Origin: Haladaptatus cibarius D43
GTDB lineage: Archaea > Halobacteriota > Halobacteria > Halobacteriales > Haladaptataceae
Reading direction: 5' to 3'
Length of the DNA stretch: 64,000 bases
Assembly: GCF_000710615.1 (NCBI RefSeq)
Contig: NZ_JDTH01000002.1
Location: 1-64,000, forward strand
Below are positions 1-64,000 of the stretch, one piece after another. Both the position numbers and the translations under genes were made by a program. The notes under the pieces were generated by a model, which made no database searches, was not told where the DNA came from, and worked only from the letters and a program-made list of their open reading frames with translations. How positions within the stretch are numbered: the first letter of the stretch is position 1; each line of letters begins with the position of its first letter.

Positions 1-145
1 CACTGACTAGCACGAATCTCGAAAAATAACCTGCTAACGACATTTTCACAGAAGTACCACTCTCCGCCCAAACTTCTTCACACCAGTTCCCTCAAAACTC
101 CTTGCTAGGCGAACGTTAATGAGGCCGGGACGACAAACACCATCC
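1..145. other. Window edge and upstream region of the IscA-like gene
   Basis: No gene is recognisable in these bases. A TATA-like cgttaatga at about 113-121 lies near 29 nt before the ATG at 146, which fits a leaderless transcript starting at or next to that ATG. The in-frame ATG at 119 would sit inside this promoter element, so it is unlikely to be used. Confidence 0.4.
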
Positions 146-511
146 ATGAGCACTGACGCTGCGCAAAGTGGGGAGACGCCGCAAATCGAGGTGACCGAAA
201 CTGCCGCCGAACAGGCTCTTGACTTGCTGGATAGCGAGGGCTTAGACCCTGGAGTCGCCGGACTGCGTCTGTTCGTCCAACAGGGTGGCTGTGCCGGACT
301 CTCCTACGGCATGCGATTCGACGACGAACCGGAATCGGACGACACGGTCTTTACGCACCACGACCTGCGCGTGTTCGTTGACCCCGCGAGCATGAACTAC
401 ATCGAGGGAAGCGTCGTGGACTACGAAACCGGTTTGCAGGGCGCTGGCTTCCACGTCGATAATCCGAACGTCGTCTCCGAATGCGGCTGTGGCGAAAGCT
501 TCCGGACGTAA
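146..511 (+). CDS. HesB/IscA-family iron-sulfur cluster carrier (ErpA-like)
   Basis: This 121-residue A-type carrier accepts or delivers Fe-S clusters to apoproteins in the cytoplasm. The three diagnostic cysteines are visible: Cys49 in the GGCAGLSY motif and Cys113 and Cys115 in the C-terminal ECGCG motif. The length is normal for the family (105-125 aa), with an acidic haloarchaeal N-terminus. The ATG at 146 is preferred over the in-frame ATG at 119, because the TATA-like box falls between them and the first nine residues of the longer form are basic and unlike the rest. It is a single gene. Subfamily (IscA, SufA or ErpA) cannot be settled from sequence alone. Confidence 0.93.
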   Translation: MSTDAAQSGETPQIEVTETAAEQALDLLDSEGLDPGVAGLRLFVQQGGCAGLSYGMRFDDEPESDDTVFTHHDLRVFVDPASMNYIEGSVVDYETGLQGAGFHVDNPNVVSECGCGESFRT

Positions 512-560
512 GCAACGCTGGACGATTTACGGAAAATAACTCGCTTCTCGCGGCGTCCGA

Positions 561-761
561 TTACTCCTCCAGTTCGAAGGCAACCGTCACTTCGGCCTGA
601 TACTGCCGCCCGTCTGCCGAGGCGATTTCGACGCCGAGGTGGTCTACTTCGACCCATTTCACGTTGTCGAGCGTCGCTTCGGCTCGGTCGATGGCGTCGT
701 CGGCGGCGGCGTCGAAACTCTCGTCGCTGGTTCCGATGAGGGTGATTTTCTTGAACACCAT
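561..761 (-). CDS. Dodecin family flavin-binding protein
   Basis: This 66-residue protein begins [12 protein letters not shown] and contains the dodecin pattern: [13 protein letters not shown], a central NVKWVEVD with the flavin-stacking tryptophan, and a final beta strand [13 protein letters not shown]. Dodecins are dodecameric hollow spheres that store riboflavin or lumichrome in haloarchaea and protect it from photochemistry. The length matches the family exactly. It is convergent with the IscA-like gene, with about 50 bp between the stops. Confidence is high from the motif and the size. Confidence 0.95.
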
Positions 762-909
762 AGCGTCCTTCCATTTCCCGCCGCAGGTAAAAGTCGCATT
801 GGCCGTTTGTCGGCATCTCCGATTATTTGGTCATTCGGTGATATATCCGATTGTTTCACGGTTGTTCCGTAGTCGCTTCGCGGGTGTTCCATAGTCGTTC
901 TCCGGTTGT

Positions 910-1575
910 TCAATCGTCCCGCCGTCCGTACTCCGTGCCGCGCATTCGACCGTCGAGTCGTTCCGTCAGCGCGCCGACCACGTCGGACAGGTACGCGATG
1001 CCCCAAATCGCGGTGATGAGGCCGCCGACCGTATCGAACATGAGGTCGAGCATCGTATCTTCCAGTCCGTACTGGGTCAACACCGCCCTCCCGCCAAAGA
1101 CGACCGCCAGTCCGCTGACGCCGAACTCGATGACTTCCCAGATGACGCCGAAGGCGACCACGAACATGAGGATGAACACGAACATGAATCGCGGCGGGAG
1201 ATACACGTCGTCGTAGTGGGCGTCCAACGCCCGAACTGTCGCGTAGCCGACTGCCGCGACGATGGAAGCGGAGAGGAGGTGTGTAAGGTGATCCCACCAC
1301 CAGACGTTCTGGTACGGGCCGAGGGTGCCGACGGCGTGGAGGAAAACGGCGGTCGTAATCCACAGCGTCAGTCCGGCGTCCATCGGAATCTGATAGTCGC
1401 GTTCGAGGATTGCCGGAACGAGCGTGATGGCGAACGCCATTCCGGCGTTGACCATGATTCCGAGGTTGCCCCTGTCCAGTCCGACGAAGAAGATGCCGAC
1501 GAGGCTCAACTCCATTGCGCGAGTTAACTGTCGCTGTCGTCGGGGCGAAATCCCGATCTGTTCACGAAGTTTCAT
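910..1575 (-). CDS. Polytopic membrane protein, YjdF/DUF2238-like
   Basis: This protein of about 221 residues has roughly six hydrophobic segments. It carries WDHLTHLLSA in the middle and a later IWEVIEFG plus LDLMFDTVGG, a spacing reminiscent of YjdF/DUF2238 membrane proteins; the biochemical function is unknown. The ATG at 1575 is chosen because it overlaps the stop of the upstream gene by 4 nt (ATGA), the usual coupled arrangement. It is the last gene of a minus-strand operon (3170 to 910). The C-terminus is acidic and basic-mixed and probably cytoplasmic. The protein shares topology and the (E/A)VIE(F/W)-n-D-n-(D/G) pattern with its upstream neighbour. Confidence 0.75.
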   Translation of the reverse strand: MKLREQIGISPRRQRQLTRAMELSLVGIFFVGLDRGNLGIMVNAGMAFAITLVPAILERDYQIPMDAGLTLWITTAVFLHAVGTLGPYQNVWWWDHLTHLLSASIVAAVGYATVRALDAHYDDVYLPPRFMFVFILMFVVAFGVIWEVIEFGVSGLAVVFGGRAVLTQYGLEDTMLDLMFDTVGGLITAIWGIAYLSDVVGALTERLDGRMRGTEYGRRDD

Positions 1576-2183
1576 CGGATTCGCTCCTGAACGTCGTTCG
1601 GCAGTCGCGTCCGGGGCGGTGCAACCCGCCGGAAGTACAGTTCGAAGACGATGCCCGCCACGATACCGATAGCCGTCGCGTAGACGAAGTCCCACATCAG
1701 CAGGTGTTCGCTCTCGATGAATGCGGTGCCGAGGTAGATGTCGGAGAGCCATTCGATGACCGCCCAGACGCCCGCCGTCGCAATTGTGGCGATGACAACG
1801 AAGAGAACGGCGAACCAGTGTGTCATCCGAACCGGCGTGAAAACGTGCAGTTCGACGGCGACGATGAGCGCGAGCGCGGCCACCGAGAGGTACGTCGCCA
1901 CCCGTGTCGTGAGCGCGAGCGTTGCGAGCGCGCGCCCGAGGACGGGAAGCGCGGCGAGAAGCAACACTTCCCACGGCAGCATCGCCTCGGCGTTTCGGTA
2001 GGAAAGCGGCGGAATTACCGCCACCGCGAAGACGAATCCGGCGAAGATAGCCCACAGGAAATCCGCCTGAAGCAGACTCGCCACGACGACGACGAGCAGA
2101 AATCCGACCAGAACCCACGCCAGTCCGGCGTTGATGCGCTCGTTTTCCACGAGTGCGCCCAACCGACCGATTCGCTGTGCCAT
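1572..2183 (-). CDS. Polytopic membrane protein, distant paralogue of the downstream gene
   Basis: This 203-residue protein has about six transmembrane segments, starting with WVLVGFLLVVVVASLL. Near the end it has AVIEWLSD followed by LLMWDFVYATAIGIVAG, matching in order and spacing the EVIEFG/LDLMFDTVGG elements of the next gene, so the pair is probably an old tandem duplication. The pair overlaps by 4 nt, which implies translational coupling. It lies 33 bp downstream of the membrane hydrolase gene. No catalytic motif was recognised, and function is unknown. Confidence 0.72.
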   Translation of the reverse strand: MAQRIGRLGALVENERINAGLAWVLVGFLLVVVVASLLQADFLWAIFAGFVFAVAVIPPLSYRNAEAMLPWEVLLLAALPVLGRALATLALTTRVATYLSVAALALIVAVELHVFTPVRMTHWFAVLFVVIATIATAGVWAVIEWLSDIYLGTAFIESEHLLMWDFVYATAIGIVAGIVFELYFRRVAPPRTRLPNDVQERIR

Positions 2184-2216
2184 ATCGGCCGATAGGGCTG
2201 CCGTCGGTAAGAAATG

Positions 2217-3170
2217 TTAGGCCGTGAGGTAGGCACCTGCGTAGGCCAGTACCGCGACGGTAACCGCGGCCATGCCGGTACAGAGCCACGCCCGTGGGTC
2301 TCGCTCGACGCGGAACGAGCGCAGTGGATACAGCTTCGGGCCGACGCCGACGGCCCCGACGGCGAGCACCGAGAAGACGAAGTGGTACGAAACGTCGAGC
2401 GTCGGTGCCGGAAGGAACAGCGCAGTGAGCGCGTAGCCTGCGCCGAGCGTTGCTCGCCCGTGGACGTGACCCAGCAGGTGTTTTTCGTGGTCATGGGAAC
2501 CGTCGCGCAAGCGGAAGTACGCGAAGACGGCGAGCCACGCGGCCGCCAGTTCCACGCCGAAGATTGCGAGCAGGTTCAGCGTCGCGTCGGGCGGATACAG
2601 GGCGACTCGGTTGTGAAGCAGGACGGTGTCGAAGGGGTAGAGAAACTGCGGCGGTTCGCCCGTGAACACGTCGCCGAAGGGATGGGACAGCAGGCCGAAC
2701 GCCGCCGCGGCGAGTAGCTCTCGGGATTGGAGGTCGGTGCTCGCATTCGCGGCGAGTGCGACCGCCGCCCCCGCCAGTACGAAGACGAGCATGACGCCCG
2801 CACCGAGGACGCCGCTTTCCACGAAGCCAATCCAGACGAGCGCCGAGAGAACGACCGCGCCGACCGTTCTTTTGTCCCTTCGTCCGGTTAGCAGGACGAA
2901 TCCGGGAGCCGCGACGAGCGCGACGACGAGGGAGTGCGTCACCGCTCTGTGGACGAGTTGTGAACTCCCCCAGAACGCGTTGGTCATCGACCAGACGCCG
3001 CCGAATCCGGCTTGCGCGAGTCCGACCAGCGCGTAGGCCATATCCACGTCGGGAACCGCGGCGAACGCGCCCGCGACTACGCCGAACGCGAACGCGCGCT
3101 CTGCGGGCCAGTATCGGTTGGCGACGAGCGCCGCCAACGCGAAGGCTAACAGAGCGTGGCCGACCATCAT
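2217..3170 (-). CDS. Membrane-bound metal-dependent hydrolase, YdjM/DUF457 family
   Basis: This 317-residue integral membrane protein starts MMVGHALLAFALAALV and has the family signature: an N-terminal H, VPDVDMAY at about residue 40, HRAVTHSL near residue 91, and LLSHPFGDVFT near residue 160. These His/Asp residues are the predicted metal ligands of the LexA-regulated YdjM hydrolases. About eight hydrophobic helices are visible. It is first in a three-gene minus-strand operon. A TATA element (TTTATAG on the minus strand, 3196-3202) lies 29 nt upstream, so the mRNA is probably leaderless. The substrate is unknown. Confidence 0.85.
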   Translation of the reverse strand: MMVGHALLAFALAALVANRYWPAERAFAFGVVAGAFAAVPDVDMAYALVGLAQAGFGGVWSMTNAFWGSSQLVHRAVTHSLVVALVAAPGFVLLTGRRDKRTVGAVVLSALVWIGFVESGVLGAGVMLVFVLAGAAVALAANASTDLQSRELLAAAAFGLLSHPFGDVFTGEPPQFLYPFDTVLLHNRVALYPPDATLNLLAIFGVELAAAWLAVFAYFRLRDGSHDHEKHLLGHVHGRATLGAGYALTALFLPAPTLDVSYHFVFSVLAVGAVGVGPKLYPLRSFRVERDPRAWLCTGMAAVTVAVLAYAGAYLTA

Positions 3171-3195
3171 GGGAGTTCTTCTTCGTATTCGGTGA

Positions 3196-3202
3196 CTATA
3201 AA
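3196..3202 (-). promoter_or_regulatory. TATA box of the membrane-hydrolase operon
   Basis: On the minus strand this reads TTTATAG, centred 29 nt upstream of the ATG at 3170. That is the standard archaeal TATA-to-start distance for leaderless transcripts. Confidence 0.6.
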
Positions 3203-3234
3203 GTTCTCTCCGAAAACGGATGGGCGCCTATCGG

Positions 3235-3297
3235 CGAACTCGCGTTCTCGCGGCGATACTGCGAGAACGCGAGTTCGGCGTGTTCGTGGCCACGAAC
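3235..3297. repeat. Two adjacent perfect palindromes downstream of the copper-storage-like gene
   Basis: Bases 3235-3251 and 3261-3277 are perfect inverted repeats (17-bp stem, 9-nt loop). Bases 3282-3297 form a 16-bp perfect palindrome, GTTCGTGGCCACGAAC. A smaller palindrome, CTCGACTGTCGAG, follows near 3333. They lie between the stop at 3375 and the promoter at about 3200, so a transcription-terminator or barrier role is plausible. This is inferred only. Confidence 0.6.
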
Positions 3298-3374
3298 GCG
3301 CTCCCCCCCCCTCGACCACCGAACCGAGTCTCGACTGTCGAGAGCGCGTCGTTACGCGAAAAAAGAGTGCGACC

Positions 3375-4106
3375 TTAGAACTGCGACTGCTGGACGGGCG
3401 ACTGCTGCATCGGCGATTGCTGTTGGGTGGACGACTCCTGTCCGCTTTGGAGTCCGTCGAGCAGTCGGTAGGTCGAATCGACGGCTCGGGAAAGCACGGT
3501 TGCACACTCCTGACAGTGCGCGTGCGGGTGTTGTCTGCACTCGTCGGCGCATTCCTCGGCGGCACGCGCGAACACTTCCGCGACTTCCGGCCCGAAGACC
3601 GAATCGCGGGAGATGAGCTTCGCGTTCAGCGTTCCGAGGTCTGCAACGTCGCGGCAGAGTCGGATGCAGTTTGCCATCTGCGGCCCTTCGTCAATGCACT
3701 GGTCGGCACACCAGTCACACACCTTCGCGGCCTTCTCGAAGTCTTCGAGCGCGATTCGCATCTCGCCCGGCAGTTGGTCTTCGAACTGGCCAACCTGCTG
3801 TGTCGTTTGCTGGCCCTGCTGGGTCATCCCCTGTTGACCCATGCCTTGCTGGCCGATTCCCTGTTGAGTTTCCTGACCGATTCCTTGCTGGCCCTGCTGG
3901 CCACCGGGAATCTGGCTCTGTTGTTGCGGCTGGCCGTGCTGCTGTGTCTGTTGCCGCTGCTGTCCCTGTGTTGGGCCATACTGCTGTCCTTGCATCTGGC
4001 CCTGTTGTTGTGGTTGGCCGTGCTGCTGTGTCTGCGGTTGACCGTACTGCTGACTCTGACCGTGTTGCTGTCCGTGTGAACCCTGCATGTGTCTCTGTTG
4101 TGCCAT
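3375..4106 (-). CDS. Gln-rich protein with a Csp/DUF326-like four-helix copper-storage domain
   Basis: This 243-residue protein has two parts. Residues 1-105 are low complexity, mostly Gln, Gly, Met and His, built from near-repeats such as QQHGQPQQQ and GIGQQGM. Residues 110-222 form a helical domain with nine cysteines (130, 133, 137, 147, 151, 186, 190, 198, 201) in CxxC and CxxxC pairs plus HPHAHC. This pattern is typical of four-helix-bundle copper-binding proteins that store Cu(I). A short Gln/Ser/Pro tail closes the protein. The ATG at 4106 is chosen because GGAGG stands 5-7 nt upstream; an ATG at 4151 would add 15 unrelated residues. Copper storage is inferred from the Cys pattern. The role of the Q-rich part is unknown. 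Confidence 0.82.
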   Translation of the reverse strand: MAQQRHMQGSHGQQHGQSQQYGQPQTQQHGQPQQQGQMQGQQYGPTQGQQRQQTQQHGQPQQQSQIPGGQQGQQGIGQETQQGIGQQGMGQQGMTQQGQQTTQQVGQFEDQLPGEMRIALEDFEKAAKVCDWCADQCIDEGPQMANCIRLCRDVADLGTLNAKLISRDSVFGPEVAEVFARAAEECADECRQHPHAHCQECATVLSRAVDSTYRLLDGLQSGQESSTQQQSPMQQSPVQQSQF

Positions 4107-4298
4107 TGTTTTCCTCCACCCAGCAACGTGCTGGGGTGTCCCGCGATACACCGATAGCCCGAATAAACGGCGGCGACTGTTTCCACCGTTTGGAAACCGT
4201 TCGACCGGAGAAACGCCGCGTTGCCCGATTCAACGAGTCGTTGGACGCGGGGTGCCGGGAAGGCGGGGTTTTTGGTACCTCGCGTGATACTGTGGCGC

Positions 4299-5483
4299 AT
4301 GGAAAAGCCCACCGTAGGCGAGTTGACACCACCCGACAGGACGCTGATGGGACCCGGCCCGAGCGAAGTGCATCCCCGCGTACTCAGGGCGATGAGTACG
4401 CCGTTGGTCGGTCATTTAGACCCGTCGTTTATCGAGGTGATGAACGACGTGCAAGACCTGCTCCGGTACACCTTCCGAACCGACAATAAGTGGACGATTC
4501 CGGTATCCGGCACGGGGTCGGCGTCGATGGAGGCCGCGATAGGCAACGTGGTCGAACCCGGCGACACCATGCTCGTCCCGACGAACGGCTACTTCGGCGG
4601 GCGGATGGAGTCGATGGCGACTCGCGCAGGCGGCGAGGTCGTCCACGTGGACGCGCCGTGGGGCGAACCCCTTGACCCGGCAGATGTTCGCGTCGCGTTC
4701 GAAGAACACGACCCGGACGTGTTTGGATTCGTTCACGCCGAAACGAGTACCGGCGTGGTTCAACCCGACGTTTCTGCACTCACGGACATCGCACACGATC
4801 ACGACGCACTGGTGATTGCCGACTGTGTCACCTCCCTCGGCGGCGTCGAACTCCGTGTTGACGAATGGGACATCGACGTGGCCTACTCCGGCCCGCAGAA
4901 ATGCCTCTCCTGTCCACCCGGAGCCAGTCCGTTGACGCTCAACGACCGCGCGATGGACAAAGTGTTGTCGCGCGAGGAACCCGCTCGGTCGTGGTATCTC
5001 GACCTCAGCTTGCTCGAAGGCTACTGGGGCGACGAGCGCGCCTACCACCACACCGCCCCGATTACGAACGTCTACGCGCTCCGCGAAGCTCTCCGCCTCG
5101 TCGCCGAGGAAGGTATCGAAGCGCGATGGGAACGCCACCGAAAGATGGCTGGCGCGCTCAAGGCGGGCGTCGAGGCGATGGGAGTCGAGATGAACGCACC
5201 CGACGACTACTGGTTGCCGAGTCTGAACGCGGTTCGGGTGCCTGCGGGGGTCACGGATACGGACGTGACGGACTACCTGCTGGAACAGTACGATCTCGAA
5301 ATTGCGACTGGACTCGGTGATTTGGACGGCGAAATCTTCCGTATCGGCTGTATGGGCTACTCCGCCCGGCCCGAGACGGTGTCCTATCTAGTCAGCGCGC
5401 TCGGCGATGCCTTGGAAAAACAGGGTGCAAACGTGAACGTGGAGGCCGGATTATCCGCGACGAGCACTGCACTCGGCAGATAG
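4299..5483 (+). CDS. Class V PLP aminotransferase (alanine-glyoxylate / serine-pyruvate type)
   Basis: This 394-residue fold-type I transaminase matches alanine-glyoxylate or serine-pyruvate aminotransferases. It begins with the substrate-loop motif LMGPGPSEVHPRVLRAM. It has SGTGSASMEAA for cofactor phosphate binding (about 70-80), ETSTGVVQPD (148-157), the PLP-ring aspartate in VIADCVTSLGG (172-182), and the Schiff-base lysine at about 201 in SGPQKCLSCPPG. The ATG at 4299 puts the family N-terminus in the expected place; the upstream extension is not conserved-looking. It probably interconverts glyoxylate, alanine, serine and pyruvate. Exact specificity is not readable. It appears monocistronic and convergent with the HalOD1 gene, 4 bp away. 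Confidence 0.92.
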   Translation: MEKPTVGELTPPDRTLMGPGPSEVHPRVLRAMSTPLVGHLDPSFIEVMNDVQDLLRYTFRTDNKWTIPVSGTGSASMEAAIGNVVEPGDTMLVPTNGYFGGRMESMATRAGGEVVHVDAPWGEPLDPADVRVAFEEHDPDVFGFVHAETSTGVVQPDVSALTDIAHDHDALVIADCVTSLGGVELRVDEWDIDVAYSGPQKCLSCPPGASPLTLNDRAMDKVLSREEPARSWYLDLSLLEGYWGDERAYHHTAPITNVYALREALRLVAEEGIEARWERHRKMAGALKAGVEAMGVEMNAPDDYWLPSLNAVRVPAGVTDTDVTDYLLEQYDLEIATGLGDLDGEIFRIGCMGYSARPETVSYLVSALGDALEKQGANVNVEAGLSATSTALGR

Positions 5484-5487
5484 ACTC

Positions 5488-5823
5488 TCAGTAGTTGCGA
5501 GACGAGGACGCACAGACCTGTATTTCGCCCGTACTTTTCACCGTCACCTCGTGGTCGCTGTAATCGAACGTCACACTTCCGTCACTGCCCGAACTATCCT
5601 CGATAGAGCCGATAAGCGCATCAAGTGCGTCCGGATCGATGGCCTCGTAGAGCGGTTCGAGGGCGCTGAGGTCGTCATCGCTTGCCGCACTCGGAATGAT
5701 TTTTCGATTGGAAACCGCAGAAACGGCGGAGAGAACCGCCTCGGTCGGCGTTTCGTTCGGCTGTCGTTGGTACGAGAACTGTTCCGTTCCGCAGTCGTCC
5801 GATGTGGCTGTTTTCGGGGACAT
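5488..5823 (-). CDS. HalOD1 output-domain protein
   Basis: This protein of about 111 residues has an N-terminal segment with FSYQRQPNETPTEAVLSAVSA and a C-terminal strand pair, SVTFDYSDHEVTVKSTGEIQV. That is the layout of HalOD1, a haloarchaeal output domain found alone or after receiver domains. Stand-alone copies are thought to act in signal transduction, without known partners. The start could be 5832 (MHQMSP) or 5823 (MSPKTA); the shorter form is preferred on family likeness. It lies just downstream of, and on the same strand as, the Bat-like regulator, and they may be functionally linked. Confidence 0.75.
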   Translation of the reverse strand: MSPKTATSDDCGTEQFSYQRQPNETPTEAVLSAVSAVSNRKIIPSAASDDDLSALEPLYEAIDPDALDALIGSIEDSSGSDGSVTFDYSDHEVTVKSTGEIQVCASSSRNY

Positions 5824-5884
5824 CTGATGCACCCGGGCCTAGCGGGTCTGTTGAGGTATTGCCTTTCGTTGGCTACTCAACGCT

Positions 5885-6538
5885 TTAAGTGTCGGAGGAC
5901 GAGACGAGGGTGTGGCGGAGGAGGTTCGTCAGCCCTCGCCGCAAGAGCGTCGAAACGGCTTGGTCGGAAATGTCGAACTCCGCAGCGATTTCTCGAAGCG
6001 TGATTTTTCGCGGCACCTCGAAGAACCCTTTTTCCACGGCGTACAACAGTATTTCCCGCTGTCGTTCGGAGATGCCGTAGGACGCTTCGCCCGGGTCGTC
6101 CGCGCGATAGATTCGCTTGAGTTGAAGCGACACGTCGCGTTCTTCTAACAGACTTTGTAACGAGAACAGCACGTCCCGGTTGGGAATTCGGGCGCTGATA
6201 TGCGTTCCGTCGTCCGTGGCCCGCACTTCGAGGAATGTGATGCCGTGTTCCACCGCGATTGGATAGACGAGCGAGGTTTCGCCTTCCTCTGACAGCGCCA
6301 CGCGATACAGTCGCCGTCCGTTGCTTTCGGCAAGAATTTCGAACGCTTCGACGGTCGGGTCGTTCGGCAGTTCCCTGTCGATGGTGTCGAAGTCGTCACA
6401 GTCCACCCAGCAGACGAGGGCCGGTGCCTTCCCCGACCGGAGTTGCAAATCCTCTACATCGACGACCAACCCGGTGACGGCGTGTCGCGTTTCAGCCAAA
6501 ATCGGCGTGGAGAGGTCGAACTCTGCTATGACGTTCAT
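5885..6538 (-). CDS. Bat-type HTH-10 transcriptional regulator
   Basis: This 217-residue protein follows the bacterio-opsin-activator pattern. It has an N-terminal sensor-like domain of about 150 residues and a C-terminal HTH_10 domain (about 155-212) beginning YGISERQREILLYAVEKGFF, followed by KITLREIAAEFDIS and AVSTLLRRGLTNLL. Such regulators bind DNA through the C-terminal helix-turn-helix; ligand and targets are unknown. It is followed at 5823 by the HalOD1 gene, about 60 bp downstream on the same strand. A second member of the family is at 55744-56394. Confidence 0.88.
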   Translation of the reverse strand: MNVIAEFDLSTPILAETRHAVTGLVVDVEDLQLRSGKAPALVCWVDCDDFDTIDRELPNDPTVEAFEILAESNGRRLYRVALSEEGETSLVYPIAVEHGITFLEVRATDDGTHISARIPNRDVLFSLQSLLEERDVSLQLKRIYRADDPGEASYGISERQREILLYAVEKGFFEVPRKITLREIAAEFDISDQAVSTLLRRGLTNLLRHTLVSSSDT

Positions 6539-6610
6539 CGCTCGAACGTTTCCGAAAGACGGACTGAAACGGTAAAATACTACCCCGGAACTAGTGTCAA
6601 ATATATCAAC

Positions 6611-7879
6611 CTACTCGAACCGTTTTCGCACGCTTTCGGCGTGTGCCTCCAACCCTTCTGCCTCCGCGAGCGTCGTAATCGTCGCCGAGAGCGAATCGAG
6701 CGAATCTTCGTCCAGTCGCTGAACCGTGGTCGAGCGAAGGAACGTATCGACCGACAGCCCACCCGTGATTTTCGCCAATCCAGTCGTCGGCAGGACGTGG
6801 TTCGTCCCCGAGGCGTAATCGCCCGCCGCGACAGGGGTGTACGAACCCAAAAAGACACTTCCCGCGCTGTCGATGCGGTTCAGGAGTTCCTCGTCGTTTT
6901 CGGCCTGAATCGAGAGGTGTTCTGCGGCGTACTCCTCCGCGAACAGCAGCCCCTCGCTCATCGACCTGGCGACGAACACGCCGCTCGCGTCGTTTTCGAG
7001 TGCGGCCCAAATCACGTCCTCGCGCTCGCGTTCGCCCGCCTGCCGGTCGATTTCTTCGACGATTTCCTCGGCAAAGTCGGCATCGTCGGTCACCGTAACC
7101 GCCGACGCATTTTCGTCGTGTTCGGCCTGCGCGACCATGTCGCTGGCGACGTGTTTCGGATTCGCCGACGCGTCGGCGAGGACGAGCAGTTCGCTCGGCC
7201 CGGCGAGGAAGTCGATTGCCACATCGCCCTGTACCTCGGCTTTCGCCGCCGTCACCCAGCGATTGCCGGGGCCGACGATTTTCTGTACGCGGTCTACCTG
7301 CTCGGTTCCGTAGGCCATCGCGGCGATTGCCTGCGCTCCGCCGACGCGGTACACCCTGTCCGCGCCCGCGGCGTGAATCGCGGCCAGCGTGATGGAATTC
7401 TGTGGTTCCCCCGGCGGCGTGGCCACCGCGACCTGTTCTACTCCGGCGACTTTCGCGGGGATGACGCCCATCAACGCGCTGGAGGGGTACGCCGCGGTGC
7501 CCCCGGGAGCGTACACGCCAACGCGCTCGATGGGTCGGAATCGGCGTCCGAGTTCGCGCCCGTCGAAGTCTTCGTGCCAGTCTTCGGGCAACTGAGCTTC
7601 GTGGAACTCGCGGATGTTTTCCGCGGCGTCCTCGATTGCCTCGCGTATCTCCGCGTCGATTTCCTCGTAGGCGCGTTCGGCGTCGTCCGTGATGTCGATG
7701 TTGCCGACTTCCACGCCGTCGAAGTCGCGGCAGAACTCCCGGACTGCCACGTCGCCCTCGGTTCGTACTCGGTCGATAATGTCGCGCACGTCGCTTCGGA
7801 CGCTCTCGATTCCGGCGTCTCGGTCGAACAGTGCGCGGCGCTCGTCCGGCCCGAGGTCTGCGATTTCCTTCGTGTTCAT
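6611..7879 (-). CDS. hisD: Histidinol dehydrogenase
   Basis: This 422-residue enzyme catalyses the last two steps of histidine biosynthesis, the NAD-dependent oxidation of L-histidinol to L-histidine. Diagnostic stretches include YAPGGTAAYPSSALMG, RVGGAQAIAAMAYGT, KIVGPGNRWVTAAK, DFLAGPSELLVLAD, the zinc-ligand region VAQAEHDENA, and EEYAAEHLSIQ with the catalytic Glu-His pair. The length fits the family (about 420-430). The ATG at 7879 is used because the 88 residues an earlier start would add are not related to HisD. It stands alone, away from other his genes, which is common in haloarchaea. Confidence 0.97.
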   Translation of the reverse strand: MNTKEIADLGPDERRALFDRDAGIESVRSDVRDIIDRVRTEGDVAVREFCRDFDGVEVGNIDITDDAERAYEEIDAEIREAIEDAAENIREFHEAQLPEDWHEDFDGRELGRRFRPIERVGVYAPGGTAAYPSSALMGVIPAKVAGVEQVAVATPPGEPQNSITLAAIHAAGADRVYRVGGAQAIAAMAYGTEQVDRVQKIVGPGNRWVTAAKAEVQGDVAIDFLAGPSELLVLADASANPKHVASDMVAQAEHDENASAVTVTDDADFAEEIVEEIDRQAGEREREDVIWAALENDASGVFVARSMSEGLLFAEEYAAEHLSIQAENDEELLNRIDSAGSVFLGSYTPVAAGDYASGTNHVLPTTGLAKITGGLSVDTFLRSTTVQRLDEDSLDSLSATITTLAEAEGLEAHAESVRKRFE

Positions 7880-8457
7880 GCCGTGGTGTTGGTGGGGGTG
7901 TGAAAAACGAGTTGCGCTCTTGGATTCAAAATTGATTTTTCGTGTGAGTCCACCACTCGACATTCTGTCACTTCCAATGTCAGAAGCAGTCAACGTATTT
8001 GGAGCGGCGTTGTCATCTGGTGTCGACAACACACCCCTTAACCGCGTGATTGAGGATTCGTTTGGAGCGAAAAAGCAAATCACGACAACACATACCGCAA
8101 CCGCTACCGCAGGCCACACTCTCCCCACCCGACTCTTTCGCACCTGTCGGTGCTCGGTCGTCCCTCGCGCGACTGCAACTCGCCGCCTCGGACGACCGTA
8201 TCCGAGGCGACTCGACAGCGCGCGCCGGGAGGCAAATTCAGAAGTCCGGCATCTTCGAAAATCGGTTGGGGAGGTGTGTGGATTGTTGCGGAGGGGTTAT
8301 TTGTTGTCGTGATTTAAAAATCGCCTCACGTCACAATTGTTTCTTCGTGCGATGGTGGTTTTGTCGTCGGCAATTGCAATCGCCTCGTTCGAGACAACCG
8401 CAAATCGAATACATCACGAAGCGTCATTTCGTCACGAAAAATCTGAAAACCGAATTG
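7880..8457. other. Gene-free region holding repeat element A
   Basis: No complete gene is visible in these 578 bp. An ATG at 7977 opens a short frame whose first 30 or so residues look protein-like but run straight into the repeat element at 8077. After the element (8316-8457) there is AT-richer sequence with a weak extra copy of a terminal motif near 8351-8375. The hisD promoter should lie within 7880-7920. Confidence 0.5.
8077..8315. mobile_element. Palindromic MITE-like element A
   Basis: This 239-bp element is bounded by a perfect 14-bp terminal inverted repeat (AAATCACGACAACA at 8077-8090, its complement at 8302-8315). Inside, the arms remain complementary in patches, for example CTCCCCACCCGA on the left against TCGGTTGGGGAG on the right. 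It carries the motif TCGTCCCTCGCGCGAC and the conserved core at 8218-8257 that is shared with elements B and C. No transposase is encoded, so it is at most a non-autonomous element. No clear target-site duplication was found. Confidence 0.65.
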
Positions 8458-9942
8458 CTAGCACGAACTGACTGTTTCGAAGTATCCCGCAGAAGTCTCC
8501 TTCAGCGTACTCGTGTAGGCCGGGAATCCGAGGTAGTCGTCCGACCCCACGGCGTAGTAGGCTCCGGTCGAAGTGTCCTGATAAGCCCGGCCAGCAGTGC
8601 CGTGGTCGTAGTTGGTCGCAGAACCACAGTAGCCCGAAAATTCGTCCCCGACCGTCACGACCACAGAATCCGTGTCAGTTGCGCCAGCATCATCGCTGAC
8701 GGTCAGCGTGGCGGTGTACTCGCCCGCGGAATCGTAACTGTGGCTTACCGCCGCGCCGGTTCCGGTCGCACCGTCGCCGAGCTCCCAGTCGTAACTCGCA
8801 ATCGTGCCGTCGGAATCGACAGACCCGCTTCCGTCGAAACTGACCGATTCGCCGACTGCGGGGGAATTTGATGTCGCACTGGCGGATGCCGTCGGAGTGT
8901 TGTTGTCGCCATTTCCACCGTCGCCGCCGTCGTCCCCATTGCGGGGATGGGCCGCGAAAAAGTCCCACATTTGCTGGCTGGCGTCCGGGCCGCCGGGGGC
9001 GGTGTACGCGCCGCCTTGTGCGCCGCCCGACCACGCGTGGGCCATGCCGTCGATTATCCACTTTTCCACGACGGTTTCCCCGCCGCTGTCGTGGTACTCC
9101 GAGACGGTGTAGCTGAACGACTCGGATTGCCCGTTCGTCGTCTCGTCGGGGGTGTAATCCGTGCTGTCGTCGTCCGTCCCGTCCGCCGCGAGGTCGTTCG
9201 TCTGCGTGGCCTGTTCCGTAGCCTGATGGCCGTTTATCGGATAAACGGTATAATCTTCCGTTCCGTGGAAAACGATGGTCGGAACCGTGTCCGTGACGCC
9301 GTTCGACTGCATCGCTTGATAGGCTTCGGTACCCTGCTGTTGCGGGTCGGGGCCGCCCTGCGTCATCGCCGTCGTGGCTTGGGAGACGTTCTCGGCCACG
9401 TCGTACACCAGGCCGGAGTGAATCCCGCCCGCCGCGAACACGTCGGGGTAGGCGACCAGCAGGTTCGGCACCATCGCCGCGCCTGCCGACAGTCCGGCGA
9501 CGAACACCCGATTGTCGTCTATCGAATGGCTCGCCATCACGTCCTGTGCCATGCCCGCGATGAGTTCGGCTTCGCCGCTTCCGCGCGTCGTGTGCTGGTC
9601 TTGAAACCAATTCCAACACTCCCGGATGTTCGCGCTGGTCGTCTGGTCGGGATAGATGACCGCGAAGGTTTCGCGCTCCGCAACCTCGTTCATTTGCGTC
9701 TCGTCTTTGAACTGGTCTGGGTTCTGGGTACAGCCGTGGAGCATCACGACGAGGGGAATCGCCGACCCATCCGCACCGGTCGGAATGTATTTCGTGTAGG
9801 TTCGCCCGTCGTAGGTTTCAGTGGTGTACGACCCCTTTGCCGCGCTCGTCGAACCGCTGAGAATCGCACTCGCTCCGACGCCAGCACCGACTGATTTGAG
9901 GAGGGTTCGTCGTTTCGTGTTGATTTTTTCTGCCACTTTCAC
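8458..9942 (-). CDS. Secreted PHA-depolymerase-like esterase with PKD domain
   Basis: This 494-residue protein begins with a Tat signal (Arg11-Arg12, then a hydrophobic stretch ending near Ala35). The alpha/beta-hydrolase domain (about 38-335) is of the PHB-depolymerase/feruloyl-esterase type. It has the oxyanion motif VVMLHGCTQNPDQF, nucleophile Ser152 in GLSAG, Asp230 in FHGTEDYTV, and His302 in GMAHAWSGG. A Gly/Asp-rich linker is followed by a PKD domain (about 349-432) with SYDWELGDG. A C-terminal module (437-494) has GRAYQDTSTGAYYAVGS and TLKETSAGYF, as in substrate-binding ends of PHA depolymerases. Likely substrate: an extracellular polyester or other ester polymer. It overlaps the upstream paralogue by 4 nt. 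Confidence 0.9.
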   Translation of the reverse strand: MKVAEKINTKRRTLLKSVGAGVGASAILSGSTSAAKGSYTTETYDGRTYTKYIPTGADGSAIPLVVMLHGCTQNPDQFKDETQMNEVAERETFAVIYPDQTTSANIRECWNWFQDQHTTRGSGEAELIAGMAQDVMASHSIDDNRVFVAGLSAGAAMVPNLLVAYPDVFAAGGIHSGLVYDVAENVSQATTAMTQGGPDPQQQGTEAYQAMQSNGVTDTVPTIVFHGTEDYTVYPINGHQATEQATQTNDLAADGTDDDSTDYTPDETTNGQSESFSYTVSEYHDSGGETVVEKWIIDGMAHAWSGGAQGGAYTAPGGPDASQQMWDFFAAHPRNGDDGGDGGNGDNNTPTASASATSNSPAVGESVSFDGSGSVDSDGTIASYDWELGDGATGTGAAVSHSYDSAGEYTATLTVSDDAGATDTDSVVVTVGDEFSGYCGSATNYDHGTAGRAYQDTSTGAYYAVGSDDYLGFPAYTSTLKETSAGYFETVSSC

Positions 9943-10931
9943 TCACCCCTCGTGTGCTCGGCGAAGAAATCCCACATCCGCCGATTCGCGTCCGGGCCGC
10001 CCGGCGCGGTGTACTCCCCGCCTGCGGTTCCGCCCGACCACGCGTGGCCCATGGCGTCGATTTCCCAGTACTCCACCAGATTTGTGCCGGAGTCGTCGTG
10101 GTACTCCGAAACGGTGTAGCTGAACGACTCGGATTGCCCGTTCGTCACGGAGTCCGCCGTCGTATCGACGTTGTCGTCGTTCGCGTCGTCGGAGGCGAGG
10201 TCATTGGTCTGTATCGCCTGAATCGTCGCTTGGTCGCCGTTTACCGGCGCGACTGTGTCGTCCGCGGTGCCGTGGAAGACGATGGTTGGGCACAAACTCG
10301 TGATGCCGTAGTGCTCCATCGCGTCGTAGGCATCGATACCTTTCGCGTGGGGGTCTGGCCCGCCGTACTCCATCGCCGCCGTCGCCCCGGTTACGGTGTC
10401 CGCGGCGTCGTATTCGAGCGCCGAGTGGATACCGCCCGCCGCGTAGATGTCGGCGTACTCCGCGAGTAGATTCGGAACCATCGCGCCCCCTGCCGACAGT
10501 CCCGCAACGTAGACGCGCTCTGCATCGAGAGTGTGCACATCTATCGTTTCCTGTGTCATCCCGGCGATAACCGCGGCCTCGCCGTTTCCGCGGACGGTGT
10601 TCGCGTCGTAGAACCAGTTCCAGCACTGTTCTGCGTTGCGTGCGTTGTACTGGTCGGGGTAGATGACGACGAACCCCTCTTCGTCCGCGAGTTCGTTCAT
10701 GCCCGTTTCGACGCGAAACTGGTCTGCGTCTTGGGTACAGCCGTGGAGCATCACGACGAGCGGCGACCCTGCGCCCGCCGAATCGGGCACGTACTTCCAG
10801 TAGTCGAATCCGCTGTAGTAGTGATTCGTGTACGAGCCTGCTGCAGTTGCAGTTCCCGCGCTTCCGAGGATGCTCGCCGTGGCAACCGTTTCGCCGACCG
10901 ACCGCAGGAGTGTGCGCCTGTCGAGTTTCAT
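9939..10931 (-). CDS. Secreted PHA-depolymerase-like esterase, single domain
   Basis: This 330-residue paralogue of the downstream gene lacks the PKD and C-terminal modules. A Tat signal begins MKLDRRTLLRSVG. The catalytic triad is Ser146 (GLSAG), Asp224 or Asp225 (GTADDTV) and His296 (GHAWSGG), with MLHGCTQDADQF as the oxyanion region. The ATG at 10931 places the twin arginine near the N-terminus; the longer frame would bury it. Its stop overlaps the start of the next gene (ATGA), so the two are translated from one mRNA. Tandem single- and multi-domain copies suggest division of labour between soluble oligomers and polymer surface. Confidence 0.9.
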   Translation of the reverse strand: MKLDRRTLLRSVGETVATASILGSAGTATAAGSYTNHYYSGFDYWKYVPDSAGAGSPLVVMLHGCTQDADQFRVETGMNELADEEGFVVIYPDQYNARNAEQCWNWFYDANTVRGNGEAAVIAGMTQETIDVHTLDAERVYVAGLSAGGAMVPNLLAEYADIYAAGGIHSALEYDAADTVTGATAAMEYGGPDPHAKGIDAYDAMEHYGITSLCPTIVFHGTADDTVAPVNGDQATIQAIQTNDLASDDANDDNVDTTADSVTNGQSESFSYTVSEYHDDSGTNLVEYWEIDAMGHAWSGGTAGGEYTAPGGPDANRRMWDFFAEHTRGE

Positions 10932-11190
10932 GGTATGGCGTATCGTGCCAACGCCATCAAGCAAAATCTAACGATGGGTTAATATGTAAATATAGTTGGC
11001 TCGTACCGGGAAACGTTTCGCTATGGAATTGTGGGATGTCGCCTAAGACACTAATTGGCGAAAATTTATTAGTAGGCTCGGTAGCGCTGACCCCGAACGA
11101 TTTGCTTTGCTCGAAACCGAGATGTCGAACGTAACTTCCCGAGTTTTCTATTCCCGATAACTCTTGAATTGGGGGAAAGTGGAATGCTAT

Positions 11191-11214
11191 TCACCTAGTG
11201 AAAATATTCACTAG
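11191..11214. promoter_or_regulatory. Operator-like palindrome upstream of the cupin gene
   Basis: CTAGTGAA (11195-11202) and TTCACTAG (11207-11214) form a perfect 8-bp inverted repeat with a 4-nt spacer. TTCAC at about 11190 pairs with GTGAA to give a second overlapping palindrome. The arrangement resembles a dimeric repressor site. The nearby regulator at 12030 is the obvious candidate, but that is inference. Confidence 0.5.
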
Positions 11215-11248
11215 ATAAGTACACTTTCTCCGGGAGAGATGGTTACAG

Positions 11249-11357
11249 TACTAAGAGGCGGCCCATGCGAACGACCACCGAGATATTAGCCGTGATGGCA
11301 ACCAAGATCGAATATCGCACCGAGTTGATTCGTGATACTTCGGTTCGCCTCTTAGTA
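11249..11357. repeat. 12-bp inverted repeat flanking an 85-bp segment
   Basis: TACTAAGAGGCG at 11249-11260 is the exact complement of CGCCTCTTAGTA at 11346-11357, which ends 13 nt before the cupin ATG. It could be a structured leader or a very small inserted element. Confidence 0.6.
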
Positions 11358-11370
11358 GCAGGTAAACAAG

Positions 11371-11763
11371 ATGAAACAAGATAAACAAGACGTGCCAGTC
11401 AAAATCGATACGCCCGACGCCGTTGCCCGTCAGCAGATGAATTTCGGCGACACGAGCGGGTACGGAGAACTAAGTGGAGAGTACTTTACGTTCGCTTCCG
11501 GGACGGATATCACGCCGCTCTTGGAGGGACTGGAAAACGACTTCTGCCAGTGCCCCCATTGGGGGTACGTTCTGGAAGGCGTGCTCACGGCCAGTTATTC
11601 GGACGGACGCGAAGAGGTAACTCGAACCGGTGAGCTATTCTACTGGCCGCCCGGCCACACGATCCGAGCGAACGAGCACTCCGAGATCGTCATGTTCAGT
11701 CCACAGGAAGAACACGATAGAGTTATTGAACACATACTGGAAAAATTGAACGAGAGTGAATGA
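11371..11763 (+). CDS. Cupin-domain protein
   Basis: This 130-residue protein has a single cupin barrel. The first motif region is around CQCPHWGYVLEGVLTASYSDG, and the second is GELFYWPPGHTIRANEHSEIVMFSP. One His (CPHWG) and a later PPGH are present, so metal binding is possible but not certain. Function is not assigned. Codon use is more AT-rich than in the surrounding genes. Its stop overlaps a small frame at 11760, and a FilR1-type regulator follows, suggesting a small regulated unit. Confidence 0.75.
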   Translation: MKQDKQDVPVKIDTPDAVARQQMNFGDTSGYGELSGEYFTFASGTDITPLLEGLENDFCQCPHWGYVLEGVLTASYSDGREEVTRTGELFYWPPGHTIRANEHSEIVMFSPQEEHDRVIEHILEKLNESE

Positions 11764-12014
11764 CGAGAAAGGCCTCCGTAGCGTCACTAAACCCGAACTC
11801 AGTTACGGAGGTTCCGTCTCCCCGTGAGCAACCGATCGACGTTTCGGTGACGGATCGAAAAATCGAACTAACGGTAATCCTACACGTCGCCATGGTTGAA
11901 AACGACGGTACCGTCTATCAGACAGCGGGCACGGATCGGATAAATTATCGAGGAAATCAAACATCTCCGCTTCCGACGATACCTGTGGCTCGGACGAAAG
12001 AATTTATACAATGA
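11760..12014 (+). CDS. Doubtful small ORF after the cupin gene
   Basis: This is an 84-codon frame whose ATG overlaps the cupin stop (ATGA), the arrangement seen in coupled genes. The product begins MTRKASVASLNPNS and has no recognisable domain. It is not acidic as haloarchaeal proteins usually are, and its end overlaps the TATA box of the next gene. It is either a degenerate gene or a chance frame. Confidence 0.28.
   Translation: MTRKASVASLNPNSVTEVPSPREQPIDVSVTDRKIELTVILHVAMVENDGTVYQTAGTDRINYRGNQTSPLPTIPVARTKEFIQ
12003..12008 (+). promoter_or_regulatory. TATA box of the FilR1-type regulator
   Basis: TTTATA stands 22-27 nt upstream of the ATG at 12030, preceded by purine-rich CGAAAG as a possible BRE. 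The distance fits a leaderless transcript and supports 12030, rather than 12015, as the start. Confidence 0.65.
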
Positions 12015-12029
12015 TTGCTATTATCTAGC

Positions 12030-12875
12030 ATGGGCTCCGCGATTCAGGCCATCGAGTTTCTGGCGCGATCAGAGCACCGAGTCGCGGCACTGGAAGCGTT
12101 ATCCGAAGCACGCAAAGATCGGCGTGATCTGCGTGCTATAACAGGAGCATCGGATCCAACCATCGGACGCGTCATTCGAGACTTCGAGAACCGTTCGTGG
12201 CTTGTGCGCGATGGATCGTACTACGAGCTTACACCACTGGGTGAGTACGTGACCGATCGGTTCTTCGAACTGCGGAAGGGGATGAGAACGGGTGAGACGC
12301 TCCGAGAGGTCTGGCAATGGCTCCCCCGGGAGATGGAGGGGTTCGCGGTGGAATATTTCGAAGACGTCACCGTCGCTTATCCCGGTTCGAACTATCCGTA
12401 CACGCCCGTCGAACGAGTCACTCGCCTCCTCAAATCGACCGATTCCATTCGGGGGCTTGGAACGACTGTCTACAAGTCCGGGAACCTCGAAGTGTTTTGT
12501 CGACGTGTAATCGAAGGAATGGAGATGGAGTACATTTACTCGCTTCCGGTTCTCCAAGCAATCGTAGACTGGAACCCCGAGCTAGCAGCCCAAGCGTTCG
12601 AGTGTGACAATTGCACCGTCTATCTTCACGACGCCCTTCCAGACGATTCCCGGTGTGGACTCAATATAATGGACGACTGTATCGGCATCTGTGGCCACGA
12701 TCCCGAAACTGCCCAGCTCGAAGCGGTAATCGACACAGCGTCCCCCGAGGCCCGAGAGTGGGCAGAAGCCGTTTACACGCAGTGTCGAAAGGAAGCACGT
12801 TCGTTCGAAATACAGGAGTTGTCTACCGCTGAATCACGTTCACGGGAGCATCGGCTCCGCGTCAAGCCGCAGTAG
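12030..12875 (+). CDS. Winged-helix regulator with FilR1-like (DUF1724) domain
   Basis: This protein of about 281 residues begins MGSAIQAIEFLARSEHRVAALEAL. An N-terminal winged helix (about 1-80) includes DRRDLRAITGASDPTIGRVIRDFENRSW. The rest resembles the FilR1 middle domain of haloarchaeal and methanogen regulators, with YPYTPVERVTRLLKSTDSIRGL. Four cysteines (ECDNC, RCG, GICG) near residues 197-225 are unusual and might bind metal or sense redox state. TATA-to-ATG spacing supports this start. It probably controls its own neighbourhood, including the cupin gene; this is inferred from position. Confidence 0.8.
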   Translation: MGSAIQAIEFLARSEHRVAALEALSEARKDRRDLRAITGASDPTIGRVIRDFENRSWLVRDGSYYELTPLGEYVTDRFFELRKGMRTGETLREVWQWLPREMEGFAVEYFEDVTVAYPGSNYPYTPVERVTRLLKSTDSIRGLGTTVYKSGNLEVFCRRVIEGMEMEYIYSLPVLQAIVDWNPELAAQAFECDNCTVYLHDALPDDSRCGLNIMDDCIGICGHDPETAQLEAVIDTASPEAREWAEAVYTQCRKEARSFEIQELSTAESRSREHRLRVKPQ

Positions 12876-13744
12876 TCCCACCTGTGCACGGGAACTCCCA
12901 GTCGTAACGGCCACGTCTCGTTCAAACGTTATCTTAATATCATCGAAAATGTCGAACGGCATTACCGGGCGAGACTCTATTAGTAGCCCTCAACAGAAAT
13001 AAATCATACATTGAACGATACTATCGCGCACACCGTTGTCGTCCCAACTGGTGCCAGCGGGTAAAATCGTCCCTACTTTCCGGAAAGTTCCGACGAATAA
13101 GTACAAACTCTGAATCAACGTACTGTATTCTATGCCTCATCAAGACATGGCCTCGGCGAAACGAAACGTCGGAACACCCACACGAAATCAACGGTGGCCA
13201 CGACGATCAACGGAAAACTGACGGACTTCTTCATCCTTCGCATACTGGACGAACCTGTGACCCACGCCGAGCGAGAACGCTAGCGAGCGATCTATTGCGG
13301 TCGACCGGTTCGTCAATCTGTAAGCAATTTACCCCGAAAGCTTTCGCACACAATCATCTACTAGTAGAAATGTGCGCCCGGAACACTAACTTCCAGCCTC
13401 ATCCCGAGGCGGCGTGCCGCGTCGGCTGGCAAACCCTCGTGCCGGGCGGGTGGATGAACCACCGAGCACCGAGATGCAGTTATCATCACGGCGGGCGATT
13501 TTGAGAACTGCCACGTTCGAGCCGATTCCACCGGCTCAAGGGGTGATTTCAGAGGTCACCACGCTCACTGAACTGTTGCGCACCCGGGTTCTCCGCTCGG
13601 TCATCGCTCCCGAAATGGGACTGCTCCGGCGGGGACTTGAGGTACGCAAAGAATAGGTAAGCGTCGAACCCGATAAGGGCTTTCGGGTTGTCTTCTACTA
13701 GACATTGTCACGAATCCGATAAAATCGTCGTTTTTCGTCCGAAT
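12876..13744. other. Gene-free, hairpin-rich stretch
   Basis: No convincing protein gene is visible on either strand in these 869 bp; open frames here have no family likeness and no promoter in the right place. The first part (12876-13130) is AT-rich. From about 13390 to 13540 there is a chain of short inverted repeats, and a 7-bp stem at 13667-13689 that may act as a terminator for whichever transcript ends there. It may hold a structured RNA or the decayed remains of an inserted element. Confidence 0.45.
13393..13537. ncRNA. Candidate structured RNA (chain of hairpins)
   Basis: Four consecutive stems are visible. CCAGCC/GGCTGG (13393-13398/13424-13429) encloses GCGGC-GT-GCCGC. GGTGG-ATGAA-CCACC is at 13449-13463, with further outer pairing GTGC/GCAC. 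GCAGTT/AACTGC pairs 13476-13481 with 13506-13511. GAGCCG/CGGCTC pairs 13519-13524 with 13532-13537. This is more orderly than expected by chance, but no known archaeal RNA (RNase P, SRP, snoRNA) signature was recognised. Strand is undetermined. Confidence 0.3.
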
Positions 13745-15115
13745 TTAGATGGTGTATTCCGACTCCTTCAACTGCACGTAGCCACCGTTTCGATAGCCGT
13801 ATTTGGTTTTTTTGTACTTGGCGGCGACTCTCGCGGCGCGAACGCCCGACCCGAACTTCGACCGGAGAAGTCCCTTTCCTTCGCTTTTGAGCAGACTGTC
13901 CGCCATCGAAAATGTGTCGTCCCAATCGTCCGGGCCGTAGTCGGCGACGATGTCCGCGAAGGAGACGTTCCGGAGGATTTCGTCGCCGATTGCGGCCTTC
14001 CACTCGTCGTTGTACGATTCGAGCGAATCGGTCGCAGCGAGTTCCCCGGCGATTTTTCCGGTTCGAACCGCGACGTGGTAGCCGCCTTCGTGGAACGCAC
14101 TGGTCGTTCCCATCGCGCCGCCAGCGACGGCGACTCCGGCTTTGACGGGTGATTCTATTGGCTTGGTCGAGGAAATCGGATAGGTTTCGGTGCCGCCGGA
14201 TTTCCCGCGGTCTTCGACCAGCGGGAAATCCGTCTCGATGTCGTACTCGTCGCCGTACTCGTGTTCGAGGAGTCTGCGGATGTACTCCCCGGCGCGGGGC
14301 AGGCTTTCGTCGTCTTCGTTCAGGAGGACGTAGGATTCCGGATTGTCGACATTTTCGATGCTCATCCCGATTGGCATCGTGAGGCCGACGCGGGCAACTG
14401 TGCCGTCGTTCGGGAAAACCCATGGATACGCCGTCTCGCCGGGGATGTAGCCCCACCAGAATTTCAGCGCCGAACGTTCGAACAGTTCTTCGGGAATCTC
14501 CCGATACTCCTGATAGGCGATGTGGTTCGCCGTCGGCGGGCTGAGGTGGTCGCTCACCGACCGGCCGTCGGGCATGAACTGGTCGAGCGCGGAGAGCGTG
14601 ACGCGACGCTGTGGGCCGTCGGCGAGAATCAGATATTTTGCGGCAATGTCCTCGCCGTCCGCCAGTCGGAGGGTGTGGCGGTATTCTACATCGAGGTCGG
14701 TTTCCGTGCGCTTGACGCCGACGCCGACGCGATACTCCGCTCCGGCATCCTCCGCGCGCTCTCTCAGCCAGTCGTCCATCCACGTGCGGTTGAAGGTGAA
14801 CCCCATCTTCGGGTACGACGCTTCGATTCCCGTGCGTCGGAGGACAGCATTCTCGTTCGGGCCGAGGAACTCCACCCTATCGAGTTCTTGCAGGATGATG
14901 TGGTCGGGAATCTCCCGATAGTCCTCGTCCATGATGTCCACCCAGTAGTCCAACATTCCGGCGGCGTCGGTGGAATCCGGGCCGAGAAACTCTCGGTCAG
15001 CGCGGGGGACGCCCTGTTCCAAGACGACGGCGTTCGCACCGTGTGCCGCGGCTTGCTCCCCTGCCGACATTCCGGCGGGACCGCCGCCCACGACAGCAAC
15101 GTCAAATCGCTCCAT
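13745..15115 (-). CDS. Geranylgeranyl-reductase-family FAD oxidoreductase
   Basis: This 456-residue flavoprotein starts MERFDVAVVGGGPAGMSAG, the Rossmann GxGxxG for FAD ADP binding, followed by an acidic VVLEQ strand end. It has an internal ILADGPQRRV motif and the second FAD motif GVAVAGGAMGTTSAFHEGGYHVAVRTG, both typical of the geranylgeranyl reductase family that saturates isoprenoid chains of archaeal lipids or menaquinone. A basic tail, AKYKKTKYGYR, may touch membrane. Exact substrate is unknown. It is divergent from the enoyl-CoA hydratase gene. Confidence 0.88.
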   Translation of the reverse strand: MERFDVAVVGGGPAGMSAGEQAAAHGANAVVLEQGVPRADREFLGPDSTDAAGMLDYWVDIMDEDYREIPDHIILQELDRVEFLGPNENAVLRRTGIEASYPKMGFTFNRTWMDDWLRERAEDAGAEYRVGVGVKRTETDLDVEYRHTLRLADGEDIAAKYLILADGPQRRVTLSALDQFMPDGRSVSDHLSPPTANHIAYQEYREIPEELFERSALKFWWGYIPGETAYPWVFPNDGTVARVGLTMPIGMSIENVDNPESYVLLNEDDESLPRAGEYIRRLLEHEYGDEYDIETDFPLVEDRGKSGGTETYPISSTKPIESPVKAGVAVAGGAMGTTSAFHEGGYHVAVRTGKIAGELAATDSLESYNDEWKAAIGDEILRNVSFADIVADYGPDDWDDTFSMADSLLKSEGKGLLRSKFGSGVRAARVAAKYKKTKYGYRNGGYVQLKESEYTI

Positions 15116-15276
15116 ACGGCTACCGTACTCAACATGGGGTACTAAATTCTTGACCTTTTGTTCGGCGAATGGAGTACGTTCGAGCGTGATAGGATTTCAC
15201 AAGTTACAGCGCGCTTTCAGTACAATACACGCTTTCATCAGGTACGGTTTTGACGATTCCCCGCACAGAAAACGGT

Positions 15277-16056
15277 ATGACGGAGTTCGAACACCTGAAT
15301 ATCGAGCGCGTCGGCGACATCGCCCGCGTGACGATGAACCGCCCCGAAACGCACAACGCGATGAACCGCGAGATGGCGAACGAACTGCGAACGGTCACGA
15401 TGGCCCTGCACGACGACGATTCGCGCTGTATCGTCCTCACCGGAACTGACGGCGTGTTCAATACGGGTGCCGACCTGTCGGTACTGTCGGGCGATTCGAA
15501 CGACGCGCGCACGCTCAGGAAAATCGCGTCGAGTTTACACCGCTCCATCGAAAATCTGGTTCGTGCGCCGAAACCGGTCGTTACGGGCGTCAACGGCGTC
15601 TCCGCTGGCGGTGGGTTCGGACTCGCGCTTTCCGGCGACATCGTTCTGCTCGCAGAGGATTCCCGACTGGAGTTTGCGTACCCGAAAGTCGGCCTGACTG
15701 GAGACGGCGGTTCGACCTATTTCCTCCCGCACCTCGTCGGCCTGCGCCGAGCCAAGGAAATCGCTTTGCTGGACGAACCGATTGCTCCGGAGGAGGCCGT
15801 GGAGATGGGACTCGCCACGGAAGTCGCGGACGACTTCGACGCCCGACTCGCTGACCTCGCAGAATCCCTCGCGGACGGGCCAACTCGTGCCTACGGCGCG
15901 ACGAAACGCCTGTTCAACCGCGGACTGGGCCGTGACCTTTCGGCGCAGATGGCGAGCGAAACCGATACGATTGCTCGGATGACCGAAACCGACGATTACG
16001 AACGCGGACTGGCGGTGTTCTTCGAAAAGGAGACGCCAGAGTTCGAGGGGCGATAG
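15277..16056 (+). CDS. Enoyl-CoA hydratase/isomerase (PaaG-like crotonase)
   Basis: This 259-residue crotonase-fold protein shows NRPETHNAMNREM for CoA binding, FNTGADLSVLSG and NGVSAGGGFGLALSGDI for the oxyanion hole, and FAYPKVGLTGDGGSTYFLP. At the position of the first catalytic Glu of hydratases it has Lys. The Asp at about 143 in TGDGGSTYFLP matches PaaG-type isomerases, so double-bond isomerisation or an oxepin-type reaction is likelier than simple hydration. The ATG at 15277 is preferred to the one at 15250, since family members begin with short acidic N-termini like MTEFEHLNIE. Confidence 0.9.
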   Translation: MTEFEHLNIERVGDIARVTMNRPETHNAMNREMANELRTVTMALHDDDSRCIVLTGTDGVFNTGADLSVLSGDSNDARTLRKIASSLHRSIENLVRAPKPVVTGVNGVSAGGGFGLALSGDIVLLAEDSRLEFAYPKVGLTGDGGSTYFLPHLVGLRRAKEIALLDEPIAPEEAVEMGLATEVADDFDARLADLAESLADGPTRAYGATKRLFNRGLGRDLSAQMASETDTIARMTETDDYERGLAVFFEKETPEFEGR

Positions 16057-16128
16057 ACTGCCTGCGAAAAACCGATTCTCGTATTTCGAACCGAAACACT
16101 AATTTCCCTCATTACGAAGGGTTGTGCA

Positions 16129-17331
16129 ATGCAGGCAATTGTCAATGGAGCGGTTCACACGGTTTCCGAAGCAGGCACTATCGAAAACGGAACCGTGCTG
16201 TTCGAGGACGGCGAAATCGTCGCGGTCGGCGCGGATACGGACGTTGACGTACCGGAGGACGCCGAGGTCATCGACGCAGGTGGAAAACCGGTCACGCCGG
16301 GACTCGTGGAGGCCCACAGCCACGCCGGGATGGGCGAGTGGGGCGAACCGGAAGACGGCGACGTGAACGAACTTACCGACCCCGTGACGCCGCACGTCAA
16401 CGCGCTCGATGGCTTCCACCCGCGCGACGAGGAACTGCAACACGCCTATCAGGGCGGCGTGACGACCGTCAGCGCCCGAATGGGAAGCGCGAACGTCGTC
16501 GGTGGAATCATCTGCTCGATGAAAACCTACGGCGACCTCGCCGACGAAATGCTGATTCAGGAAGACGGCATGAAGGCCGCGCTGGGCGAGAACCCGAAGC
16601 GCGTTCACGGCGACCAGAACGGGCGCGAACCCACCACGCGGCCCGGAATCGCGGCCACCCTCCGACAGGCGCTCATGGACGCCGAGGATTACGTTTCCCG
16701 ACGCGAGAAGGCCGAGGAGGACGGCGACCCATTCGACCGAGATTTGGGACTGGAAAACCTCGCGCGAGTCGTGGAGGGCGACCTCCCGCTTCGCGTTCAC
16801 GCCCACCGCGCGGACGACATTGCGACCGTCTTTCGTATTGCAGACGAGTTCGGTGTTGCCGACCTTTCCATCGAACACGCGACAGAGGGCCACGTCCTCG
16901 CCGACGAGTTCGTAAAACGCGACGTGCCAGCCATCGTTGGACCATCGCTCTATTCGGGTGCGAAGTACGAACTGTCGAATATTACGTTCGAAACCGCTGG
17001 AATCCTCCACGATGCAGGTGTGAAAGTCGCCATCCAGACCGACGCGCCGGTGCTCCCGCAGGAGCATCTGGACGTCTGTGTCGGCTTGGCGATTCGGGAG
17101 GGTCTTCCCGAGGAGGTTGCCTTGGAAACCGTGACCCGCAACCCCGCCGAGATTCTGGGAATCGAAGACCGTGTGGGGACGTTGGAAGAAGGCACTGATG
17201 CGGACGTTGTCGTATGGGATGGCGAACCGTTCGAAATCACTTCTGACGCGGCGCACGTTTTCGTCGATGGTCAGCACGCGTATGATTCGGAGCGCGACGA
17301 CCGCGACCCCCGCGACGAATACGCGTGGTGA
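16129..17331 (+). CDS. Amidohydrolase (imidazolonepropionase-like)
   Basis: This 400-residue metal-dependent hydrolase has a composite N- plus C-terminal beta domain around a TIM barrel. It has the HxH metal motif (His63, His65) in VEAHSHAGMG, later histidines in LRVHAHRADD and SIEHATEGH, and the catalytic Asp in AIQTDAPVLPQEH. The C-terminus carries the usual TRNPAEILGIEDRVGTLEEGTDADVVVWDG. It may cleave a cyclic amide or dipeptide; specificity is unknown. A TATA-like CTAATTT near 16098 lies about 30 nt upstream, so it probably has its own promoter. Confidence 0.92.
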   Translation: MQAIVNGAVHTVSEAGTIENGTVLFEDGEIVAVGADTDVDVPEDAEVIDAGGKPVTPGLVEAHSHAGMGEWGEPEDGDVNELTDPVTPHVNALDGFHPRDEELQHAYQGGVTTVSARMGSANVVGGIICSMKTYGDLADEMLIQEDGMKAALGENPKRVHGDQNGREPTTRPGIAATLRQALMDAEDYVSRREKAEEDGDPFDRDLGLENLARVVEGDLPLRVHAHRADDIATVFRIADEFGVADLSIEHATEGHVLADEFVKRDVPAIVGPSLYSGAKYELSNITFETAGILHDAGVKVAIQTDAPVLPQEHLDVCVGLAIREGLPEEVALETVTRNPAEILGIEDRVGTLEEGTDADVVVWDGEPFEITSDAAHVFVDGQHAYDSERDDRDPRDEYAW

Positions 17332-18077
17332 AGTGTGGACTGCCTGTGTGTATCGTCGCTGGAATATGTTCAAAAGAGACGTTAGGTAATCACGACAACA
17401 CATGACCGCCCCGACGGCGAAATCAGCAATACGAACGTGAGGTTAGTGGAGAATCGGGAGCAAATCACGACTCCAATGAAACCGCCACCGCACCCCGACG
17501 ACCACATTCCTCCCCAACCGACTCCTTCACTTCGTTCAGTCGTCCCTCGCGTGACAGCCAGCAGACCCTCGGCGGCACGTGCCTCGGGCCTGCTGGCGCA
17601 CGCGCCACGATGGTTTGTGAAGATTCCGGACTTCCGAATTTGCCATGTGGCGCGCGCTAACGAGCCTTCGAGGACTTCACGTCCGAGAAGGTGAGAGAAA
17701 GTCGCGCGAGGGATGAGTGAACGAGCGCCAGCGAGTGAGCGAATCGGTTGGGGAGGCGTGTGGCGAACGAGATTTCGTAGAATCTCGATTGCGAGCGGCG
17801 AAGCCGCGAGCGCGGTGGCGGTGGCGGTCATATGTTGTCGTGAATTGCTATCGAAAAACTACCCAATCTCAATCGCGTACTGCTGATTTCGTCGTTGTGG
17901 CGGTTTCATTGGAGTCGGGAATTGTAATCCGCCGATATGAGATGATTTCATACGAGAAGAAGCCACTATTCCTGTATCCAAAACCGGCAACAACTAACAA
18001 CACTACTACACCAAGCCCATCCCAAACCCCTCGCAGCAATCGATAGAATTTTTCGGTGAGACACTATACAAAACCTC
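17332..18077. other. Intergenic region holding composite element B
   Basis: No protein gene is seen in these 746 bp. The stretch 17383-17924 is taken by a composite palindromic element (separate entry). The last 150 bp (17925-18077) form the promoter region of the nuclease-helicase gene, with AT-rich sequence but no single clear TATA box. Confidence 0.55.
17383..17924. mobile_element. Composite palindromic MITE-like element B with interlocked ends
   Basis: Two pairs of terminal inverted repeats interlock. The pair ending in cacgacaaca is 17383-17410 (left) and 17823-17846 (right). The pair with cacgactccaatgaaaccg is 17461-17486 (left) and 17897-17924 (right). The interior repeats the arm motifs CTCCCCAACCGA / TCGGTTGGGGAGG and TCCCTCGCG / GCGCGAGGGATGA. 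It includes a GAGATTTC-GTA-GAATCTC hairpin, and carries the shared core at 17618-17657 in the opposite orientation to elements A and C. There is no transposase. Confidence 0.65.
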
Positions 18078-20774
18078 GTGAATATACGGGGGACTGTCGC
18101 CGAGCCGGGCGAGGTACGAACCGTGACCACTCGGTACGGCGAGCGCGAACTCGCGGAAATACTCGTCAAACCGGACGATGACGCGCCGAAGACGGTGACG
18201 CTGTGGGGCAAGTGGACGGAGAGCGCGGAACTCCTCGAAGAAGGCATGGAACTGCTGGTAACGGACGCCGAGGAGTCCGAGTTCGACGGAGAAGCGACCT
18301 ACGCGACGAGCAAGGAATCCTACGTCGTGGTCGAACCCGGCTTTCTGGTGAACGTGACCGACGTTCGCTCGTGGGTGCAGTGCCCCCGGATGTACTATCT
18401 GAACAAACTGTCCGGAATCCCACTCAACTATCCGGTCATCAAAGGGACAATCGTCCACGAGGTGTTCGGCGACCTACTCCGGGGGCGGGAGTTGGACGAC
18501 TCGATAGACGAACGGGTCGAGGAAGCGGGCCTCGAACTCGGCCTGCTCGGACGCGAAACCGACGAAGTCGCGGGCGAAGTGCGCCAGAACGCCGCCGCAA
18601 TCGAGGGGTGGCTCGAACAGGGCGTGCTGGACGACACGGACGACTGGCGAAGCGAATACACGCTCATCAGCGAGCGATTCGGCATCAAAGGACGATGCGA
18701 CGCCCTCCGGCGCGGGATGCCGGTCGAGTTGAAGACTGGCAAGAACACGAACCGCGACCCGCGATTTCAGGACAAGATTCAGGCGGCCTGCTACGCCCTG
18801 CTCCTGCAAGAGCGCGACGTTCCGGCGGACACGGGAACCCTGCTCTACACGAAAAACTCCGCCTTGGACAGAACCGAGGAATCCGGCGACCTCTCGCCCG
18901 CGAAGGAGTTCTCGATTGCGAAGGGCCTGCTCGAATTCGTCGTCAGAACCCGCAACGAAATCGCGGCGATGGAGTTCGACATGGGCGTTCCGACGGGCTA
19001 CGAGGCGAACGCGAAGTGCCAGTACTGTTTCGAGAAGGACACCTGTATGGTCGTCTCGGGCCGCCTCGGACAGGAGTCGAAAGCCGGGCAAATCGGCACG
19101 CCGATTCCGGAACACGAGCGCGAGTACTTCGACCGAAAGTACCGGGAAATCGAGAAAGAACGACGGGCAACCCACGCGGAGTACGCCAAACTGTGGAAGC
19201 AGACGGCAGAAGAACGCGCGGACGACGACCGCGCACTCATCGGTTTGGAACCCGCGGGACAAACCCAAATCGAGGGGGAGCGCTGGGAACTCCGCGCGAA
19301 AAAGACGGACGACGCGGTTTCGAAGATTCGAGAGGGCGACGTGGTGCTGGCCAGCGACGGGCACCCGGTTGACGGCCACGGCGAACTGGCGCGAGTGAAG
19401 AAATTGGGAACAGAAATCGTCGTCACGACCGACGAACCGGTCGAACTGCACCGACTCGACGTGTATCCCTCGGAACTGTCCGCGGACAGGATGCTCACCG
19501 CGCTTCACGACGCTCTTTTGAAGGGCGACCCGCGACGGAAAGCCGTCCTGTTCGGGGAGCAAGAACCCGAGTTTGCGGAGCAAAACGAAGCCTACATCCA
19601 GAACAACGAATCGCAGAACGCGGCAGTCAATTTGGCGGTCAACGCCGAGGACTGTGCCCTCATTCACGGCCCACCGGGTACCGGAAAAACCTACACCATC
19701 GCACGGACGATTCGGGCGCTGGTTGAGGACGACAACCGGGTTTTACTCTCGGCGTTCACGAATCGCGCGGTGGACAACGCGCTGGAAGCCCTGCGGGAAC
19801 AAGGCTTCGAAGACATCGTTCGCGTCGGCACGGAAAACGGCGTTCGTGAGGATATGCAGGACGTTCGATTGGAGTACGGCGGCGACCCCGGAACGCGCGC
19901 CGCGGAACTCAAACAGGCGAGCGTCGTCGCCGCGACGACCGCGACCTGTGGCTCGCGTATCATGCGCGAACAGGCCTTCGACGTGGCACTCGTGGACGAA
20001 GCCTCGCAGTTGACCGAACCGGCGACTCTCGCGGCAATCAACCTCGCGGAGCGGTTCGTTCTGGTCGGCGACCATCACCAACTGCCGCCTGTCGTGAGAG
20101 CGGAAAACTCGGAGTCACACTCCGCGGAAAGCGCGAACGATGAAGCCGTGAGCGGCGACCTTTCCGAATCGCTGTTCGAACGACTCGTGGAACAGTATCC
20201 CGACGCATCGGTCATGCTCGAACGTCAGTATCGGATGGCCCAGCAGATTCAGGCGTTTTCGTCGCAGGAGTTCTACGACGGGGTGCTTCGCCCTGCAAAC
20301 GGCGAGGTCGCTGGCCAGCGACTCGCCGACATCCCCGGAGTCGATACGGAAGCGCTTCCGGTGGAACTCGACGGCTGGGTAACGTTCGCCGATTCCGGCG
20401 GGAAGGCGGTCGGCAACACGAATCCGGGAGAGGCAGAGCGCGTGAAAGAACTCGTGTCCCAGTTCGCGGAGGCAGGCGTCAATCACGAAGACATCGGCGT
20501 CATTGCGCCGTTCCGGGCGCAGGTCGCGGAAATCTCGCGCCGGGTTCCGGATTCGGTCGCGGTCGATACGGTGGACAGGTTCCAAGGGTCGAGCAAGGAG
20601 GCCATCATCGTTTCCTTTGTTGCGACAGGTGATTTGGACAGTCCGATTTTCGACGACTATCGCCGGGTGAACGTCGCGCTCACTCGGGCGAAAAAAGCTC
20701 TCGTCCTCGTCGGCGACGAAACCGCCCTCCGCTCTGCTCCGCTGTACGACCGAATGGTCGATTGGGCGACGTGA
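18078..20774 (+). CDS. Dna2-like fusion of Cas4-type Fe-S nuclease and SF1 helicase
   Basis: This 898-residue protein uses a GTG start. Residues about 95-325 form a RecB/Cas4-like nuclease. It has Cys102 in QCPRMYYL, His in IVHEVFGDLL, the PD-(D/E)xK-type GRCDALRRGMPVELKTGKN (205-223), and a final cluster KCQYCFEKDTC (313-322), giving four Cys for an Fe-S cluster. From about 500 onward is a superfamily 1B helicase: Walker [10 protein letters not shown] (about 530), VDEASQL (about 640), GDHHQLPPVV, LERQYRM, DRFQGSSKEAIIV and NVALTRAKKAL. The family processes flaps and double-strand ends; this one probably works in replication or repair. No neighbouring cas genes are present. Confidence 0.9.
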   Translation: MNIRGTVAEPGEVRTVTTRYGERELAEILVKPDDDAPKTVTLWGKWTESAELLEEGMELLVTDAEESEFDGEATYATSKESYVVVEPGFLVNVTDVRSWVQCPRMYYLNKLSGIPLNYPVIKGTIVHEVFGDLLRGRELDDSIDERVEEAGLELGLLGRETDEVAGEVRQNAAAIEGWLEQGVLDDTDDWRSEYTLISERFGIKGRCDALRRGMPVELKTGKNTNRDPRFQDKIQAACYALLLQERDVPADTGTLLYTKNSALDRTEESGDLSPAKEFSIAKGLLEFVVRTRNEIAAMEFDMGVPTGYEANAKCQYCFEKDTCMVVSGRLGQESKAGQIGTPIPEHEREYFDRKYREIEKERRATHAEYAKLWKQTAEERADDDRALIGLEPAGQTQIEGERWELRAKKTDDAVSKIREGDVVLASDGHPVDGHGELARVKKLGTEIVVTTDEPVELHRLDVYPSELSADRMLTALHDALLKGDPRRKAVLFGEQEPEFAEQNEAYIQNNESQNAAVNLAVNAEDCALIHGPPGTGKTYTIARTIRALVEDDNRVLLSAFTNRAVDNALEALREQGFEDIVRVGTENGVREDMQDVRLEYGGDPGTRAAELKQASVVAATTATCGSRIMREQAFDVALVDEASQLTEPATLAAINLAERFVLVGDHHQLPPVVRAENSESHSAESANDEAVSGDLSESLFERLVEQYPDASVMLERQYRMAQQIQAFSSQEFYDGVLRPANGEVAGQRLADIPGVDTEALPVELDGWVTFADSGGKAVGNTNPGEAERVKELVSQFAEAGVNHEDIGVIAPFRAQVAEISRRVPDSVAVDTVDRFQGSSKEAIIVSFVATGDLDSPIFDDYRRVNVALTRAKKALVLVGDETALRSAPLYDRMVDWAT

Positions 20775-20807
20775 ACGTTTTCGTGGGTCGGATTCGTATT
20801 TCGGTGT

Positions 20808-22031
20808 GTGAACCTTGGCAATCTCTCGAATCTCTCGCTTCCAGACTGCGACGTGACCGTTCTCGAACCTCCCGGCGGAAGCGCAATTGACCCCCGTGAG
20901 GCCGCCGAGGAGGCGGTCGAAACTCCACACGGGCCACTGCTTTCCGAAATCGTCTCACCCGACGAAACCGTCGCAATCGTCGTCACGGACGTGACTCGCG
21001 CGACCCCGGACGATATTCTGTTGGACGTGCTTCTCTCGGAACTCAAAGAGGCGGGCGTTCCCCGAAACCAAATCACGGTCGTCATCGGCCTCGGTTTGCA
21101 CCGGCCAATGTCCGACGAGGAAATCGCGGACGCTCTCGGCGAACACGCAGACCTCGCCGAGAACCACGACGCCGATTCCGTGGTCGAAGTCGGCCGGGTG
21201 GAATCGGGCGACGACGAAATCCCAATCGAACTGAACCCGACTGTCGCGGACGCTGACCGCGTGCTTTCGACGGGGATGGTCGAACCCCACCAGTACGCGG
21301 GCTTTTCCGGCGGGGCGAAGACGGTGGCAATCGGCGCGGGTGGCGAATCGCTCATTCGCTACACGCACGGGCCGGAGATGCTCGCGCACGACGGTGTCCG
21401 ACTGGGTCGAATCGAGGACAATCCTTTCCGCGAAACGCTCAATTCGGCGGGCGACGTAATCGGCGTCGATTTCTGTCTGAACGTTACACACGGGCCGAGC
21501 GGGATTCTCGGAGCAAGTGCAGGGCACCACCGCGATGTGGTTTTCAACCTCGCAGAAACCGCGAAAGAAGTACTGTCGGTTCAGGTCGAAGAACAATTCG
21601 ACGCAGTCGTCGCGGGCGTTCCGGACACGAAAGCGACCAATCTCTATCAAGCCTCGCGCGCCGCGACCTACGTCGTCCTCGGCGACCGAAATCCACTGCG
21701 TTCTGGCGGTCGCGTCGTCGTCCCCGCCGAACTTCCTGAGGGTGCGGGTGAAGGTCGTGGCGAACGGCGGTTTTACGACCGACTCGCCGACGCCGAGGAC
21801 GCCGGGTCGTTGTACGAAGCGATGCGCGCAGGATACGAACCGGGCGCACAGCGGGCGTTCGTCGTGGCGCGCGCGCTGCGCGACCACGACGTGTACGTGA
21901 CGGGAAGCGAGCATCCGGAAATCGTTGAAGACTGCTTGATGTACGCCCGCGAGTCGATTTTGGACGCAGTCGAACCCGGAAGCGAGGTGCTGGTCGTGCC
22001 GAACGCACTGGAAACGCTGTTGGTGGAGTAA
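20808..22031 (+). CDS. larA: LarA-family nickel-pincer racemase-like protein
   Basis: This 407-residue protein (GTG start) has the LarA N-terminal features: VTDVTRATPDDILL, the IGLGLHRPMSDEE histidine motif (about 97), VEPHQYAGFSGGAKTVAIG with the lysine that can anchor the nickel-pincer nucleotide, and RYTHGPEML. LarA enzymes racemise lactate or related 2-hydroxy acids. The C-terminal domain has GGRVVVPAELPEGAG and YVTGSEHPEIVEDC. Cofactor-making LarB, LarC and LarE are not in this window, so activity on lactate is unproven. It begins 33 nt after the nuclease-helicase stop and may be co-transcribed with it. Confidence 0.8.
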   Translation: MNLGNLSNLSLPDCDVTVLEPPGGSAIDPREAAEEAVETPHGPLLSEIVSPDETVAIVVTDVTRATPDDILLDVLLSELKEAGVPRNQITVVIGLGLHRPMSDEEIADALGEHADLAENHDADSVVEVGRVESGDDEIPIELNPTVADADRVLSTGMVEPHQYAGFSGGAKTVAIGAGGESLIRYTHGPEMLAHDGVRLGRIEDNPFRETLNSAGDVIGVDFCLNVTHGPSGILGASAGHHRDVVFNLAETAKEVLSVQVEEQFDAVVAGVPDTKATNLYQASRAATYVVLGDRNPLRSGGRVVVPAELPEGAGEGRGERRFYDRLADAEDAGSLYEAMRAGYEPGAQRAFVVARALRDHDVYVTGSEHPEIVEDCLMYARESILDAVEPGSEVLVVPNALETLLVE

Positions 22032-22201
22032 CGAAACTGGATACTGTTTTTCACATTTCGGCGTTCACTATCAGCAACAGAATCGTACAGGTTCGCCGTC
22101 CTGCCTCGCCCGTACACACGGGGTCAATGGTGGGTACAAGGCCATTCTATATTAAGATAATTGGAAAAATAATTATATTATTATGATAGAGTTAGAATAA
22201 T
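22032..22201. promoter_or_regulatory. AT-rich promoter region of the beta-helix protein
   Basis: Bases 22141-22200 are almost pure A/T, unlike the flanks, with TATATTAAGATAATTGG and ATTATATTATTATGATAG. Several TATA boxes are possible 20-55 nt before the GTG at 22202, so the exact start site cannot be read. Confidence 0.45.
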
Positions 22202-24676
22202 GTGAATTCCGAAAAAGAAGATACTGGACAACGCGAGACCGACGAAGACATCGAATCCTGCCGACGACGCGATTATTTGAAACTAGGCGCGACTGCCGTC
22301 ACGGGGGCCGCATTTGCTGGCGCTGTCGCAACTGGGTCGGTGAGTGCCGCAACGACGCGCAAGGGAATCTCGTTCAGCACGGTAGTGGACGCGGTCGACG
22401 ACCTCGGGTGGGACCCGGATGGCGATGTCGAAATCCCACCGCCAACTGACGACGACACGCTCATCGAGGTGCCACCGGGTGAGTACGTCTTCCCGAGCGG
22501 CAACTCGGACAATGCCTTCGTTTATGGAACGCTCAAGAACTGGGGTATTCGCGGCACGGGAACCAGTCCCGGTGACGTGGTGTTCCGCACATCAGACGGC
22601 AACTCGGAAAACTTCGTCTTCTCCACCTATAGCTCGGACGGTGTGCTCATCGAGAACGTAACATTCGATAACACGAAGCAGAAGGAGGGTGGCGACATCG
22701 GTCTCATTCTCGAAGGACAGGACAACATCGAAGTTCACGACGTGGAGACCATTGGTTTCTCCGGTCAGGAACCGTACTGCCGCGAATCGATTCACGTGAT
22801 ACTGTACGACTCGGCCGGCGAAGCTAACGTCGTCAACTACAAGAAAACCGGCCCGTCGGTATTCGTCGGACATGGCGAATCGGACGGTGGTGGACACATA
22901 AACCGGAATCACGACGGACTCGTCAGGTTCAAAAATTGTCGCATCGAGAATCAGGGTGGAGACGGCGGCCTCTACACCGGCAAACACGACGGAAAAGTTA
23001 TTTTCGAGGATTTCTATTTCGCCAACAACGACATGGCCGCCATTCGAACCGGTGCGGGTTCGGAACTCCACAACAGTGAAATCGTCATGGACACCGACAA
23101 CGACCATCCGGACAACGTCTTTATTGACGACGACCCTGACACCTCCGAAGACGAATCCCCGACTGGCGCGCAAGGTATCTACTTCAGCAGTGCCCAGTTC
23201 GGAAAATCCGGCGGCGGCGTCTACAACTGCGACATCAAGATGCTCTCTACCTACAACGATTCCATGGGAGCAATCCGCGTCAATCCATGCGACGGTAACC
23301 TCGAAATCAAGGACACCACGATTACGGTCGAACTCACAGACAGCGACGGGATGCCTGCGATATTGGCCCTTGGCCCTGAAGACCAGCGAGGTAGCACCCA
23401 TCAAATTCCAGAAAAACCGTGGGGGTTGACCATCGACAATGTCACCATCAACGGCAACGGGGAGTTCAGAACGAACGACAACGGATTCATATACAAGGGC
23501 GTCGTTGTCCTCGAAAACCGCCCCGGTTCAGTCGTTCGAAACTCCTGTATCGAAACGACTGGCGGGGCACCGGGTATCGACTTCATGAACTCGGACAACT
23601 GTTCCGTCGAGAACACGAACATCAACGTTGACGGAACCGCTATTCTGCCAACAAGCGGCGTCTCGAAAAGCGGCATTACCTACGACGAAGCGTGTCCGCT
23701 TCCAGATGACGGGACTTCCCCGACAGAACCCTCGTACAGCGGTGCAACTGCCGTTGAAATCCCTCACGTCAGCGACACGACGAAGGCAGGGGTTCAGTTC
23801 GACCTCACGAACGAAGCCGATTCGAACCTCACCATCACCGGAATGTCAATCACTTCCGCCGACACCAGCATCGACCGTCTGTACGACAACAGCGATTCCG
23901 TCGGCGAGTGGGTCAGCGAGCTGTACATCGACGCGGACGTGCAAACCGGTGTGACGGACGTAAGCGGTGCCACGAGTCTCCCTACGACGCTTGACTTGGA
24001 TGCTGATGGGTGGGACGATTCCGCCGACGCCAACGCCATTCTCTCCGCCGGTTCCTCGGCCACCGTCTCGCTCGGCCGATTCGAGTCCGGCACCACGCCC
24101 GTCGAGATGGTCGGCGAATCCATGGACATTAGCATCGACTACACCGTCGGCGGGACGAGCGGAACGAAATCGTTCACCGTCACGCCGACCGACGGCACCA
24201 CCGCAGACCTCACGTATGGCAACGACGCGACGGCGACCGACATTTCCCACGACAGTAGCACGAAACAGTGTGCCGTGGAGTTCAGCGTCACGAACAACGC
24301 CGGGACGGAGATGACGCTCACCGAAATGACCGTCACGCCCGCCGACACCAGCATCGACGGTCTGTGGTGTCGCACCGAAGCAATCGGCAAGTGGGAGAGC
24401 GAAATCTACGTCGAATCGGACGTGCAGGCTGGCGTGACCGACGTAAGCGCTGGCGCATCGCTCCCTCGAACCTTCGATATGGATGCCGATGGCTGGTCGG
24501 ACAGCGCCGACGCAAACGCCATCCTCTCGTCCGGTTCGACCGCGGGCGTTTTTCTCTCACGATTCGAATCGAACGACTCGCTAGTCGAGATGGGCGGAAA
24601 ATCCGTCGATGTGACTATCGACTATACGCTCGCAAGCGGCGAGAGTGGATCGGAGACGCTCACGCTCCAGCCCTGA
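22202..24676 (+). CDS. Tat-exported right-handed beta-helix protein with two C-terminal repeat modules
   Basis: This 824-residue protein uses a GTG start. A Tat signal sits after a short acidic leader: CRRRDYLKLGATAVTG to VSAATT (about 20-49). Residues about 60-500 look like a right-handed parallel beta-helix, with many short turns rich in N, D and G and phrases such as IEDTTITVEL-like and NVTFDN-like strands, as in pectate-lyase-type carbohydrate-active proteins. Residues about 515-660 and 672-824 are a duplicated module with shared phrases: TSID(R/G)L, V(Q)xGVTDVS, LD(L/M)DADGW and DSADANAIL. No catalytic residues could be assigned. It is probably extracellular, a polysaccharide lyase, hydrolase or surface adhesin. 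Confidence 0.8.
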   Translation: MNSEKEDTGQRETDEDIESCRRRDYLKLGATAVTGAAFAGAVATGSVSAATTRKGISFSTVVDAVDDLGWDPDGDVEIPPPTDDDTLIEVPPGEYVFPSGNSDNAFVYGTLKNWGIRGTGTSPGDVVFRTSDGNSENFVFSTYSSDGVLIENVTFDNTKQKEGGDIGLILEGQDNIEVHDVETIGFSGQEPYCRESIHVILYDSAGEANVVNYKKTGPSVFVGHGESDGGGHINRNHDGLVRFKNCRIENQGGDGGLYTGKHDGKVIFEDFYFANNDMAAIRTGAGSELHNSEIVMDTDNDHPDNVFIDDDPDTSEDESPTGAQGIYFSSAQFGKSGGGVYNCDIKMLSTYNDSMGAIRVNPCDGNLEIKDTTITVELTDSDGMPAILALGPEDQRGSTHQIPEKPWGLTIDNVTINGNGEFRTNDNGFIYKGVVVLENRPGSVVRNSCIETTGGAPGIDFMNSDNCSVENTNINVDGTAILPTSGVSKSGITYDEACPLPDDGTSPTEPSYSGATAVEIPHVSDTTKAGVQFDLTNEADSNLTITGMSITSADTSIDRLYDNSDSVGEWVSELYIDADVQTGVTDVSGATSLPTTLDLDADGWDDSADANAILSAGSSATVSLGRFESGTTPVEMVGESMDISIDYTVGGTSGTKSFTVTPTDGTTADLTYGNDATATDISHDSSTKQCAVEFSVTNNAGTEMTLTEMTVTPADTSIDGLWCRTEAIGKWESEIYVESDVQAGVTDVSAGASLPRTFDMDADGWSDSADANAILSSGSTAGVFLSRFESNDSLVEMGGKSVDVTIDYTLASGESGSETLTLQP

Positions 24677-24712
24677 GTCGGACGAGCCGTTTATTATTTT
24701 CTGGCAACGAAG

Positions 24713-27586
24713 TCACTTTGACTGTGCTACCTCGCCGTCAGCGCTGTTCTTTGATTCGCTTCCATCGATTTCCTCTAGAACGCGCTCGTGAAACTCCTGC
24801 AAAACCGCGCTCTCGTCCTCAGCGAGAACGACGTCGCTCGCCATCAGAGTTGCGAGGCCGAACGCTCTGGGGGTCGGGGATTGCACTCGATGTTGGACGA
24901 CGTCGATATCGCCGGACTGTATCTTCCCGAGGATGTCCTCGACGGCCGACAGCGCGAGTTTGTCCTCGATGATTTCCCGATACGTTTCTTCCATGACGGC
25001 GAACTCGTCCAACTCGTCGGCGAACCCGAGCAACATCTCGCTCGACACCTGCTGTTCGCTGGCGGATTTCTCGTACCCTTTGTAGCGTTTGAGAATCATC
25101 AGCGAGCGCGTGGCGTTGATGCGGAAATAGCGCTGGAGTAAGTCGGTACCCGACAGCGCAGACCGTAAATCCTCGCGCAGTTCGTCCGGCGAAATATCGC
25201 GGAGGATGGCCGGAACGTCTACCTTTCTGTTCAGCGGCATGGAGACGGTAAATCCGTTGTCCGCGACTGCTACCGTGACGTTGGTGTTTGCCGACTGGGC
25301 GCAACGGTAGGCGACGACGCGGGAGAGGCCGTCGTTGAACTTTCGCCCGTAGTTTGAGTGGACGTAGTAGTGGCGTTTGTACTCGTCTCTGTCCATCTCG
25401 ATTTCGATGGAGAGGCGATTTTCGGTGCTGACGCTTTCGGAACCGGCGTAGCGAACCTGTTCGTCGAACATCCGGGCGATTGCACGGACGCTGTTTTCGT
25501 CCAGCGGGAACTCACGAAGCCACACCCGGACTGCCGGTTTGCCGCGGTCTGAAAGCCGCGAGAGGAGTTCGCCTTGGAACGCCGCGATTTCCTGCCCGAG
25601 GTCGTAGGAAAGTGGCAGTCGTTCCGAAAACCACGAGGGAACCGTCGGGCGGGCGTTGGTTCGGTCGGCGTACACCTTCGACCCGCGGCGGTAGCGGTAT
25701 TCGAAATGCTGGCCGCCGAGGACGAACACGTCGCCCTTTTCGAGCGTGTCGAGGTAGTTTTCGTCCAAGTCGCCGACCCATTCGTTGTCGGCCCGGGTGA
25801 CCACGTCGCAGGAAAACGAATCCGGAATCGTCCCGATGTTGGTCATGTAGATGACGCGGGCGAGGCGACCCCGTTTTCCCATCAGCGTTTCATCGACCGG
25901 GTACTCCGGATAGTGGTACTCGCCATCCGGCGGGTCGTTGCCGTCGCGCCACACCTTCGCGTAGACGTTCTTGTCCTCAAGTCCGTCGTACTCTGCGGTC
26001 AGATAGCGCAGAAGTGATTCCCACTGTTCGTCGTCGTAGTTTCGGTAGGGGTAAGCTCGCTGGAGCGTGGCTTTTAGTTCGCTCTCGGGGCGAATCTCGT
26101 TAATTGCCATCCCGTAGACGTGCTGGGCCGCCACGTCCTGCGCCTGCTTGGGGACGAAAACGCGGTCTACGAAGCCCTCCTCCGCTTTCTTCAGCATGAC
26201 CGCACACTCTATCAGTTCGTCCCTATCGAGGGCGATGACCCGGCCGGTGACCGTCTGCCCGAGTTGGTGGCCTGCGCGTCCGACGCGCTGAAGCAGGGAA
26301 GCGACGCTTTTCGGCGAGCCGACTTGCACCACCAAATCGACGTGTGGCATGTCGATGCCGAGTTCGAGGCTCGTGGAAGTCGTCACCACGTCCAAGTCGC
26401 CATCCTTCAACCGCCCCTCGATTCGTTGGCGGGCTTCCTTCGAGAGACTGCCGTGGTGACAGCCCGAATTGTCCTCGTCGTAGCCGTCGAACTGCTTGCG
26501 GAGGTTCTGTAACACGCGCTCCGCCCCGGAGCGCGTGTTGGTGAAGACGAGGGTGTTCGTATGATTTTGGATGAGGTCGTTCAGTTGGTGGTAGAACCGG
26601 TCTTGCACCGTCTCCCGAGACGTGTGAATCAGGTCGTCCGTCGGGGAGTGTAGTTCGAGGTCGAATTCGCGGACGAATCGAGTATCGACGATTTCGTACT
26701 CCCGACTCTCTCCGCCGGGCGATTTTCGACCGACCAGAAATTCCGCGATGTCCGACAGCGGTTCGACGGTCGCCGAACAACCGATTCTGGTCGGGGAGTC
26801 GTGGGCGAGATTTTCGAGTCGCTCCAAACTAACCGACAGATGCGTCCCTCTTTTTCCGTCTGCAAGGCTGTGGATTTCGTCCACCACGACGTATTCGACG
26901 GTTCTGAGTTTTTCCTTGAATTTCGGCGAGTTGAGCAGAATGGCGAGGGTTTCCGGCGTCGTGTTGAGGATGTGCGGCGTCTCCTTCAGCATCTTCTGTC
27001 GCGCTGACGAATCCGTGTCGCCGTGTCGAATCGCGTGACGAACCTCGCTTACTGCTCGGGCTGAGTCTGAAGAACCTTCGGCGGTTTCTGACTTGGGAGA
27101 ATCGGCGGCGCTCGCCGCCGATTCTCCGCTCTCTCCGCCCGACTCGTCATCTGCCATCTTTTCCCGAATGCCCGACAGTGGCACTTCGAGGTTTCTGTGG
27201 ATGTCGTTCGCCAGCGACTTCAGCGGGGAGACGTAGAGGCAGTACACCGAGTTTTCGAGTCCGAATTCGCGCTCCCGGCGAAACAGTTCGTTCAGAATCG
27301 CGGTGAAGGAAGCGAGCGTCTTCCCGCTTCCAGTCGGAGAGGCGATGAGGGCGTTTTCCCGCCCGTGAATCAACGGAATCGCGTCGCGCTGTGGCGGCGT
27401 GAAAAAACCGCCGTTTTCGGGAACGAACTCGCCGAACGCTTCGACCCACCATTTCCTGACTGCTGGTTCGAGGAGGTCTAACACCTCCCCGTCCGCGAGT
27501 TCGACCGACTCCGGGTCGAACTCTACCCCCTCCCGGGCCAACAGCGTTCTCCCATCCATTTGTTCCGGATTGGAAGCGGGCGACAA
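24713..27586 (-). CDS. lhr: Lhr-family superfamily 2 ATP-dependent helicase
   Basis: This 957-residue 3'-5' DNA helicase has Walker A SPTGSGKT (83-90), DEIH (236-239) and a SATVEP motif III. The C-terminal RecA half has LVFTNTRSGAERVLQNL, TSSLELGIDMPHVDLV-type sequence and QRVGRAGH. It continues with the winged helix and Lhr-specific domain (VRYAGSESVSTENRLS and later). Between the first motifs it carries a Ser/Glu/Ala-rich insert at about 146-180, which is not typical of bacterial Lhr and looks like a flexible haloarchaeal spacer. Lhr proteins act in DNA repair and recombination. Start 27586 or 27559 are both possible. Confidence 0.93.
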   Translation of the reverse strand: MSPASNPEQMDGRTLLAREGVEFDPESVELADGEVLDLLEPAVRKWWVEAFGEFVPENGGFFTPPQRDAIPLIHGRENALIASPTGSGKTLASFTAILNELFRREREFGLENSVYCLYVSPLKSLANDIHRNLEVPLSGIREKMADDESGGESGESAASAADSPKSETAEGSSDSARAVSEVRHAIRHGDTDSSARQKMLKETPHILNTTPETLAILLNSPKFKEKLRTVEYVVVDEIHSLADGKRGTHLSVSLERLENLAHDSPTRIGCSATVEPLSDIAEFLVGRKSPGGESREYEIVDTRFVREFDLELHSPTDDLIHTSRETVQDRFYHQLNDLIQNHTNTLVFTNTRSGAERVLQNLRKQFDGYDEDNSGCHHGSLSKEARQRIEGRLKDGDLDVVTTSTSLELGIDMPHVDLVVQVGSPKSVASLLQRVGRAGHQLGQTVTGRVIALDRDELIECAVMLKKAEEGFVDRVFVPKQAQDVAAQHVYGMAINEIRPESELKATLQRAYPYRNYDDEQWESLLRYLTAEYDGLEDKNVYAKVWRDGNDPPDGEYHYPEYPVDETLMGKRGRLARVIYMTNIGTIPDSFSCDVVTRADNEWVGDLDENYLDTLEKGDVFVLGGQHFEYRYRRGSKVYADRTNARPTVPSWFSERLPLSYDLGQEIAAFQGELLSRLSDRGKPAVRVWLREFPLDENSVRAIARMFDEQVRYAGSESVSTENRLSIEIEMDRDEYKRHYYVHSNYGRKFNDGLSRVVAYRCAQSANTNVTVAVADNGFTVSMPLNRKVDVPAILRDISPDELREDLRSALSGTDLLQRYFRINATRSLMILKRYKGYEKSASEQQVSSEMLLGFADELDEFAVMEETYREIIEDKLALSAVEDILGKIQSGDIDVVQHRVQSPTPRAFGLATLMASDVVLAEDESAVLQEFHERVLEEIDGSESKNSADGEVAQSK

Positions 27587-27673
27587 AGAGGGTTATGCCA
27601 GCGGAGTGAAAGTGAAACTTGTCTGTTCGGAGCGTTAGGGCCATCTGGTAATCTGGAGTGGTTCCGTCATCGC

Positions 27674-28093
27674 TTATAAATCTTCGTCAGCGAGTCGGTC
27701 GATTCGGGAGAGCGCACGCTGACAGACCGGGACGTACCCCACCGCGAAAAGCGGGAGAGAGAACACGACGCGACAGCCGTTCCGGTCAGTCAACGCTTCT
27801 ATTCGGTGGCCCGTTGCTGGAAGCCCTGCGACATCCCACGACCAGTAGTACTCGTCGTAGGCCGTGATTTCGAATGACAACTCGATTCCGAGCGGCGTTT
27901 TGATTCTCCCAGTCGAACCGAGTCGAATGTTTCTATCGGCACACTCCACCGCCCGCACCGACGGTCCCCATTTCGGCCAGCAGGCCGTATTGGTCAGCAC
28001 GTCCCAGACGCGCTCCGCCGGGGCGTCAATTGCGCGCGAAACCGCGAGATAGCGTCCGTTGGAATCCCGCTCGACGCGAACCTCGCTCTGCAT
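27674..28093 (-). CDS. SRPBCC (START-like) family protein
   Basis: This 139-residue protein follows the polyketide-cyclase/START-like fold: VSRAIDAPAERVWDVLTNTACWPKWGPSV, then LGSTGRIKTPLGIELSFEITAYDEYYWSWDVAG and a C-terminal helix. Members bind hydrophobic ligands or act as membrane-associated small-molecule carriers. Ligand unknown. It is divergent from the MBL-fold gene with about 120 bp between starts. Confidence 0.85.
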   Translation of the reverse strand: MQSEVRVERDSNGRYLAVSRAIDAPAERVWDVLTNTACWPKWGPSVRAVECADRNIRLGSTGRIKTPLGIELSFEITAYDEYYWSWDVAGLPATGHRIEALTDRNGCRVVFSLPLFAVGYVPVCQRALSRIDRLADEDL

Positions 28094-28211
28094 GGCTGAA
28101 AGACGGACGGCAAATGCAAATCGTTAGTGGCGTGATTCCCTCGAACCGACGCCCAACGTTACCTTCCGGCACGGCTGAACCTTTTTGACCCTCCCGCACG
28201 GGAATCCACAC

Positions 28212-28943
28212 ATGCGAGTCACATTCCTCGGCACGGGAAGTGCGATGCCGACCGGCGAGCGGTTTCAAACCGGCCTCGTCGTCGAAGACGACGGAAATCG
28301 CCTCCTCGTGGACTGTGGCAGTGGCGTTCTCCACCGCCTTCAGCAGTCGGGAATCGGTTACGAAAATATCTCTACCGTTCTGCTGACTCACCATCACGTA
28401 GACCACGTCTCCGACCTCCTCCCACTGCTCAAAGCCCGCTGGCTTGCGGGGGAAGAACATCTCGAAGTCGTCGGCCCGAAAGGCACGAAAGCCCTGCTCG
28501 ACGGCCTACTTTCGGTTCACGACTATCTCGACGGGCGAGTCGAACTCCAAGTCCGCGAAGTCGGAGCACAGGAGTTTTCCGTCGCGGGATTCGACGTAGA
28601 AGGCTTCGAAGCGCGCCATTCGATGCCCTGCCTCGCCTACCGATTCGGCGACGATTTCACTTTCAGCGGCGACAGCGAGGCGTTTTCGGGACTCACAGCT
28701 TTCGCGGACGGCTGTTCCGTCCTCGTCCACGATTGTTCGTTCCCCGACGAAGTGGACGTGGCGAATCACCCGACGCCAACGCAACTCGGTGAGGCGCTTT
28801 CCGGCGCGGACATCGACCGGGTGTATCTGACGCATCTCTATCCGCACACTGACGGCAAACACGAGGCCATGGTGTCCTCGGTTGCGAAGAACTACGACGG
28901 CGACGTTCGATTCGCGGAAGACCTGTTTTCGGTCGAACTCTAA
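28212..28943 (+). CDS. MBL-fold metallohydrolase (RNase Z-like)
   Basis: This 243-residue metallo-beta-lactamase-fold protein begins MRVTFLGTGSAMPTGERFQT. It has the zinc motif HxHxDH at 60-65 (His60, His62, Asp64, His65), later HSMPCLAYRF, FSGDSEAF, VHDCSFPDE and YLTHLYPH as further ligands. It belongs to the RNase Z / ElaC-like subgroup but lacks the exosite arm length of true RNase Z, so other phosphodiester or lactone substrates are possible. The ATG at 28212 fits a TATA-like CTTTTTGA about 28 nt upstream; 28185 would add nine residues. Confidence 0.88.
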   Translation: MRVTFLGTGSAMPTGERFQTGLVVEDDGNRLLVDCGSGVLHRLQQSGIGYENISTVLLTHHHVDHVSDLLPLLKARWLAGEEHLEVVGPKGTKALLDGLLSVHDYLDGRVELQVREVGAQEFSVAGFDVEGFEARHSMPCLAYRFGDDFTFSGDSEAFSGLTAFADGCSVLVHDCSFPDEVDVANHPTPTQLGEALSGADIDRVYLTHLYPHTDGKHEAMVSSVAKNYDGDVRFAEDLFSVEL

Positions 28944-28967
28944 TCGCGGTTTTCCCCTCGGAACTAT

Positions 28968-29561
28968 CTACTGCTCCACTGTTCCCTCTGGCGGTTTCGA
29001 TTCAGCATCCAATTTCTTCCCGTCTCCTCCGACGTGAATTGCCTGCTCGGACACGGTGAAACTAGTGACGCCGAACGGCAGTTCCCGGTCACGAATCGTC
29101 ACGATTCGTCGCAACCGAAGTTCTCCGTCCAAATGCAGTTCGTCGCCGTCGAAACGACGTTCGAGTTGGAGGGTTCCGGAACTCTCCGACTCGATTTTGG
29201 CCGTTCCGATGTTTTTCGGAACCGAGTCGAAATCGTCCGTCCAGACGAGGTTGCAGGCTGTTTCGCCGTCTTCCGTGTGACCGAATCGAATCGTTCCGCC
29301 GATGATTCGCGCATCGAGCGTGCTGTCGTTGTCGAACTGGAGTTCGACAACGACGGAACGACCGGATTGGTTCGAATCGCCGTCGGAACCTATCTTTTCG
29401 TTCCGCTCCGCGCGAACGTCGGCGACGGAGAGGTCGTCAACCAGCGGGCCGAACAGTTCGTGTTCGTACCTGTCGGAGAGTTTGAGGCCGACGACTGGGA
29501 CGAGCCTGACGAGATAGTACACCGCCACGATGGCCAACTTCCCCACCAGATACAGCCACAT
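28968..29561 (-). CDS. Membrane-anchored hypothetical protein
   Basis: This 197-residue protein has an N-terminal hydrophobic segment (MWLYLVGKLAIVAVYYLVRLV) and a soluble domain of alternating beta strands from about residue 70 (VVVELQFDNDSTLDARIIGGTIRFG). The domain resembles LEA-14/late-embryogenesis-like or similar beta sandwiches, but no motif is decisive. It may face outward or inward. It is convergent with the MBL-fold gene (25 bp apart). No function is proposed. Confidence 0.6.
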   Translation of the reverse strand: MWLYLVGKLAIVAVYYLVRLVPVVGLKLSDRYEHELFGPLVDDLSVADVRAERNEKIGSDGDSNQSGRSVVVELQFDNDSTLDARIIGGTIRFGHTEDGETACNLVWTDDFDSVPKNIGTAKIESESSGTLQLERRFDGDELHLDGELRLRRIVTIRDRELPFGVTSFTVSEQAIHVGGDGKKLDAESKPPEGTVEQ

Positions 29562-29644
29562 CGAGCCGAAATTTGGTTCGGATTTCGGTTAAACGTTCCT
29601 GCCGATGGAAAAACGATATGATACTATCTGTCGTACTGTCACGA

Positions 29645-29857
29645 ATGGACGCCCAAACCTTGACCGCCGGAAACGGTGCGGTGGTTCGAATCGCCCTCTA
29701 TCTGCTGGTTTTCTGGCCGACCGTCGGCTACTACGTCTACTGGGATTCAGTCCGACGCGAGCAAAATCGTCCGATTGCGCGAGGTATCGCCGTCGGCTTT
29801 CTCGGCCTCGCGGGACTCATGCTGTACGTGTTTCGGCGAGATTACTCCAATCGATAG
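29645..29857 (+). CDS. Small two-helix membrane protein
   Basis: This 70-residue protein ([15 protein letters not shown]) has two hydrophobic helices, [20 protein letters not shown] and [19 protein letters not shown], joined by a basic loop, and a basic C-terminus. The ATG at 29645 follows a run of weak in-frame starts; the preceding residues look non-coding. Its last 16 bases overlap the 3' end of the Pelota gene on the other strand. Function is unknown. Confidence 0.55.
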
Positions 29858-30927
29858 CGAAGCAGGGCCGCGATTCCGCCGAGGTTCGACAACTGCTCGC
29901 CCGGCGCGAACTCGTGGGAAAAGACAGTCACGTCCCCGCCTTTCCTCTCTACGTCGGTGATGACCTCGTTCACGTCGATTGCCCACTCGCCGCCCGCTTC
30001 GTCCTCGCCGAGCGCGCCGCGCTCCTTTCGGAGGCGTTCGTCTAGCACGAGCAGCCGCTCGACCGCACCGAAGTCGGCGGCTTTCGCCACCTCCTCGATA
30101 CCGTAGGCGGCTTTCGCACCCTCCGCCATTCGCCGCATCAGTTCGTCGATGAGTTCCGCTTCTTCGCCGATTCGCGTCTCCTCTTGCACCTCGGCGACGG
30201 CACCGCGTTTCAACACTTCGTGAACACCTCTGTCGCCGACCGCACTCACGTCTACTTGCGTGATGAGGTCGGTCAAATCGGAATAGTTCTCCGCGATATG
30301 GTCGTAGGCGTCCTGTTTCGTGAACCCCGGCCCGGCGAGGATGATGGCGTCCACGTCGAGATGGGACAACGCCGACCCCAACTGGTCGAACAGTTCGGTT
30401 CGGCCACCCGCGTACTCGCCTTTGCCGGTCGTTCCGCTGAACGAGGTGTACTCGTCGGCACCGTACTGCGCGACGGTGTGAATGTGGGCTTGGCCTTCCT
30501 CGACGGTGGCGATGACGACGTCCGGATTTTCGGTCGCCTCGACGGCGTCGTCCAGTCTGTCCAACTGGTCGCGTTTCCACACCTTCGCAATGGAAATCTT
30601 CTCACGTTCTTCGACGTTTACCGTGTGATGCAACCCCAACTGGTCTTCTCTCGAACAGTCCGTGATGATGCCGCCGACGCGGACGCGGTTGGCGAATCGG
30701 TGGAACTCCACGTCCTCCACGTCGAGCGTGATGTGCATGTGTTCTCGCTCGCCGCCCGTATCTCGCATCTGGTCGTCCGCGCGCTGGATACGCCGGGTCG
30801 TGTCGCCCGTGACGCTGTCGCCCGGTTCGAGGAGATAGGTGAGATGCCAGAGGTCGTCCAAACTCTCGGGAACGAGCGTAATTTGCTCGCGATTCCCGTC
30901 GAGGGACGTTCGGTCGTGTATCTGCAT
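29842..30927 (-). CDS. pelA: mRNA surveillance protein Pelota (Dom34)
   Basis: This protein of about 361 residues ([15 protein letters not shown]) matches Pelota. It has an N-terminal Sm-like domain with [24 protein letters not shown], a central domain without the GGQ motif of release factors ([13 protein letters not shown]), and a C-terminal domain with [26 protein letters not shown]. It binds the empty A site of stalled ribosomes and, with ABCE1, splits them. The ATG at 30927 gives the family N-terminus. It is convergent with a small membrane-protein gene at its 3' end. Confidence 0.95.
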
Positions 30928-31007
30928 GGTTAGAACTGTGTGTTCCGATGATAAGTGCCCTGCTATTCGGAGCGTTCGGTCGTGCATTTTGGAAGTTATC
31001 AGACAGG

Positions 31008-31015
31008 CTTAAATG
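31008..31015 (+). promoter_or_regulatory. TATA box of the first DUF4013 gene
   Basis: CTTAAATG is centred 29 nt upstream of the ATG at 31041, which supports that start and a leaderless transcript. Confidence 0.5.
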
Positions 31016-31040
31016 CGACCCATCTGATATCCCATCTGGT

Positions 31041-31748
31041 ATGTTAGAAGACGCATTATCGTATCCGACGAAGGGGGACAACGGCCTCGCACGACTACTC
31101 ATCGGTGGTGCCCTGATGCTGTTCTCTCTTTTCATCATTCCCGGACTTATTGCGATGGGCTACGTCATCGAGACACTGGCCGCCGTTTCGCGTGGCGAAG
31201 AAGAGCTTCCGGCGTTCGAGGATTGGGGTAACCTGCTCATGTTGGGTCTGAAATCGTTCGTCGTCAACCTCGCCTACACGATTGTCCCGACTCTTATCAT
31301 CATCGTGTCGATCGTCGTCGGACTTAGCGGCGCAGGCAGCACGGACACGAGCGGATTAGGTGCCGGTTTGGGTATCGTCTCCCTCGTCGGCGTGCTGGTT
31401 GGATTCCTTCTCTCGTTGCCAATTGCGTACATCATTCCGGCGGCGTACACGAACCTCGGGCGAACCGGGAAGATGGGTTCGGCATTCGACTTCGGGACGC
31501 TCAAACCAGTCGTGACCACCAAGAAATACTTCTTCGGTGCGCTGTTTTCGTTCTTCATCCTCATGGCGGTCGGCGTCGTGTTTTCCATCGTCTCCATCTT
31601 CACCTTCGGCCTCGGCTACGTGTTCTACCCGTTCGCCATGTTCTGGGTTTATCTCGCCGGAAGCTACATGTTCGGCCTCGCATTCAAAGAGACGACACAA
31701 AGCCAGCAAAACCAGCCACCGGAAACGAACGCATCGTTCACAAACTAA
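31041..31748 (+). CDS. DUF4013 membrane protein (copy 1)
   Basis: This 235-residue polytopic protein begins MLEDALSYPTKGDNG. It has four to six helices, including LARLLIGGALMLFSLFIIPGLIAMGYV, and the DUF4013 hallmark GEEELPAFEDWGNLLMLGLK. The family occurs in archaea and bacteria, with unknown function, often in multiple copies. The ATG at 31041 is placed by the TATA distance; the longer frame starting at 30948 is not supported. The next two genes, on the minus strand, are paralogues. Confidence 0.85.
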   Translation: MLEDALSYPTKGDNGLARLLIGGALMLFSLFIIPGLIAMGYVIETLAAVSRGEEELPAFEDWGNLLMLGLKSFVVNLAYTIVPTLIIIVSIVVGLSGAGSTDTSGLGAGLGIVSLVGVLVGFLLSLPIAYIIPAAYTNLGRTGKMGSAFDFGTLKPVVTTKKYFFGALFSFFILMAVGVVFSIVSIFTFGLGYVFYPFAMFWVYLAGSYMFGLAFKETTQSQQNQPPETNASFTN

Positions 31749-31758
31749 AACCGCTCTA

Positions 31759-32682
31759 TTATTCTCCGTTTTTTGACCGTCGGGAGCGTCTGCGTTGTTC
31801 CCTCCACGCCGCGGCTTCTGCCCCCCATTCGGGCCGTTCGTCGATGCCGCCCGCGACGACTTTTTTCTCGCCTTTTTCTTCCTCGCCCATTCGTCGGTTC
31901 TCTTCCCGCCGCTCTCCCGTCTGTCGCCCGCTCGCACCAATTCGAGTTGGTCGGTGCTGTTCGTCCGCCACCGAACGGTCGGTTGCTATCGCATAGCCGC
32001 GACCGAAGCAGTAGGCGGCGGCCACCTGACAGTAGAAGTTGACGCCAGCACCGACGAGGTGACCGATGCTTTGAACGGCGCTCACGAGTGCCGAATCACC
32101 GTACTCGGCGAAGAGAACGCCCGTCGCAATGGTTCCGCCGAGAAGGGTGTAGACGACCGACCCCGCGCCGACGAAACAACACCCGACGAACCAACGACGC
32201 AGATACCCCATATCGAAGGAAACCGACCGAATCGTCTCCCAGTCGAGCATAGCATGCAGTCGCCGTTCTCGCACGACGTTCGTCACTAAGGCAGGGAGGA
32301 AAAACCACACCGGCAACGCTACGACGAGGAGAAACAGCGCGAGAAAAACGAAAAAGAGAACGCCGACGAAGGCCCCGCCGAAACCGATTTCGTTGAAGAA
32401 CAGCGAGAGCAGGGCGATTGCGGCGAAGCCTGCGACGCCGATACCGGCATAACAGACGAGAACGAACCCGGCCAGCAAGCCGTTTTCGAACAGGCCGTCC
32501 CAGTTTTCGAACGGGGGAACGGATTCGCCACGCGAACTCGAATCCAGCACTCGCCCGATATAGCCGACTGCCAACACCATCGGAATCACGAACACGCCGA
32601 GCGCGCTCAACAGCATTCCGATGGCGACCGTTCGTCGCGGACGGTCGCCGGAAACAGGGTATCGAAGCGCGTCGGCTATCAC
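31759..32682 (-). CDS. DUF4013 membrane protein (copy 2) with a charged tail
   Basis: This 307-residue protein begins MIADALRYPVSGDRPRRT, aligns with copy 1 (ADALxYPxxGD) and has the same SRGESVPPFENWDGLF block and about six helices. After about residue 240 a long tail of Glu, Arg and Lys replaces the membrane part (for example REENRRMGEEEKGEKKVV), unusual in the family and perhaps a protein or nucleic-acid binding extension. It is convergent with copy 1, 10 bp apart. Confidence 0.82.
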   Translation of the reverse strand: MIADALRYPVSGDRPRRTVAIGMLLSALGVFVIPMVLAVGYIGRVLDSSSRGESVPPFENWDGLFENGLLAGFVLVCYAGIGVAGFAAIALLSLFFNEIGFGGAFVGVLFFVFLALFLLVVALPVWFFLPALVTNVVRERRLHAMLDWETIRSVSFDMGYLRRWFVGCCFVGAGSVVYTLLGGTIATGVLFAEYGDSALVSAVQSIGHLVGAGVNFYCQVAAAYCFGRGYAIATDRSVADEQHRPTRIGASGRQTGERREENRRMGEEEKGEKKVVAGGIDERPEWGAEAAAWREQRRRSRRSKNGE

Positions 32683-32772
32683 GATTCTCTCGACTAAAAC
32701 TAGCTTTTCTGGACAATTAGCTGTTCCGGATACAACTATTCTTGTACGCGGGCAAAAAGGAACGGTGAACTA

Positions 32773-33465
32773 TCAGACCGCCGGTCTGCGGTCGTCCACT
32801 TCCGGCCCCTCACGCAGTTGGTGTTCGGTGGCTTCCGCATACGACCGGGCGTAGATGTACGCCGCAGTCACCTGCGCGTAGAAGCCGAGGAACACCGCTG
32901 CCAGCCAGCCAATCAGCGGAACGGCGGCGACGATGCTCACGATGACACCGGCCACGACGATGACGCCGAGTGCGAGGAGCCAGCCGGTCGCGTACTCCCT
33001 GTCGCGGACGATGGGCGTGAGCGATTCGTAGTCGAATCCCGCCCCCATCGTCCCGTCCTCGGCAAACCGGACGAGTGCGGCGGGCACCACGTACCAGACT
33101 GCGAGCGTCGCAAGCAGGGTCAGCAAGCCGCCGAGCAGGGCCACCAGTCCACCGATAAACGGCACGTCGTTTGCGAGCGCGACTCCTCCGCCGACGAATA
33201 CCGCGGCGAGTATCGCAGGCACGAGGAAGTAGACGAGCGTGATGATGGCGGCTTTCAGGCCGTCAACCGTGAGTTTTCCCCAATCGCCGAACGTCGGCGC
33301 TTCGCTGTCGCCCGCCGACACGTGGCGCAGGACGCGAATCACGTAGCCTTGCACGATGAGCGCCGGGATGATGAGGAAGCCGAAGATGGCGAGTACTCCG
33401 CCGATGAGCACGGTTTTCGCGGCGTCGTCACTGTCCTTCAGATAATTGATGCTGTCGTTGAACAT
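32773..33465 (-). CDS. DUF4013 membrane protein (copy 3)
   Basis: This 230-residue protein, MFNDSINYLKDSDDAAK, has the DUF4013 pattern ISAGDSEAPTFGDWGKLTVDGLK and several helices rich in Gly and Ala. It is upstream of copy 2 on the same strand, separated by 90 bp, and is probably part of the same expansion. It has a short, acidic C-terminus (EGPEVDDRRPAV). Function is unknown. Confidence 0.83.
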   Translation of the reverse strand: MFNDSINYLKDSDDAAKTVLIGGVLAIFGFLIIPALIVQGYVIRVLRHVSAGDSEAPTFGDWGKLTVDGLKAAIITLVYFLVPAILAAVFVGGGVALANDVPFIGGLVALLGGLLTLLATLAVWYVVPAALVRFAEDGTMGAGFDYESLTPIVRDREYATGWLLALGVIVVAGVIVSIVAAVPLIGWLAAVFLGFYAQVTAAYIYARSYAEATEHQLREGPEVDDRRPAV

Positions 33466-33569
33466 TTTTATCCCCCGAGCGCGGTTTATGCACCGGGCAA
33501 AACCGCTGACTCTACTAGAGGAACGCTTGCTAAGAGCTTAACCCTTCTTTGCGAAAACCGGACGTGTCA

Positions 33570-33653
33570 GTTCACCGTTCGACTGTCTCGGTTCACCATC
33601 TGACAAACTCTGTCCACCGTTCAACTGACTTAGTCCACCATTCGACTGCCCCC
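33570..33653. repeat. Four 21-bp tandem repeats at the 3' end of rqcH
   Basis: Units at 33570-33590, 33591-33611, 33612-33632 and 33633-33653 follow GTYCACCRTTCRACTGNCTNN with a few mismatches. The stop codon of rqcH (33630-33632) lies inside the array, so the last codons of the gene and the 3' untranslated region are copies of one another. Confidence 0.75.
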
Positions 33654-35732
33654 GGCGGGCAGGAACTCCTGAATCAGGTCGGGACTCGCCACCTTGCGAA
33701 CGAAGGAGGTGTCTTTGAATCGCTCACGGAACTCGCGGTACAGTCGCTTCGCGGCGTCGTTCTGGGCGTACTGGCCCGGTTCGACTTCGATGTGGGTTTC
33801 GGCCTGCGATTCAATTGCCGACGGCGGGCCGCCGATGACGCGAGTGTTCGGTTCGGCGGTGATACCGACCGCGATGCCGACCGGCGTATCGTTGAAGTAG
33901 GTTCGGTCGCCGCGGATGGCGAACGCGCCCTTTTCCAGATATTCGCCGCTTTCGGGCGTCTTCGACACCTGTTCTGGCGACACCATGTAGGCGTCGCCCG
34001 AAAAGCGTCCGTCCTTCCAGACCGACGAGTAGGATACCGCGAACTGGACGGCCTCCTCTTTGCTTTGGTCTGGCACGTCAATGTCTTTCGACGGTTCGCT
34101 CGGGTCGGACGTTTTCAAGATGGTAATCGGGCCGCCGTGGGCCTGCGAGTGGAAGAACAGGTCGGTTTTGTCCATGTATTTTTTGACCAGTTCTTCGTTC
34201 TGGTCGGCGTTGCGCCCGCCGATGACGAGGAACCCGTCGGAGGTTCGGAACCAGCGGAATCGCTCGTACCACTGCTCTTGGTTCCGAATCGGAATCGACG
34301 CCCGCGACAGCCAGTCGATGTCCTTCGGTTCGTCGTCGTCCCGCGCTTCCGCCGGTTCGGCGTCCCACTCCTCCTTTCGTTTTTTCACGGCTTCGAGTTC
34401 CTCGCGGGTGTCCTCGATTGCGGCTTGTGCACCTTCCTTTTTTTCCTCGATTCGCTTCGCTTCCTGATACAATCTGTCCGCGTTCTTCTCGACCCCGTCG
34501 CCCGGAAGCAGGGTGATTTCGGTGTCGTCGATTTCGACGGTGACGGTTCCCTCGCTCTCGTCGATTCTCTGCACGGCCGCCGCCGCTTCGATTCCGCGCT
34601 CCGCGCCCTCCTCGAATCTGGCTTCGATGTCCGCCCACGGCGTGTCCTCGGCGCGGGCGTTTTGCACCGTCGAGAGGATTTCATCGACAAAGCCGTAGTT
34701 GCCGTACAGCAGTTCGGCCTTCTCGCGTTCGACGTCCGCCTGCTGTTCGAAGCCCTCGATTGCGCCCTGCTGTTGGTCGATGATGCGCTGTTGTTTCTCG
34801 ATTTGACTCTGGAAATCCGGTTTCTGCGGTTCGTGGGCGTTCGCTCCGCCGCCGTCGCCGTCGTCGCTCAAATCGAGGTTCGTGAAATAGTCGTCCAGCG
34901 CGGCGTTGAACGAGTCGAACGCTTCCACGTCCCGCTCTTCGTACTCTTCGAGCGGGAACGGCGTCACGTCAACGCGAGTGTCGTCTTCGTAGTAAACGCG
35001 CGGGTCGAAATCCCCTGTCTCCAGCGGTTCTTTCAGTCGCTCGATGGCGGCGTACAGTCGCTCGTACTCCTCCTCGCCCGCGTCCGCGATGTCCATCGCT
35101 TTTTCGACGTTCGCGCGGGTACAAACCTCCTCCGCGTACAGGCCGCCGAAGTTGAGTTGGGTCGCCAGCGTCCGAACCACGTCGGTGTCCGAATCGTTCA
35201 TCCGGTATTCGAACTCTTCGTAGTCGATTTCGAGCGGGTTCACCCGCGAGTCGGGGAACTCGTAGCGCGAACCGGGGGCGACGGTTCGGGATTTGAGTCG
35301 AACCGTGTCGAGGCTGTCTACGACTTCGTAGTTCTCGCCTAGCACAGCGATGTTGCCCTGTCCGAATAGCTCCGCGACGATGGTCGTATCGCCGTCCTCA
35401 CGCCGGAACTCGAACTGGAGGATGCGGTCGAACTCGAACTGTTCGACGCCCGCGAAATCGGCTCCTGAGAGGCGATTTCGCAACATCTTGGCGAAGTTCG
35501 GCGGTCTACCCGGCGCGGCGGGAACGTGTTCCGGCGCGGCGGTGTGGGCGCGTTTGATTTCGCCCACTTCGATGAGTAGTTCGAGGCGTCCCCGGTCGAA
35601 ATCCCGCATTTTGAGGCGCAGGAGGTCGTCACCGTAGAGGTACGCTTTATCGACCTTCGCGCCCTCGTAGCTTGCCAGTTCGCGGACGACGGCGGCGAGG
35701 TCGATGCTCGAAAGCTCTCGCTTTCTGTCCAT
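33630..35732 (-). CDS. rqcH: RqcH / NEMF homologue (NFACT protein)
   Basis: This 700-residue protein begins MDRKRELSSIDLAAVVREL. Its NFACT-N domain includes the Asp-Arg pair at about 102-103 (EFDRIL), equivalent to the residues needed for tRNA-dependent tailing in bacterial RqcH. A long coiled coil (about 290-450) follows, with many Glu, Gln and Arg. The NFACT-R domain (about 480-590) has WFRTSDGFLVIGGRNADQNEELVKKYM and FFHSQAHGGPITILK. The protein binds 50S-peptidyl-tRNA complexes and may add C-terminal alanine tails to stalled chains. Start 35732 is well placed; longer frames are not related. Confidence 0.95.
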   Translation of the reverse strand: MDRKRELSSIDLAAVVRELASYEGAKVDKAYLYGDDLLRLKMRDFDRGRLELLIEVGEIKRAHTAAPEHVPAAPGRPPNFAKMLRNRLSGADFAGVEQFEFDRILQFEFRREDGDTTIVAELFGQGNIAVLGENYEVVDSLDTVRLKSRTVAPGSRYEFPDSRVNPLEIDYEEFEYRMNDSDTDVVRTLATQLNFGGLYAEEVCTRANVEKAMDIADAGEEEYERLYAAIERLKEPLETGDFDPRVYYEDDTRVDVTPFPLEEYEERDVEAFDSFNAALDDYFTNLDLSDDGDGGGANAHEPQKPDFQSQIEKQQRIIDQQQGAIEGFEQQADVEREKAELLYGNYGFVDEILSTVQNARAEDTPWADIEARFEEGAERGIEAAAAVQRIDESEGTVTVEIDDTEITLLPGDGVEKNADRLYQEAKRIEEKKEGAQAAIEDTREELEAVKKRKEEWDAEPAEARDDDEPKDIDWLSRASIPIRNQEQWYERFRWFRTSDGFLVIGGRNADQNEELVKKYMDKTDLFFHSQAHGGPITILKTSDPSEPSKDIDVPDQSKEEAVQFAVSYSSVWKDGRFSGDAYMVSPEQVSKTPESGEYLEKGAFAIRGDRTYFNDTPVGIAVGITAEPNTRVIGGPPSAIESQAETHIEVEPGQYAQNDAAKRLYREFRERFKDTSFVRKVASPDLIQEFLPAGGSRMVD

Positions 35733-35788
35733 ATCCGGATTTTCTCGGGCGGGAGGAAAGGCGTGTCGTTCGGCAGGCGGGTCTAGTT

Positions 35789-35822
35789 GGTCGGCAGGCG
35801 CAATACATCGCGCCTGCCGACC
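35789..35822. terminator. 13-bp hairpin between SHOCT gene and rqcH
   Basis: GGTCGGCAGGCGC (35789-35801) pairs perfectly with GCGCCTGCCGACC (35810-35822), 8-nt loop. It lies just downstream of the SHOCT gene stop on the minus strand and before rqcH, consistent with a termination or boundary role. Confidence 0.5.
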
Positions 35823-35832
35823 TGCGCGTAAC

Positions 35833-36417
35833 TCACTCCCCTTCCGAAATCGCTTCCGACCGACTGAAACTATCTTCAGCGTTCTCCACTGTGTCCGTCG
35901 CTCGCAGTTGGTCGTACTTTCGCTTGAACTGCTCATCCGTCAGTCCGCACATTGCGTAGCGATAGCGGAGTGCGGCGATAGCCGCATCTCCGCCGTCGTC
36001 GCTGGCGAGGAGCGCTTCGAGACGGTGTTCGAACTGCTCCTCACTCACCTCGCCGTGAGCGTATCGCTGGCGGAGTTCGGCAAGCGCGTCGTCGGTGGTG
36101 TGGTCGCGGTCGTGAGATTCACTGTTGGCGGTATCCGTCGAGTTATCGATATTCTCGCCCGATTCACTCCCGTCGTCCTGCGAGGGAGATTCGACAGTTG
36201 AAGACGTGTCCTCGGTTTCGTCTTCCGCTGCGTTCTCCGGTTTCAAAAGTAGGTGTCCACCGAGCGAAATAGCGACGAGAAACCACAACAACAGCGCACC
36301 CGAGGTGCTTCCCCCGGCGTAGACCATGACACCACAGAGGCTTAGCACAATCGCCACGAACGCGATGACGACCTTTTTCGTGGAGAGTTCGATTGTTTTC
36401 TCGCTCGGGCGACCCAT
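35833..36417 (-). CDS. Membrane protein with two SHOCT domains
   Basis: This 194-residue protein has two N-terminal helices (VVIAFVAIVLSLCGVMVY and SGALLLWFLVAISLGGHLLL) and an acidic linker. It then has two SHOCT repeats: LAELRQRYAHGEVSEEQFEHRLEAL (about 110-135) and IAALRYRYAMCGLTDEQFKRKYDQL (about 147-172). SHOCT (short C-terminal) domains are thought to mediate oligomerisation. The duplication is clear. No enzymatic function is proposed. Confidence 0.82.
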   Translation of the reverse strand: MGRPSEKTIELSTKKVVIAFVAIVLSLCGVMVYAGGSTSGALLLWFLVAISLGGHLLLKPENAAEDETEDTSSTVESPSQDDGSESGENIDNSTDTANSESHDRDHTTDDALAELRQRYAHGEVSEEQFEHRLEALLASDDGGDAAIAALRYRYAMCGLTDEQFKRKYDQLRATDTVENAEDSFSRSEAISEGE

Positions 36418-36477
36418 AATCGAGCGATAGAGATACTGTGTGAAAAACGAATCGACAGGAAACGAGAACGTTTTGGA

Positions 36478-36885
36478 TTACTCCTCGTCGAAATCCATCG
36501 CCGCGCTGTTGATGCAGTAGCGCTGTCCGGTCGGTTCCGGGCCGTCCTCGAAGACGTGGCCGAGGTGGCCGCCGCAGTTCGCACAGACGACTTCGGTTCG
36601 AACCATGCCGTTGCTCCTGTCCTCTCGCGTTTCGACGTTCCCCTCGGGCACGTCGTAGAAACTCGGCCACCCGCAGTGCGAATCGTACTTCGTGTCCGAG
36701 TCGAACAGTTCCGCGCCACAACCGGCGCAGACGTAGGTTCCGTCGTCCTTTCTATCGAGGTGTTCGCCGGTTCCCGGGCGTTCGGTACCCTGCTCGCGCA
36801 GGACGTGGTACTCCTCGTCGGAGAGTCGCTCGCGCCATTCGTCTTCGTTCTCGGGCAGGTCGGATTGCTGTTCGCTCATGTCCAT
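36478..36885 (-). CDS. msrB: Peptide-methionine (R)-S-oxide reductase
   Basis: This protein of about 135 residues ([17 protein letters not shown]) matches MsrB. It has zinc-binding CxxC pairs in [11 protein letters not shown] and [14 protein letters not shown], the CGWPSFYD motif, and the catalytic Cys in [13 protein letters not shown]. It reduces R-methionine sulfoxide in proteins. The start is 36885 or 36879 (MSEQQ); a longer frame upstream is unrelated. It is divergent from the zinc-finger microprotein at 36967. Confidence 0.95.
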
Positions 36886-36966
36886 TCCTAGTGCGCCACG
36901 AAGGATAAACTCCCTGCAAGGTGGGCCAGCAAATTCATAGCGCGGGCGACGAAACGTGCGAACGAG

Positions 36967-37119
36967 ATGAGTTTGACGACCCAGTCGAGCGTCATCGGAC
37001 GCCTTGAAGGAGAGGATTGCCAGTGGTGCCACGACGGCCGATTGGAGCAAGGCACCTACAAAGGAAACGACGCGGTCGTCTGTGACGCTTGCGAGACGCC
37101 CGCCGCACAGCTCTGGTAA
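36967..37119 (+). CDS. HVO_A0556-type zinc-finger microprotein
   Basis: This 50-residue protein, [21 protein letters not shown] and so on, has two CxxC knuckles (CQWC and CDAC) with [17 protein letters not shown] between and a PAAQLW end. It belongs to the small CxxC zinc-finger proteins known in haloarchaea and looks like the HVO_A0556 family. Partners are unknown; regulation by nucleic-acid or protein binding is likely for this class. A TATA-like TTCATAG is about 31 nt upstream. It is short enough to be missed by default gene calling. Confidence 0.85.
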
Positions 37120-37230
37120 GGAGGCTGGCCGAACCGCCGTCTCCCGACTGAGCTGCTATCCGACCGCCTTTCCCCGACCGAATCACCACTCAACTACCAT
37201 CCAACCCCCCTCCGACTTTTCGACGGAATG

Positions 37231-37236
37231 TATATG
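37231..37236 (+). promoter_or_regulatory. TATA box before the GTG-start membrane protein
   Basis: TATATG is centred 27 nt upstream of the GTG at 37261, supporting that start for a leaderless transcript. Confidence 0.5.
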
Positions 37237-37260
37237 ATGTTGACACACAGTGAGTAGAAC

Positions 37261-38136
37261 GTGTCTTCCCGCGACGCGTCCTCCGACGAGACGATTCGAT
37301 GGTCGCTCGACCCGACGGACAGTCGTCTCGCACTCATCTGCCTGCACGGAGCCTACGGAATCATCGGCGGCGTGACGCTCATTGTACTGTCCGGAATCGC
37401 ATTCGTCGGCGTGACGACGGTGCTCTCGGGCCAGTTCGAGATTCTCGCGCTCGCCCTCCTTCTCGGATTGGTCGGCGGGCCGTTCTCCCTGCTCTATCTG
37501 CTACCACTGTTTACCGAGTCGAACCAGCCGGTATTTCTGGGATTTGCCGAGCATCTTCGACCGCTCCCGCTGGTCGCCGCGTCTGTCGTCAGTGCAGTGG
37601 CGACCATCGCCGTGGCGATGGTCGCCCCGTGGTTGTGGTTGCTGTTTCCGGTTCTCTACGGAGCGATGTTCGTCGTCGTCAGGACGTTCGAAGCCTCCGG
37701 CGAGTTAGACTTGACTCGGCGCGTTCTCAAACTAGACGGCTCCAATTTTCGCCCCGCCCGCGAACTCACGTTCGACGACTACGACGGATTCCGCCGATTC
37801 GAACTCGCCGGAATGACCGTTTTTCGGCTCTCCTCCGAGGCACAACGCCTGAGCAACAAACAGTGGCTTACGGTTCCCGCGTCGGTCGCACCGGACGTGG
37901 AGCAGGGTATCGAGGACGGAATCGCTCACGAACCGACGAGCCAACCGACCGAAGTGAATCGAACTGTGCAAGCAACGCTCGTGGCGTTTGGCCTGCTGTT
38001 CCTCGGAACTGCTGTCGGTATCGTCGTCGTGGGTCGCGCCGCGGTCGAGGACGATGTCGCCATCGTTCTGCTTGCCCCGATGGTCGGTGTGTTCGGGTTT
38101 CTGTTTCTCTACCTCGCTTACGACTACCGAACCTGA
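37261..38136 (+). CDS. Polytopic membrane protein of unknown function
   Basis: This 291-residue protein uses a GTG start supported by the TATA box. About six transmembrane helices are present in the first 140 and last 70 residues (for example ICLHGAYGIIGGVTLIVLSGIAFV and VAFGLLFLGTAVGIVVVG). The intervening soluble part has LTRRVLKLDGSNFRPARELTFDDYDGFRRFEL, as in some bacterial membrane-embedded proteins with PH-like or beta-rich middles. No motif identifies it. It is convergent with the dehydrogenase gene. Confidence 0.65.
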   Translation: MSSRDASSDETIRWSLDPTDSRLALICLHGAYGIIGGVTLIVLSGIAFVGVTTVLSGQFEILALALLLGLVGGPFSLLYLLPLFTESNQPVFLGFAEHLRPLPLVAASVVSAVATIAVAMVAPWLWLLFPVLYGAMFVVVRTFEASGELDLTRRVLKLDGSNFRPARELTFDDYDGFRRFELAGMTVFRLSSEAQRLSNKQWLTVPASVAPDVEQGIEDGIAHEPTSQPTEVNRTVQATLVAFGLLFLGTAVGIVVVGRAAVEDDVAIVLLAPMVGVFGFLFLYLAYDYRT

Positions 38137-38141
38137 GGCGA

Positions 38142-38161
38142 ATTCCGCGGCACCGCGGAAT
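38142..38161. terminator. Bidirectional hairpin between convergent genes
   Basis: ATTCCGCGG (38142-38150), CA loop, CCGCGGAAT (38153-38161) is a perfect 9-bp stem between the stops at 38136 (plus) and 38171 (minus), a place expected of a shared terminator. Confidence 0.6.
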
Positions 38162-38170
38162 CCGAAACCA

Positions 38171-39142
38171 CTATCGAACCTGATTTCGCAGTTCCTGGTA
38201 TTCTCCGGTTTCGCTCACGCGCCGAACGTTTTCGGCGAGAATGTCCGCGAGTCGGGCGAAATATTTCGGCGTGTGACCCGCCATGTGGGGCGTGATGAGT
38301 ACGTTCTCGAAGTTCCACAGCGGATGGTCTTCCGGCAGTGGTTCGGGGTCGGTCACGTCCAACGCGGCCCCGCGAATCTGATTCCCACGAATCGCCGAGA
38401 GAAGTGCATCGGTTTCGACAACCCTCCCACGGGCGACGTTCACCAGCACGGCACTCGGCGGGAGCGTGTCGAACTCCGCGGTGCCGAGCAATCCTTCAGT
38501 CTCGTCGGTCAGCGGGCAGGCCAGCACGAGGTAGTCGGTTCTGGTTAACGCGTCGTGCAACTCGTCGAATCCCAGCACTTCGTCGGTTTGGCCGCCCTTT
38601 TCGGGCGAGTAGCGCACGCCGATGGTTTCGACGCCGAAACCGTCCAATCGTTCGACTACTGCCTCCCCGATTGCGCCCAGTCCGACGACGGTCACGGTGC
38701 TTCCCTGCAATTCGTCGGCCTGAAAGTGGCGCCACTCCCGGCGCGACTGTTGTCGGCCCGCACGGAGGAAATCGCGGCTGAACGTCAGAATTGCACCGAG
38801 GACGTGTTCGCCGATGTTGGGGCCGTGAACCCCCGAGGCGTTCGTCACCGCCACGTTCTGCGATTCGAGTGCGGAAAGCGGGAGGTGACCCGTCCCGGCG
38901 TAGGCGCAGGCGAACAGACGCAGGTTCTTCGCGTGGCTAAGCAGTTCTTCGTCAATGCTCATGCCCGCCACGATGTCGGCGTCGGCGATAAACTCGCGTT
39001 CTTCCTCGGGCGTTCTCGCGTGGAGAATTTCGTGGTTCGGCAACCGTTCTCTGAGTTCGGCGACGTAGTCGAAAACGGGCATTCCGTGGGTTCCGCGCCG
39101 GAGGACGAGAACCGTGGGCGAGTCGCTTTCTTCGTCGGTCAT
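38171..39142 (-). CDS. D-2-hydroxyacid dehydrogenase
   Basis: This 323-residue NAD(P)-dependent enzyme has the cofactor motif VVGLGAIGEAVVERL (about 156-170), the catalytic Arg in VNVARGRVVET, Glu in TDPEPLPEDHPLW and His in ITPHMAGHTP. Substrate could be glycerate, lactate, phosphoglycerate or a related 2-oxo acid; the active site does not decide it. The N-terminus begins MTDEESDSPTVLVLRRG. It may be functionally related to other 2-oxo-acid genes but no operon is evident. Confidence 0.93.
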   Translation of the reverse strand: MTDEESDSPTVLVLRRGTHGMPVFDYVAELRERLPNHEILHARTPEEEREFIADADIVAGMSIDEELLSHAKNLRLFACAYAGTGHLPLSALESQNVAVTNASGVHGPNIGEHVLGAILTFSRDFLRAGRQQSRREWRHFQADELQGSTVTVVGLGAIGEAVVERLDGFGVETIGVRYSPEKGGQTDEVLGFDELHDALTRTDYLVLACPLTDETEGLLGTAEFDTLPPSAVLVNVARGRVVETDALLSAIRGNQIRGAALDVTDPEPLPEDHPLWNFENVLITPHMAGHTPKYFARLADILAENVRRVSETGEYQELRNQVR

Positions 39143-39209
39143 GGCCTCCGGTTTCTCCCGGAGGGAAATAGAACTGGGTGTCGCGGTAACTGTGCGTTCG
39201 AGGGATAGT

Positions 39210-39653
39210 TTATTTGGGGTGTAGTTCCCTTCGAACCCTGTCTTTCAGATAGTCGATGAGGGCCAGCGAGGTCGGAACCGAGACGCAAAAGCCACCCAAC
39301 AGCGCCCAATCGCGGAGCGTCAGGTGAACGCCCAAAATCGCCATCGCGGCGACGAACGTCAGGACGGCCCCGGTGACCATCCCGACCGTGTGTACTGCGC
39401 GACGGAAGCGAAATCGTTTGGTCGGGCGCGCAACCAGATTCTCCGCCGCGACTGCCAGTCCGAACCCTTCCGCGATGCCGAGCAGGGCGTAGAGCGCGAC
39501 CGGGAGTTCCGGGAGTGGGTCTGGAAGCGCGACAATCGCCACGACCGTACAGATGCCGAGGACGCCGACCACGGGGTGTTTGGTTGTGGACAGCAGTCTG
39601 GCGGTCGGGTGGTTCGTGTCGCGGAATCCGAGGTCGGCGAGGTCGTATGTCAC
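39210..39653 (-). CDS. Four-helix membrane protein of unknown function
   Basis: This 147-residue protein, MTYDLADLGFRDTNHPTARLL, has helices VVGVLGICTVVAIVALP, VALYALLGIAEGFGLAVAA, TVGMVTGAVLTFVAAMAIL and DWALLGGFCVSVPTSLALI, and a charged C-terminus. No characterised relative was recognised. Confidence 0.6.
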   Translation of the reverse strand: MTYDLADLGFRDTNHPTARLLSTTKHPVVGVLGICTVVAIVALPDPLPELPVALYALLGIAEGFGLAVAAENLVARPTKRFRFRRAVHTVGMVTGAVLTFVAAMAILGVHLTLRDWALLGGFCVSVPTSLALIDYLKDRVRRELHPK

Positions 39654-40334
39654 ATATCAGCGTGCGATGGTGTTCGTTATCAATCTTCTACAGAACTGGG
39701 ATTTGAAGGGTGGTTTTGGAGATGGTTCTTCTCGGTATGGTAGGTGAGATTTATTTGATAAATATCGTTTGTTCGTTGTGGTGCTAGGTAGTCACGACTC
39801 CAATCATACCGCCCCGCACCGCGCTCGCGGTTGCACCGCTCGCTCGCGAGATTTCGCAGAAATCTCGTTCACCACACCCTCCCCGACCGATTCGCTCACT
39901 CGCTGGGGCTCGTTCGCTCATCCCTCGCGCGACTCTGATTCGACTTCTCGGAGGAGAACTCCTCGAAGTTTCATCAGCGCGCGCCACATTGAATAGTCGA
40001 ATCACTGGAATTTTCACATCCACTCCGGCGCGTGCGTTGGCAGACCCGAGAACGACGTGTCCTCGGGTCTGCCAGTTTCCGCGCGAGGGATGACTGAGTG
40101 AGCGCAGTGAACGAAGGAATCGGTTGGGGAGGCATGTGGGCGGTAGCGGTTATTTTGGAGTCGTGATTACCTAGTAACACCGTTCTCAAAAACTAATTTC
40201 ATGGCGACCGTCCGATTTTCGTGTCATAAAGCCGAATCAGTACAACAAAACCGAATCAAATACCCCGAACTCACCTTGGCGAACTATCCAGCGGAAGCGA
40301 CACGTTAATCTCCCCGGCGTGTCACGGTGTACCC
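39654..40334. other. Gene-free region holding element C
   Basis: These 681 bp contain element C (39784-40174) and AT-richer flanks. No open frame looks coding. The last 50 bases hold the promoter of the next gene, with CGTTAATC about 30 nt before the ATG at 40335. Confidence 0.55.
39784..40174. mobile_element. Palindromic MITE-like element C
   Basis: The 391-bp element has a 20-bp terminal inverted repeat with one mismatch: CTAGGTAGTCACGACTCCAA (39784-39803) against the complement of 40155-40174. Inside, the left arm CCTCCCCGACCGATTCGCTCACTCG / CATCCCTCGCGCGAC and the right arm GCGCGAGGGATGACTGAG / GGAATCGGTTGGGGAGG are complementary in order. A GAGATTTC-GCA-GAAATCTC hairpin and the shared core (39977-40021) are present. 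No transposase is present. It is the clearest of the three copies. Confidence 0.68.
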
Positions 40335-40898
40335 ATGCGGGTTCGAGAGTGGCAGGAAATTCTACAGGACGTTATCGACCGCGACGTTGACCCGGACGGG
40401 TGGCGGGCCGCAGGGGGGCAGAGAGCGGGCGGTGTCGGCGAGGATTTGTATCTCGGCCACCAGAAGGCCGGACTGTATCACCTGAAAACCTACGCGAAAA
40501 ATCCCTACGAGGTTCGCGGCGTGGGGGCACAAGTCGCCCGAAAGTTGGACGACGAAATCGGAAGCTATCTCCCGAAAACGGATTCTCGCGAGGGGCGGTT
40601 TGCGGTTCGAAATCCTGAGGAAAAAACGCCCGACGAAAAAGAAGCAGAGGCGCGCGCAAAGCATCTCGGCGAGGTGCTGAAGGCGCACGCCGACGCCCCG
40701 ACGTCGGGCGCAGACCTCTTCGATGACGTGATGGAAGTCGTCGAAAGTCCGGCGTTCGGCCCGATGGATTTCGACGGCTACGACCGCCCGGAATCGGTCA
40801 GCGACCTCGCAGAAACGTTCGAGGAGAGCGAGGAACTGCTGACCGAAGAACTAGACGACCTCATAGACGAGGACGAAGTGGGCAGAGGGTTCCAGTAG
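40335..40898 (+). CDS. Acidic protein of unknown function
   Basis: This 187-residue protein begins MRVREWQEILQDVIDRDVDPDGWRAAGG. The first 100 residues contain an ordered region with EDLYLGHQKAGLYHLKTYAKNPYEVRGVGAQVARKLDDEI. The rest is a highly acidic tail, DDLIDEDEVGRGFQ. It is probably a haloarchaeal conserved protein, but I do not recognise the family. A leaderless start is likely, from CGTTAATC 31 nt upstream. Confidence 0.7.
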   Translation: MRVREWQEILQDVIDRDVDPDGWRAAGGQRAGGVGEDLYLGHQKAGLYHLKTYAKNPYEVRGVGAQVARKLDDEIGSYLPKTDSREGRFAVRNPEEKTPDEKEAEARAKHLGEVLKAHADAPTSGADLFDDVMEVVESPAFGPMDFDGYDRPESVSDLAETFEESEELLTEELDDLIDEDEVGRGFQ

Positions 40899-40925
40899 CA
40901 ATCACTCAATCCCAGACTCGAATTT

Positions 40926-40979
40926 TCAGTCGGAATCGCATCTCCAATCGGAATCGTATTTCCAGTCGGAGCCTCGTCC
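40926..40979. repeat. Three 18-bp tandem repeats
   Basis: Units at 40926-40943, 40944-40961 and 40962-40979 follow TCAGTCGGAATCGCATCT with substitutions. They stand between the stop at 40898 and the promoter of the next unit. Confidence 0.6.
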
Positions 40980-41017
40980 CGTCGGGGTTTAAGAACCTTC
41001 CAACCGCGCCTGTTTTC

Positions 41018-41104
41018 ATGGGGGCAGTACACCCGGAACGCGGCGATGGCACGCAGATGAATCTCCGAACCCAACGAGCGACGCACAAATTTCGGGTGCG
41101 ATGA
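41018..41104 (+). CDS. Candidate 28-residue ORF coupled to the next gene
   Basis: An ATG at 41018 stands 28 nt downstream of a TATA-like GTTTAAG, as in leaderless genes. The frame (MGAVHPERGDGTQMNLRT and so on) ends at 41104 and overlaps the ATG at 41101 as ATGATG. The promoter plus the overlap make translational coupling credible. No family resemblance was seen, so it may be a leader peptide or a chance frame. Confidence 0.4.
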   Translation: MGAVHPERGDGTQMNLRTQRATHKFRVR

Positions 41105-41304
41105 TGGTCGCGCCGATGAGTCGTGAAGACCGGTCGTCGGCGATGAGTCGCCTGAAAATCGCAATCGTCCTGTTGGTCGGCGCGTCCGGCGGCCTCATCG
41201 CGTTTCAGAGCGGCGCGAACACGGTCGGAATGCTCGCCGCAACGGTCAGCGGTCTTCTTCTGGGCGTGCTGTTGACGTGGTATCTGACGTGGATTATGCG
41301 GTGA
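41101..41304 (+). CDS. Small membrane protein
   Basis: This 67-residue protein has two hydrophobic helices (IAIVLLVGASGGLIAFQSG and LAATVSGLLLGVLLTWYLTWIM) and a charged N-terminus. Starts at 41101, 41116 or 41143 are possible. The overlap with the small frame upstream favours 41101. Convergent with the metalloprotease gene, 4 bp away. Function is unknown. Confidence 0.55.
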   Translation: MMVAPMSREDRSSAMSRLKIAIVLLVGASGGLIAFQSGANTVGMLAATVSGLLLGVLLTWYLTWIMR

Positions 41305-41308
41305 TTTC

Positions 41309-42265
41309 CTATTCGATTCGCGCAAGCCACCGTTCCGGATGGTCGAGTTCGTCGTCACTGGGTAGGTTCTCGGGGCCGTCCCACACTTTCGTCGCGGTTT
41401 CGACGCTTTCGGCGTCAACGACGTTCTCGAAGAACTCCTTGCCGCGCTCGTACTGTCTGCGTTTCATGCCGAGGCCGAGCATCCGCCGGACGAGTTTCGA
41501 GAGAGGATTCATTCCCTTTCGGCGAGCCTCGATTTTCCGCCGCAGGTCTTCGTACTCGTCGTCAAAGGCCTCGTCCATGAGGAGTTCGGCGTAACCTTCG
41601 ACGGATGTCATCACGGCGTCGAGTTCGCGGAACGCCTCGCGGTCAACTTCGCCGTGGGCCAGCGCTTCGATGCCGGATTCCATCCGCGATTCGAGGTGGC
41701 CGGAGAGCCACGGGGCTGCGCCGAACTCCGCGGCGTGGGTCACCTCGTGGAAGGCTATCCACCGTCGGAATCGGTCGAAATCCACGTCCAACTTTCCGGC
41801 GATGCGCTCGATGTTCGGATGGACGAAGTAGAGCGCGTGGTCGTCGGCGTCGCCATCCGCGAGGAGGAGTGGGTCGTACTGCCCGAGGACGTTGTTGCCG
41901 AGGAGGGCGAGCATGAACGACATCGTGCCCGTGTTGACGACGCGGGAAACGCCGGGAAGCACCGTTGGGCCGTGTTCCTCCACAGGTTCCATCACGCGCT
42001 TGAACGTGGTGATGTTCGCGTCTATCCAGTGGTGGCGATTCTGGATTTCGATGGTGTCTGGCACGTCGAACGAGACGCCCGAAACCTCCCGGACGCGGGC
42101 GCGAGCATCACGAACGTCGGTCGCGTACCCCGTTTTCTGTTCGTCGGAGAGTTCGATAGAACCCGGTTCCGTCGCAGACTTCGCCGCCTCGGCGACCGCG
42201 GCCCAGTCGATTGGGCCGTTTCCGGACGCGCCGGTGACGGCACGCACACTACGATAGATATTCAC
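41309..42265 (-). CDS. Zinc-dependent metalloprotease, DUF2342 type
   Basis: This 318-residue protein uses a GTG start at 42265 giving MNIYRSVRAVTGAS. The HExxH-like motif in WIAFHEVTHAAEFG (about 181-194) with a downstream Glu in MTSVEGYAELLMDEAF defines the family of putative zinc metalloproteases often called coenzyme F420-biosynthesis-associated proteins (DUF2342). The first 140 residues contain an N-terminal helical domain. The natural substrate is unknown. An ATG upstream at 42487 is rejected since the added residues are not related. Confidence 0.85.
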   Translation of the reverse strand: MNIYRSVRAVTGASGNGPIDWAAVAEAAKSATEPGSIELSDEQKTGYATDVRDARARVREVSGVSFDVPDTIEIQNRHHWIDANITTFKRVMEPVEEHGPTVLPGVSRVVNTGTMSFMLALLGNNVLGQYDPLLLADGDADDHALYFVHPNIERIAGKLDVDFDRFRRWIAFHEVTHAAEFGAAPWLSGHLESRMESGIEALAHGEVDREAFRELDAVMTSVEGYAELLMDEAFDDEYEDLRRKIEARRKGMNPLSKLVRRMLGLGMKRRQYERGKEFFENVVDAESVETATKVWDGPENLPSDDELDHPERWLARIE

Positions 42266-42347
42266 GCGGTTACGTTGTAGTTGCGCGGACAAAATCCTTC
42301 TGTCCGCGCCGATTTCGATCGTTCTCAGTCGTTCGTCCGTCGTCCTC

Positions 42348-42545
42348 CTACTCCCGGCGTCGATTTCGAAGAACGGCGAAAACGATGACTGCAAGCAGTA
42401 TGAACACCGGCCCGAGTTTTCCCGCAATCGGCGGTCGTTCTTCGCTACTATCGCTTTGATTCCAACCCAACTCCGATTTCGACCCATTTTTGCCGGTGTT
42501 GAGCGTGACGGTCGGTTCGTGTAGGTGCAGTTCGAAAACCCCCAT
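42348..42545 (-). CDS. Small C-tail-anchored protein
   Basis: This protein of about 65 residues (MGVFELHLHEPTVTLNTGKNG) has a C-terminal hydrophobic helix, LGPVFILLAVIVFAVLRNRRR, with a positive tail. The start at 42545 is preferred over 42587 because FELHLHEPT looks like the conserved N-terminus. It is divergent from the M42 peptidase gene. Function is unknown. Confidence 0.6.
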   Translation of the reverse strand: MGVFELHLHEPTVTLNTGKNGSKSELGWNQSDSSEERPPIAGKLGPVFILLAVIVFAVLRNRRRE

Positions 42546-42656
42546 AGCCACCCATTCGGTAATCTCGGCCTTATCGGTTCGGGACAAACCTCTAGACTGT
42601 TACACTATGTGACGATGTTCGGGAGGTTGAAGAGACATCGTCTCTCCTACACCGAT

Positions 42657-43724
42657 ATGAACGAACAACATCGTGCGTTTCTCCAGACGCTGTTGACGAC
42701 ACCCAGTCCGTCGGGATTCGAAGTTCCCGGACAGCGCGCGTGGGTCGAGTATGTCTCCGAGTTCGCGGACGAAGTACGAACGGACGAATACGGAAACGCA
42801 GTGGCCGTCGTGGAGGGTAACGACCCCGAAATCGCCTTTGCGGGTCACGCCGACCAAATCGGCCTCATCGTCGCCGGAATCGACGAAGACGGATTTCTCC
42901 GCGTCGATACAATCGGCGGCTCCGACAGAACCGTCACGAAGGGACAACAGGTCGAGATACACACCGACGACGGCGTGGTCAACGGCGTCGTCGGCCAGCG
43001 AGCGATTCACCTGCGCGACCCCGCGGACGACGAGTTCGAAGACATCACCGAACAACACGTCGATATCGGCGCGAGCGGTGAATCGGAAGCCGAGGAACTC
43101 GTGGACGTCGGCGACCCTATCGTTTTCACCCCGAACATCGAGGAACTTCACGGCACGCGACTCGCCGGGCCGGGTATCGACAACCGCGTCGGAACGTGGG
43201 TCGCCGCGGAAGCGTTGCGCCGCGCGGCAGAGCGCGGCGCGGACGCGACTGTGTACGCCGTGAGTACCGTGCAGGAAGAAGTCGGATTGCAGGGTGCCAA
43301 GATGGTCGGCTTCGACCTCGACCCCGACGCAATCGTCGCCGTGGACGTGACTCACGCGATGGATAGCCCGGACGTGACCAACGAAGAGCAGTTCAAGAAC
43401 ATCGACATCGACCTCGGCGGCGGGCCAGTCGTCGCACGCGGAAGCACGAACCACATCGAAGTGGTCAAAGCAATCCGCGAGGCGGCGGAGGACGCCGACA
43501 TTCCCGTCCAACTGCAAGCCGCAGGCGTTCAGACAGGAACGGATGCTGACGCCTTCTACACGGCCAGCGGCGGCACGCCGTCGCTCAACCTCGGTCTGCC
43601 GAATCGCTACATGCACACCCCCGTGGAAGTCATCGACACGGACGATCTGGAACTGTCCGCCGACCTGCTCGCCGAGTTCGCCGTGCGAGCGAGCGACCGC
43701 GACGGGTTCGCGGTCGATCTCTAA
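42657..43724 (+). CDS. M42-family aminopeptidase
   Basis: This 355-residue co-catalytic zinc peptidase has metal ligands in FAGHADQIGLIV (His about 68), GPGIDNRVGTW (Asp), VQEEVGLQGA (Glu-Glu), VAVDVTH (Asp) and NRYMHTPVEVI (His). M42 (glutamyl aminopeptidase/endoglucanase-like) enzymes form dodecameric TET particles that degrade peptides after the proteasome. The ATG at 42657 gives the family N-terminus MNEQHRAFLQ. Confidence 0.92.
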   Translation: MNEQHRAFLQTLLTTPSPSGFEVPGQRAWVEYVSEFADEVRTDEYGNAVAVVEGNDPEIAFAGHADQIGLIVAGIDEDGFLRVDTIGGSDRTVTKGQQVEIHTDDGVVNGVVGQRAIHLRDPADDEFEDITEQHVDIGASGESEAEELVDVGDPIVFTPNIEELHGTRLAGPGIDNRVGTWVAAEALRRAAERGADATVYAVSTVQEEVGLQGAKMVGFDLDPDAIVAVDVTHAMDSPDVTNEEQFKNIDIDLGGGPVVARGSTNHIEVVKAIREAAEDADIPVQLQAAGVQTGTDADAFYTASGGTPSLNLGLPNRYMHTPVEVIDTDDLELSADLLAEFAVRASDRDGFAVDL

Positions 43725-43765
43725 ATTCCGGTCAAAACGAAGGTTTCCGACTCGCGTTCCGGTAC

Positions 43766-43772
43766 GTTTATG
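43766..43772 (+). promoter_or_regulatory. TATA box of the LSm-L37e operon
   Basis: GTTTATG is centred 28 nt upstream of the ATG at 43797. This places the LSm start at 43797, not 43770, which would fall inside the promoter. Confidence 0.6.
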
Positions 43773-43796
43773 AACGCAAACACTGGGTTTGTTGAT

Positions 43797-43979
43797 ATGA
43801 GCGGACGACCACTCGACGTTCTCGAAGCGTCGCTGAACTCTGTCGTGACCGTACAGTTGAAGGGTGGCGAGGAGTACACCGGCACACTCACCGGCTACGA
43901 CCAGCACATGAACCTCGTCATCGAAGACGAAGACACAACCATTATACGCGGCGATAACGTCGTTTCGATTAATCCATGA
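43797..43979 (+). CDS. LSm (Sm-like archaeal protein, SmAP)
   Basis: This 60-residue protein, [21 protein letters not shown], contains Sm motif 1 ([29 protein letters not shown]) and Sm motif 2 ([12 protein letters not shown]). It forms heptameric rings that bind U-rich RNA and act as an RNA chaperone. Directly downstream, with a 4-nt overlap, is the L37e gene; this pair is conserved in haloarchaea. Confidence 0.95.
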
Positions 43980-44152
43980 CTGGCGCAGGAACCCCGAGCC
44001 AGGGCAAGAAGAATAAGACGACACACGTGAAATGCCGCCGCTGTGGCGAGAAATCCTACCACTCGCGCAAGAAGGAATGCTCGTCGTGCGGCTTCGGTAA
44101 GTCGAGTAAGAAACGAAGCTACGAGTGGCAGAGTCGAACAGACGACAACTAA
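43976..44152 (+). CDS. rpl37e: 50S ribosomal protein L37e
   Basis: This 58-residue protein, [20 protein letters not shown] and so on, has the zinc-ribbon pattern [10 protein letters not shown][22 protein letters not shown]. This is the eukaryote-like L37e, a small structural component of the large ribosomal subunit. Its ATG overlaps the LSm stop (ATGA). It is shorter than the minimum length many gene finders use. Confidence 0.95.
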
Positions 44153-44185
44153 GCGCCTGCCGCTGATTTTCCCCTCTTACTCGTT

Positions 44186-44214
44186 CGACCGACGAGCCGT
44201 TGGCTCGTCGGTCG
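44186..44214. terminator. 13-bp hairpin after L37e
   Basis: CGACCGACGAGCC (44186-44198), GTT, GGCTCGTCGGTCG (44202-44214) is a perfect stem, preceded by the T-rich TTTTCCCCTCTTACTCG. This is a likely terminator for the LSm-L37e operon. Confidence 0.6.
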
Positions 44215-44313
44215 GAAATGAAACTTGAAGAACAGATTTCTGCGTGCATGAAGAATGCATAAATGTGCATATTTAATGTCTTCGGGGTGCTGAATACGGC
44301 ACGATAGCGAGGG

Positions 44314-44342
44314 TTTTTACTACCCACCCGCACAATGGGTAG
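44314..44342 (+). promoter_or_regulatory. purF promoter with operator-like palindrome
   Basis: TATA-like TTTTTAC at 44314-44320 stands about 28 nt before the ATG. Immediately after it CTACCCA (44320-44326) and TGGGTAG (44336-44342) form a perfect 7-bp inverted repeat with a 9-nt spacer ending 2 nt before the start codon. A repressor bound here would block transcription initiation; a purine-responsive regulator would be the natural guess. Confidence 0.5.
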
Positions 44343-44344
44343 CT

Positions 44345-45808
44345 ATGTCAACTGGCCGGGACGCGAACCTCGGCGGGCCGACGGAGAAATGCGGCGTCGT
44401 CGGCGCGTCACTCGCAGGTCGAGACGCGGCACGCCCCCTCTACTACTCGCTGTACGCCCTCCAGCACCGCGGACAGGAGTCGGCGGGCATCGTGACTCAT
44501 GACGGGTTTCAACAGCACGACCACGTTTCGATGGGCCTCGTCGGGGACGCCTTCGACGAAGGGGACATCGACGGACTCAACGGAAGCGCCGGAATCGGCC
44601 ACGTTCGCTATCCGACCGCCGGAAGCGTGGACAAAAGCTGTGCGCAACCGTTCACCGTCTCGTTCAAGAGCGGGTCGCTCGCGCTCTCGCACAACGGCAA
44701 TCTGGTCAACTCCGACGAGATTCGGGACGAACTCGCCGGAAAGGGCCACGCCTTCACTTCCGACGGCGACACGGAAGTCATCGCACACGATTTGGCGCGC
44801 AACCTGTTGAAAGAAGACCTCATCCGTGCAGTCAAGCGAACGATGAACCGAATCCATGGGTCGTACTCGCTCGCCATCATGCACGACGACACCGTCCTCG
44901 GCGTGCGCGATCCGGAAGGAAATCGCCCGCTCGTCATCGGAAAAGTAGACGACGGCTACGTCATCGCCTCCGAATCGGCGGCCATCGACACCATCGACGG
45001 CGAACTCGTCCGCGACGTGCGCCCCGGCGAACTCGTTGTCCTCCAAGACGACGGCGAAGGATACGATTCGTACCAACTCGTGGAGCGTGAGCAAACCGCC
45101 CACTGCTTTTTCGAACACGTCTATTTCGCGCGCCCGGACAGTGTCATCGACGGCAGTCTCGTCTACGAAGTGCGGCGGGAACTCGGCCGAAAACTCTGGG
45201 AGGAAAGCGGCATCGAGAGCGACGTCGTCATGCCCGTGCCCGACTCGGGTCGCGCGTTTGCCTCAGGATACGCCGAGGCCGCACAGGAGGACGGCTCTGA
45301 CGTGGAGTTCGCGGAAGGGATGATGAAAAACCGCTACGTCGGGCGGACGTTCATCATGCCGACGCAGGACGAGCGCGAGCGCGCGGTGCGCCTCAAACTC
45401 AACCCCATCAAATCGACCGTCGAAGGCAGAACCGTGACCATCATCGACGACAGCATCGTCCGGGGGACGACTTCGACGCAACTCGTCCAACTGCTCAAGG
45501 ACTGCGGGGCAGAAGCAGTCCACATGCGAATCGGTGCGCCGCCAATCGTCGCGCCGTGCTACATGGGCATCAACATGGCCACCCGCGAAGAACTCATCGC
45601 CTCGAACAAATCCGTGGCGGAGATTCGGGACGCCATCGCGGCGGACAGCCTCGCCTACCTCTCGAAGGAGGCCATCGCGGAATCGCTCGCCGTCCAGCAG
45701 GGTGACCTCTGTTTGGGTTGTGTGACTGGTGAATATCCCTACGACATCGAAGACGAAGAAACCGACCGCGACGTTTCGCGTCCCGTGATTGCAGGCGAGA
45801 GCGACTGA
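44345..45808 (+). CDS. purF: Amidophosphoribosyltransferase
   Basis: This 487-residue enzyme makes 5-phosphoribosylamine from PRPP and glutamine, the first committed step of purine synthesis. The N-terminal nucleophile Cys lies at about 16 in EKCGVVGASL, so a 15-residue propeptide is removed. The glutaminase part includes LQHRGQESAGI and GHVRYPTAG. The phosphoribosyltransferase domain has VVMPVPDSGRAFASGYA and the PRPP loop VTIIDDSIVRGTTSTQLV. C-terminal Cys in DLCLGCVTGEYPYD are compatible with an Fe-S cluster. It follows LSm-L37e, the usual haloarchaeal order. Confidence 0.96.
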   Translation: MSTGRDANLGGPTEKCGVVGASLAGRDAARPLYYSLYALQHRGQESAGIVTHDGFQQHDHVSMGLVGDAFDEGDIDGLNGSAGIGHVRYPTAGSVDKSCAQPFTVSFKSGSLALSHNGNLVNSDEIRDELAGKGHAFTSDGDTEVIAHDLARNLLKEDLIRAVKRTMNRIHGSYSLAIMHDDTVLGVRDPEGNRPLVIGKVDDGYVIASESAAIDTIDGELVRDVRPGELVVLQDDGEGYDSYQLVEREQTAHCFFEHVYFARPDSVIDGSLVYEVRRELGRKLWEESGIESDVVMPVPDSGRAFASGYAEAAQEDGSDVEFAEGMMKNRYVGRTFIMPTQDERERAVRLKLNPIKSTVEGRTVTIIDDSIVRGTTSTQLVQLLKDCGAEAVHMRIGAPPIVAPCYMGINMATREELIASNKSVAEIRDAIAADSLAYLSKEAIAESLAVQQGDLCLGCVTGEYPYDIEDEETDRDVSRPVIAGESD

Positions 45809-46407
45809 GAACGAGTTTCGAGAGAAAACGCATTTCGAACGACAGCGAGGACGACGAGCGTAGCGAGTCGTCCGCGAGCGATAGGCAGGAGAACCAACCG
45901 GGAAACGGCATTTTCACATCCACTTTCCTTGGCGGATGAAGGGCGAAGGAGTCGAACAAAGACGAGTGAAACGAGTTTTTCGAGATGACTGAGGGCCGGA
46001 GAAAATCGGAGATTTTCACGGGTGAGCAAACGATTCGCGTTTGCGAGCTACGGAAAATCCTTGGTTTTCCGGTACCGCGAAAGACTCTGTTTTTCGCAGG
46101 CTTCGTTTGGAGTCGGCATCAGCTAGCATCTCTGTAACCGTGGTTGAGAACGATACTGACTCAGACGGAGTGACATCAAATCTCGGCCCCAAACGAAGCC
46201 CTCACTCAGTCGGTACTCGTGGCTTCGCCACTCGCACCTCTTTCGTTCGCACTTCATCCACTGTCAGAGCACGTTCTGACAAGCCCTCGTTCTCCTTTGT
46301 CGTTCACGAGGACACCGAGGTCCGCAGGCCGGGCGTGTAGATTCTGAGACGGGGCGAAAACGGTCTGCTGTCACGCCATTTTCATCTCGCACTCTCACAT
46401 CCCAAAC
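45809..46407. other. Gene-free region with many short hairpins
   Basis: No gene is visible in these 599 bp. Perfect short stems occur in series: GAAAATC-GGA-GATTTTC (46001-46017), GCAAACG/CGTTTGC (46026-46044), CGGAAAA/TTTTCCG (46051-46071) and GCGAAA/TTTCGC (46077-46097). GGCTTCGTTTGG (46099-46110) pairs perfectly with CCAAACGAAGCC (46189-46200). Near 45911 ATTTTCACATCCACT repeats a string found in element C (40012-40026). Confidence 0.5.
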
Positions 46408-46593
46408 TCACTCGTCGTCGTCCAGCAGTCGGTGGATGTCGTCCTCGCTGAGGATGTCGAGGAGGCTGCCGCCGTTTTCGTACTCTTCGCGCTGACTTGC
46501 CGTGAGAAACTGTTCGTCGCGTTCTTCCAGTCGTTCTTCGAGCATCTCGTCCAAATCGTCCTCGTCGTACCCGGGAACTGGCATAGGTGTCAT
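46408..46593 (-). CDS. Small acidic protein
   Basis: This 61-residue protein starts MTPMPVPGYDEDDLDEML (a second Met at 46584 is possible). It is nearly all Asp, Glu and Leu with a predicted helix, DEMLEERLEERDEQFLTASQREEY. No family recognised. It lies downstream of the DUF420 gene on the same strand. Confidence 0.55.
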   Translation of the reverse strand: MTPMPVPGYDEDDLDEMLEERLEERDEQFLTASQREEYENGGSLLDILSEDDIHRLLDDDE

Positions 46594-46655
46594 TGGCGTT
46601 GCTGGCGGAAATATCGTGTGGCAGATTGGCGTCCAGAATCCGACAGTCGTCGTGT

Positions 46656-47216
46656 TCAGTACACCACGTACAACAGCGCGTAAACGACCACGCCGAGCGA
46701 AAAGGAAATTAGCCACAGGCTCGCCGCGATTCGGCCAACTCGGGGGTGGTTCGTTTGCGACAGTTCGTTGATTGGGTGCGAAATCGCCAGCAGGAGGACG
46801 TAGTAGAGCAGGGGAATACAGGCGATGGCCAACAGCATGTGAATCGCCAGCACCGGCAGGTAGACGAACTGGTAGACGGTTTCCGGGCCTGCGAAACTGG
46901 TCGGCCCCTCCAGCGACACGCGGTAGAGGTACAGACCGAGGAAGGCGACGAACAGCACGACGCCCGTCAGCATCCCGGCGCGGTGGCGGGCAACGTTTCC
47001 ACGTCGAATGTCGCGCCATGCGGTTCCGATGACCGCAACCGCGACGATGCTGATGACGGCGTTGGCGTGCGGAATCGCGCCGAGAACCGAATCGGGTGCG
47101 CGCGGAATCGACCCCTTGGGGACGATTCCGAGCACCGCGGCAAACACTAACGCGAGCGAAACGACCGTCAACAGCGCGGTCAGCGCCGGAACGTTGTTTC
47201 GAACCGTAGACTCCAT
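46656..47216 (-). CDS. DUF420 membrane protein
   Basis: This 186-residue protein, MESTVRNNVPALTALLTVVSL, has five to six helices and conserved histidines in VLGAIPHANAVISI and VYLPVLAIHMLLAIACIPLLYYVLLLA, matching DUF420 (CtaM-like) proteins linked to cytochrome oxidase assembly. Metal or heme binding by those histidines is an inference. It is upstream of the small acidic gene. Confidence 0.85.
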   Translation of the reverse strand: MESTVRNNVPALTALLTVVSLALVFAAVLGIVPKGSIPRAPDSVLGAIPHANAVISIVAVAVIGTAWRDIRRGNVARHRAGMLTGVVLFVAFLGLYLYRVSLEGPTSFAGPETVYQFVYLPVLAIHMLLAIACIPLLYYVLLLAISHPINELSQTNHPRVGRIAASLWLISFSLGVVVYALLYVVY

Positions 47217-47274
47217 GCCCGTGCGTTAGGACTCCCGCGGCATACCAGTTACTTTACGGCGAATCGCATCTCCG

Positions 47275-47415
47275 TCATTTTACGATTCGATGCAGGGGTT
47301 CACCCTCACACGAAGGACAGGCATCAAGCGGGAGGTCGAACGCCCGCCCGCAGTTCGCACAGACGTAGTCGATGTGGTTGTTTCGAAGCCGATTGATGAG
47401 TCGCCGGAGGGACAT
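47275..47415 (-). CDS. Zinc-ribbon microprotein
   Basis: This 46-residue protein, MSLRRLINRLRNNHIDYVC and so on, carries CANCGRAFDLPLDACPSCEG, two CxxC knuckles 14 residues apart that make a zinc ribbon. A TATA-like CATATCG lies about 32 nt upstream. The family and partner are unknown. It lies just downstream of the promoter of the tRNA gene on the opposite strand and is too short for many gene finders. Confidence 0.75.
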   Translation of the reverse strand: MSLRRLINRLRNNHIDYVCANCGRAFDLPLDACPSCEGEPLHRIVK

Positions 47416-47510
47416 CTTTCTTCCGAACGGGTTCAAACGATATGAAAGTAGTGGCCCTCGACTATCATTTCTGTGCGAACCGTTCGCGTCGGCGATTCAA
47501 ATGAAAGGTC

Positions 47511-47517
47511 TTTTATT
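47511..47517 (+). promoter_or_regulatory. TATA box of the tRNA-Leu gene
   Basis: TTTTATT is centred about 43 nt upstream of the mature tRNA 5' end, leaving a short 5' leader to be removed by RNase P. Confidence 0.45.
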
Positions 47518-47556
47518 AGGCCACCGTCTACGATTGAGTGCAGAAAGACGCAGCGA

Positions 47557-47641
<85 letters not shown>

Positions 47642-47648
47642 TCGCATG

Positions 47649-47865
47649 CGCGGCTTTGCCGCGAACACGTGAGGCGGTTTCACCGCCGAACACGATGCAG
47701 GTGGTGTGGCCAGAAACCGTGATTTCTGGCCGTTAGCCGGGACGGGTTTGCCGTTCCGGTGTTACCCTTCGAGGACATCACCCACGCACAATCCTACTGA
47801 AACAACATTCACCAGCGATTGCTGGTGAGCGTTGTCCGTATTTGTACCGACCAGCAACTGCTGGT
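47649..47865. repeat. Array of compact hairpins downstream of tRNA-Leu
   Basis: Five perfect stems: CGCGGC-TTT-GCCGCG (47649-47663), GGCGGT-TTC-ACCGCC (47673-47687), GGCCAGAAA-N6-TTTCTGGCC (47708-47731), CACCAGC-GATT-GCTGGTG (47810-47827) and ACCAGCA-AC-TGCTGGT (47850-47865). The fourth extends to 15 bp with two mismatches. A function is not evident. Confidence 0.7.
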
Positions 47866-47884
47866 TGATTTCTTTTACACTGAC

Positions 47885-48037
47885 TCAAAGACGAATAGAG
47901 GCGTAGCCACGCGTCTGGAGTCGGGTTAGTTCACCCACTCCCGAAGAAACGGTTTCGACGCCCGCGACGAGGTTTTGCACTTTCGCAATCGAGCGTTCGG
48001 CGGCCTCGGGCGTCGAGACGTGAAAAACGGTATTCAT
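47885..48037 (-). pseudogene. Internally deleted DsrE-family remnant
   Basis: This is a 50-residue frame, MNTVFHVSTPEAAERSIAKVQNLVA followed directly by GVETVSSGVGELTRLQTRGYASIRL. The first half matches the N-terminus and the second the C-terminus of haloarchaeal DsrE-like proteins (about 110-115 aa), so roughly 60 central residues appear missing in frame. A TATA-like TTTTTTACC stands near -29, so it could still be transcribed. Confidence 0.65.
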
Positions 48038-48074
48038 GCTAGATGATGACAACCGGGTAAAAAAGCGATTTCGG

Positions 48075-48476
48075 TTAGCAGTCTTCGTGCGTGATTATTC
48101 TGTCGCGCAGTTCGGACGGAATCGAGCGAGGTTCGCCGGTATCCCTGTCGATGGCGACCTGCACGACTTCGGCAGTGGCGGCCACATCGTCTCCCGCGCG
48201 GATTTCGTGTTTCATCGTGATGCTCGATTCGCCGAGTTCCGTGACCGCCATGGCGACGGTCACCTCGTCTTCGGGCGTTATCGACCGGCGGTAGTCGATT
48301 TCGAGATGCGCGATGACGCCGCTGATTTCGTTCAGTGGAATCCCGATAACGTCCCGAAAATAGTCGATTCGCGCCTGTTCGAGGTACGTCGCGTACACCG
48401 CGTTGTTGACGTGGCCCATCGTGTCAAAGTCGCTGTACCGCGTTTCGACCTTGGTGGTGTAGCCGAACTCGTCCAT
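48075..48476 (-). CDS. Acyl-CoA thioesterase, 4HBT hot-dog fold
   Basis: This 133-residue protein begins MDEFGYTTKVETRYSDFDTMGHVNN. The DxxGHVNN motif is the 4-hydroxybenzoyl-CoA thioesterase signature, with the catalytic Asp in DFDTMGHVNN. The start at 48476 puts that motif at the N-terminus. Substrate chain length is unknown. Confidence 0.9.
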   Translation of the reverse strand: MDEFGYTTKVETRYSDFDTMGHVNNAVYATYLEQARIDYFRDVIGIPLNEISGVIAHLEIDYRRSITPEDEVTVAMAVTELGESSITMKHEIRAGDDVAATAEVVQVAIDRDTGEPRSIPSELRDRIITHEDC

Positions 48477-48585
48477 GCAAACCGTAACCGGAAGCGGGTA
48501 AATCGGTCTGTTGGTTCGGCGCGAATCTGTGTACCTTCGGTGATTCGAAAAATGTGTGTGCTTCAAATGAGTATATCAGTCAAGA

Positions 48586-48780
48586 ATGTCTTCCAACTCC
48601 AAAGATCGAATTTTCATCGCCGGACTCGGAGTTATCGCGCTTGCCGCGCTACTGTATAGCTTTTTGATTATCGGGAATATTTTGGCGTGGTTCGGTGCGA
48701 TTGTTCCGTTCGTATTCTTGTATCTCATGTGGCGACTGGTTCTGGCAGTCGAACGAATCGCCGACGCGGTGGAAAAATAA
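48586..48780 (+). CDS. Small membrane protein
   Basis: This 64-residue protein, MSSNSKDRIFIAGLGVIALAALLYSFL, has two helices and a short amphipathic C-terminus (RLVLAVERIADAVEK). It is convergent with the VOC gene, 10 bp apart. No function is proposed. Confidence 0.65.
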   Translation: MSSNSKDRIFIAGLGVIALAALLYSFLIIGNILAWFGAIVPFVFLYLMWRLVLAVERIADAVEK

Positions 48781-48789
48781 CTCCTCCAT

Positions 48790-49140
48790 TCACACCGATT
48801 CAGTTTCGTGGTCGAACGTCTGCACTTCGACGGCTCGCCCTTCCGGGTCGTCCGCGAAGAAGTGATAGATGTCGTACTCCGGGTTCGCATTTGGTTCCTC
48901 GCGTGCACAGTCCGCCAGTTCTTCGTACCGCGAATCGACACCCGCGCGGTCGTCGGTGATGAAGGTCAAAATTCCATCCGTGTCTGCCGAGTCACGCGCG
49001 CAGAATCCGAACAGCATGTTGTCGTATTTCAGAATCGTACAGTCGGTTTGTTCGAGCCACACGTCCGCACCGAGTCGATCGGTGTAGAATTCGACGGTTT
49101 CCGCGCGATTTTCGCTGGCGAAAAAGATGATTCCACTCAT
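48790..49140 (-). CDS. VOC (glyoxalase-like) superfamily protein
   Basis: This 116-residue protein has an N-terminal beta-alpha-beta unit, MSGIIFFASENRAETVEFYTDRLGADVWLEQTDCTI, and a C-terminal YDIYHFFADDPEGRAVEVQTFDH. It is a vicinal-oxygen-chelate fold. The usual metal residues are not obvious, so the reaction is unassigned. Confidence 0.88.
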   Translation of the reverse strand: MSGIIFFASENRAETVEFYTDRLGADVWLEQTDCTILKYDNMLFGFCARDSADTDGILTFITDDRAGVDSRYEELADCAREEPNANPEYDIYHFFADDPEGRAVEVQTFDHETESV

Positions 49141-49209
49141 ATTTCGAACGACACGACGCGCTGAAAAAGCGTTTTCGTCCGCGTTTGATTTTCGCCACTC
49201 CCCACTCGA

Positions 49210-49413
49210 TCAGTCCGACCGAACCATCACGTCGGTCGCTTTGACCACCGCAGTCAGTTCCATTCCTTCTTCTATTTCGAGATTTTCGACCGATTCGCGG
49301 GTGATGACCGCGGTTATCGTCTCGCCGTTTACGTCGATTGTAACCTCGGCGGTCACGTCACCGGTTTGGAGTTCTACTACCTCTCCCGTCAGTCGGTTTC
49401 GTGCGCTTAGCAT
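49210..49413 (-). CDS. Molbindin-like TOBE-domain protein
   Basis: This 67-residue protein, MLSARNRLTGEVVELQTGDVTAEVTIDVNG and so on, ends ELTAVVKATDVMVRSD, the molybdate-binding TOBE repeat (as in ModE C-termini and molbindins). It probably binds and buffers molybdate or tungstate in the cytoplasm. The start at 49413 matches the family; upstream frames are unrelated. Confidence 0.88.
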   Translation of the reverse strand: MLSARNRLTGEVVELQTGDVTAEVTIDVNGETITAVITRESVENLEIEEGMELTAVVKATDVMVRSD

Positions 49414-49530
49414 CCAAATTCCCCCGGCAAGGAGACGACGACGCCGAGAATAAACGTTCGGGCGCGTTTCCGCGACTTTGCTCCGGAATGTAAACGCGAT
49501 ATTGAAATGTGGCCCCTCCCTAACAGGTGT

Positions 49531-50040
49531 ATGGCTAAATATTCGACCGGGAACTCCTCCGGCGGCGGTAGCAGCGGTTCCTGTGAACTCTGCGGGAAAG
49601 CGACCGATTCGCTGACCGAGGCGAGTGTCGCGGGCGCGCAGTTGTCCGTCTGCGAGAACTGTGCGAGCCACAACGACGCGGCACAGCCCACGAAAACCGA
49701 GAACCGAGAACCCAGCGAACAGGACAGAAAGCGCCGGGCCGCCCAGCGGACGGCGCGGATGGATGACGCCCGAAAGGGCGACTCCCGCCACTGGGAGGAA
49801 GAGGGGACGAACTACGACAGCGACCCTCTACCGTACCTCGTCTCCAACTATGGCGACAACGTCGTGGAAGCGCGACAGGACGCGGGCCTTCAGCGCGAGG
49901 AACTCGCCGACGAACTCGACATTCCGGAAAAACACCTTCTCGCGGTCGAACAGAACCGGGCAAACCGGGCGGGCGTCGGCGGATCGGTCATCGAAGCGTT
50001 GGAAGACCACCTCGACGTGACGCTCTCGGAATCGGCGTAG
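49531..50040 (+). CDS. Archaeal MBF1 (multiprotein bridging factor)
   Basis: This 169-residue protein has an N-terminal zinc ribbon (CELCGKATDS and CENCASHND), a basic/polar linker, and a C-terminal Cro/C1-type HTH with VVEARQDAGLQREELADELDIPEKHLLAVEQNRA. aMBF1 is a conserved archaeal transcription or translation cofactor. A TATA-like GATATT about 29 nt upstream supports a leaderless start at 49531. Confidence 0.93.
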   Translation: MAKYSTGNSSGGGSSGSCELCGKATDSLTEASVAGAQLSVCENCASHNDAAQPTKTENREPSEQDRKRRAAQRTARMDDARKGDSRHWEEEGTNYDSDPLPYLVSNYGDNVVEARQDAGLQREELADELDIPEKHLLAVEQNRANRAGVGGSVIEALEDHLDVTLSESA

Positions 50041-50089
50041 GGTTTGAATCGGCGGAGCGTTTTTGTCCGCCGGTTTCGGAGAACGGAGT

Positions 50090-51388
50090 ATGACTCGCGC
50101 GCCAGCGGAACCCTATCGAACGCGCTTCGAAACGACTGTCGAACGACGAGACGGGCGCGACGTGGTTCTCTCGGAGACGTATTTTTACGCCGAAAGCGGC
50201 GGTCAACCCGCCGACAGAGGAACCCTCGGTGGCGTTCCGGTCGTTGACGTACAGAAACACGACGGAGAAGTGGTTCACACGCTCGGAACGAAAATCGAGT
50301 CCGGAGTCGAAATGGAATCCGAGTCGGGAACTAAAACGAAAGCCGACTCAGGAGCCGAAATCGCGGCCGAATCCGGATCGAACCCGGATTCGGCCGCCAG
50401 CCCGGAGTTCGAAGCGGGTGATACCATCGTCGGGCAGATAGACGAAGCCTTCCGAACTTATTGCATGCGAGCGCACACCGCAAGCCACGCCCTCTACGGT
50501 GCTGGTCGGGGAATTTTGGACGACCTCGGCTACGGTGGCTTCGACATCGGCGAGGAGAAAATTCGCGTCGATTTCGAAACCTCGACGGACATCGACGACG
50601 AAATTCTCGTGGAACTCGAACGCCTGACGAACCGCGCGGTTTGGGATTCGCTTCCGGTGTCGTGGGAAGAAATCCCGAAGGAAGAAGCGATGCAACGCGA
50701 GGACATCGCGTTCAACACCAAAACGGAGGAGGGCGTCCTGAGCGATTCCGAGATGGTTCGAGTCGTGGAAATAGAGCAGTGGGACGTGGCGGCCTGCGGC
50801 GGAACACACGTCGAAAATACGCACGAAATCGGCCCGGTTACCATGCTTTCACGGTCGAACCCCGGCGAGGGATTGACTCGGGTTGAGTTCGCCGTCGGCC
50901 CGCCAGCAATCCAACAGCAAGCGGACGAAAAATCCTCGGCGCTCGATTCGGCGCGAATCGCGGGGACGAGTGTCGAAGATTTGCCCGAGGAAATCGATAG
51001 ACTCACCGACGAACTCGACAGCCTCGAAAGCGAACTGGCGGACGCGAAATCCACACTCGTTGGCGAGAAAATAGAGGAGTTGGCGGACGAGACGACATCC
51101 CGAAACGGCAGTGAGTGGCTGGTCGGCACCATCGACGGCGTCGGCCCGAACGAACTCGCAGACCGCGTCCGGGAACTTGCAGGCGATGCGGCGGACGTGG
51201 TCGCACTCACAGGAAAAGACGGCGCGACGTTCCTCGTGGTTGGTGCAGACGGCGACATTTCCGCAGGTGACGTGATAGACGAGGTAACCGCCGAGTTCGG
51301 CGGCGGTGGCGGCGGCAGTTCGGCGTTTGCGCAGGGTGGCGGACTGTCGGCTGAACCGGAAGATGTAGTTTCGTTTTTGCGTGAATAG
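50090..51388 (+). CDS. alaX: Alanyl-tRNA editing protein AlaX
   Basis: This 432-residue protein hydrolyses Ser- or Gly-tRNA-Ala. The editing motifs are RAHTASHALYGAG (HxxxH) and ACGGTHVENTHEIG (about 227-240). The N-terminal part and a C-terminal DHHA1-like segment (VVALTGKDGATFLVVGADG with GGGGGSSAFAQGG) resemble the longer AlaX form. An acidic low-complexity segment (about 68-104), ESGVEMESESG and repeats, interrupts the domain boundary. Start 50090 preferred to 50063. Confidence 0.92.
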   Translation: MTRAPAEPYRTRFETTVERRDGRDVVLSETYFYAESGGQPADRGTLGGVPVVDVQKHDGEVVHTLGTKIESGVEMESESGTKTKADSGAEIAAESGSNPDSAASPEFEAGDTIVGQIDEAFRTYCMRAHTASHALYGAGRGILDDLGYGGFDIGEEKIRVDFETSTDIDDEILVELERLTNRAVWDSLPVSWEEIPKEEAMQREDIAFNTKTEEGVLSDSEMVRVVEIEQWDVAACGGTHVENTHEIGPVTMLSRSNPGEGLTRVEFAVGPPAIQQQADEKSSALDSARIAGTSVEDLPEEIDRLTDELDSLESELADAKSTLVGEKIEELADETTSRNGSEWLVGTIDGVGPNELADRVRELAGDAADVVALTGKDGATFLVVGADGDISAGDVIDEVTAEFGGGGGGSSAFAQGGGLSAEPEDVVSFLRE

Positions 51389-51403
51389 TGCCCGAAACCG
51401 GTG

Positions 51404-53401
51404 TTAGATTGCTAACTGCTCGAAAAAGAACGACCATTCGTCCAGCTTTTCTCGCACGACCATCTCCGTCGGCTTTCCGGTTCCGTGGCCCGTATTCTGT
51501 TCTTCGCGGAGCAAAACCGGTCGGTCTGCGGTGTTCAGTCCCTGCATTCGCGCGGTCATTTTTCGAGCGTGAAATGGATGCACCCGACTGTCGCCTTCGG
51601 CGGTTTTGAACAGCACCGCGGGATACTCCCGTTCTTCGACGTTGTGATATGGCGAGTACTCGCGGATGTACTCGAAATCGTCCGGGTCGTCGGGCGACCC
51701 GTACTCGGAAGTCCACGACGCGCCGAGCAGGAAGTTGTGGAACCGGAGCATGTCGAGCAAGGGAACGGCACAGAGACAGGCCGAAAATAGGTCTGGACGC
51801 TGAGTAAGCGTCGCCCCGACAGTTAGCCCGCCGTTGCTTCGGCCTTCGATTCCGAGACGTTCGGGTCGGGTATAGCCTCGCTCTGCGAGGTACTCCGCCC
51901 CCGCGATGAAATCGTCGAAGGTGTTCTGCTTTCGTTCCTTTCGCGCGGCGTGGTGCCATTCCTCGCCGAACTCGCCGCCGCCGCGAACGTTTGCGACGGC
52001 GAAGACGCCGCCCCGTTCGACGAACGGAATCGTGTACTGCCGGAAGGTCGGGGACTGACTGAGGTCGAATCCACCGTAGCCGTAGAGAACTGTCGGGTTG
52101 TCGCCGTCCAGTTCGACTCCGGCGTGGACGATGAACATCGGAACTTCCGTACCGTCCTTCGACTCGTACCACTCCTGTTCGACTTCGAGGTCAGCGTCGA
52201 TGGACACCGCCGGTCGGTCGATTTCTGTCAGGCCGTCGCCGACGACGTACCGATAAACTGTCGGCGGTTGGTCGAACGACTGAAACCGGAAGAAGCACTC
52301 GCCGCTTTCGCGCACGCCATGCAATCCGTCGATGGAACCGGTTCCGGGCAAGGAAACGTCCTCGACGTGGTCGCCGTCAAGGGTGAACACCGAGAGTTCG
52401 GAAATTGCATTGCGTTCGTACTGCACGACGAGATGGTCGCCCGCGATGGCGAACTTCCACAGAATCGCTTCTTTCTCCGGAATCACCGATTCAAGGTCGT
52501 TCGGGGTGCGGTCGCCTCCGTCGAAATTTGTTCGTGCGATTCGGTAGTTCGGGGCGTCAGCGCTCGTCCGGAAGAAAACCCGGTCGTCGTGAATTTGCGG
52601 GTCGAAAATCGCGTCTTCGCCCACGACGAGCGGCTCGAACTCCCCGTTTTGCTCGTAGTACACGTCAGTTCGTTCCCAGTCGCGCATGAGCGCAGCGACG
52701 GCGTGCTCGCCGTCGCCGCCAGTATGGAGGCGTCCCCACGTTTGGTCGTCGAGTTCGATTGCGAACTCGTGGTCGTCGCCGTCATCACCGAGTCGGTGGT
52801 AGGCAAGCGACTTGTCGAGTTGCCCCTCCTCGTCCAGCGTTCCGGTTCGACCGTAGTAAAATCCGGTTTCGTCCCACGCAAAGGAGAACTCGCCGCTTCG
52901 TCCGACGTCTCGGAGTTCGTCCACGAGGCCACCGGTTTCGCTATCGATGACGCGAATATCGTACTGCTCGGTGCCACCCTCCATGACGCCATAGGCGACG
53001 AGCGACCCGTCAGGTGACGGGACGAACCAGTTTATCGTCAGCGTGCCGTCGTCGCTCCACTCGTTCGGGTCGGCGAGGACGCGACGCTCGCCATCGAACA
53101 CGTCCCGACTCGACAGAACTGGCAGGTCGTCGTCCGGAAACGACACTCGCTGAAAGTAGCCTCCGGAAGTGGGTTTAATCGGGAAGAACTCCGCGATTTC
53201 TGCGAGAGCTTCGAATTGTGGTCTGAGTTCGTCGCGTGCCGTCGTCTGAAGATGGGAGTCGGCGTATTCGTTCTGGGTGGAAATCCATTTCTGCACTGCC
53301 CCGTCGTCACCTTCCAGCCACCGATACGGGTCGGAAATATCCTCGCCGTGCATCGTCTCGCTGGTTTCCCGTCTTTCGGTTTTCGGAGGGTCTGTTGACA
53401 T
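51404..53401 (-). CDS. Prolyl oligopeptidase (S9A)
   Basis: This 665-residue serine peptidase has an N-terminal beta-propeller (about 65-400) and an alpha/beta hydrolase domain. The catalytic Ser is in IEGRSNGGLTVGA, Asp in LFKTAEGDSRVHPFHARK and His in EEQNTGHGTGKPTEM. It also has GGFDLSQSPTF and NVRGGGEFGEEWHHAARKERKQN. It cleaves short peptides after proline. The ATG at 53401 puts MSTDPPKTERRETSETMHG at the N-terminus; another Met lies at 53353. It is divergent from the acyl-CoA dehydrogenase. Confidence 0.94.
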   Translation of the reverse strand: MSTDPPKTERRETSETMHGEDISDPYRWLEGDDGAVQKWISTQNEYADSHLQTTARDELRPQFEALAEIAEFFPIKPTSGGYFQRVSFPDDDLPVLSSRDVFDGERRVLADPNEWSDDGTLTINWFVPSPDGSLVAYGVMEGGTEQYDIRVIDSETGGLVDELRDVGRSGEFSFAWDETGFYYGRTGTLDEEGQLDKSLAYHRLGDDGDDHEFAIELDDQTWGRLHTGGDGEHAVAALMRDWERTDVYYEQNGEFEPLVVGEDAIFDPQIHDDRVFFRTSADAPNYRIARTNFDGGDRTPNDLESVIPEKEAILWKFAIAGDHLVVQYERNAISELSVFTLDGDHVEDVSLPGTGSIDGLHGVRESGECFFRFQSFDQPPTVYRYVVGDGLTEIDRPAVSIDADLEVEQEWYESKDGTEVPMFIVHAGVELDGDNPTVLYGYGGFDLSQSPTFRQYTIPFVERGGVFAVANVRGGGEFGEEWHHAARKERKQNTFDDFIAGAEYLAERGYTRPERLGIEGRSNGGLTVGATLTQRPDLFSACLCAVPLLDMLRFHNFLLGASWTSEYGSPDDPDDFEYIREYSPYHNVEEREYPAVLFKTAEGDSRVHPFHARKMTARMQGLNTADRPVLLREEQNTGHGTGKPTEMVVREKLDEWSFFFEQLAI

Positions 53402-53526
53402 ACTGTCACTCGTCACGGAGGAAACTAATACGTTGTCGGGAACCGGCAACGCGTCGAGGATGCTGAAATGTATCCCTGTGTCACGGAAAACGGGTATCTT
53501 TTTCCCCCGGCACTCGAAGAACCGCC

Positions 53527-54651
53527 ATGAACCTCTCCCCGGAACAACGGGCCATTCGTGACGTGGTTCGGGAATTCGCTGTCGAGGAAATCCAGCCGAC
53601 TGCGGCGGACTGTGACGAGAACGAAGAATTCCCCGAGGACGTGTGGAACGGACTCGCAGAACTCGATTTGACGGGCATGACGGTGCCCGAGGAGTACGGC
53701 GGCATCGACGTGGACAAGATGACCTACAGCATCGCCAACGAGCAAGTCGCCTACGGCGCGCTGTCGGTGGCCACGGCGCTGTCGGTTCACTGCCTTGCAA
53801 CGTCCTGTCTCGCGGAGTTCGGCGACGAAGAGCAAAAAGAACGCTGGCTTCCCGAGATGGCCGAGGGACGACCTGTCGGTGCGTTCGCGCTGTCGGAATC
53901 CGAAGCCGGGTCGAACCCGGCGGAGATGTCCACCGAGGCGCGAAAGGAGGGCGACGAGTACGTCATCAACGGCAAAAAACAGTGGATTACGAACGGCAAG
54001 CGCGCCGACGTGATCGTCCTGTTCGCTAAAACCGACCGGGACGACCCGCGAAGCGTCACGCAGTTCGTGGTTCCGAAGGACGCTGGCGTCGAAGTCGGGA
54101 AGAAAGAGGAGAAACTCGGTCTGCGCGCGAGCGACACGACGAGTCTCATTTTCGACGACGTGCGGATTCCCGCCAACTACCGACTCACCGAAGAGGGCAA
54201 GGGACTTTCCGCCGCACTGCACATTCTGACCGGCGGCCGTATCGGCATCGCCAGTCAGTCGGTCGGACTCTCGCAGGCCGCACTCGACCAAGCCATCGAC
54301 TACGCCGAGGAGCGCGAGCAGTTCGGCAAGCCGATTGCCGACATCCAAACTATTCGGCACAAGTTCGCGGACATGCAGACGAAACTACAGGCAGGGCGTC
54401 TGCTGACTCGGGATGCCGCCCGACTCGCGGACGCTGGCGAGGAACACCAGATGGCGGCGAGCATGGCGAAGTATTTCGCCAGCGAGTCCGCCGTCGAAAT
54501 CACGAACGAGGCGGTGCAGATTCACGGCGGCTACGGCTACACGACGGATTTCGATGTGGAACGCCTCTACCGCGATTCGAAAATCACGACCATCTACGAG
54601 GGAACCTCCGAGATTCAAAAGAAGGTCATCGCCCGCAATCTGCTGGGCTAA
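53527..54651 (+). CDS. Acyl-CoA dehydrogenase
   Basis: This 374-residue FAD enzyme has the N-terminal helical domain (SPEQRAIRDVVREFAVEE), FAD/substrate segments FALSESEAGSNPAEM and YVINGKKQWITNG. The C-terminal helix bundle has HGGYGYTTDFDVERLYRDSKITTIYEGTSEIQK, where the Glu in YEGTSE is the catalytic base. It takes alpha-beta hydrogens from acyl-CoA in beta-oxidation or a branched-chain pathway. Chain-length preference is not readable. Confidence 0.95.
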   Translation: MNLSPEQRAIRDVVREFAVEEIQPTAADCDENEEFPEDVWNGLAELDLTGMTVPEEYGGIDVDKMTYSIANEQVAYGALSVATALSVHCLATSCLAEFGDEEQKERWLPEMAEGRPVGAFALSESEAGSNPAEMSTEARKEGDEYVINGKKQWITNGKRADVIVLFAKTDRDDPRSVTQFVVPKDAGVEVGKKEEKLGLRASDTTSLIFDDVRIPANYRLTEEGKGLSAALHILTGGRIGIASQSVGLSQAALDQAIDYAEEREQFGKPIADIQTIRHKFADMQTKLQAGRLLTRDAARLADAGEEHQMAASMAKYFASESAVEITNEAVQIHGGYGYTTDFDVERLYRDSKITTIYEGTSEIQKKVIARNLLG

Positions 54652-54711
54652 CCCCATAGATTTATGCCACATCGCCGGGATGGCTGATTCGATACCCAGT
54701 TTCGTGATTCG

Positions 54712-55116
54712 ATGACTATCTCCAACCGTTCATCCCTCGTCTCCTTCGATGTCGATTCGGCAGTCTCTGCGCTTCAAAACGCGGCGGGCGATTCTGTTCA
54801 CCTCTGCGTCGAGTACGACACCGAGAATTTCAACACCCTGTATGCCGACCAGATGACCCTCGATTTGTACGACAGCGAACGGGAAATGGTAGACCACTTC
54901 GAGGAAGTCCTCTCCTACGTCCACGTCGATTTCATGGAAAAAGACCTCTTCGAGGAGGTGTTCCGCGATGCGGGCAGCGTCCGTTCGTTTGCTACCTTCA
55001 TGGATCACGTCATCCTCGTTCGGGTGCTCGTCGGCGAAGAGGGACTATTTTTCACGGTTGACACGGATTCCGACGTGACGGCGCTGGTCGAGACAGTGGA
55101 AGAGGTAATCGAGTAA
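54712..55116 (+). CDS. Haloarchaeal protein of unknown function
   Basis: This 134-residue acidic protein, MTISNRSSLVSFDVDSAVSALQNAAG, has an ordered alpha/beta appearance with LCVEYDTENFNTLYADQ and MVDHFEEVLSYVHVDFMEKD. It resembles conserved haloarchaeal small proteins, but I cannot name the family with certainty. It is a single gene between the acyl-CoA dehydrogenase and the HAD gene. Confidence 0.65.
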   Translation: MTISNRSSLVSFDVDSAVSALQNAAGDSVHLCVEYDTENFNTLYADQMTLDLYDSEREMVDHFEEVLSYVHVDFMEKDLFEEVFRDAGSVRSFATFMDHVILVRVLVGEEGLFFTVDTDSDVTALVETVEEVIE

Positions 55117-55183
55117 TCAGACCGAACAACCGAGTGGTTCACCGACCGAAGTCCCTTTGCGCCCGACCTTCCTACAGCAACCT

Positions 55184-55702
55184 GTGACTGACGACGTTGC
55201 AGCGGTGGTGTACGACCTCGATGGAACGCTCGTGCAACTCATCGTGAACTGGAAAGCGGTGGCACAGGACGTAGCGATGGAACTGGAAACTCACGGCGTC
55301 GATGCGAGCGACGCCGACCTCTGGCGGATGCTCGATTTAGCCGACGAGGCGAATGTCCGGCGAGAAATCGAGACGATAATCGGCCAGCACGAACGTGATG
55401 GCGCGCGACGTTCGACTCGCCTCCCGCACGCGGACGAACTGCTTTCCCGTGATGTTCCCGTCGGCGTGTGTTCGCTGAACTGTGAATCGGCCTGCCACGT
55501 CGGCCTCGAAACGCACGGACTTGCGAGACACGTCGATGCCGTCGTCGGACGGGATTCGGTTTCAACGCGAAAGCCCCATCCGGAACCGCTGCGTGCGACC
55601 CTACGGGAACTCGGTGTGGATGGAAACGCCGTTTTCGTCGGGGATTCGCGTCGGGACGAACTGACCGCAGAACGCGCTGGCATCGCCTTCGAATACGTCT
55701 AA
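55184..55702 (+). CDS. HAD-superfamily phosphatase
   Basis: This 172-residue protein uses a GTG start at 55184 (MTDDVAAVVYDLDGTLVQL). HAD motif I is DLDGT, motif II is near VPVGVCSLNCESAC, motif III Lys is in STRKPHPEPL, and motif IV is FVGDSRRDELTAERAGI. It is a phosphatase of the PGP/beta-phosphoglucomutase-like group with a small cap. Substrate unknown. Confidence 0.85.
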   Translation: MTDDVAAVVYDLDGTLVQLIVNWKAVAQDVAMELETHGVDASDADLWRMLDLADEANVRREIETIIGQHERDGARRSTRLPHADELLSRDVPVGVCSLNCESACHVGLETHGLARHVDAVVGRDSVSTRKPHPEPLRATLRELGVDGNAVFVGDSRRDELTAERAGIAFEYV

Positions 55703-55743
55703 GCGGGTTCGGCCCAGCGGCTTTCCGTTCGATTCCTGCTCGA

Positions 55744-56394
55744 CTACTGACCGCCAGCGAGCGTATTTTTCACGAGATTCTCGTGACCGCGGCGTAGTCG
55801 CTCCGAGAGGGATTGATGTGTCACACCGAGTTCACCAGCGAGCGTTTTCGCGGAGACTTCCCGCGGAACGGAGTAGTAGCCCCGGTCGTGGGCGAGTTGA
55901 AGTGTCTGTCGTTGACTTTGGGTCAGACCGAACTGGCCGGGTCGTTTCTGTGTGAACTCCTGAATCGTGTTGATTTCGAGGTCGATTCCTCGGGTTTCAC
56001 AATGTTCGTAGGTACGAGCGAGTGCGTCGTGGTCACCGAACAAAATCCGGAGATTCCACGTATCTTTTTTTCCGGTTGCGGTGAGAATCGCTCCCTGTTC
56101 TTCCACGAGGATTTGCACGAGGGCGTCGATTTTGGTGACCCACTCCAACTGGTAGAGACATTCAGTGTCGAACTCGGCGATGAGTTGGAAATTTCTCACG
56201 CTATCGTCGGTGAGGAGGGCGGATTCGACGGCTTCATGGTCGCTGGTGCCTGCCCAGACGAACGGCAGCAGCCGATTTCGACTGTGTGCCACGACCTGTT
56301 CGATGTCGAACCGGGTAGTGTCGAGCTTTTGAAGGGTTCGTTGGAGGGCGAACGTATCGGCGGGAAACGTCACCTCAGCAATCGTTCCCGTCAT
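55744..56394 (-). CDS. Bat-type HTH-10 transcriptional regulator (second copy)
   Basis: This protein of about 216 residues (MTGTIAEVTFPADTFAL) has a sensor-like N-terminal domain and a C-terminal HTH_10: FGLTQSQRQTLQLAHDRGYYSVPREVSAKTLAGELGV then SLSERLRRGHENLVKNTLA. It is paralogous to the regulator at 5885-6538. Targets unknown. Start at 56394 or 56406. Confidence 0.87.
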   Translation of the reverse strand: MTGTIAEVTFPADTFALQRTLQKLDTTRFDIEQVVAHSRNRLLPFVWAGTSDHEAVESALLTDDSVRNFQLIAEFDTECLYQLEWVTKIDALVQILVEEQGAILTATGKKDTWNLRILFGDHDALARTYEHCETRGIDLEINTIQEFTQKRPGQFGLTQSQRQTLQLAHDRGYYSVPREVSAKTLAGELGVTHQSLSERLRRGHENLVKNTLAGGQ

Positions 56395-56643
56395 ACCCCT
56401 TCTCACGCGTTCTCATTGATACCGTTATTGGCCGATTTCAGATAAATAAGCTGTACGATAGTGGAATCAAATTCCATTCAACGGTACTTTTTCGGGGGTG
56501 GCGGCGTGGACGCGCTAATAGAGAATTCCCACTCGAACCAACAAGTCCGTGGCGTATCGTATCGTCGAATGTGGCCATTTCAGTCCGGTTCGTCGTTTTC
56601 TGCCCCTTCGTCGTGTTTTTCGTTCCTGACGGATTTCGGCGTT

Positions 56644-56886
56644 TTAGTCCGCCTGCTGGCGACGAGCGTAGAAAAACACGCAAATCGCGGTGACGAACCA
56701 CACGATTGCGCCGATGCGAACCGCGAAGGAGACGCGCGACGCCCACGTCGGCAGCGACACACCCGAGAAAAACGCGATGAGTGCGACGAGTGGCGCACCG
56801 ATGACGATGGTGGTGACGAAGGTGACCTGCATCACCCACCCGTAATCGACGCCGTCCGGACTGTAGGTTTCGACTGGTTCGGGCAC
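56644..56886 (-). CDS. Small two-helix membrane protein (DUF5822-like)
   Basis: This 80-residue protein, MPEPVETYSPDGVDYGWVMQV, has two helices (VTFVTTIVIGAPLVALIAFFS and VRIGAIVWFVTAICVFFYA) and a basic end. It resembles a conserved haloarchaeal small membrane family; I believe this is DUF5822 but am not certain. It is divergent from the panB gene. Confidence 0.7.
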   Translation of the reverse strand: MPEPVETYSPDGVDYGWVMQVTFVTTIVIGAPLVALIAFFSGVSLPTWASRVSFAVRIGAIVWFVTAICVFFYARRQQAD

Positions 56887-57016
56887 AGATAAACGCGAGA
56901 ACCGGGTGGGCTTAAGAGTTATCAGGTCTGGTCAGCAGGCCGAGTAAGGCGGCCAATTTCCGGTTAATCCGTGGCCGACCGCGGAGGTTAAGCCCTCCGA
57001 ACAAGGAGTTCGAGGT

Positions 57017-57826
57017 ATGCCAACGGTGAGGGATATTCGCGCCAAGGCGGGCGAAGCGCCGATTACGATGCTCACGGCCTACGACGCGCCGACAGCCGAA
57101 ATCGTGGACGACGCCGACATCGACATGATACTCGTCGGGGACAGCATGGGCAACGCAGTGTTGGGATACGATTCCACGCTTCCCGTCACGGTTGACGAGG
57201 TTGCGAGTCGAACCGGGGCCGTTGCCCGCGGTGTTGAAGATGCACTGGTCATCGCCGATTTGCCATTCTTGAGTTTCGGCTTCGATACGAAGACGGCGGT
57301 CGAACACGCAGGTCGAATGGTAAAAGAGGAAGGTGCAAACGCCGTCAAAATCGAGAGCGGAAGCCACACCGTGGAGCTAACCGAAACGCTCTCACAAATC
57401 GGTATTCCGGTGATGGCCCACCTCGGGCTGACGCCACAGCACGTCAACCAGTCGGGATACGCCCGACAGGGAACGTCGCAGGAGTCCGCAGAGGGAATGC
57501 TCGAACTCGCCAGAGAACACGAGGAAGCGGGCGCGTTCTCGCTCGTCCTCGAACACGTTCCGGCGAACCTGGCGGAAACCATCACGGAAGAACTCGACAT
57601 CCCGACCATCGGAATCGGTGCCGGGCCACACACGGACGGGCAGGTGCTCGTCATCACCGACGCAGTCGGATTGGGCGACTGGAGTCCATCGTTCTCGAAG
57701 CAGTTCGGCGACGTTCGAGGCGAAATGGAACGTGCGGTTTCCGCGTACCGCGACGAAGTCGAATCCGGCGAGTTCCCGGCGGACGAACACTCGCACGTCG
57801 AAGAAAATCTGGACGACGTGTACTGA
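57017..57826 (+). CDS. panB: 3-methyl-2-oxobutanoate hydroxymethyltransferase
   Basis: This 269-residue enzyme makes ketopantoate from 2-oxoisovalerate and methylene-tetrahydrofolate or methylene-tetrahydromethanopterin, the first step to coenzyme A. Diagnostic segments: LTAYDAPTAEIVDDADIDMILVGDSMGN (metal-binding Asp), LPFLSFGF, NAVKIESG, MAHLGLTPQHVNQSGYARQG and TIGIGAGPHTDGQVLVITDAVG. It stands alone, with AGGTTAAG about 31 nt upstream as a likely TATA box. Confidence 0.97.
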   Translation: MPTVRDIRAKAGEAPITMLTAYDAPTAEIVDDADIDMILVGDSMGNAVLGYDSTLPVTVDEVASRTGAVARGVEDALVIADLPFLSFGFDTKTAVEHAGRMVKEEGANAVKIESGSHTVELTETLSQIGIPVMAHLGLTPQHVNQSGYARQGTSQESAEGMLELAREHEEAGAFSLVLEHVPANLAETITEELDIPTIGIGAGPHTDGQVLVITDAVGLGDWSPSFSKQFGDVRGEMERAVSAYRDEVESGEFPADEHSHVEENLDDVY

Positions 57827-57855
57827 TTCGGTGAAATCGTTCTGACTTTCCCCTT

Positions 57856-58632
57856 CTACCGAACGCCTTCCAAAAACCGCGTCAGCGTTCCGTTGAACGC
57901 CTCCGGCGTTTCGAGCATAGTTAGATGCGCGGTTCCTTCGATTTCGACGTACTGGCCGTCGATGACGTTGTCGGCCAGATATTTGTGATATCGTGGCGGC
58001 GTGAGCATGTCGTGCTCGCCGACGACGGCGAGCGTCGGGGCGACGATTCCGTTCAACTGGTCGCGCACGTCGAAAGTGTGACAGGAGTGAAAATCACGAC
58101 TCGTCACTCGCCGTCCGACTTCGTACATCGACTCTTTCGAAAGTTCGACGTAGCGGTCGTCTGGGTCGTGAAATAGGCGGTCGCCGTCGTGTAAAAATTC
58201 GACGGCGCGGTCGAAATCCGATTCGAGCCAGATGAGTAAATCGTCGAGTACGGCCAGTTTTGCGCCGGTTCCGACGAGTGCGAGGGCGTCGGGTTCGAAG
58301 TCGCGGTCGAGGACGAGGTGCATGACGATTGCGCCGCCGAGCGAGTTGCCGACGAGGGTTTTCGCTCCGGTTTCCTCGGCGACGGCCAGCACGTCGTCGG
58401 AGTAGGCCGAGATGGTGCTCCAGCCGGGGTCTGCCTCCACGTCTTCGGAGTCGCCGTGGCCACTCAAATCAAGTGCGACGACGGGGAACGAAGAAGCGAG
58501 GCGGGCGAGTTGAGCTTTCCAGAGTTCGTGTGTGCCGCCGCTTCCGTGGACGAACAGCACCGGGTCGCCCTCACCACCACGGTCTACGATGCGATAAGCT
58601 GTCGTCCGGTCGTGGTGTGTGACTGTTTCCAT
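57856..58632 (-). CDS. Alpha/beta hydrolase
   Basis: This 258-residue hydrolase has the oxyanion HGSGGTHELW, nucleophile Ser in TLVGNSLGGAIVMHL, Asp in VVGEHDMLTPP and His in IEGTAHLTMLE. It could act on an ester or epoxide or be a haloalkane dehalogenase relative; substrate unknown. The ATG at 58632 is chosen since METVTHHDRTTAYRI is the natural N-terminus. It is convergent with panB, with a 29-bp gap. Confidence 0.9.
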   Translation of the reverse strand: METVTHHDRTTAYRIVDRGGEGDPVLFVHGSGGTHELWKAQLARLASSFPVVALDLSGHGDSEDVEADPGWSTISAYSDDVLAVAEETGAKTLVGNSLGGAIVMHLVLDRDFEPDALALVGTGAKLAVLDDLLIWLESDFDRAVEFLHDGDRLFHDPDDRYVELSKESMYEVGRRVTSRDFHSCHTFDVRDQLNGIVAPTLAVVGEHDMLTPPRYHKYLADNVIDGQYVEIEGTAHLTMLETPEAFNGTLTRFLEGVR

Positions 58633-58764
58633 GTCGTATGTCTCACGCGCGTAGAGCATAAAGTTCCGGACGAATACGCGGCGATTTCGGACGCAAATCG
58701 ATGGAACCGCATTTCCACCGTTTGTTCGGTAATCGATGTACTGTAGCACCCTCTCCAGCGAAAG

Positions 58765-58801
58765 ACTTAAATGTCTTCGAACCTAACCAGAGGTTAGCTA
58801 A
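58765..58801 (+). promoter_or_regulatory. Promoter and palindromes of the Hsp20-like/cdc48 operon
   Basis: ACTTAAATG (TATA-like, about 58765-58773) is flanked by AAGAC/GTCTT arms. Downstream, CTAACC-AGA-GGTTAG and the perfect 12-bp palindrome GGTTAGCTAACC overlap just before the ATG at 58804. A dimeric regulator bound there could control the operon. Confidence 0.5.
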
Positions 58802-58803
58802 CC

Positions 58804-59046
58804 ATGACACTCGAACGTATCACACAGCAGAGTGGCAGCATCTCCCGTCGCTACAGCTACGACGATGGAGATGTCGTCGTCGCCGACTTCGGCACTGCAG
58901 ACGTTTCGGTAGACGTGCTCGAAGACGTGGCAATCGTCGTCGTCGAGGAAGATGACGATGAGTTCCAGACGGAAATCGACCTGCCAACCGGAGGGGCAGA
59001 AGTGTTAATCAACAACGGAATCCTAACCATAACGGAGGGACGATGA
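58804..59046 (+). CDS. Hsp20-like small protein
   Basis: This 80-residue protein, [22 protein letters not shown], has a beta-sandwich pattern like an alpha-crystallin core ([29 protein letters not shown], then [24 protein letters not shown]), but without the long N-terminal arm or the C-terminal IxI motif of true small heat-shock proteins. Its stop overlaps the cdc48 start (ATGA), so the two are co-translated. It may be a cofactor of Cdc48; inferred from position. Confidence 0.75.
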
Positions 59047-61307
59047 AACTAACTGTCAAACCGTTGAAGCAGAAGGACGCGGGCCGCGGACTCGCGGCGG
59101 TTGACCGACGTTCTATGGAGGAACTTGGCGTCGAGAACGGCGACTACATCGTTATCGAGGGCCGCGGACAGGATCGTGCGGTCGCGCGAGTCTGGCCCGG
59201 CTACCCCGAAGACGAGGGTCGCGGTATCATCCGCATCGACGGAAAGCTCCGACAAGAGGCTGGTGTCGGCATCGACGACAAGGTCAGTATTGAGAAAGCC
59301 GACGTCAAACCGGCGAACAAGGTCACCATCGCGCTCCCGCAGAACCTTCAGATTCGCGGGAACATCGCGCCACACATCCGGGACAAGTTGAGCGGACAGG
59401 CGATTACGCAGGGACAGGCGATTCCGTTCGGTTTCGGCCTGATGGGAATGGGTTCCGGCCAATCCATCCCGCTCAAAGTCGCCAGCACCGACCCCGAGGG
59501 AACCGTCGTCGTGACGGACTCCACCGAAATCCAAATTAGCGAACGCCCTGCCGAAGAAATCGCGGCCGGAGCAGGCGGTGGCGGTGGACAGGCGCGACCC
59601 GACGTGACCTACGAGGACATCGGCGGCTTGGAGCGCGAACTCGAACAGGTTCGGGAGATGATAGAACTACCGATGCGACACCCAGAACTGTTCAGTCGCC
59701 TCGGCATCGACCCGCCGAAAGGTGTGTTGCTCCACGGGCCGCCCGGAACCGGGAAAACCCTGATGGCGAAGGCCGTCGCCAACGAAATCGACGCCTACTT
59801 CCGAACCATCTCGGGGCCGGAAATCATGTCGAAATACTACGGCGAGTCCGAAGAGCAACTAAGAGAGGTGTTCGAGGAGGCAGAACAGAACTCCCCGGCC
59901 ATCATCTTCATCGACGAAATCGACTCCATCGCGCCGAAACGCGAGGAGGCAGGCGGCGACGTGGAACGCCGTGTCGTCGCGCAACTCCTGTCGCTGATGG
60001 ACGGACTCGAAGAACGCGGTGAAGTGACGGTTATCGCCGCCACGAACCGCGTGGATGCGGTTGACCCCGCGCTCCGCCGTGGCGGTCGGTTCGACCGCGA
60101 AATTGAAATCGGCGTGCCAGACCGCGACGGTCGCCTCGAAATCATGCAGGTTCACACGCGCGGGATGCCCCTCGCGGACAGCATCGATTTGGAGGAGTAC
60201 GCCGACAACACCCACGGGTTCGTCGGTGCCGACCTCGAATCGCTCGCTCGCGAATCCGCAATGAACGCGCTCCGCCGCGTCCGCCCCGAACTCGACCTCG
60301 ATTCGGAGGAAATTCCAGCCGACGTGTTGGAGGCACTGAAGGTCACGGAACGAGACTTCAAGGAAGCGCTGAAAGGTATCGAACCCTCGGCGCTCCGCGA
60401 GGTCTTTGTGGAAGTGCCCGACGTGTCGTGGCAGGACGTGGGCGGTTTGGAGGACACGAAAGAACGCCTCCGCGAAACCATCCAGTGGCCGCTCGACTAC
60501 CCCGAGGTGTTCGAATCACTGGACATGCAGGCCGCGAAAGGCGTCCTGATGTACGGGCCGCCCGGAACCGGGAAAACGCTCATGGCGAAAGCCGTCGCCA
60601 ACGAAAGCGACAGCAACTTCATCTCGATTAAAGGCCCCGAACTGCTGTCGAAGTGGGTCGGCGAGTCCGAGAAGGGCGTCCGAGAAGTGTTCAGCAAAGC
60701 CCGCGAGAACGCCCCGACCGTGGTGTTCTTCGATGAAATCGACTCCATCGCCACGGAGCGCGGCCGCGACGGCGGCGGTGGCTCACAGGTCAGCGAACGC
60801 GTCGTCTCGCAGATGCTGACCGAACTCGACGGCCTCGAAGAACTCGAAGACGTGGTGGTCATCGCCACCTCGAACCGCCCCGACCTCATCGACTCGGCGC
60901 TCCTGCGTCCGGGTCGCCTCGACAGACACGTCCACGTGCCCGTCCCTGACGAGGATGCGCGCCTGGCCATCTTCGAGGTTCACACCCGGAACAAGCCGCT
61001 GGCCGACGACGTTGACTTGGACTCGCTGGCGCGGAAAACCGACGGCTACGTCGGTGCCGACATCGAGGCCGTCTGCCGGGAAGCGGCGATGGCCGCGAGC
61101 AGAGAGTTCATCCAGAGCGTCTCGCCCGAGGACATCGGCGAAAGCGTCGGCAACGTCCGCATCACCGCCGACCACTTCGAGAACGCGCTGGACGAGGTGA
61201 CGCCGAGCGTCACCGAGGAAACCAAGGAACGCTACGAGGAAATCGAAGAACGGTTCGACAGCGCCGAACCCGAGACGGAAGAGCAGTTGGGTCGCACCTT
61301 CCAATAG
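59043..61307 (+). CDS. cdc48: Cdc48/p97-family AAA+ ATPase
   Basis: This 754-residue protein has the N-domain (Cdc48_N, about 1-180), followed by two AAA domains. D1 has [12 protein letters not shown] (about 230) and [14 protein letters not shown]2 has [12 protein letters not shown] (about 502) and [13 protein letters not shown], with arginine-finger phrases RPGRLDRHV and [10 protein letters not shown]. Cdc48 unfolds or extracts substrates for the proteasome. The first Met overlaps the Hsp20-like stop. The C-terminus lacks an HbYX proteasome-docking motif (ends LGRTFQ). Confidence 0.97.
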
Positions 61308-61605
61308 CACCTTTTGCTGTGTGAGCGCGGCAACGCCGCGCTCACTGGCAAAATCTGCACCAAAAGCCTCCTCCTTCCCCACGGTCAGTCGTCGCCCCGG
61401 AAAATCGCAGATTTTCCGGTGAATAAACTGGCCCTCGGCGGTTGCGTCGATTGCTGTTTTGATAGCTTGTGCAGAGGGCCGTTTTGGTAGTTCGTGGAGA
61501 CTGCTGTTTTTGATAGTCAGTAAAAATGCTGTTTTTCGCGGTTGTGTCACTAGCCTACCGCTTTCCCGTCGCTTCGCGCCGGAATCGCTGGCGACAGTTC
61601 GGTTG
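61308..61605. repeat. Hairpins and imperfect repeats after cdc48
   Basis: No gene is visible. GTGAGCGCGG-CAACG-CCGCGCTCAC (61321-61345) is a perfect 10-bp hairpin just after the cdc48 stop, a likely terminator. CCGGAAAATC-GCA-GATTTTCCGG (61397-61419) is another. TGCTGTTTT(T)GATAG-type units recur at about 61452, 61479, 61502 and 61527. Confidence 0.6.
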
Positions 61606-62622
61606 TCACGCCCCCGGAACAAGGTTCGTCACGCCTGCGGTTTCGAAGACCATCCAGACCAAAAACAGTCCGTAGACGCCGAGCAGGCCCCACGATTCGT
61701 TCTTTGTGAGCGTGAGTTCCGTTCGAAGGAAGCCGAACACGACGACGGTTGCGAGGGTGAGAAAGCCCATCATCGGCACCGTCACCGCGAAGTCGATGTC
61801 TGCGGAACCGGCGATGAGCACGCCCGCCGGAACCGCCACGAGGAGGTCGAAAACGTTGCTTCCGAACACGTTTGCGAGACTCGTCACGCCGTTGCTTTCG
61901 CGGGCGGCACGAACGCTGACCAGCGTGTCGGGGAGACTGGTTCCGGCGGCGATGACCGTCAAACCCCAAATGAAGTTCGGGGTGTTGAACAGTTCCCCGA
62001 AGCCGAGGGCGGCCTCAACGAGTCCTTCGACTGCCACGGCGATGAGAATCAGACTGGCGAGCAGCATGAGCCATTCGCGGGCGGGATTGATATCCTCGGG
62101 CGCGTCCTCGGCGTCGTGGTCTTGGGTGTCCTGATACTGCGTGAAGACGTAGACCCCGTAGAAGGCAATCGGGATGAGCGCGAGTTGCCACGTCACTGTC
62201 CCACCGAGTCGCATATCCGCGACTGGGTAGTAGATGACCGCCATTGCGAAGGTGATGATGAGCACCGAAACGGCAATCATGTAGAACTGCGCCTCCTTGT
62301 AGACGACCGAGCGGTCGGCTTTCACGCCGTCCGAGAAGATGCCCGACAGTGCTGGAATGACGAGCAGGTTGAAGATTGCCGACCCGACGATGGCGCTCAC
62401 CCCCAAATCGAACGTTCCGTGACGCCACGTCGAGATGACGACGCTCGCCAATTCCGGGAAACTCGACCCGATTGCGACGACGATAGCACCCTGCACGATT
62501 GCGGGCAGGCCGTAATAGGCCGATAATCGCTTGCTCGACTGTTCGAGCCAACTGCTTGCCTTCCAGATGGCGACCGTAGCGATGACAGCGAGGATGGAGT
62601 ACTCTGCGACTTCGACGAGCAT
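61606..62622 (-). CDS. Ca2+/cation antiporter (CaCA family)
   Basis: This 338-residue membrane protein has two homologous halves with the alpha repeats VVAIGSSFPELASVV (about 48-62) and VIAAGTSLPDTLVSV (about 226-240), plus GSAIFNLLVIPAL and GSNVFDLLVAVPAG. It carries 9-10 helices. Probably exchanges Na+ or H+ for Ca2+ or another cation. It is divergent from the small gene at 62712. Confidence 0.93.
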   Translation of the reverse strand: MLVEVAEYSILAVIATVAIWKASSWLEQSSKRLSAYYGLPAIVQGAIVVAIGSSFPELASVVISTWRHGTFDLGVSAIVGSAIFNLLVIPALSGIFSDGVKADRSVVYKEAQFYMIAVSVLIITFAMAVIYYPVADMRLGGTVTWQLALIPIAFYGVYVFTQYQDTQDHDAEDAPEDINPAREWLMLLASLILIAVAVEGLVEAALGFGELFNTPNFIWGLTVIAAGTSLPDTLVSVRAARESNGVTSLANVFGSNVFDLLVAVPAGVLIAGSADIDFAVTVPMMGFLTLATVVVFGFLRTELTLTKNESWGLLGVYGLFLVWMVFETAGVTNLVPGA

Positions 62623-62711
62623 TCGGCTGGACGTTTACAGTGTCGCACGATAAAACGGGGCTGTCTCGTTCTTTCTCAGAATTTTTACAGGTCGTCCGAA
62701 AAGAACTTGTC

Positions 62712-62894
62712 ATGTCCTCCCAATCGAGGCCGCTTGAGTACGCTGACGTGGTCGCGTTCGTCGTCGCTCTCGCTGGCTTCACCGTCCACGGTTGGGTGCG
62801 CTCCGACGGTGTTTACGACACCGGAACGACGATGCTCGGTGCGTTTGGCCTCGTCGTAACTGTCGTCCTCACGATACAAGTCTGGCTTCGATAG
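62712..62894 (+). CDS. Small membrane protein
   Basis: This 60-residue protein, MSSQSRPLEYADVVAFVVALAGFTVHG, has two helices (VVAFVVALAGFTVHGWV and MLGAFGLVVTVVLTIQVWL). The start at 62712 is preferred. It is convergent with the GINS gene. Function unknown. Confidence 0.65.
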   Translation: MSSQSRPLEYADVVAFVVALAGFTVHGWVRSDGVYDTGTTMLGAFGLVVTVVLTIQVWLR

Positions 62895-62912
62895 GACGCT
62901 TCGACGGGACTG

Positions 62913-63800
62913 CTACTCCAACTTTTCGGCAGCGTCGCGCTCGATAAGCGGCCCGGCGTTTTCCGCGGGAAGCGTCACCACGTCTTCGGTTGCGAGGTCG
63001 TACTCGCGCTCGTCCACGCCGAGGATTTCGCCGATGTCGCGGGTGATTCGAACCGTAGTTCGTTCGTCGGAGAGCGACGGTTCCGAGTCGTCCGCCGCCG
63101 CTTCGCTTTCCTCGGCACTCGTCTCGCTTTCCGGCCCGTCCGGGGTTTCGGTCGAGGACGCAGTTCCGGCAGAAGCGGCGTCCTCGGAATCACCCGCGAT
63201 TGCCGCCGCTTCCGCAGACGGTCGGTGGTCGTCGGATGCGGAGTTCGGTTCGGAACCGGTCGTTTCCGTTTTCGATGATTCCGTTCCCGGACTTGTCTCC
63301 GCCGTCCGCGATTCGGCCGACTCCGCTCCGGTCGGAGTGGAGTTGGCGTGTTCCGTTCCAGTTGGCTCGGAACTCATCGTTTCGGTCGGACTGCTATCGG
63401 ACTGGTTCGGTTCCTCACCGGACAACACGTCGAGGACGGTCGATTTGTTGGATTCGATTCGTTCCACGAGGTCGGAAAATAGTTCCTGTTCCTCGTTCGT
63501 CAGCCCCTCTTCGTCCGCCGGAATCCCGGCGGCGGAGAGGCTCGCGCGCTTGACGACTTTGCCGACGCGTCGTTCGTATATCGCTTCGACGACATCCTCT
63601 GCTGTCTGGATTTCGTCGGTCAGTCGGTTGACTTCGCTCGAATCGAACGGGTTGTCCGCTCGCTCCGCGGCTCGCTCGCGTTCGTCGCGCAAACTCCCGA
63701 TGTAGCTCCCCACGTCCTCGTAGAAGGATTCGCGCAGATGCTGTAGGCTATCCTTCGAGCGCTCCTTGCTCTGGACACTGCGGAGTTCGTCGAGATTCAT
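62913..63800 (-). CDS. GINS complex subunit
   Basis: This 295-residue protein begins MNLDELRSVQSKERSKDSLQHLRESFYEDVGSYIGSL. The N-terminal GINS alpha domain (about 1-125) is followed by a Ser/Glu/Thr-rich linker (about 130-240) and a C-terminal beta domain (TVRITRDIGEILGVDEREYDLATEDVVTLPAENAGPLIERDAAEKL). GINS links the MCM helicase to primase and polymerase in replication forks. Its start overlaps the upstream priS stop by 4 nt, the conserved haloarchaeal order. Confidence 0.88.
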   Translation of the reverse strand: MNLDELRSVQSKERSKDSLQHLRESFYEDVGSYIGSLRDERERAAERADNPFDSSEVNRLTDEIQTAEDVVEAIYERRVGKVVKRASLSAAGIPADEEGLTNEEQELFSDLVERIESNKSTVLDVLSGEEPNQSDSSPTETMSSEPTGTEHANSTPTGAESAESRTAETSPGTESSKTETTGSEPNSASDDHRPSAEAAAIAGDSEDAASAGTASSTETPDGPESETSAEESEAAADDSEPSLSDERTTVRITRDIGEILGVDEREYDLATEDVVTLPAENAGPLIERDAAEKLE

Positions 63801-64000
63801 TCTTTCCCTTTTTCTGCCCGGCCACGGGCCATGAGAAAGTTGGCCACGTATTCCGGAGTTGATACATCTCCCGCCGGAAGCCTAAAGCTTTCGCCAGCGA
63901 GTTCGACCTGTGCTGTTTCGTCCAGTTCAATCGTCACGTCGTGTCGCGTGAACGTCTCGGGAACCGCATCCCGAAGCGGGTCGAAGTCGGCCAGTTCGTC
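63797..64000 (-). CDS. priS: DNA primase small subunit, C-terminal end (partial)
   Basis: 67 codons plus stop; the gene runs off the window. The end has FDPLRDAVPETFTRHDV, STPEYVANFLMARGRAEKGKE. Archaeal PriS tails of this type end with an MARGRAEK-like sequence. PriS synthesises primers with PriL. Its stop overlaps the GINS start (ATGA). Confidence 0.8.
   Translation of the reverse strand, partial: DELADFDPLRDAVPETFTRHDVTIELDETAQVELAGESFRLPAGDVSTPEYVANFLMARGRAEKGKE

Follow-up and report, generated by a model that had tools for sequence, protein, structure and literature searches.

The window, meaning the whole stretch of 64,000 nucleotides of Haladaptatus cibarius D43 DNA analyzed here, carries on its reverse strand a gene for a protein in which a bundle resembling the copper-storage proteins (Csp) is placed between two Gln-rich tails. 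The gene, its parts and its immediate surroundings are as follows.

3375..4106, reverse strand: coding sequence of the Gln-tailed Csp-like protein, 243 amino acids plus stop, read as an open reading frame from an ATG, with orthologues in 9/9 Haladaptatus genomes
3786..4106, reverse strand: N-terminal disordered tail, residues 1-107, with 50 Gln and 22 Gly, recognized from composition, an AlphaFold2 pLDDT of about 50 and codon-level constraint
3441..3785, reverse strand: predicted Csp-like four-helix bundle, residues 108-222 (AlphaFold2, Foldseek, VIA-align)
3654..3719, reverse strand: Cys130, Cys133 and Cys137 at the end of helix 1 and Cys147 and Cys151 at the start of helix 2, by position half of a putative mouth-end thiol site
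3504..3551, reverse strand: Cys186, Cys190, His193-x-His195-x-His197, Cys198 and Cys201 at the end of helix 3, in the loop and at the start of helix 4, aligned to C77, C81, H84, H86, H88, C89 and C92 of BsCsp3
3378..3440, reverse strand: Gln-rich tail at the C-terminus (residues 223-243, Gln at 9 of the 21 positions), with ...QQSQF as its last residues
4119..4135, reverse strand: inverted repeat CCCAGCA-3-TGCTGGG in the leader, immediately before GGAGG, its CCCAG/CTGGG arms kept in 9/9 orthologues
4161..4167, reverse strand: TATA-like TTTATTC, conserved as TTTATYC in the leader alignment, a promoter at a guess
4299..5483, forward strand: divergent neighbor, which we take from its sequence to be aminotransferase-like; adjacent in 9/9 Haladaptatus genomes and in none of the flanks fetched from other genera
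2217..3170, reverse strand: downstream neighbor, presumably a membrane protein of DUF457 type; adjacent, or next after a tandem second copy, in 9/9 Haladaptatus genomes

Two start codons are available to the frame, an upstream GTG giving 258 residues and an ATG giving 243. The ATG is favored, since GGAGG directly precedes it and the aligned leaders are alike in all nine Haladaptatus genomes. Many haloarchaeal mRNAs are leaderless, which makes the inverted repeat in this leader unusual. A promoter and terminator scan, uninformative for archaea, returned no sigma-70 sites. The putative membrane-protein gene follows the window gene directly, with no tandem copy between them; in 3/9 Haladaptatus genomes (L059:5595-6161, L063:5594-6178 and L007), a further tailed copy bearing 4 Cys was observed in tandem downstream. 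A conserved operon around the gene was considered and rejected, the synteny being confined to Haladaptatus. Farther along the window, two adjacent and similar secreted esterase-like genes (8458-9942 and 9939-10964, reverse strand) are presumably PHB-depolymerase-like.

The original prediction, of about 105 Gln-rich residues ahead of the bundle and a Gln-rich tail behind it, proved accurate for both tails. The first 107 residues of the protein comprise Q 50, G 22, T 7, M 5, H 5 and P 5, and include only three charged residues (E 1, R 2, D 0, K 0) and no Asn; this tail is therefore long, practically uncharged, Gln-rich and predicted to be disordered. The 60 residues preceding the core hold 29 Gln, whereas the maximum per 60 residues is 11 among 43 other open reading frames of the window selected by a codon-GC filter, which excludes the tailed gene itself. 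A frame error, the artefact that had been feared, was excluded together with mis-assembly by the nine orthologues and by the distribution of base changes: against the Haladaptatus litoreus orthologue, which is 99% identical, the differences in 85 aligned codons of the N-terminal tail fall 1/1/13 on codon positions 1/2/3, with 12 synonymous and 2 non-synonymous codons. Against H. pallidirubidus, 10 synonymous and 14 non-synonymous codons were counted in the tail and 17 and 6 in the core, indicating that the tail evolves faster than the core, yet stays Gln-rich. The tails are under codon-level constraint. A simple DNA tandem repeat was also rejected as the origin of the tail, its DNA containing just two short arrays. 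That the tail is a functionless low-complexity expansion drifting neutrally is scarcely credible. Those short repeats and the variation of tail sequence and length among species, for example 107 versus 84 residues among close relatives, would suit such drift, but the synonymous excess against H. litoreus (reversed against H. pallidirubidus), the presence of the tail in every orthologue and throughout the tailed branch described below, and the similar tails on other domains argue against it.

Structure prediction, proposed originally as a check, returned a Csp-type four-helix bundle between disordered tails. In the AlphaFold2 model, built from a 38-row alignment, the main helices span residues 114-138, 142-166, 172-191 and 196-228, and pLDDT is about 98 for the greater part of the bundle and about 50-60 in the tails. 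The best Foldseek match was Cu(I)-BsCsp3 (6wkt, E 1.6e-5), the top rows being Csp3s. By VIA-align, the model matched Streptomyces Csp 6q58_D with a Z of 19.6 and 1.3 A over 109 residues, within a Csp3 range of Z 18.4-19.6; the best row outside Csp/DUF326-like structures, among which we count PA2107 and Nmul_A1745, reached Z 12.8. The four-helix bundle of Csp3 proteins is therefore present in the predicted model. The Pfam scan of the window protein gave no match, and NCBIfam TIGR04401 (the Csp1 family) scored 29.7 bits, below its cut-off of 100. The assignment to Csp/DUF326 consequently holds at the level of predicted fold, but not at that of curated families. The same bundle was predicted for a Halorussus relative with only 4 Cys, for which the best Foldseek rows were Csp (E 1.9e-3); a sequence search of the PDB with this relative found no related chain, only two unrelated rows (best E 0.4).

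All nine Cys of the window bundle lie at its "mouth" end. Eight of them (Cys130, 133, 137, 147, 186, 190, 198 and 201) align with BsCsp3 Cys19, 22, 26, 38, 77, 81, 89 and 92, and the ninth, Cys151, faces Asp42. His193, His195 and His197 align with BsCsp3 His84, His86 and His88, all three at the mouth, so that the His motif running from helix 3 through the loop to helix 4 of Csp3 proteins is retained. BsCsp3 C15, C45, C49, C67, C70 and C74 have no Cys counterpart; judged from the alignment, the ligands lost by the window protein lie farther in, away from the mouth end. The Csp3 mouth is described as formed at two loops (PMC10155185, PMC5171941), where the ligands kept by the window protein map. 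The window protein thus resembles BsCsp3, MtCsp3 and SlCsp3 in its bundle and its mouth ligands, but it differs from Csp3s in having 9 Cys at one end instead of the 18-19 reported (PMC10155185), in lacking a core lined along its length by 13-19 Cys, and in bearing the two tails. RkCsp3 of Methylocystis is likewise a naturally occurring Csp3 whose copper sites are changed, but it is reported to have kept the core and lost the mouth Cys and His motif (PMC10155185); the window protein shows the reverse, and the pattern of the RkCsp3 subgroup was not seen in it. Cys133, Cys137, Cys147 and Cys151 are invariant in a 38-sequence alignment that includes no 1-Cys or Met-substituted proteins. In other tailed groups mostly just the Cys of helices 1 and 2 are left, some members having Met for Cys137, and a single Cys is left in three Haladaptatus copies.

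What distinguishes the tailed proteins from other haloarchaeal Csp-like bundles? Two further Csp-like copies in the genome of H. cibarius D43 (L002 and L003) are short and share the bundle at about 47-50% identity to the window protein, but have 15 and 14 Cys, no tails, and a place on a separate branch. The Cys comparison was extended to 127 unique bundles, 46 tailed and 81 counted as untailed. Tailed bundles were found to contain 1 (3 proteins), 4 (13), 5 (13), 8 (2) or 9 (15) Cys, whereas 77 of the 81 untailed bundles contain 13-17. The four exceptions are two fragments of 72-78 residues, L032, a tailed-branch protein with a stop interrupting its tail in the assembly concerned, and the second copy of L007, which groups with the tailed branch and bears a short tail. 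The tree, computed from 126 bundles with one fragment left out for its length and L032 and the L007 copy labelled as tailed, contains a single branch parting 48 tailed from 78 untailed bundles with support of 100/100. When two bacterial Csp3 stretches served as the outgroup and the untailed rows were thinned to 26, the tailed rows formed one clade (SH-aLRT 99, by a quick method), the order inside which is unsure because of few columns and long branches. The window protein groups with the tailed bundles in the tree and has the Gln-rich tails and the limit of 9 Cys that mark this branch.

The tailed orthologue was found at the same place in all nine Haladaptatus genomes searched, that of the window included. 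Untailed homologues, whose prevalence in the genus had been named as grounds for refutation, are thus not the norm there, and the homologue search recovered the same fusion across Halobacteria as well. Some match was obtained in 202 of the 391 Halobacteria genomes sampled, and the alignment enters the tail in at least 55 of the 391, belonging to 24 genera and 7 families; this lower bound counts query starts at or before residue 90 among matches listed to about E 7e-27, and the protein itself was read solely at the returned loci. In a contig scan with 183 confirmed hits, the best 80 were haloarchaeal records without exception. A one-off fusion is ruled out by this spread over the class and by the single tailed branch. 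In one genome, G319, the tailed gene (L195:5357-6160) is broken by a stop within the tail, making it either a pseudogene or an assembly error in the repeat. The bundle family is an established one; its tailed, Cys-poor branch is new as far as the literature searches show.

The label of copper-storage protein does not fit this branch well: the window protein has nine Cys at one end and its tailed relatives are down to 8, 5, 4 or 1, whereas the untailed paralogues keep 14 and 15. "Four-helix bundle copper-binding protein" would likewise be a misleading name for Cys-poor members. Copper binding by tail His, as suggested originally, is not a shared feature either, as His is sparse in the pooled tails of the 46 unique tailed proteins (1.8%); Met is commoner (7.1%). 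The protein could still handle copper, its mouth Cys/His cluster binding a small number of Cu(I) ions while Met and His residues in the tail serve as low-affinity sites or Cu(I) guides. In keeping with this are the nine Cys and the HxHxHC motif of classical Csp3s, the four invariant Cys and the Met content of the tails; and, since the four mouth Cys persist in many members, selection may still act chiefly on metal binding. This explanation nevertheless appears rather unlikely, as same-tailed relatives fall to 4-5 Cys and even to one while the tails stay, Cys-rich untailed paralogues occupy the same genome, tail His is rare, and no copper gene was recognized beside the window gene among the neighbors as read from their sequences. 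The constancy of the tail while copper ligands come and go suggests that selection favors tail and bundle together over copper capacity.

The tails share another trait: 30 of the 46 unique tailed proteins end in F, Y or W, aromatics making up 2% of the tails elsewhere, and the aromatic C-terminal residue might act as a signal for docking or turnover. A functional parallel is offered by yeast Pbp1 (PMC8394241) and SNF5 (PMC8890752), in which long uncharged Gln- or Met-rich tails control assembly or interaction. There is no homology to these eukaryotic prion-like domains, and the window tail differs in lacking Asn and in residing in a salt-in cytoplasm. A tail acting as a sensor, whose interactions would be switched by His protonation or Met oxidation, can be imagined by analogy, such switching having been reported for the SNF5 Gln-rich domain (PMC8890752) and the Met-rich Pbp1 domain (PMC8394241). 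The five His and five Met of the window tail, the pooled Met content and a thiol site in the same protein would agree with a sensor, but the His are not conserved and the case is one of analogy only, leaving it very improbable.

Gln-rich tails were also detected on other proteins near some of the tailed bundles. The flanks of 80 loci (the best 80 of 183 confirmed) were scanned for Gln-rich frames, defined as having 10 or more Gln per 40 residues, and another such frame was present at 6/13 tailed loci versus 0/67 untailed loci (Fisher 5.7e-6). Chance nearness was rejected on this control, but the threshold matters, since at 9 Gln per 40 residues 8/67 untailed loci become positive. Three of the six positive loci come from MAGs that are close relatives of one another; the other three come from Halorarius litoreus, Haloarculaceae H-GB1-1 and HArc-gm2. 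No Gln-rich partner adjoins the tailed bundle at any of five Haladaptatus loci, the tandem copy aside, or two Halorussus loci, and none was found in the neighborhood of the window gene or in the wider flanks of three 4-5-Cys members (L191-L193).

At 4 of the 13 tailed loci, the gene upstream of the bundle encodes a CBS-pair protein whose extended N-terminus is Gln/Pro-rich. A wholly disordered Gln/Arg/Gly protein was also found upstream, several of these ending in RDPETGxF. Clusters of a CBS pair and a Gln/Arg disordered protein beside the tailed bundle were noted at L183 (the same as L068, G378:C12:50500-60500), L065, L066 and L067. The H-GB1-1 locus (L183) adds a Dps with a Gln-rich N-terminal tail, a small protein with a Gln/Pro tail and a protein that is phasin-like as its sequence was read, with no family match in Pfam or NCBIfam. 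This Dps ends in ...TQGQF, comparable to the ...QQSQF of the window protein. The C-terminal motif RDPETGxF or RDPQTGRF is common to wholly disordered Gln/Arg/Gly/His-rich proteins (L031, L064, L066, L067, L133 and L182), and those tested had no Pfam match. Away from the bundle gene, G319 encodes Gln/Arg, CBS, Dps and Hsp20 proteins with Gln-rich tails, and G034 encodes CBS and Hsp20 proteins of this kind. Hsp20-type proteins with Gln/Pro-rich N-termini adjoin a Gln-rich disordered frame in both (L187:2270-2980 in G319; L188 in G034). CBS, Ferritin and HSP20 were confirmed by Pfam on the tailed proteins scanned, which included the Hsp20 of G319 and left out that of G034, and the tailed Dps scored above the NCBIfam Dps cut-off. 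The tailed Dps, Hsp20 and CBS proteins (L183, L186, L187) thus share the style of tail with the window protein, but have unrelated folds and do not lie beside its gene. No report of a Gln-tailed Csp, Dps or Hsp20 in haloarchaea came up in the searches of open-licence PMC papers.

For CBS proteins, matches reaching the Gln tail, with the query starting no later than residue 100, were counted in at least 24 of the 391 genomes, 15 of which are among the at least 55 with tail-reaching bundle matches (Fisher 1.3e-8, uncorrected for shared ancestry); this co-occurrence is only suggestive. In the genome of H. cibarius D43, the best CBS match aligns with the CBS part alone and has no tail (query 165-302, a 148-residue open frame), and Dps has only a short Arg/Gln tail. 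A Gln/Arg-rich disordered protein is encoded there (G000:C2:744584-745228), and such proteins were found in 2/9 genomes of the genus.

The recurrence of one tail type on Dps, Hsp20 and CBS proteins, alongside fully disordered Gln/Arg proteins, would also be expected of hydrophilin-like protectants, in which uncharged Gln/Gly tails would maintain the solubility and hydration of oligomeric stress proteins through drying or shifts in salt, with no specific assembly. The hydrophilic, Gly-rich (22%) character of the tails agrees with such a role, but the recurrent aromatic C-terminal residue and the Met enrichment are needless for solubility, and the explanation is considered unlikely.

An assembly role is favored over both copper handling and a hydrophilin-like role by the constancy of the tail, the oligomeric nature of the folds that bear it and the suitability of uncharged tails to salt. 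Csp3s are tetramers, binding about 17-20 Cu(I) per monomer, and Csp3s, Dps and Hsp20 are all homo-oligomers. It is proposed, tentatively and at somewhat short of even probability, that the window protein works mainly as a scaffold derived from an oligomeric bundle, the tails driving its assembly and a remnant of the thiol or metal site persisting. Gln/Gly/Met-rich tails would have been gained once by a haloarchaeal branch of cytosolic Csp-type proteins, and the deep copper core would have been lost thereafter. We infer that the bundle still assembles; as a Csp3-type bundle oligomerizes, each particle would then show several long, uncharged, sticky tails, and Dps and Hsp20 particles would likewise carry many. 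The tails may self-associate into an assembly or condensate, workable in molar salt since they hardly depend on charge; phase separation, as originally envisaged, is plausible for the tailed protein, composition by itself being no proof of self-association. In some genera the tails might co-associate with Gln-tailed Dps, Hsp20, CBS-pair and phasin-like proteins and with the wholly disordered Gln/Arg proteins. The mouth-end Cys/His site, of nine Cys and HxHxH in the window protein, may bind a few Cu(I) ions or serve as a thiol/redox switch.

A broader version of the assembly proposal is possible but doubtful. It envisages a haloarchaeal system in which a common kind of uncharged tail, Gln/Gly/Met- or Gln/Pro-rich and often with an aromatic end, is carried by several oligomeric stress-protection folds (the Csp-derived bundle, Dps, Hsp20, the CBS pair and phasin-like proteins) and gathers them, with free Gln/Arg-rich disordered proteins, in one condensate or granule working in molar salt. 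The window protein, derived from a disarmed copper-storage protein, would be one of its most widespread members.

Overall, a metal-storage fold that sheds its copper ligands yet keeps long disordered tails class-wide offers a natural experiment on the purpose of such tails. Should the tails prove to drive assembly, haloarchaea would possess a prokaryotic condensate system fit for molar salt, in which interactions between charges are screened, and proteins concerned with copper, iron (Dps), chaperoning (Hsp20) and the sensing of energy (CBS) would be physically linked. The wider set of Gln-tailed proteins would then represent a new kind of system.
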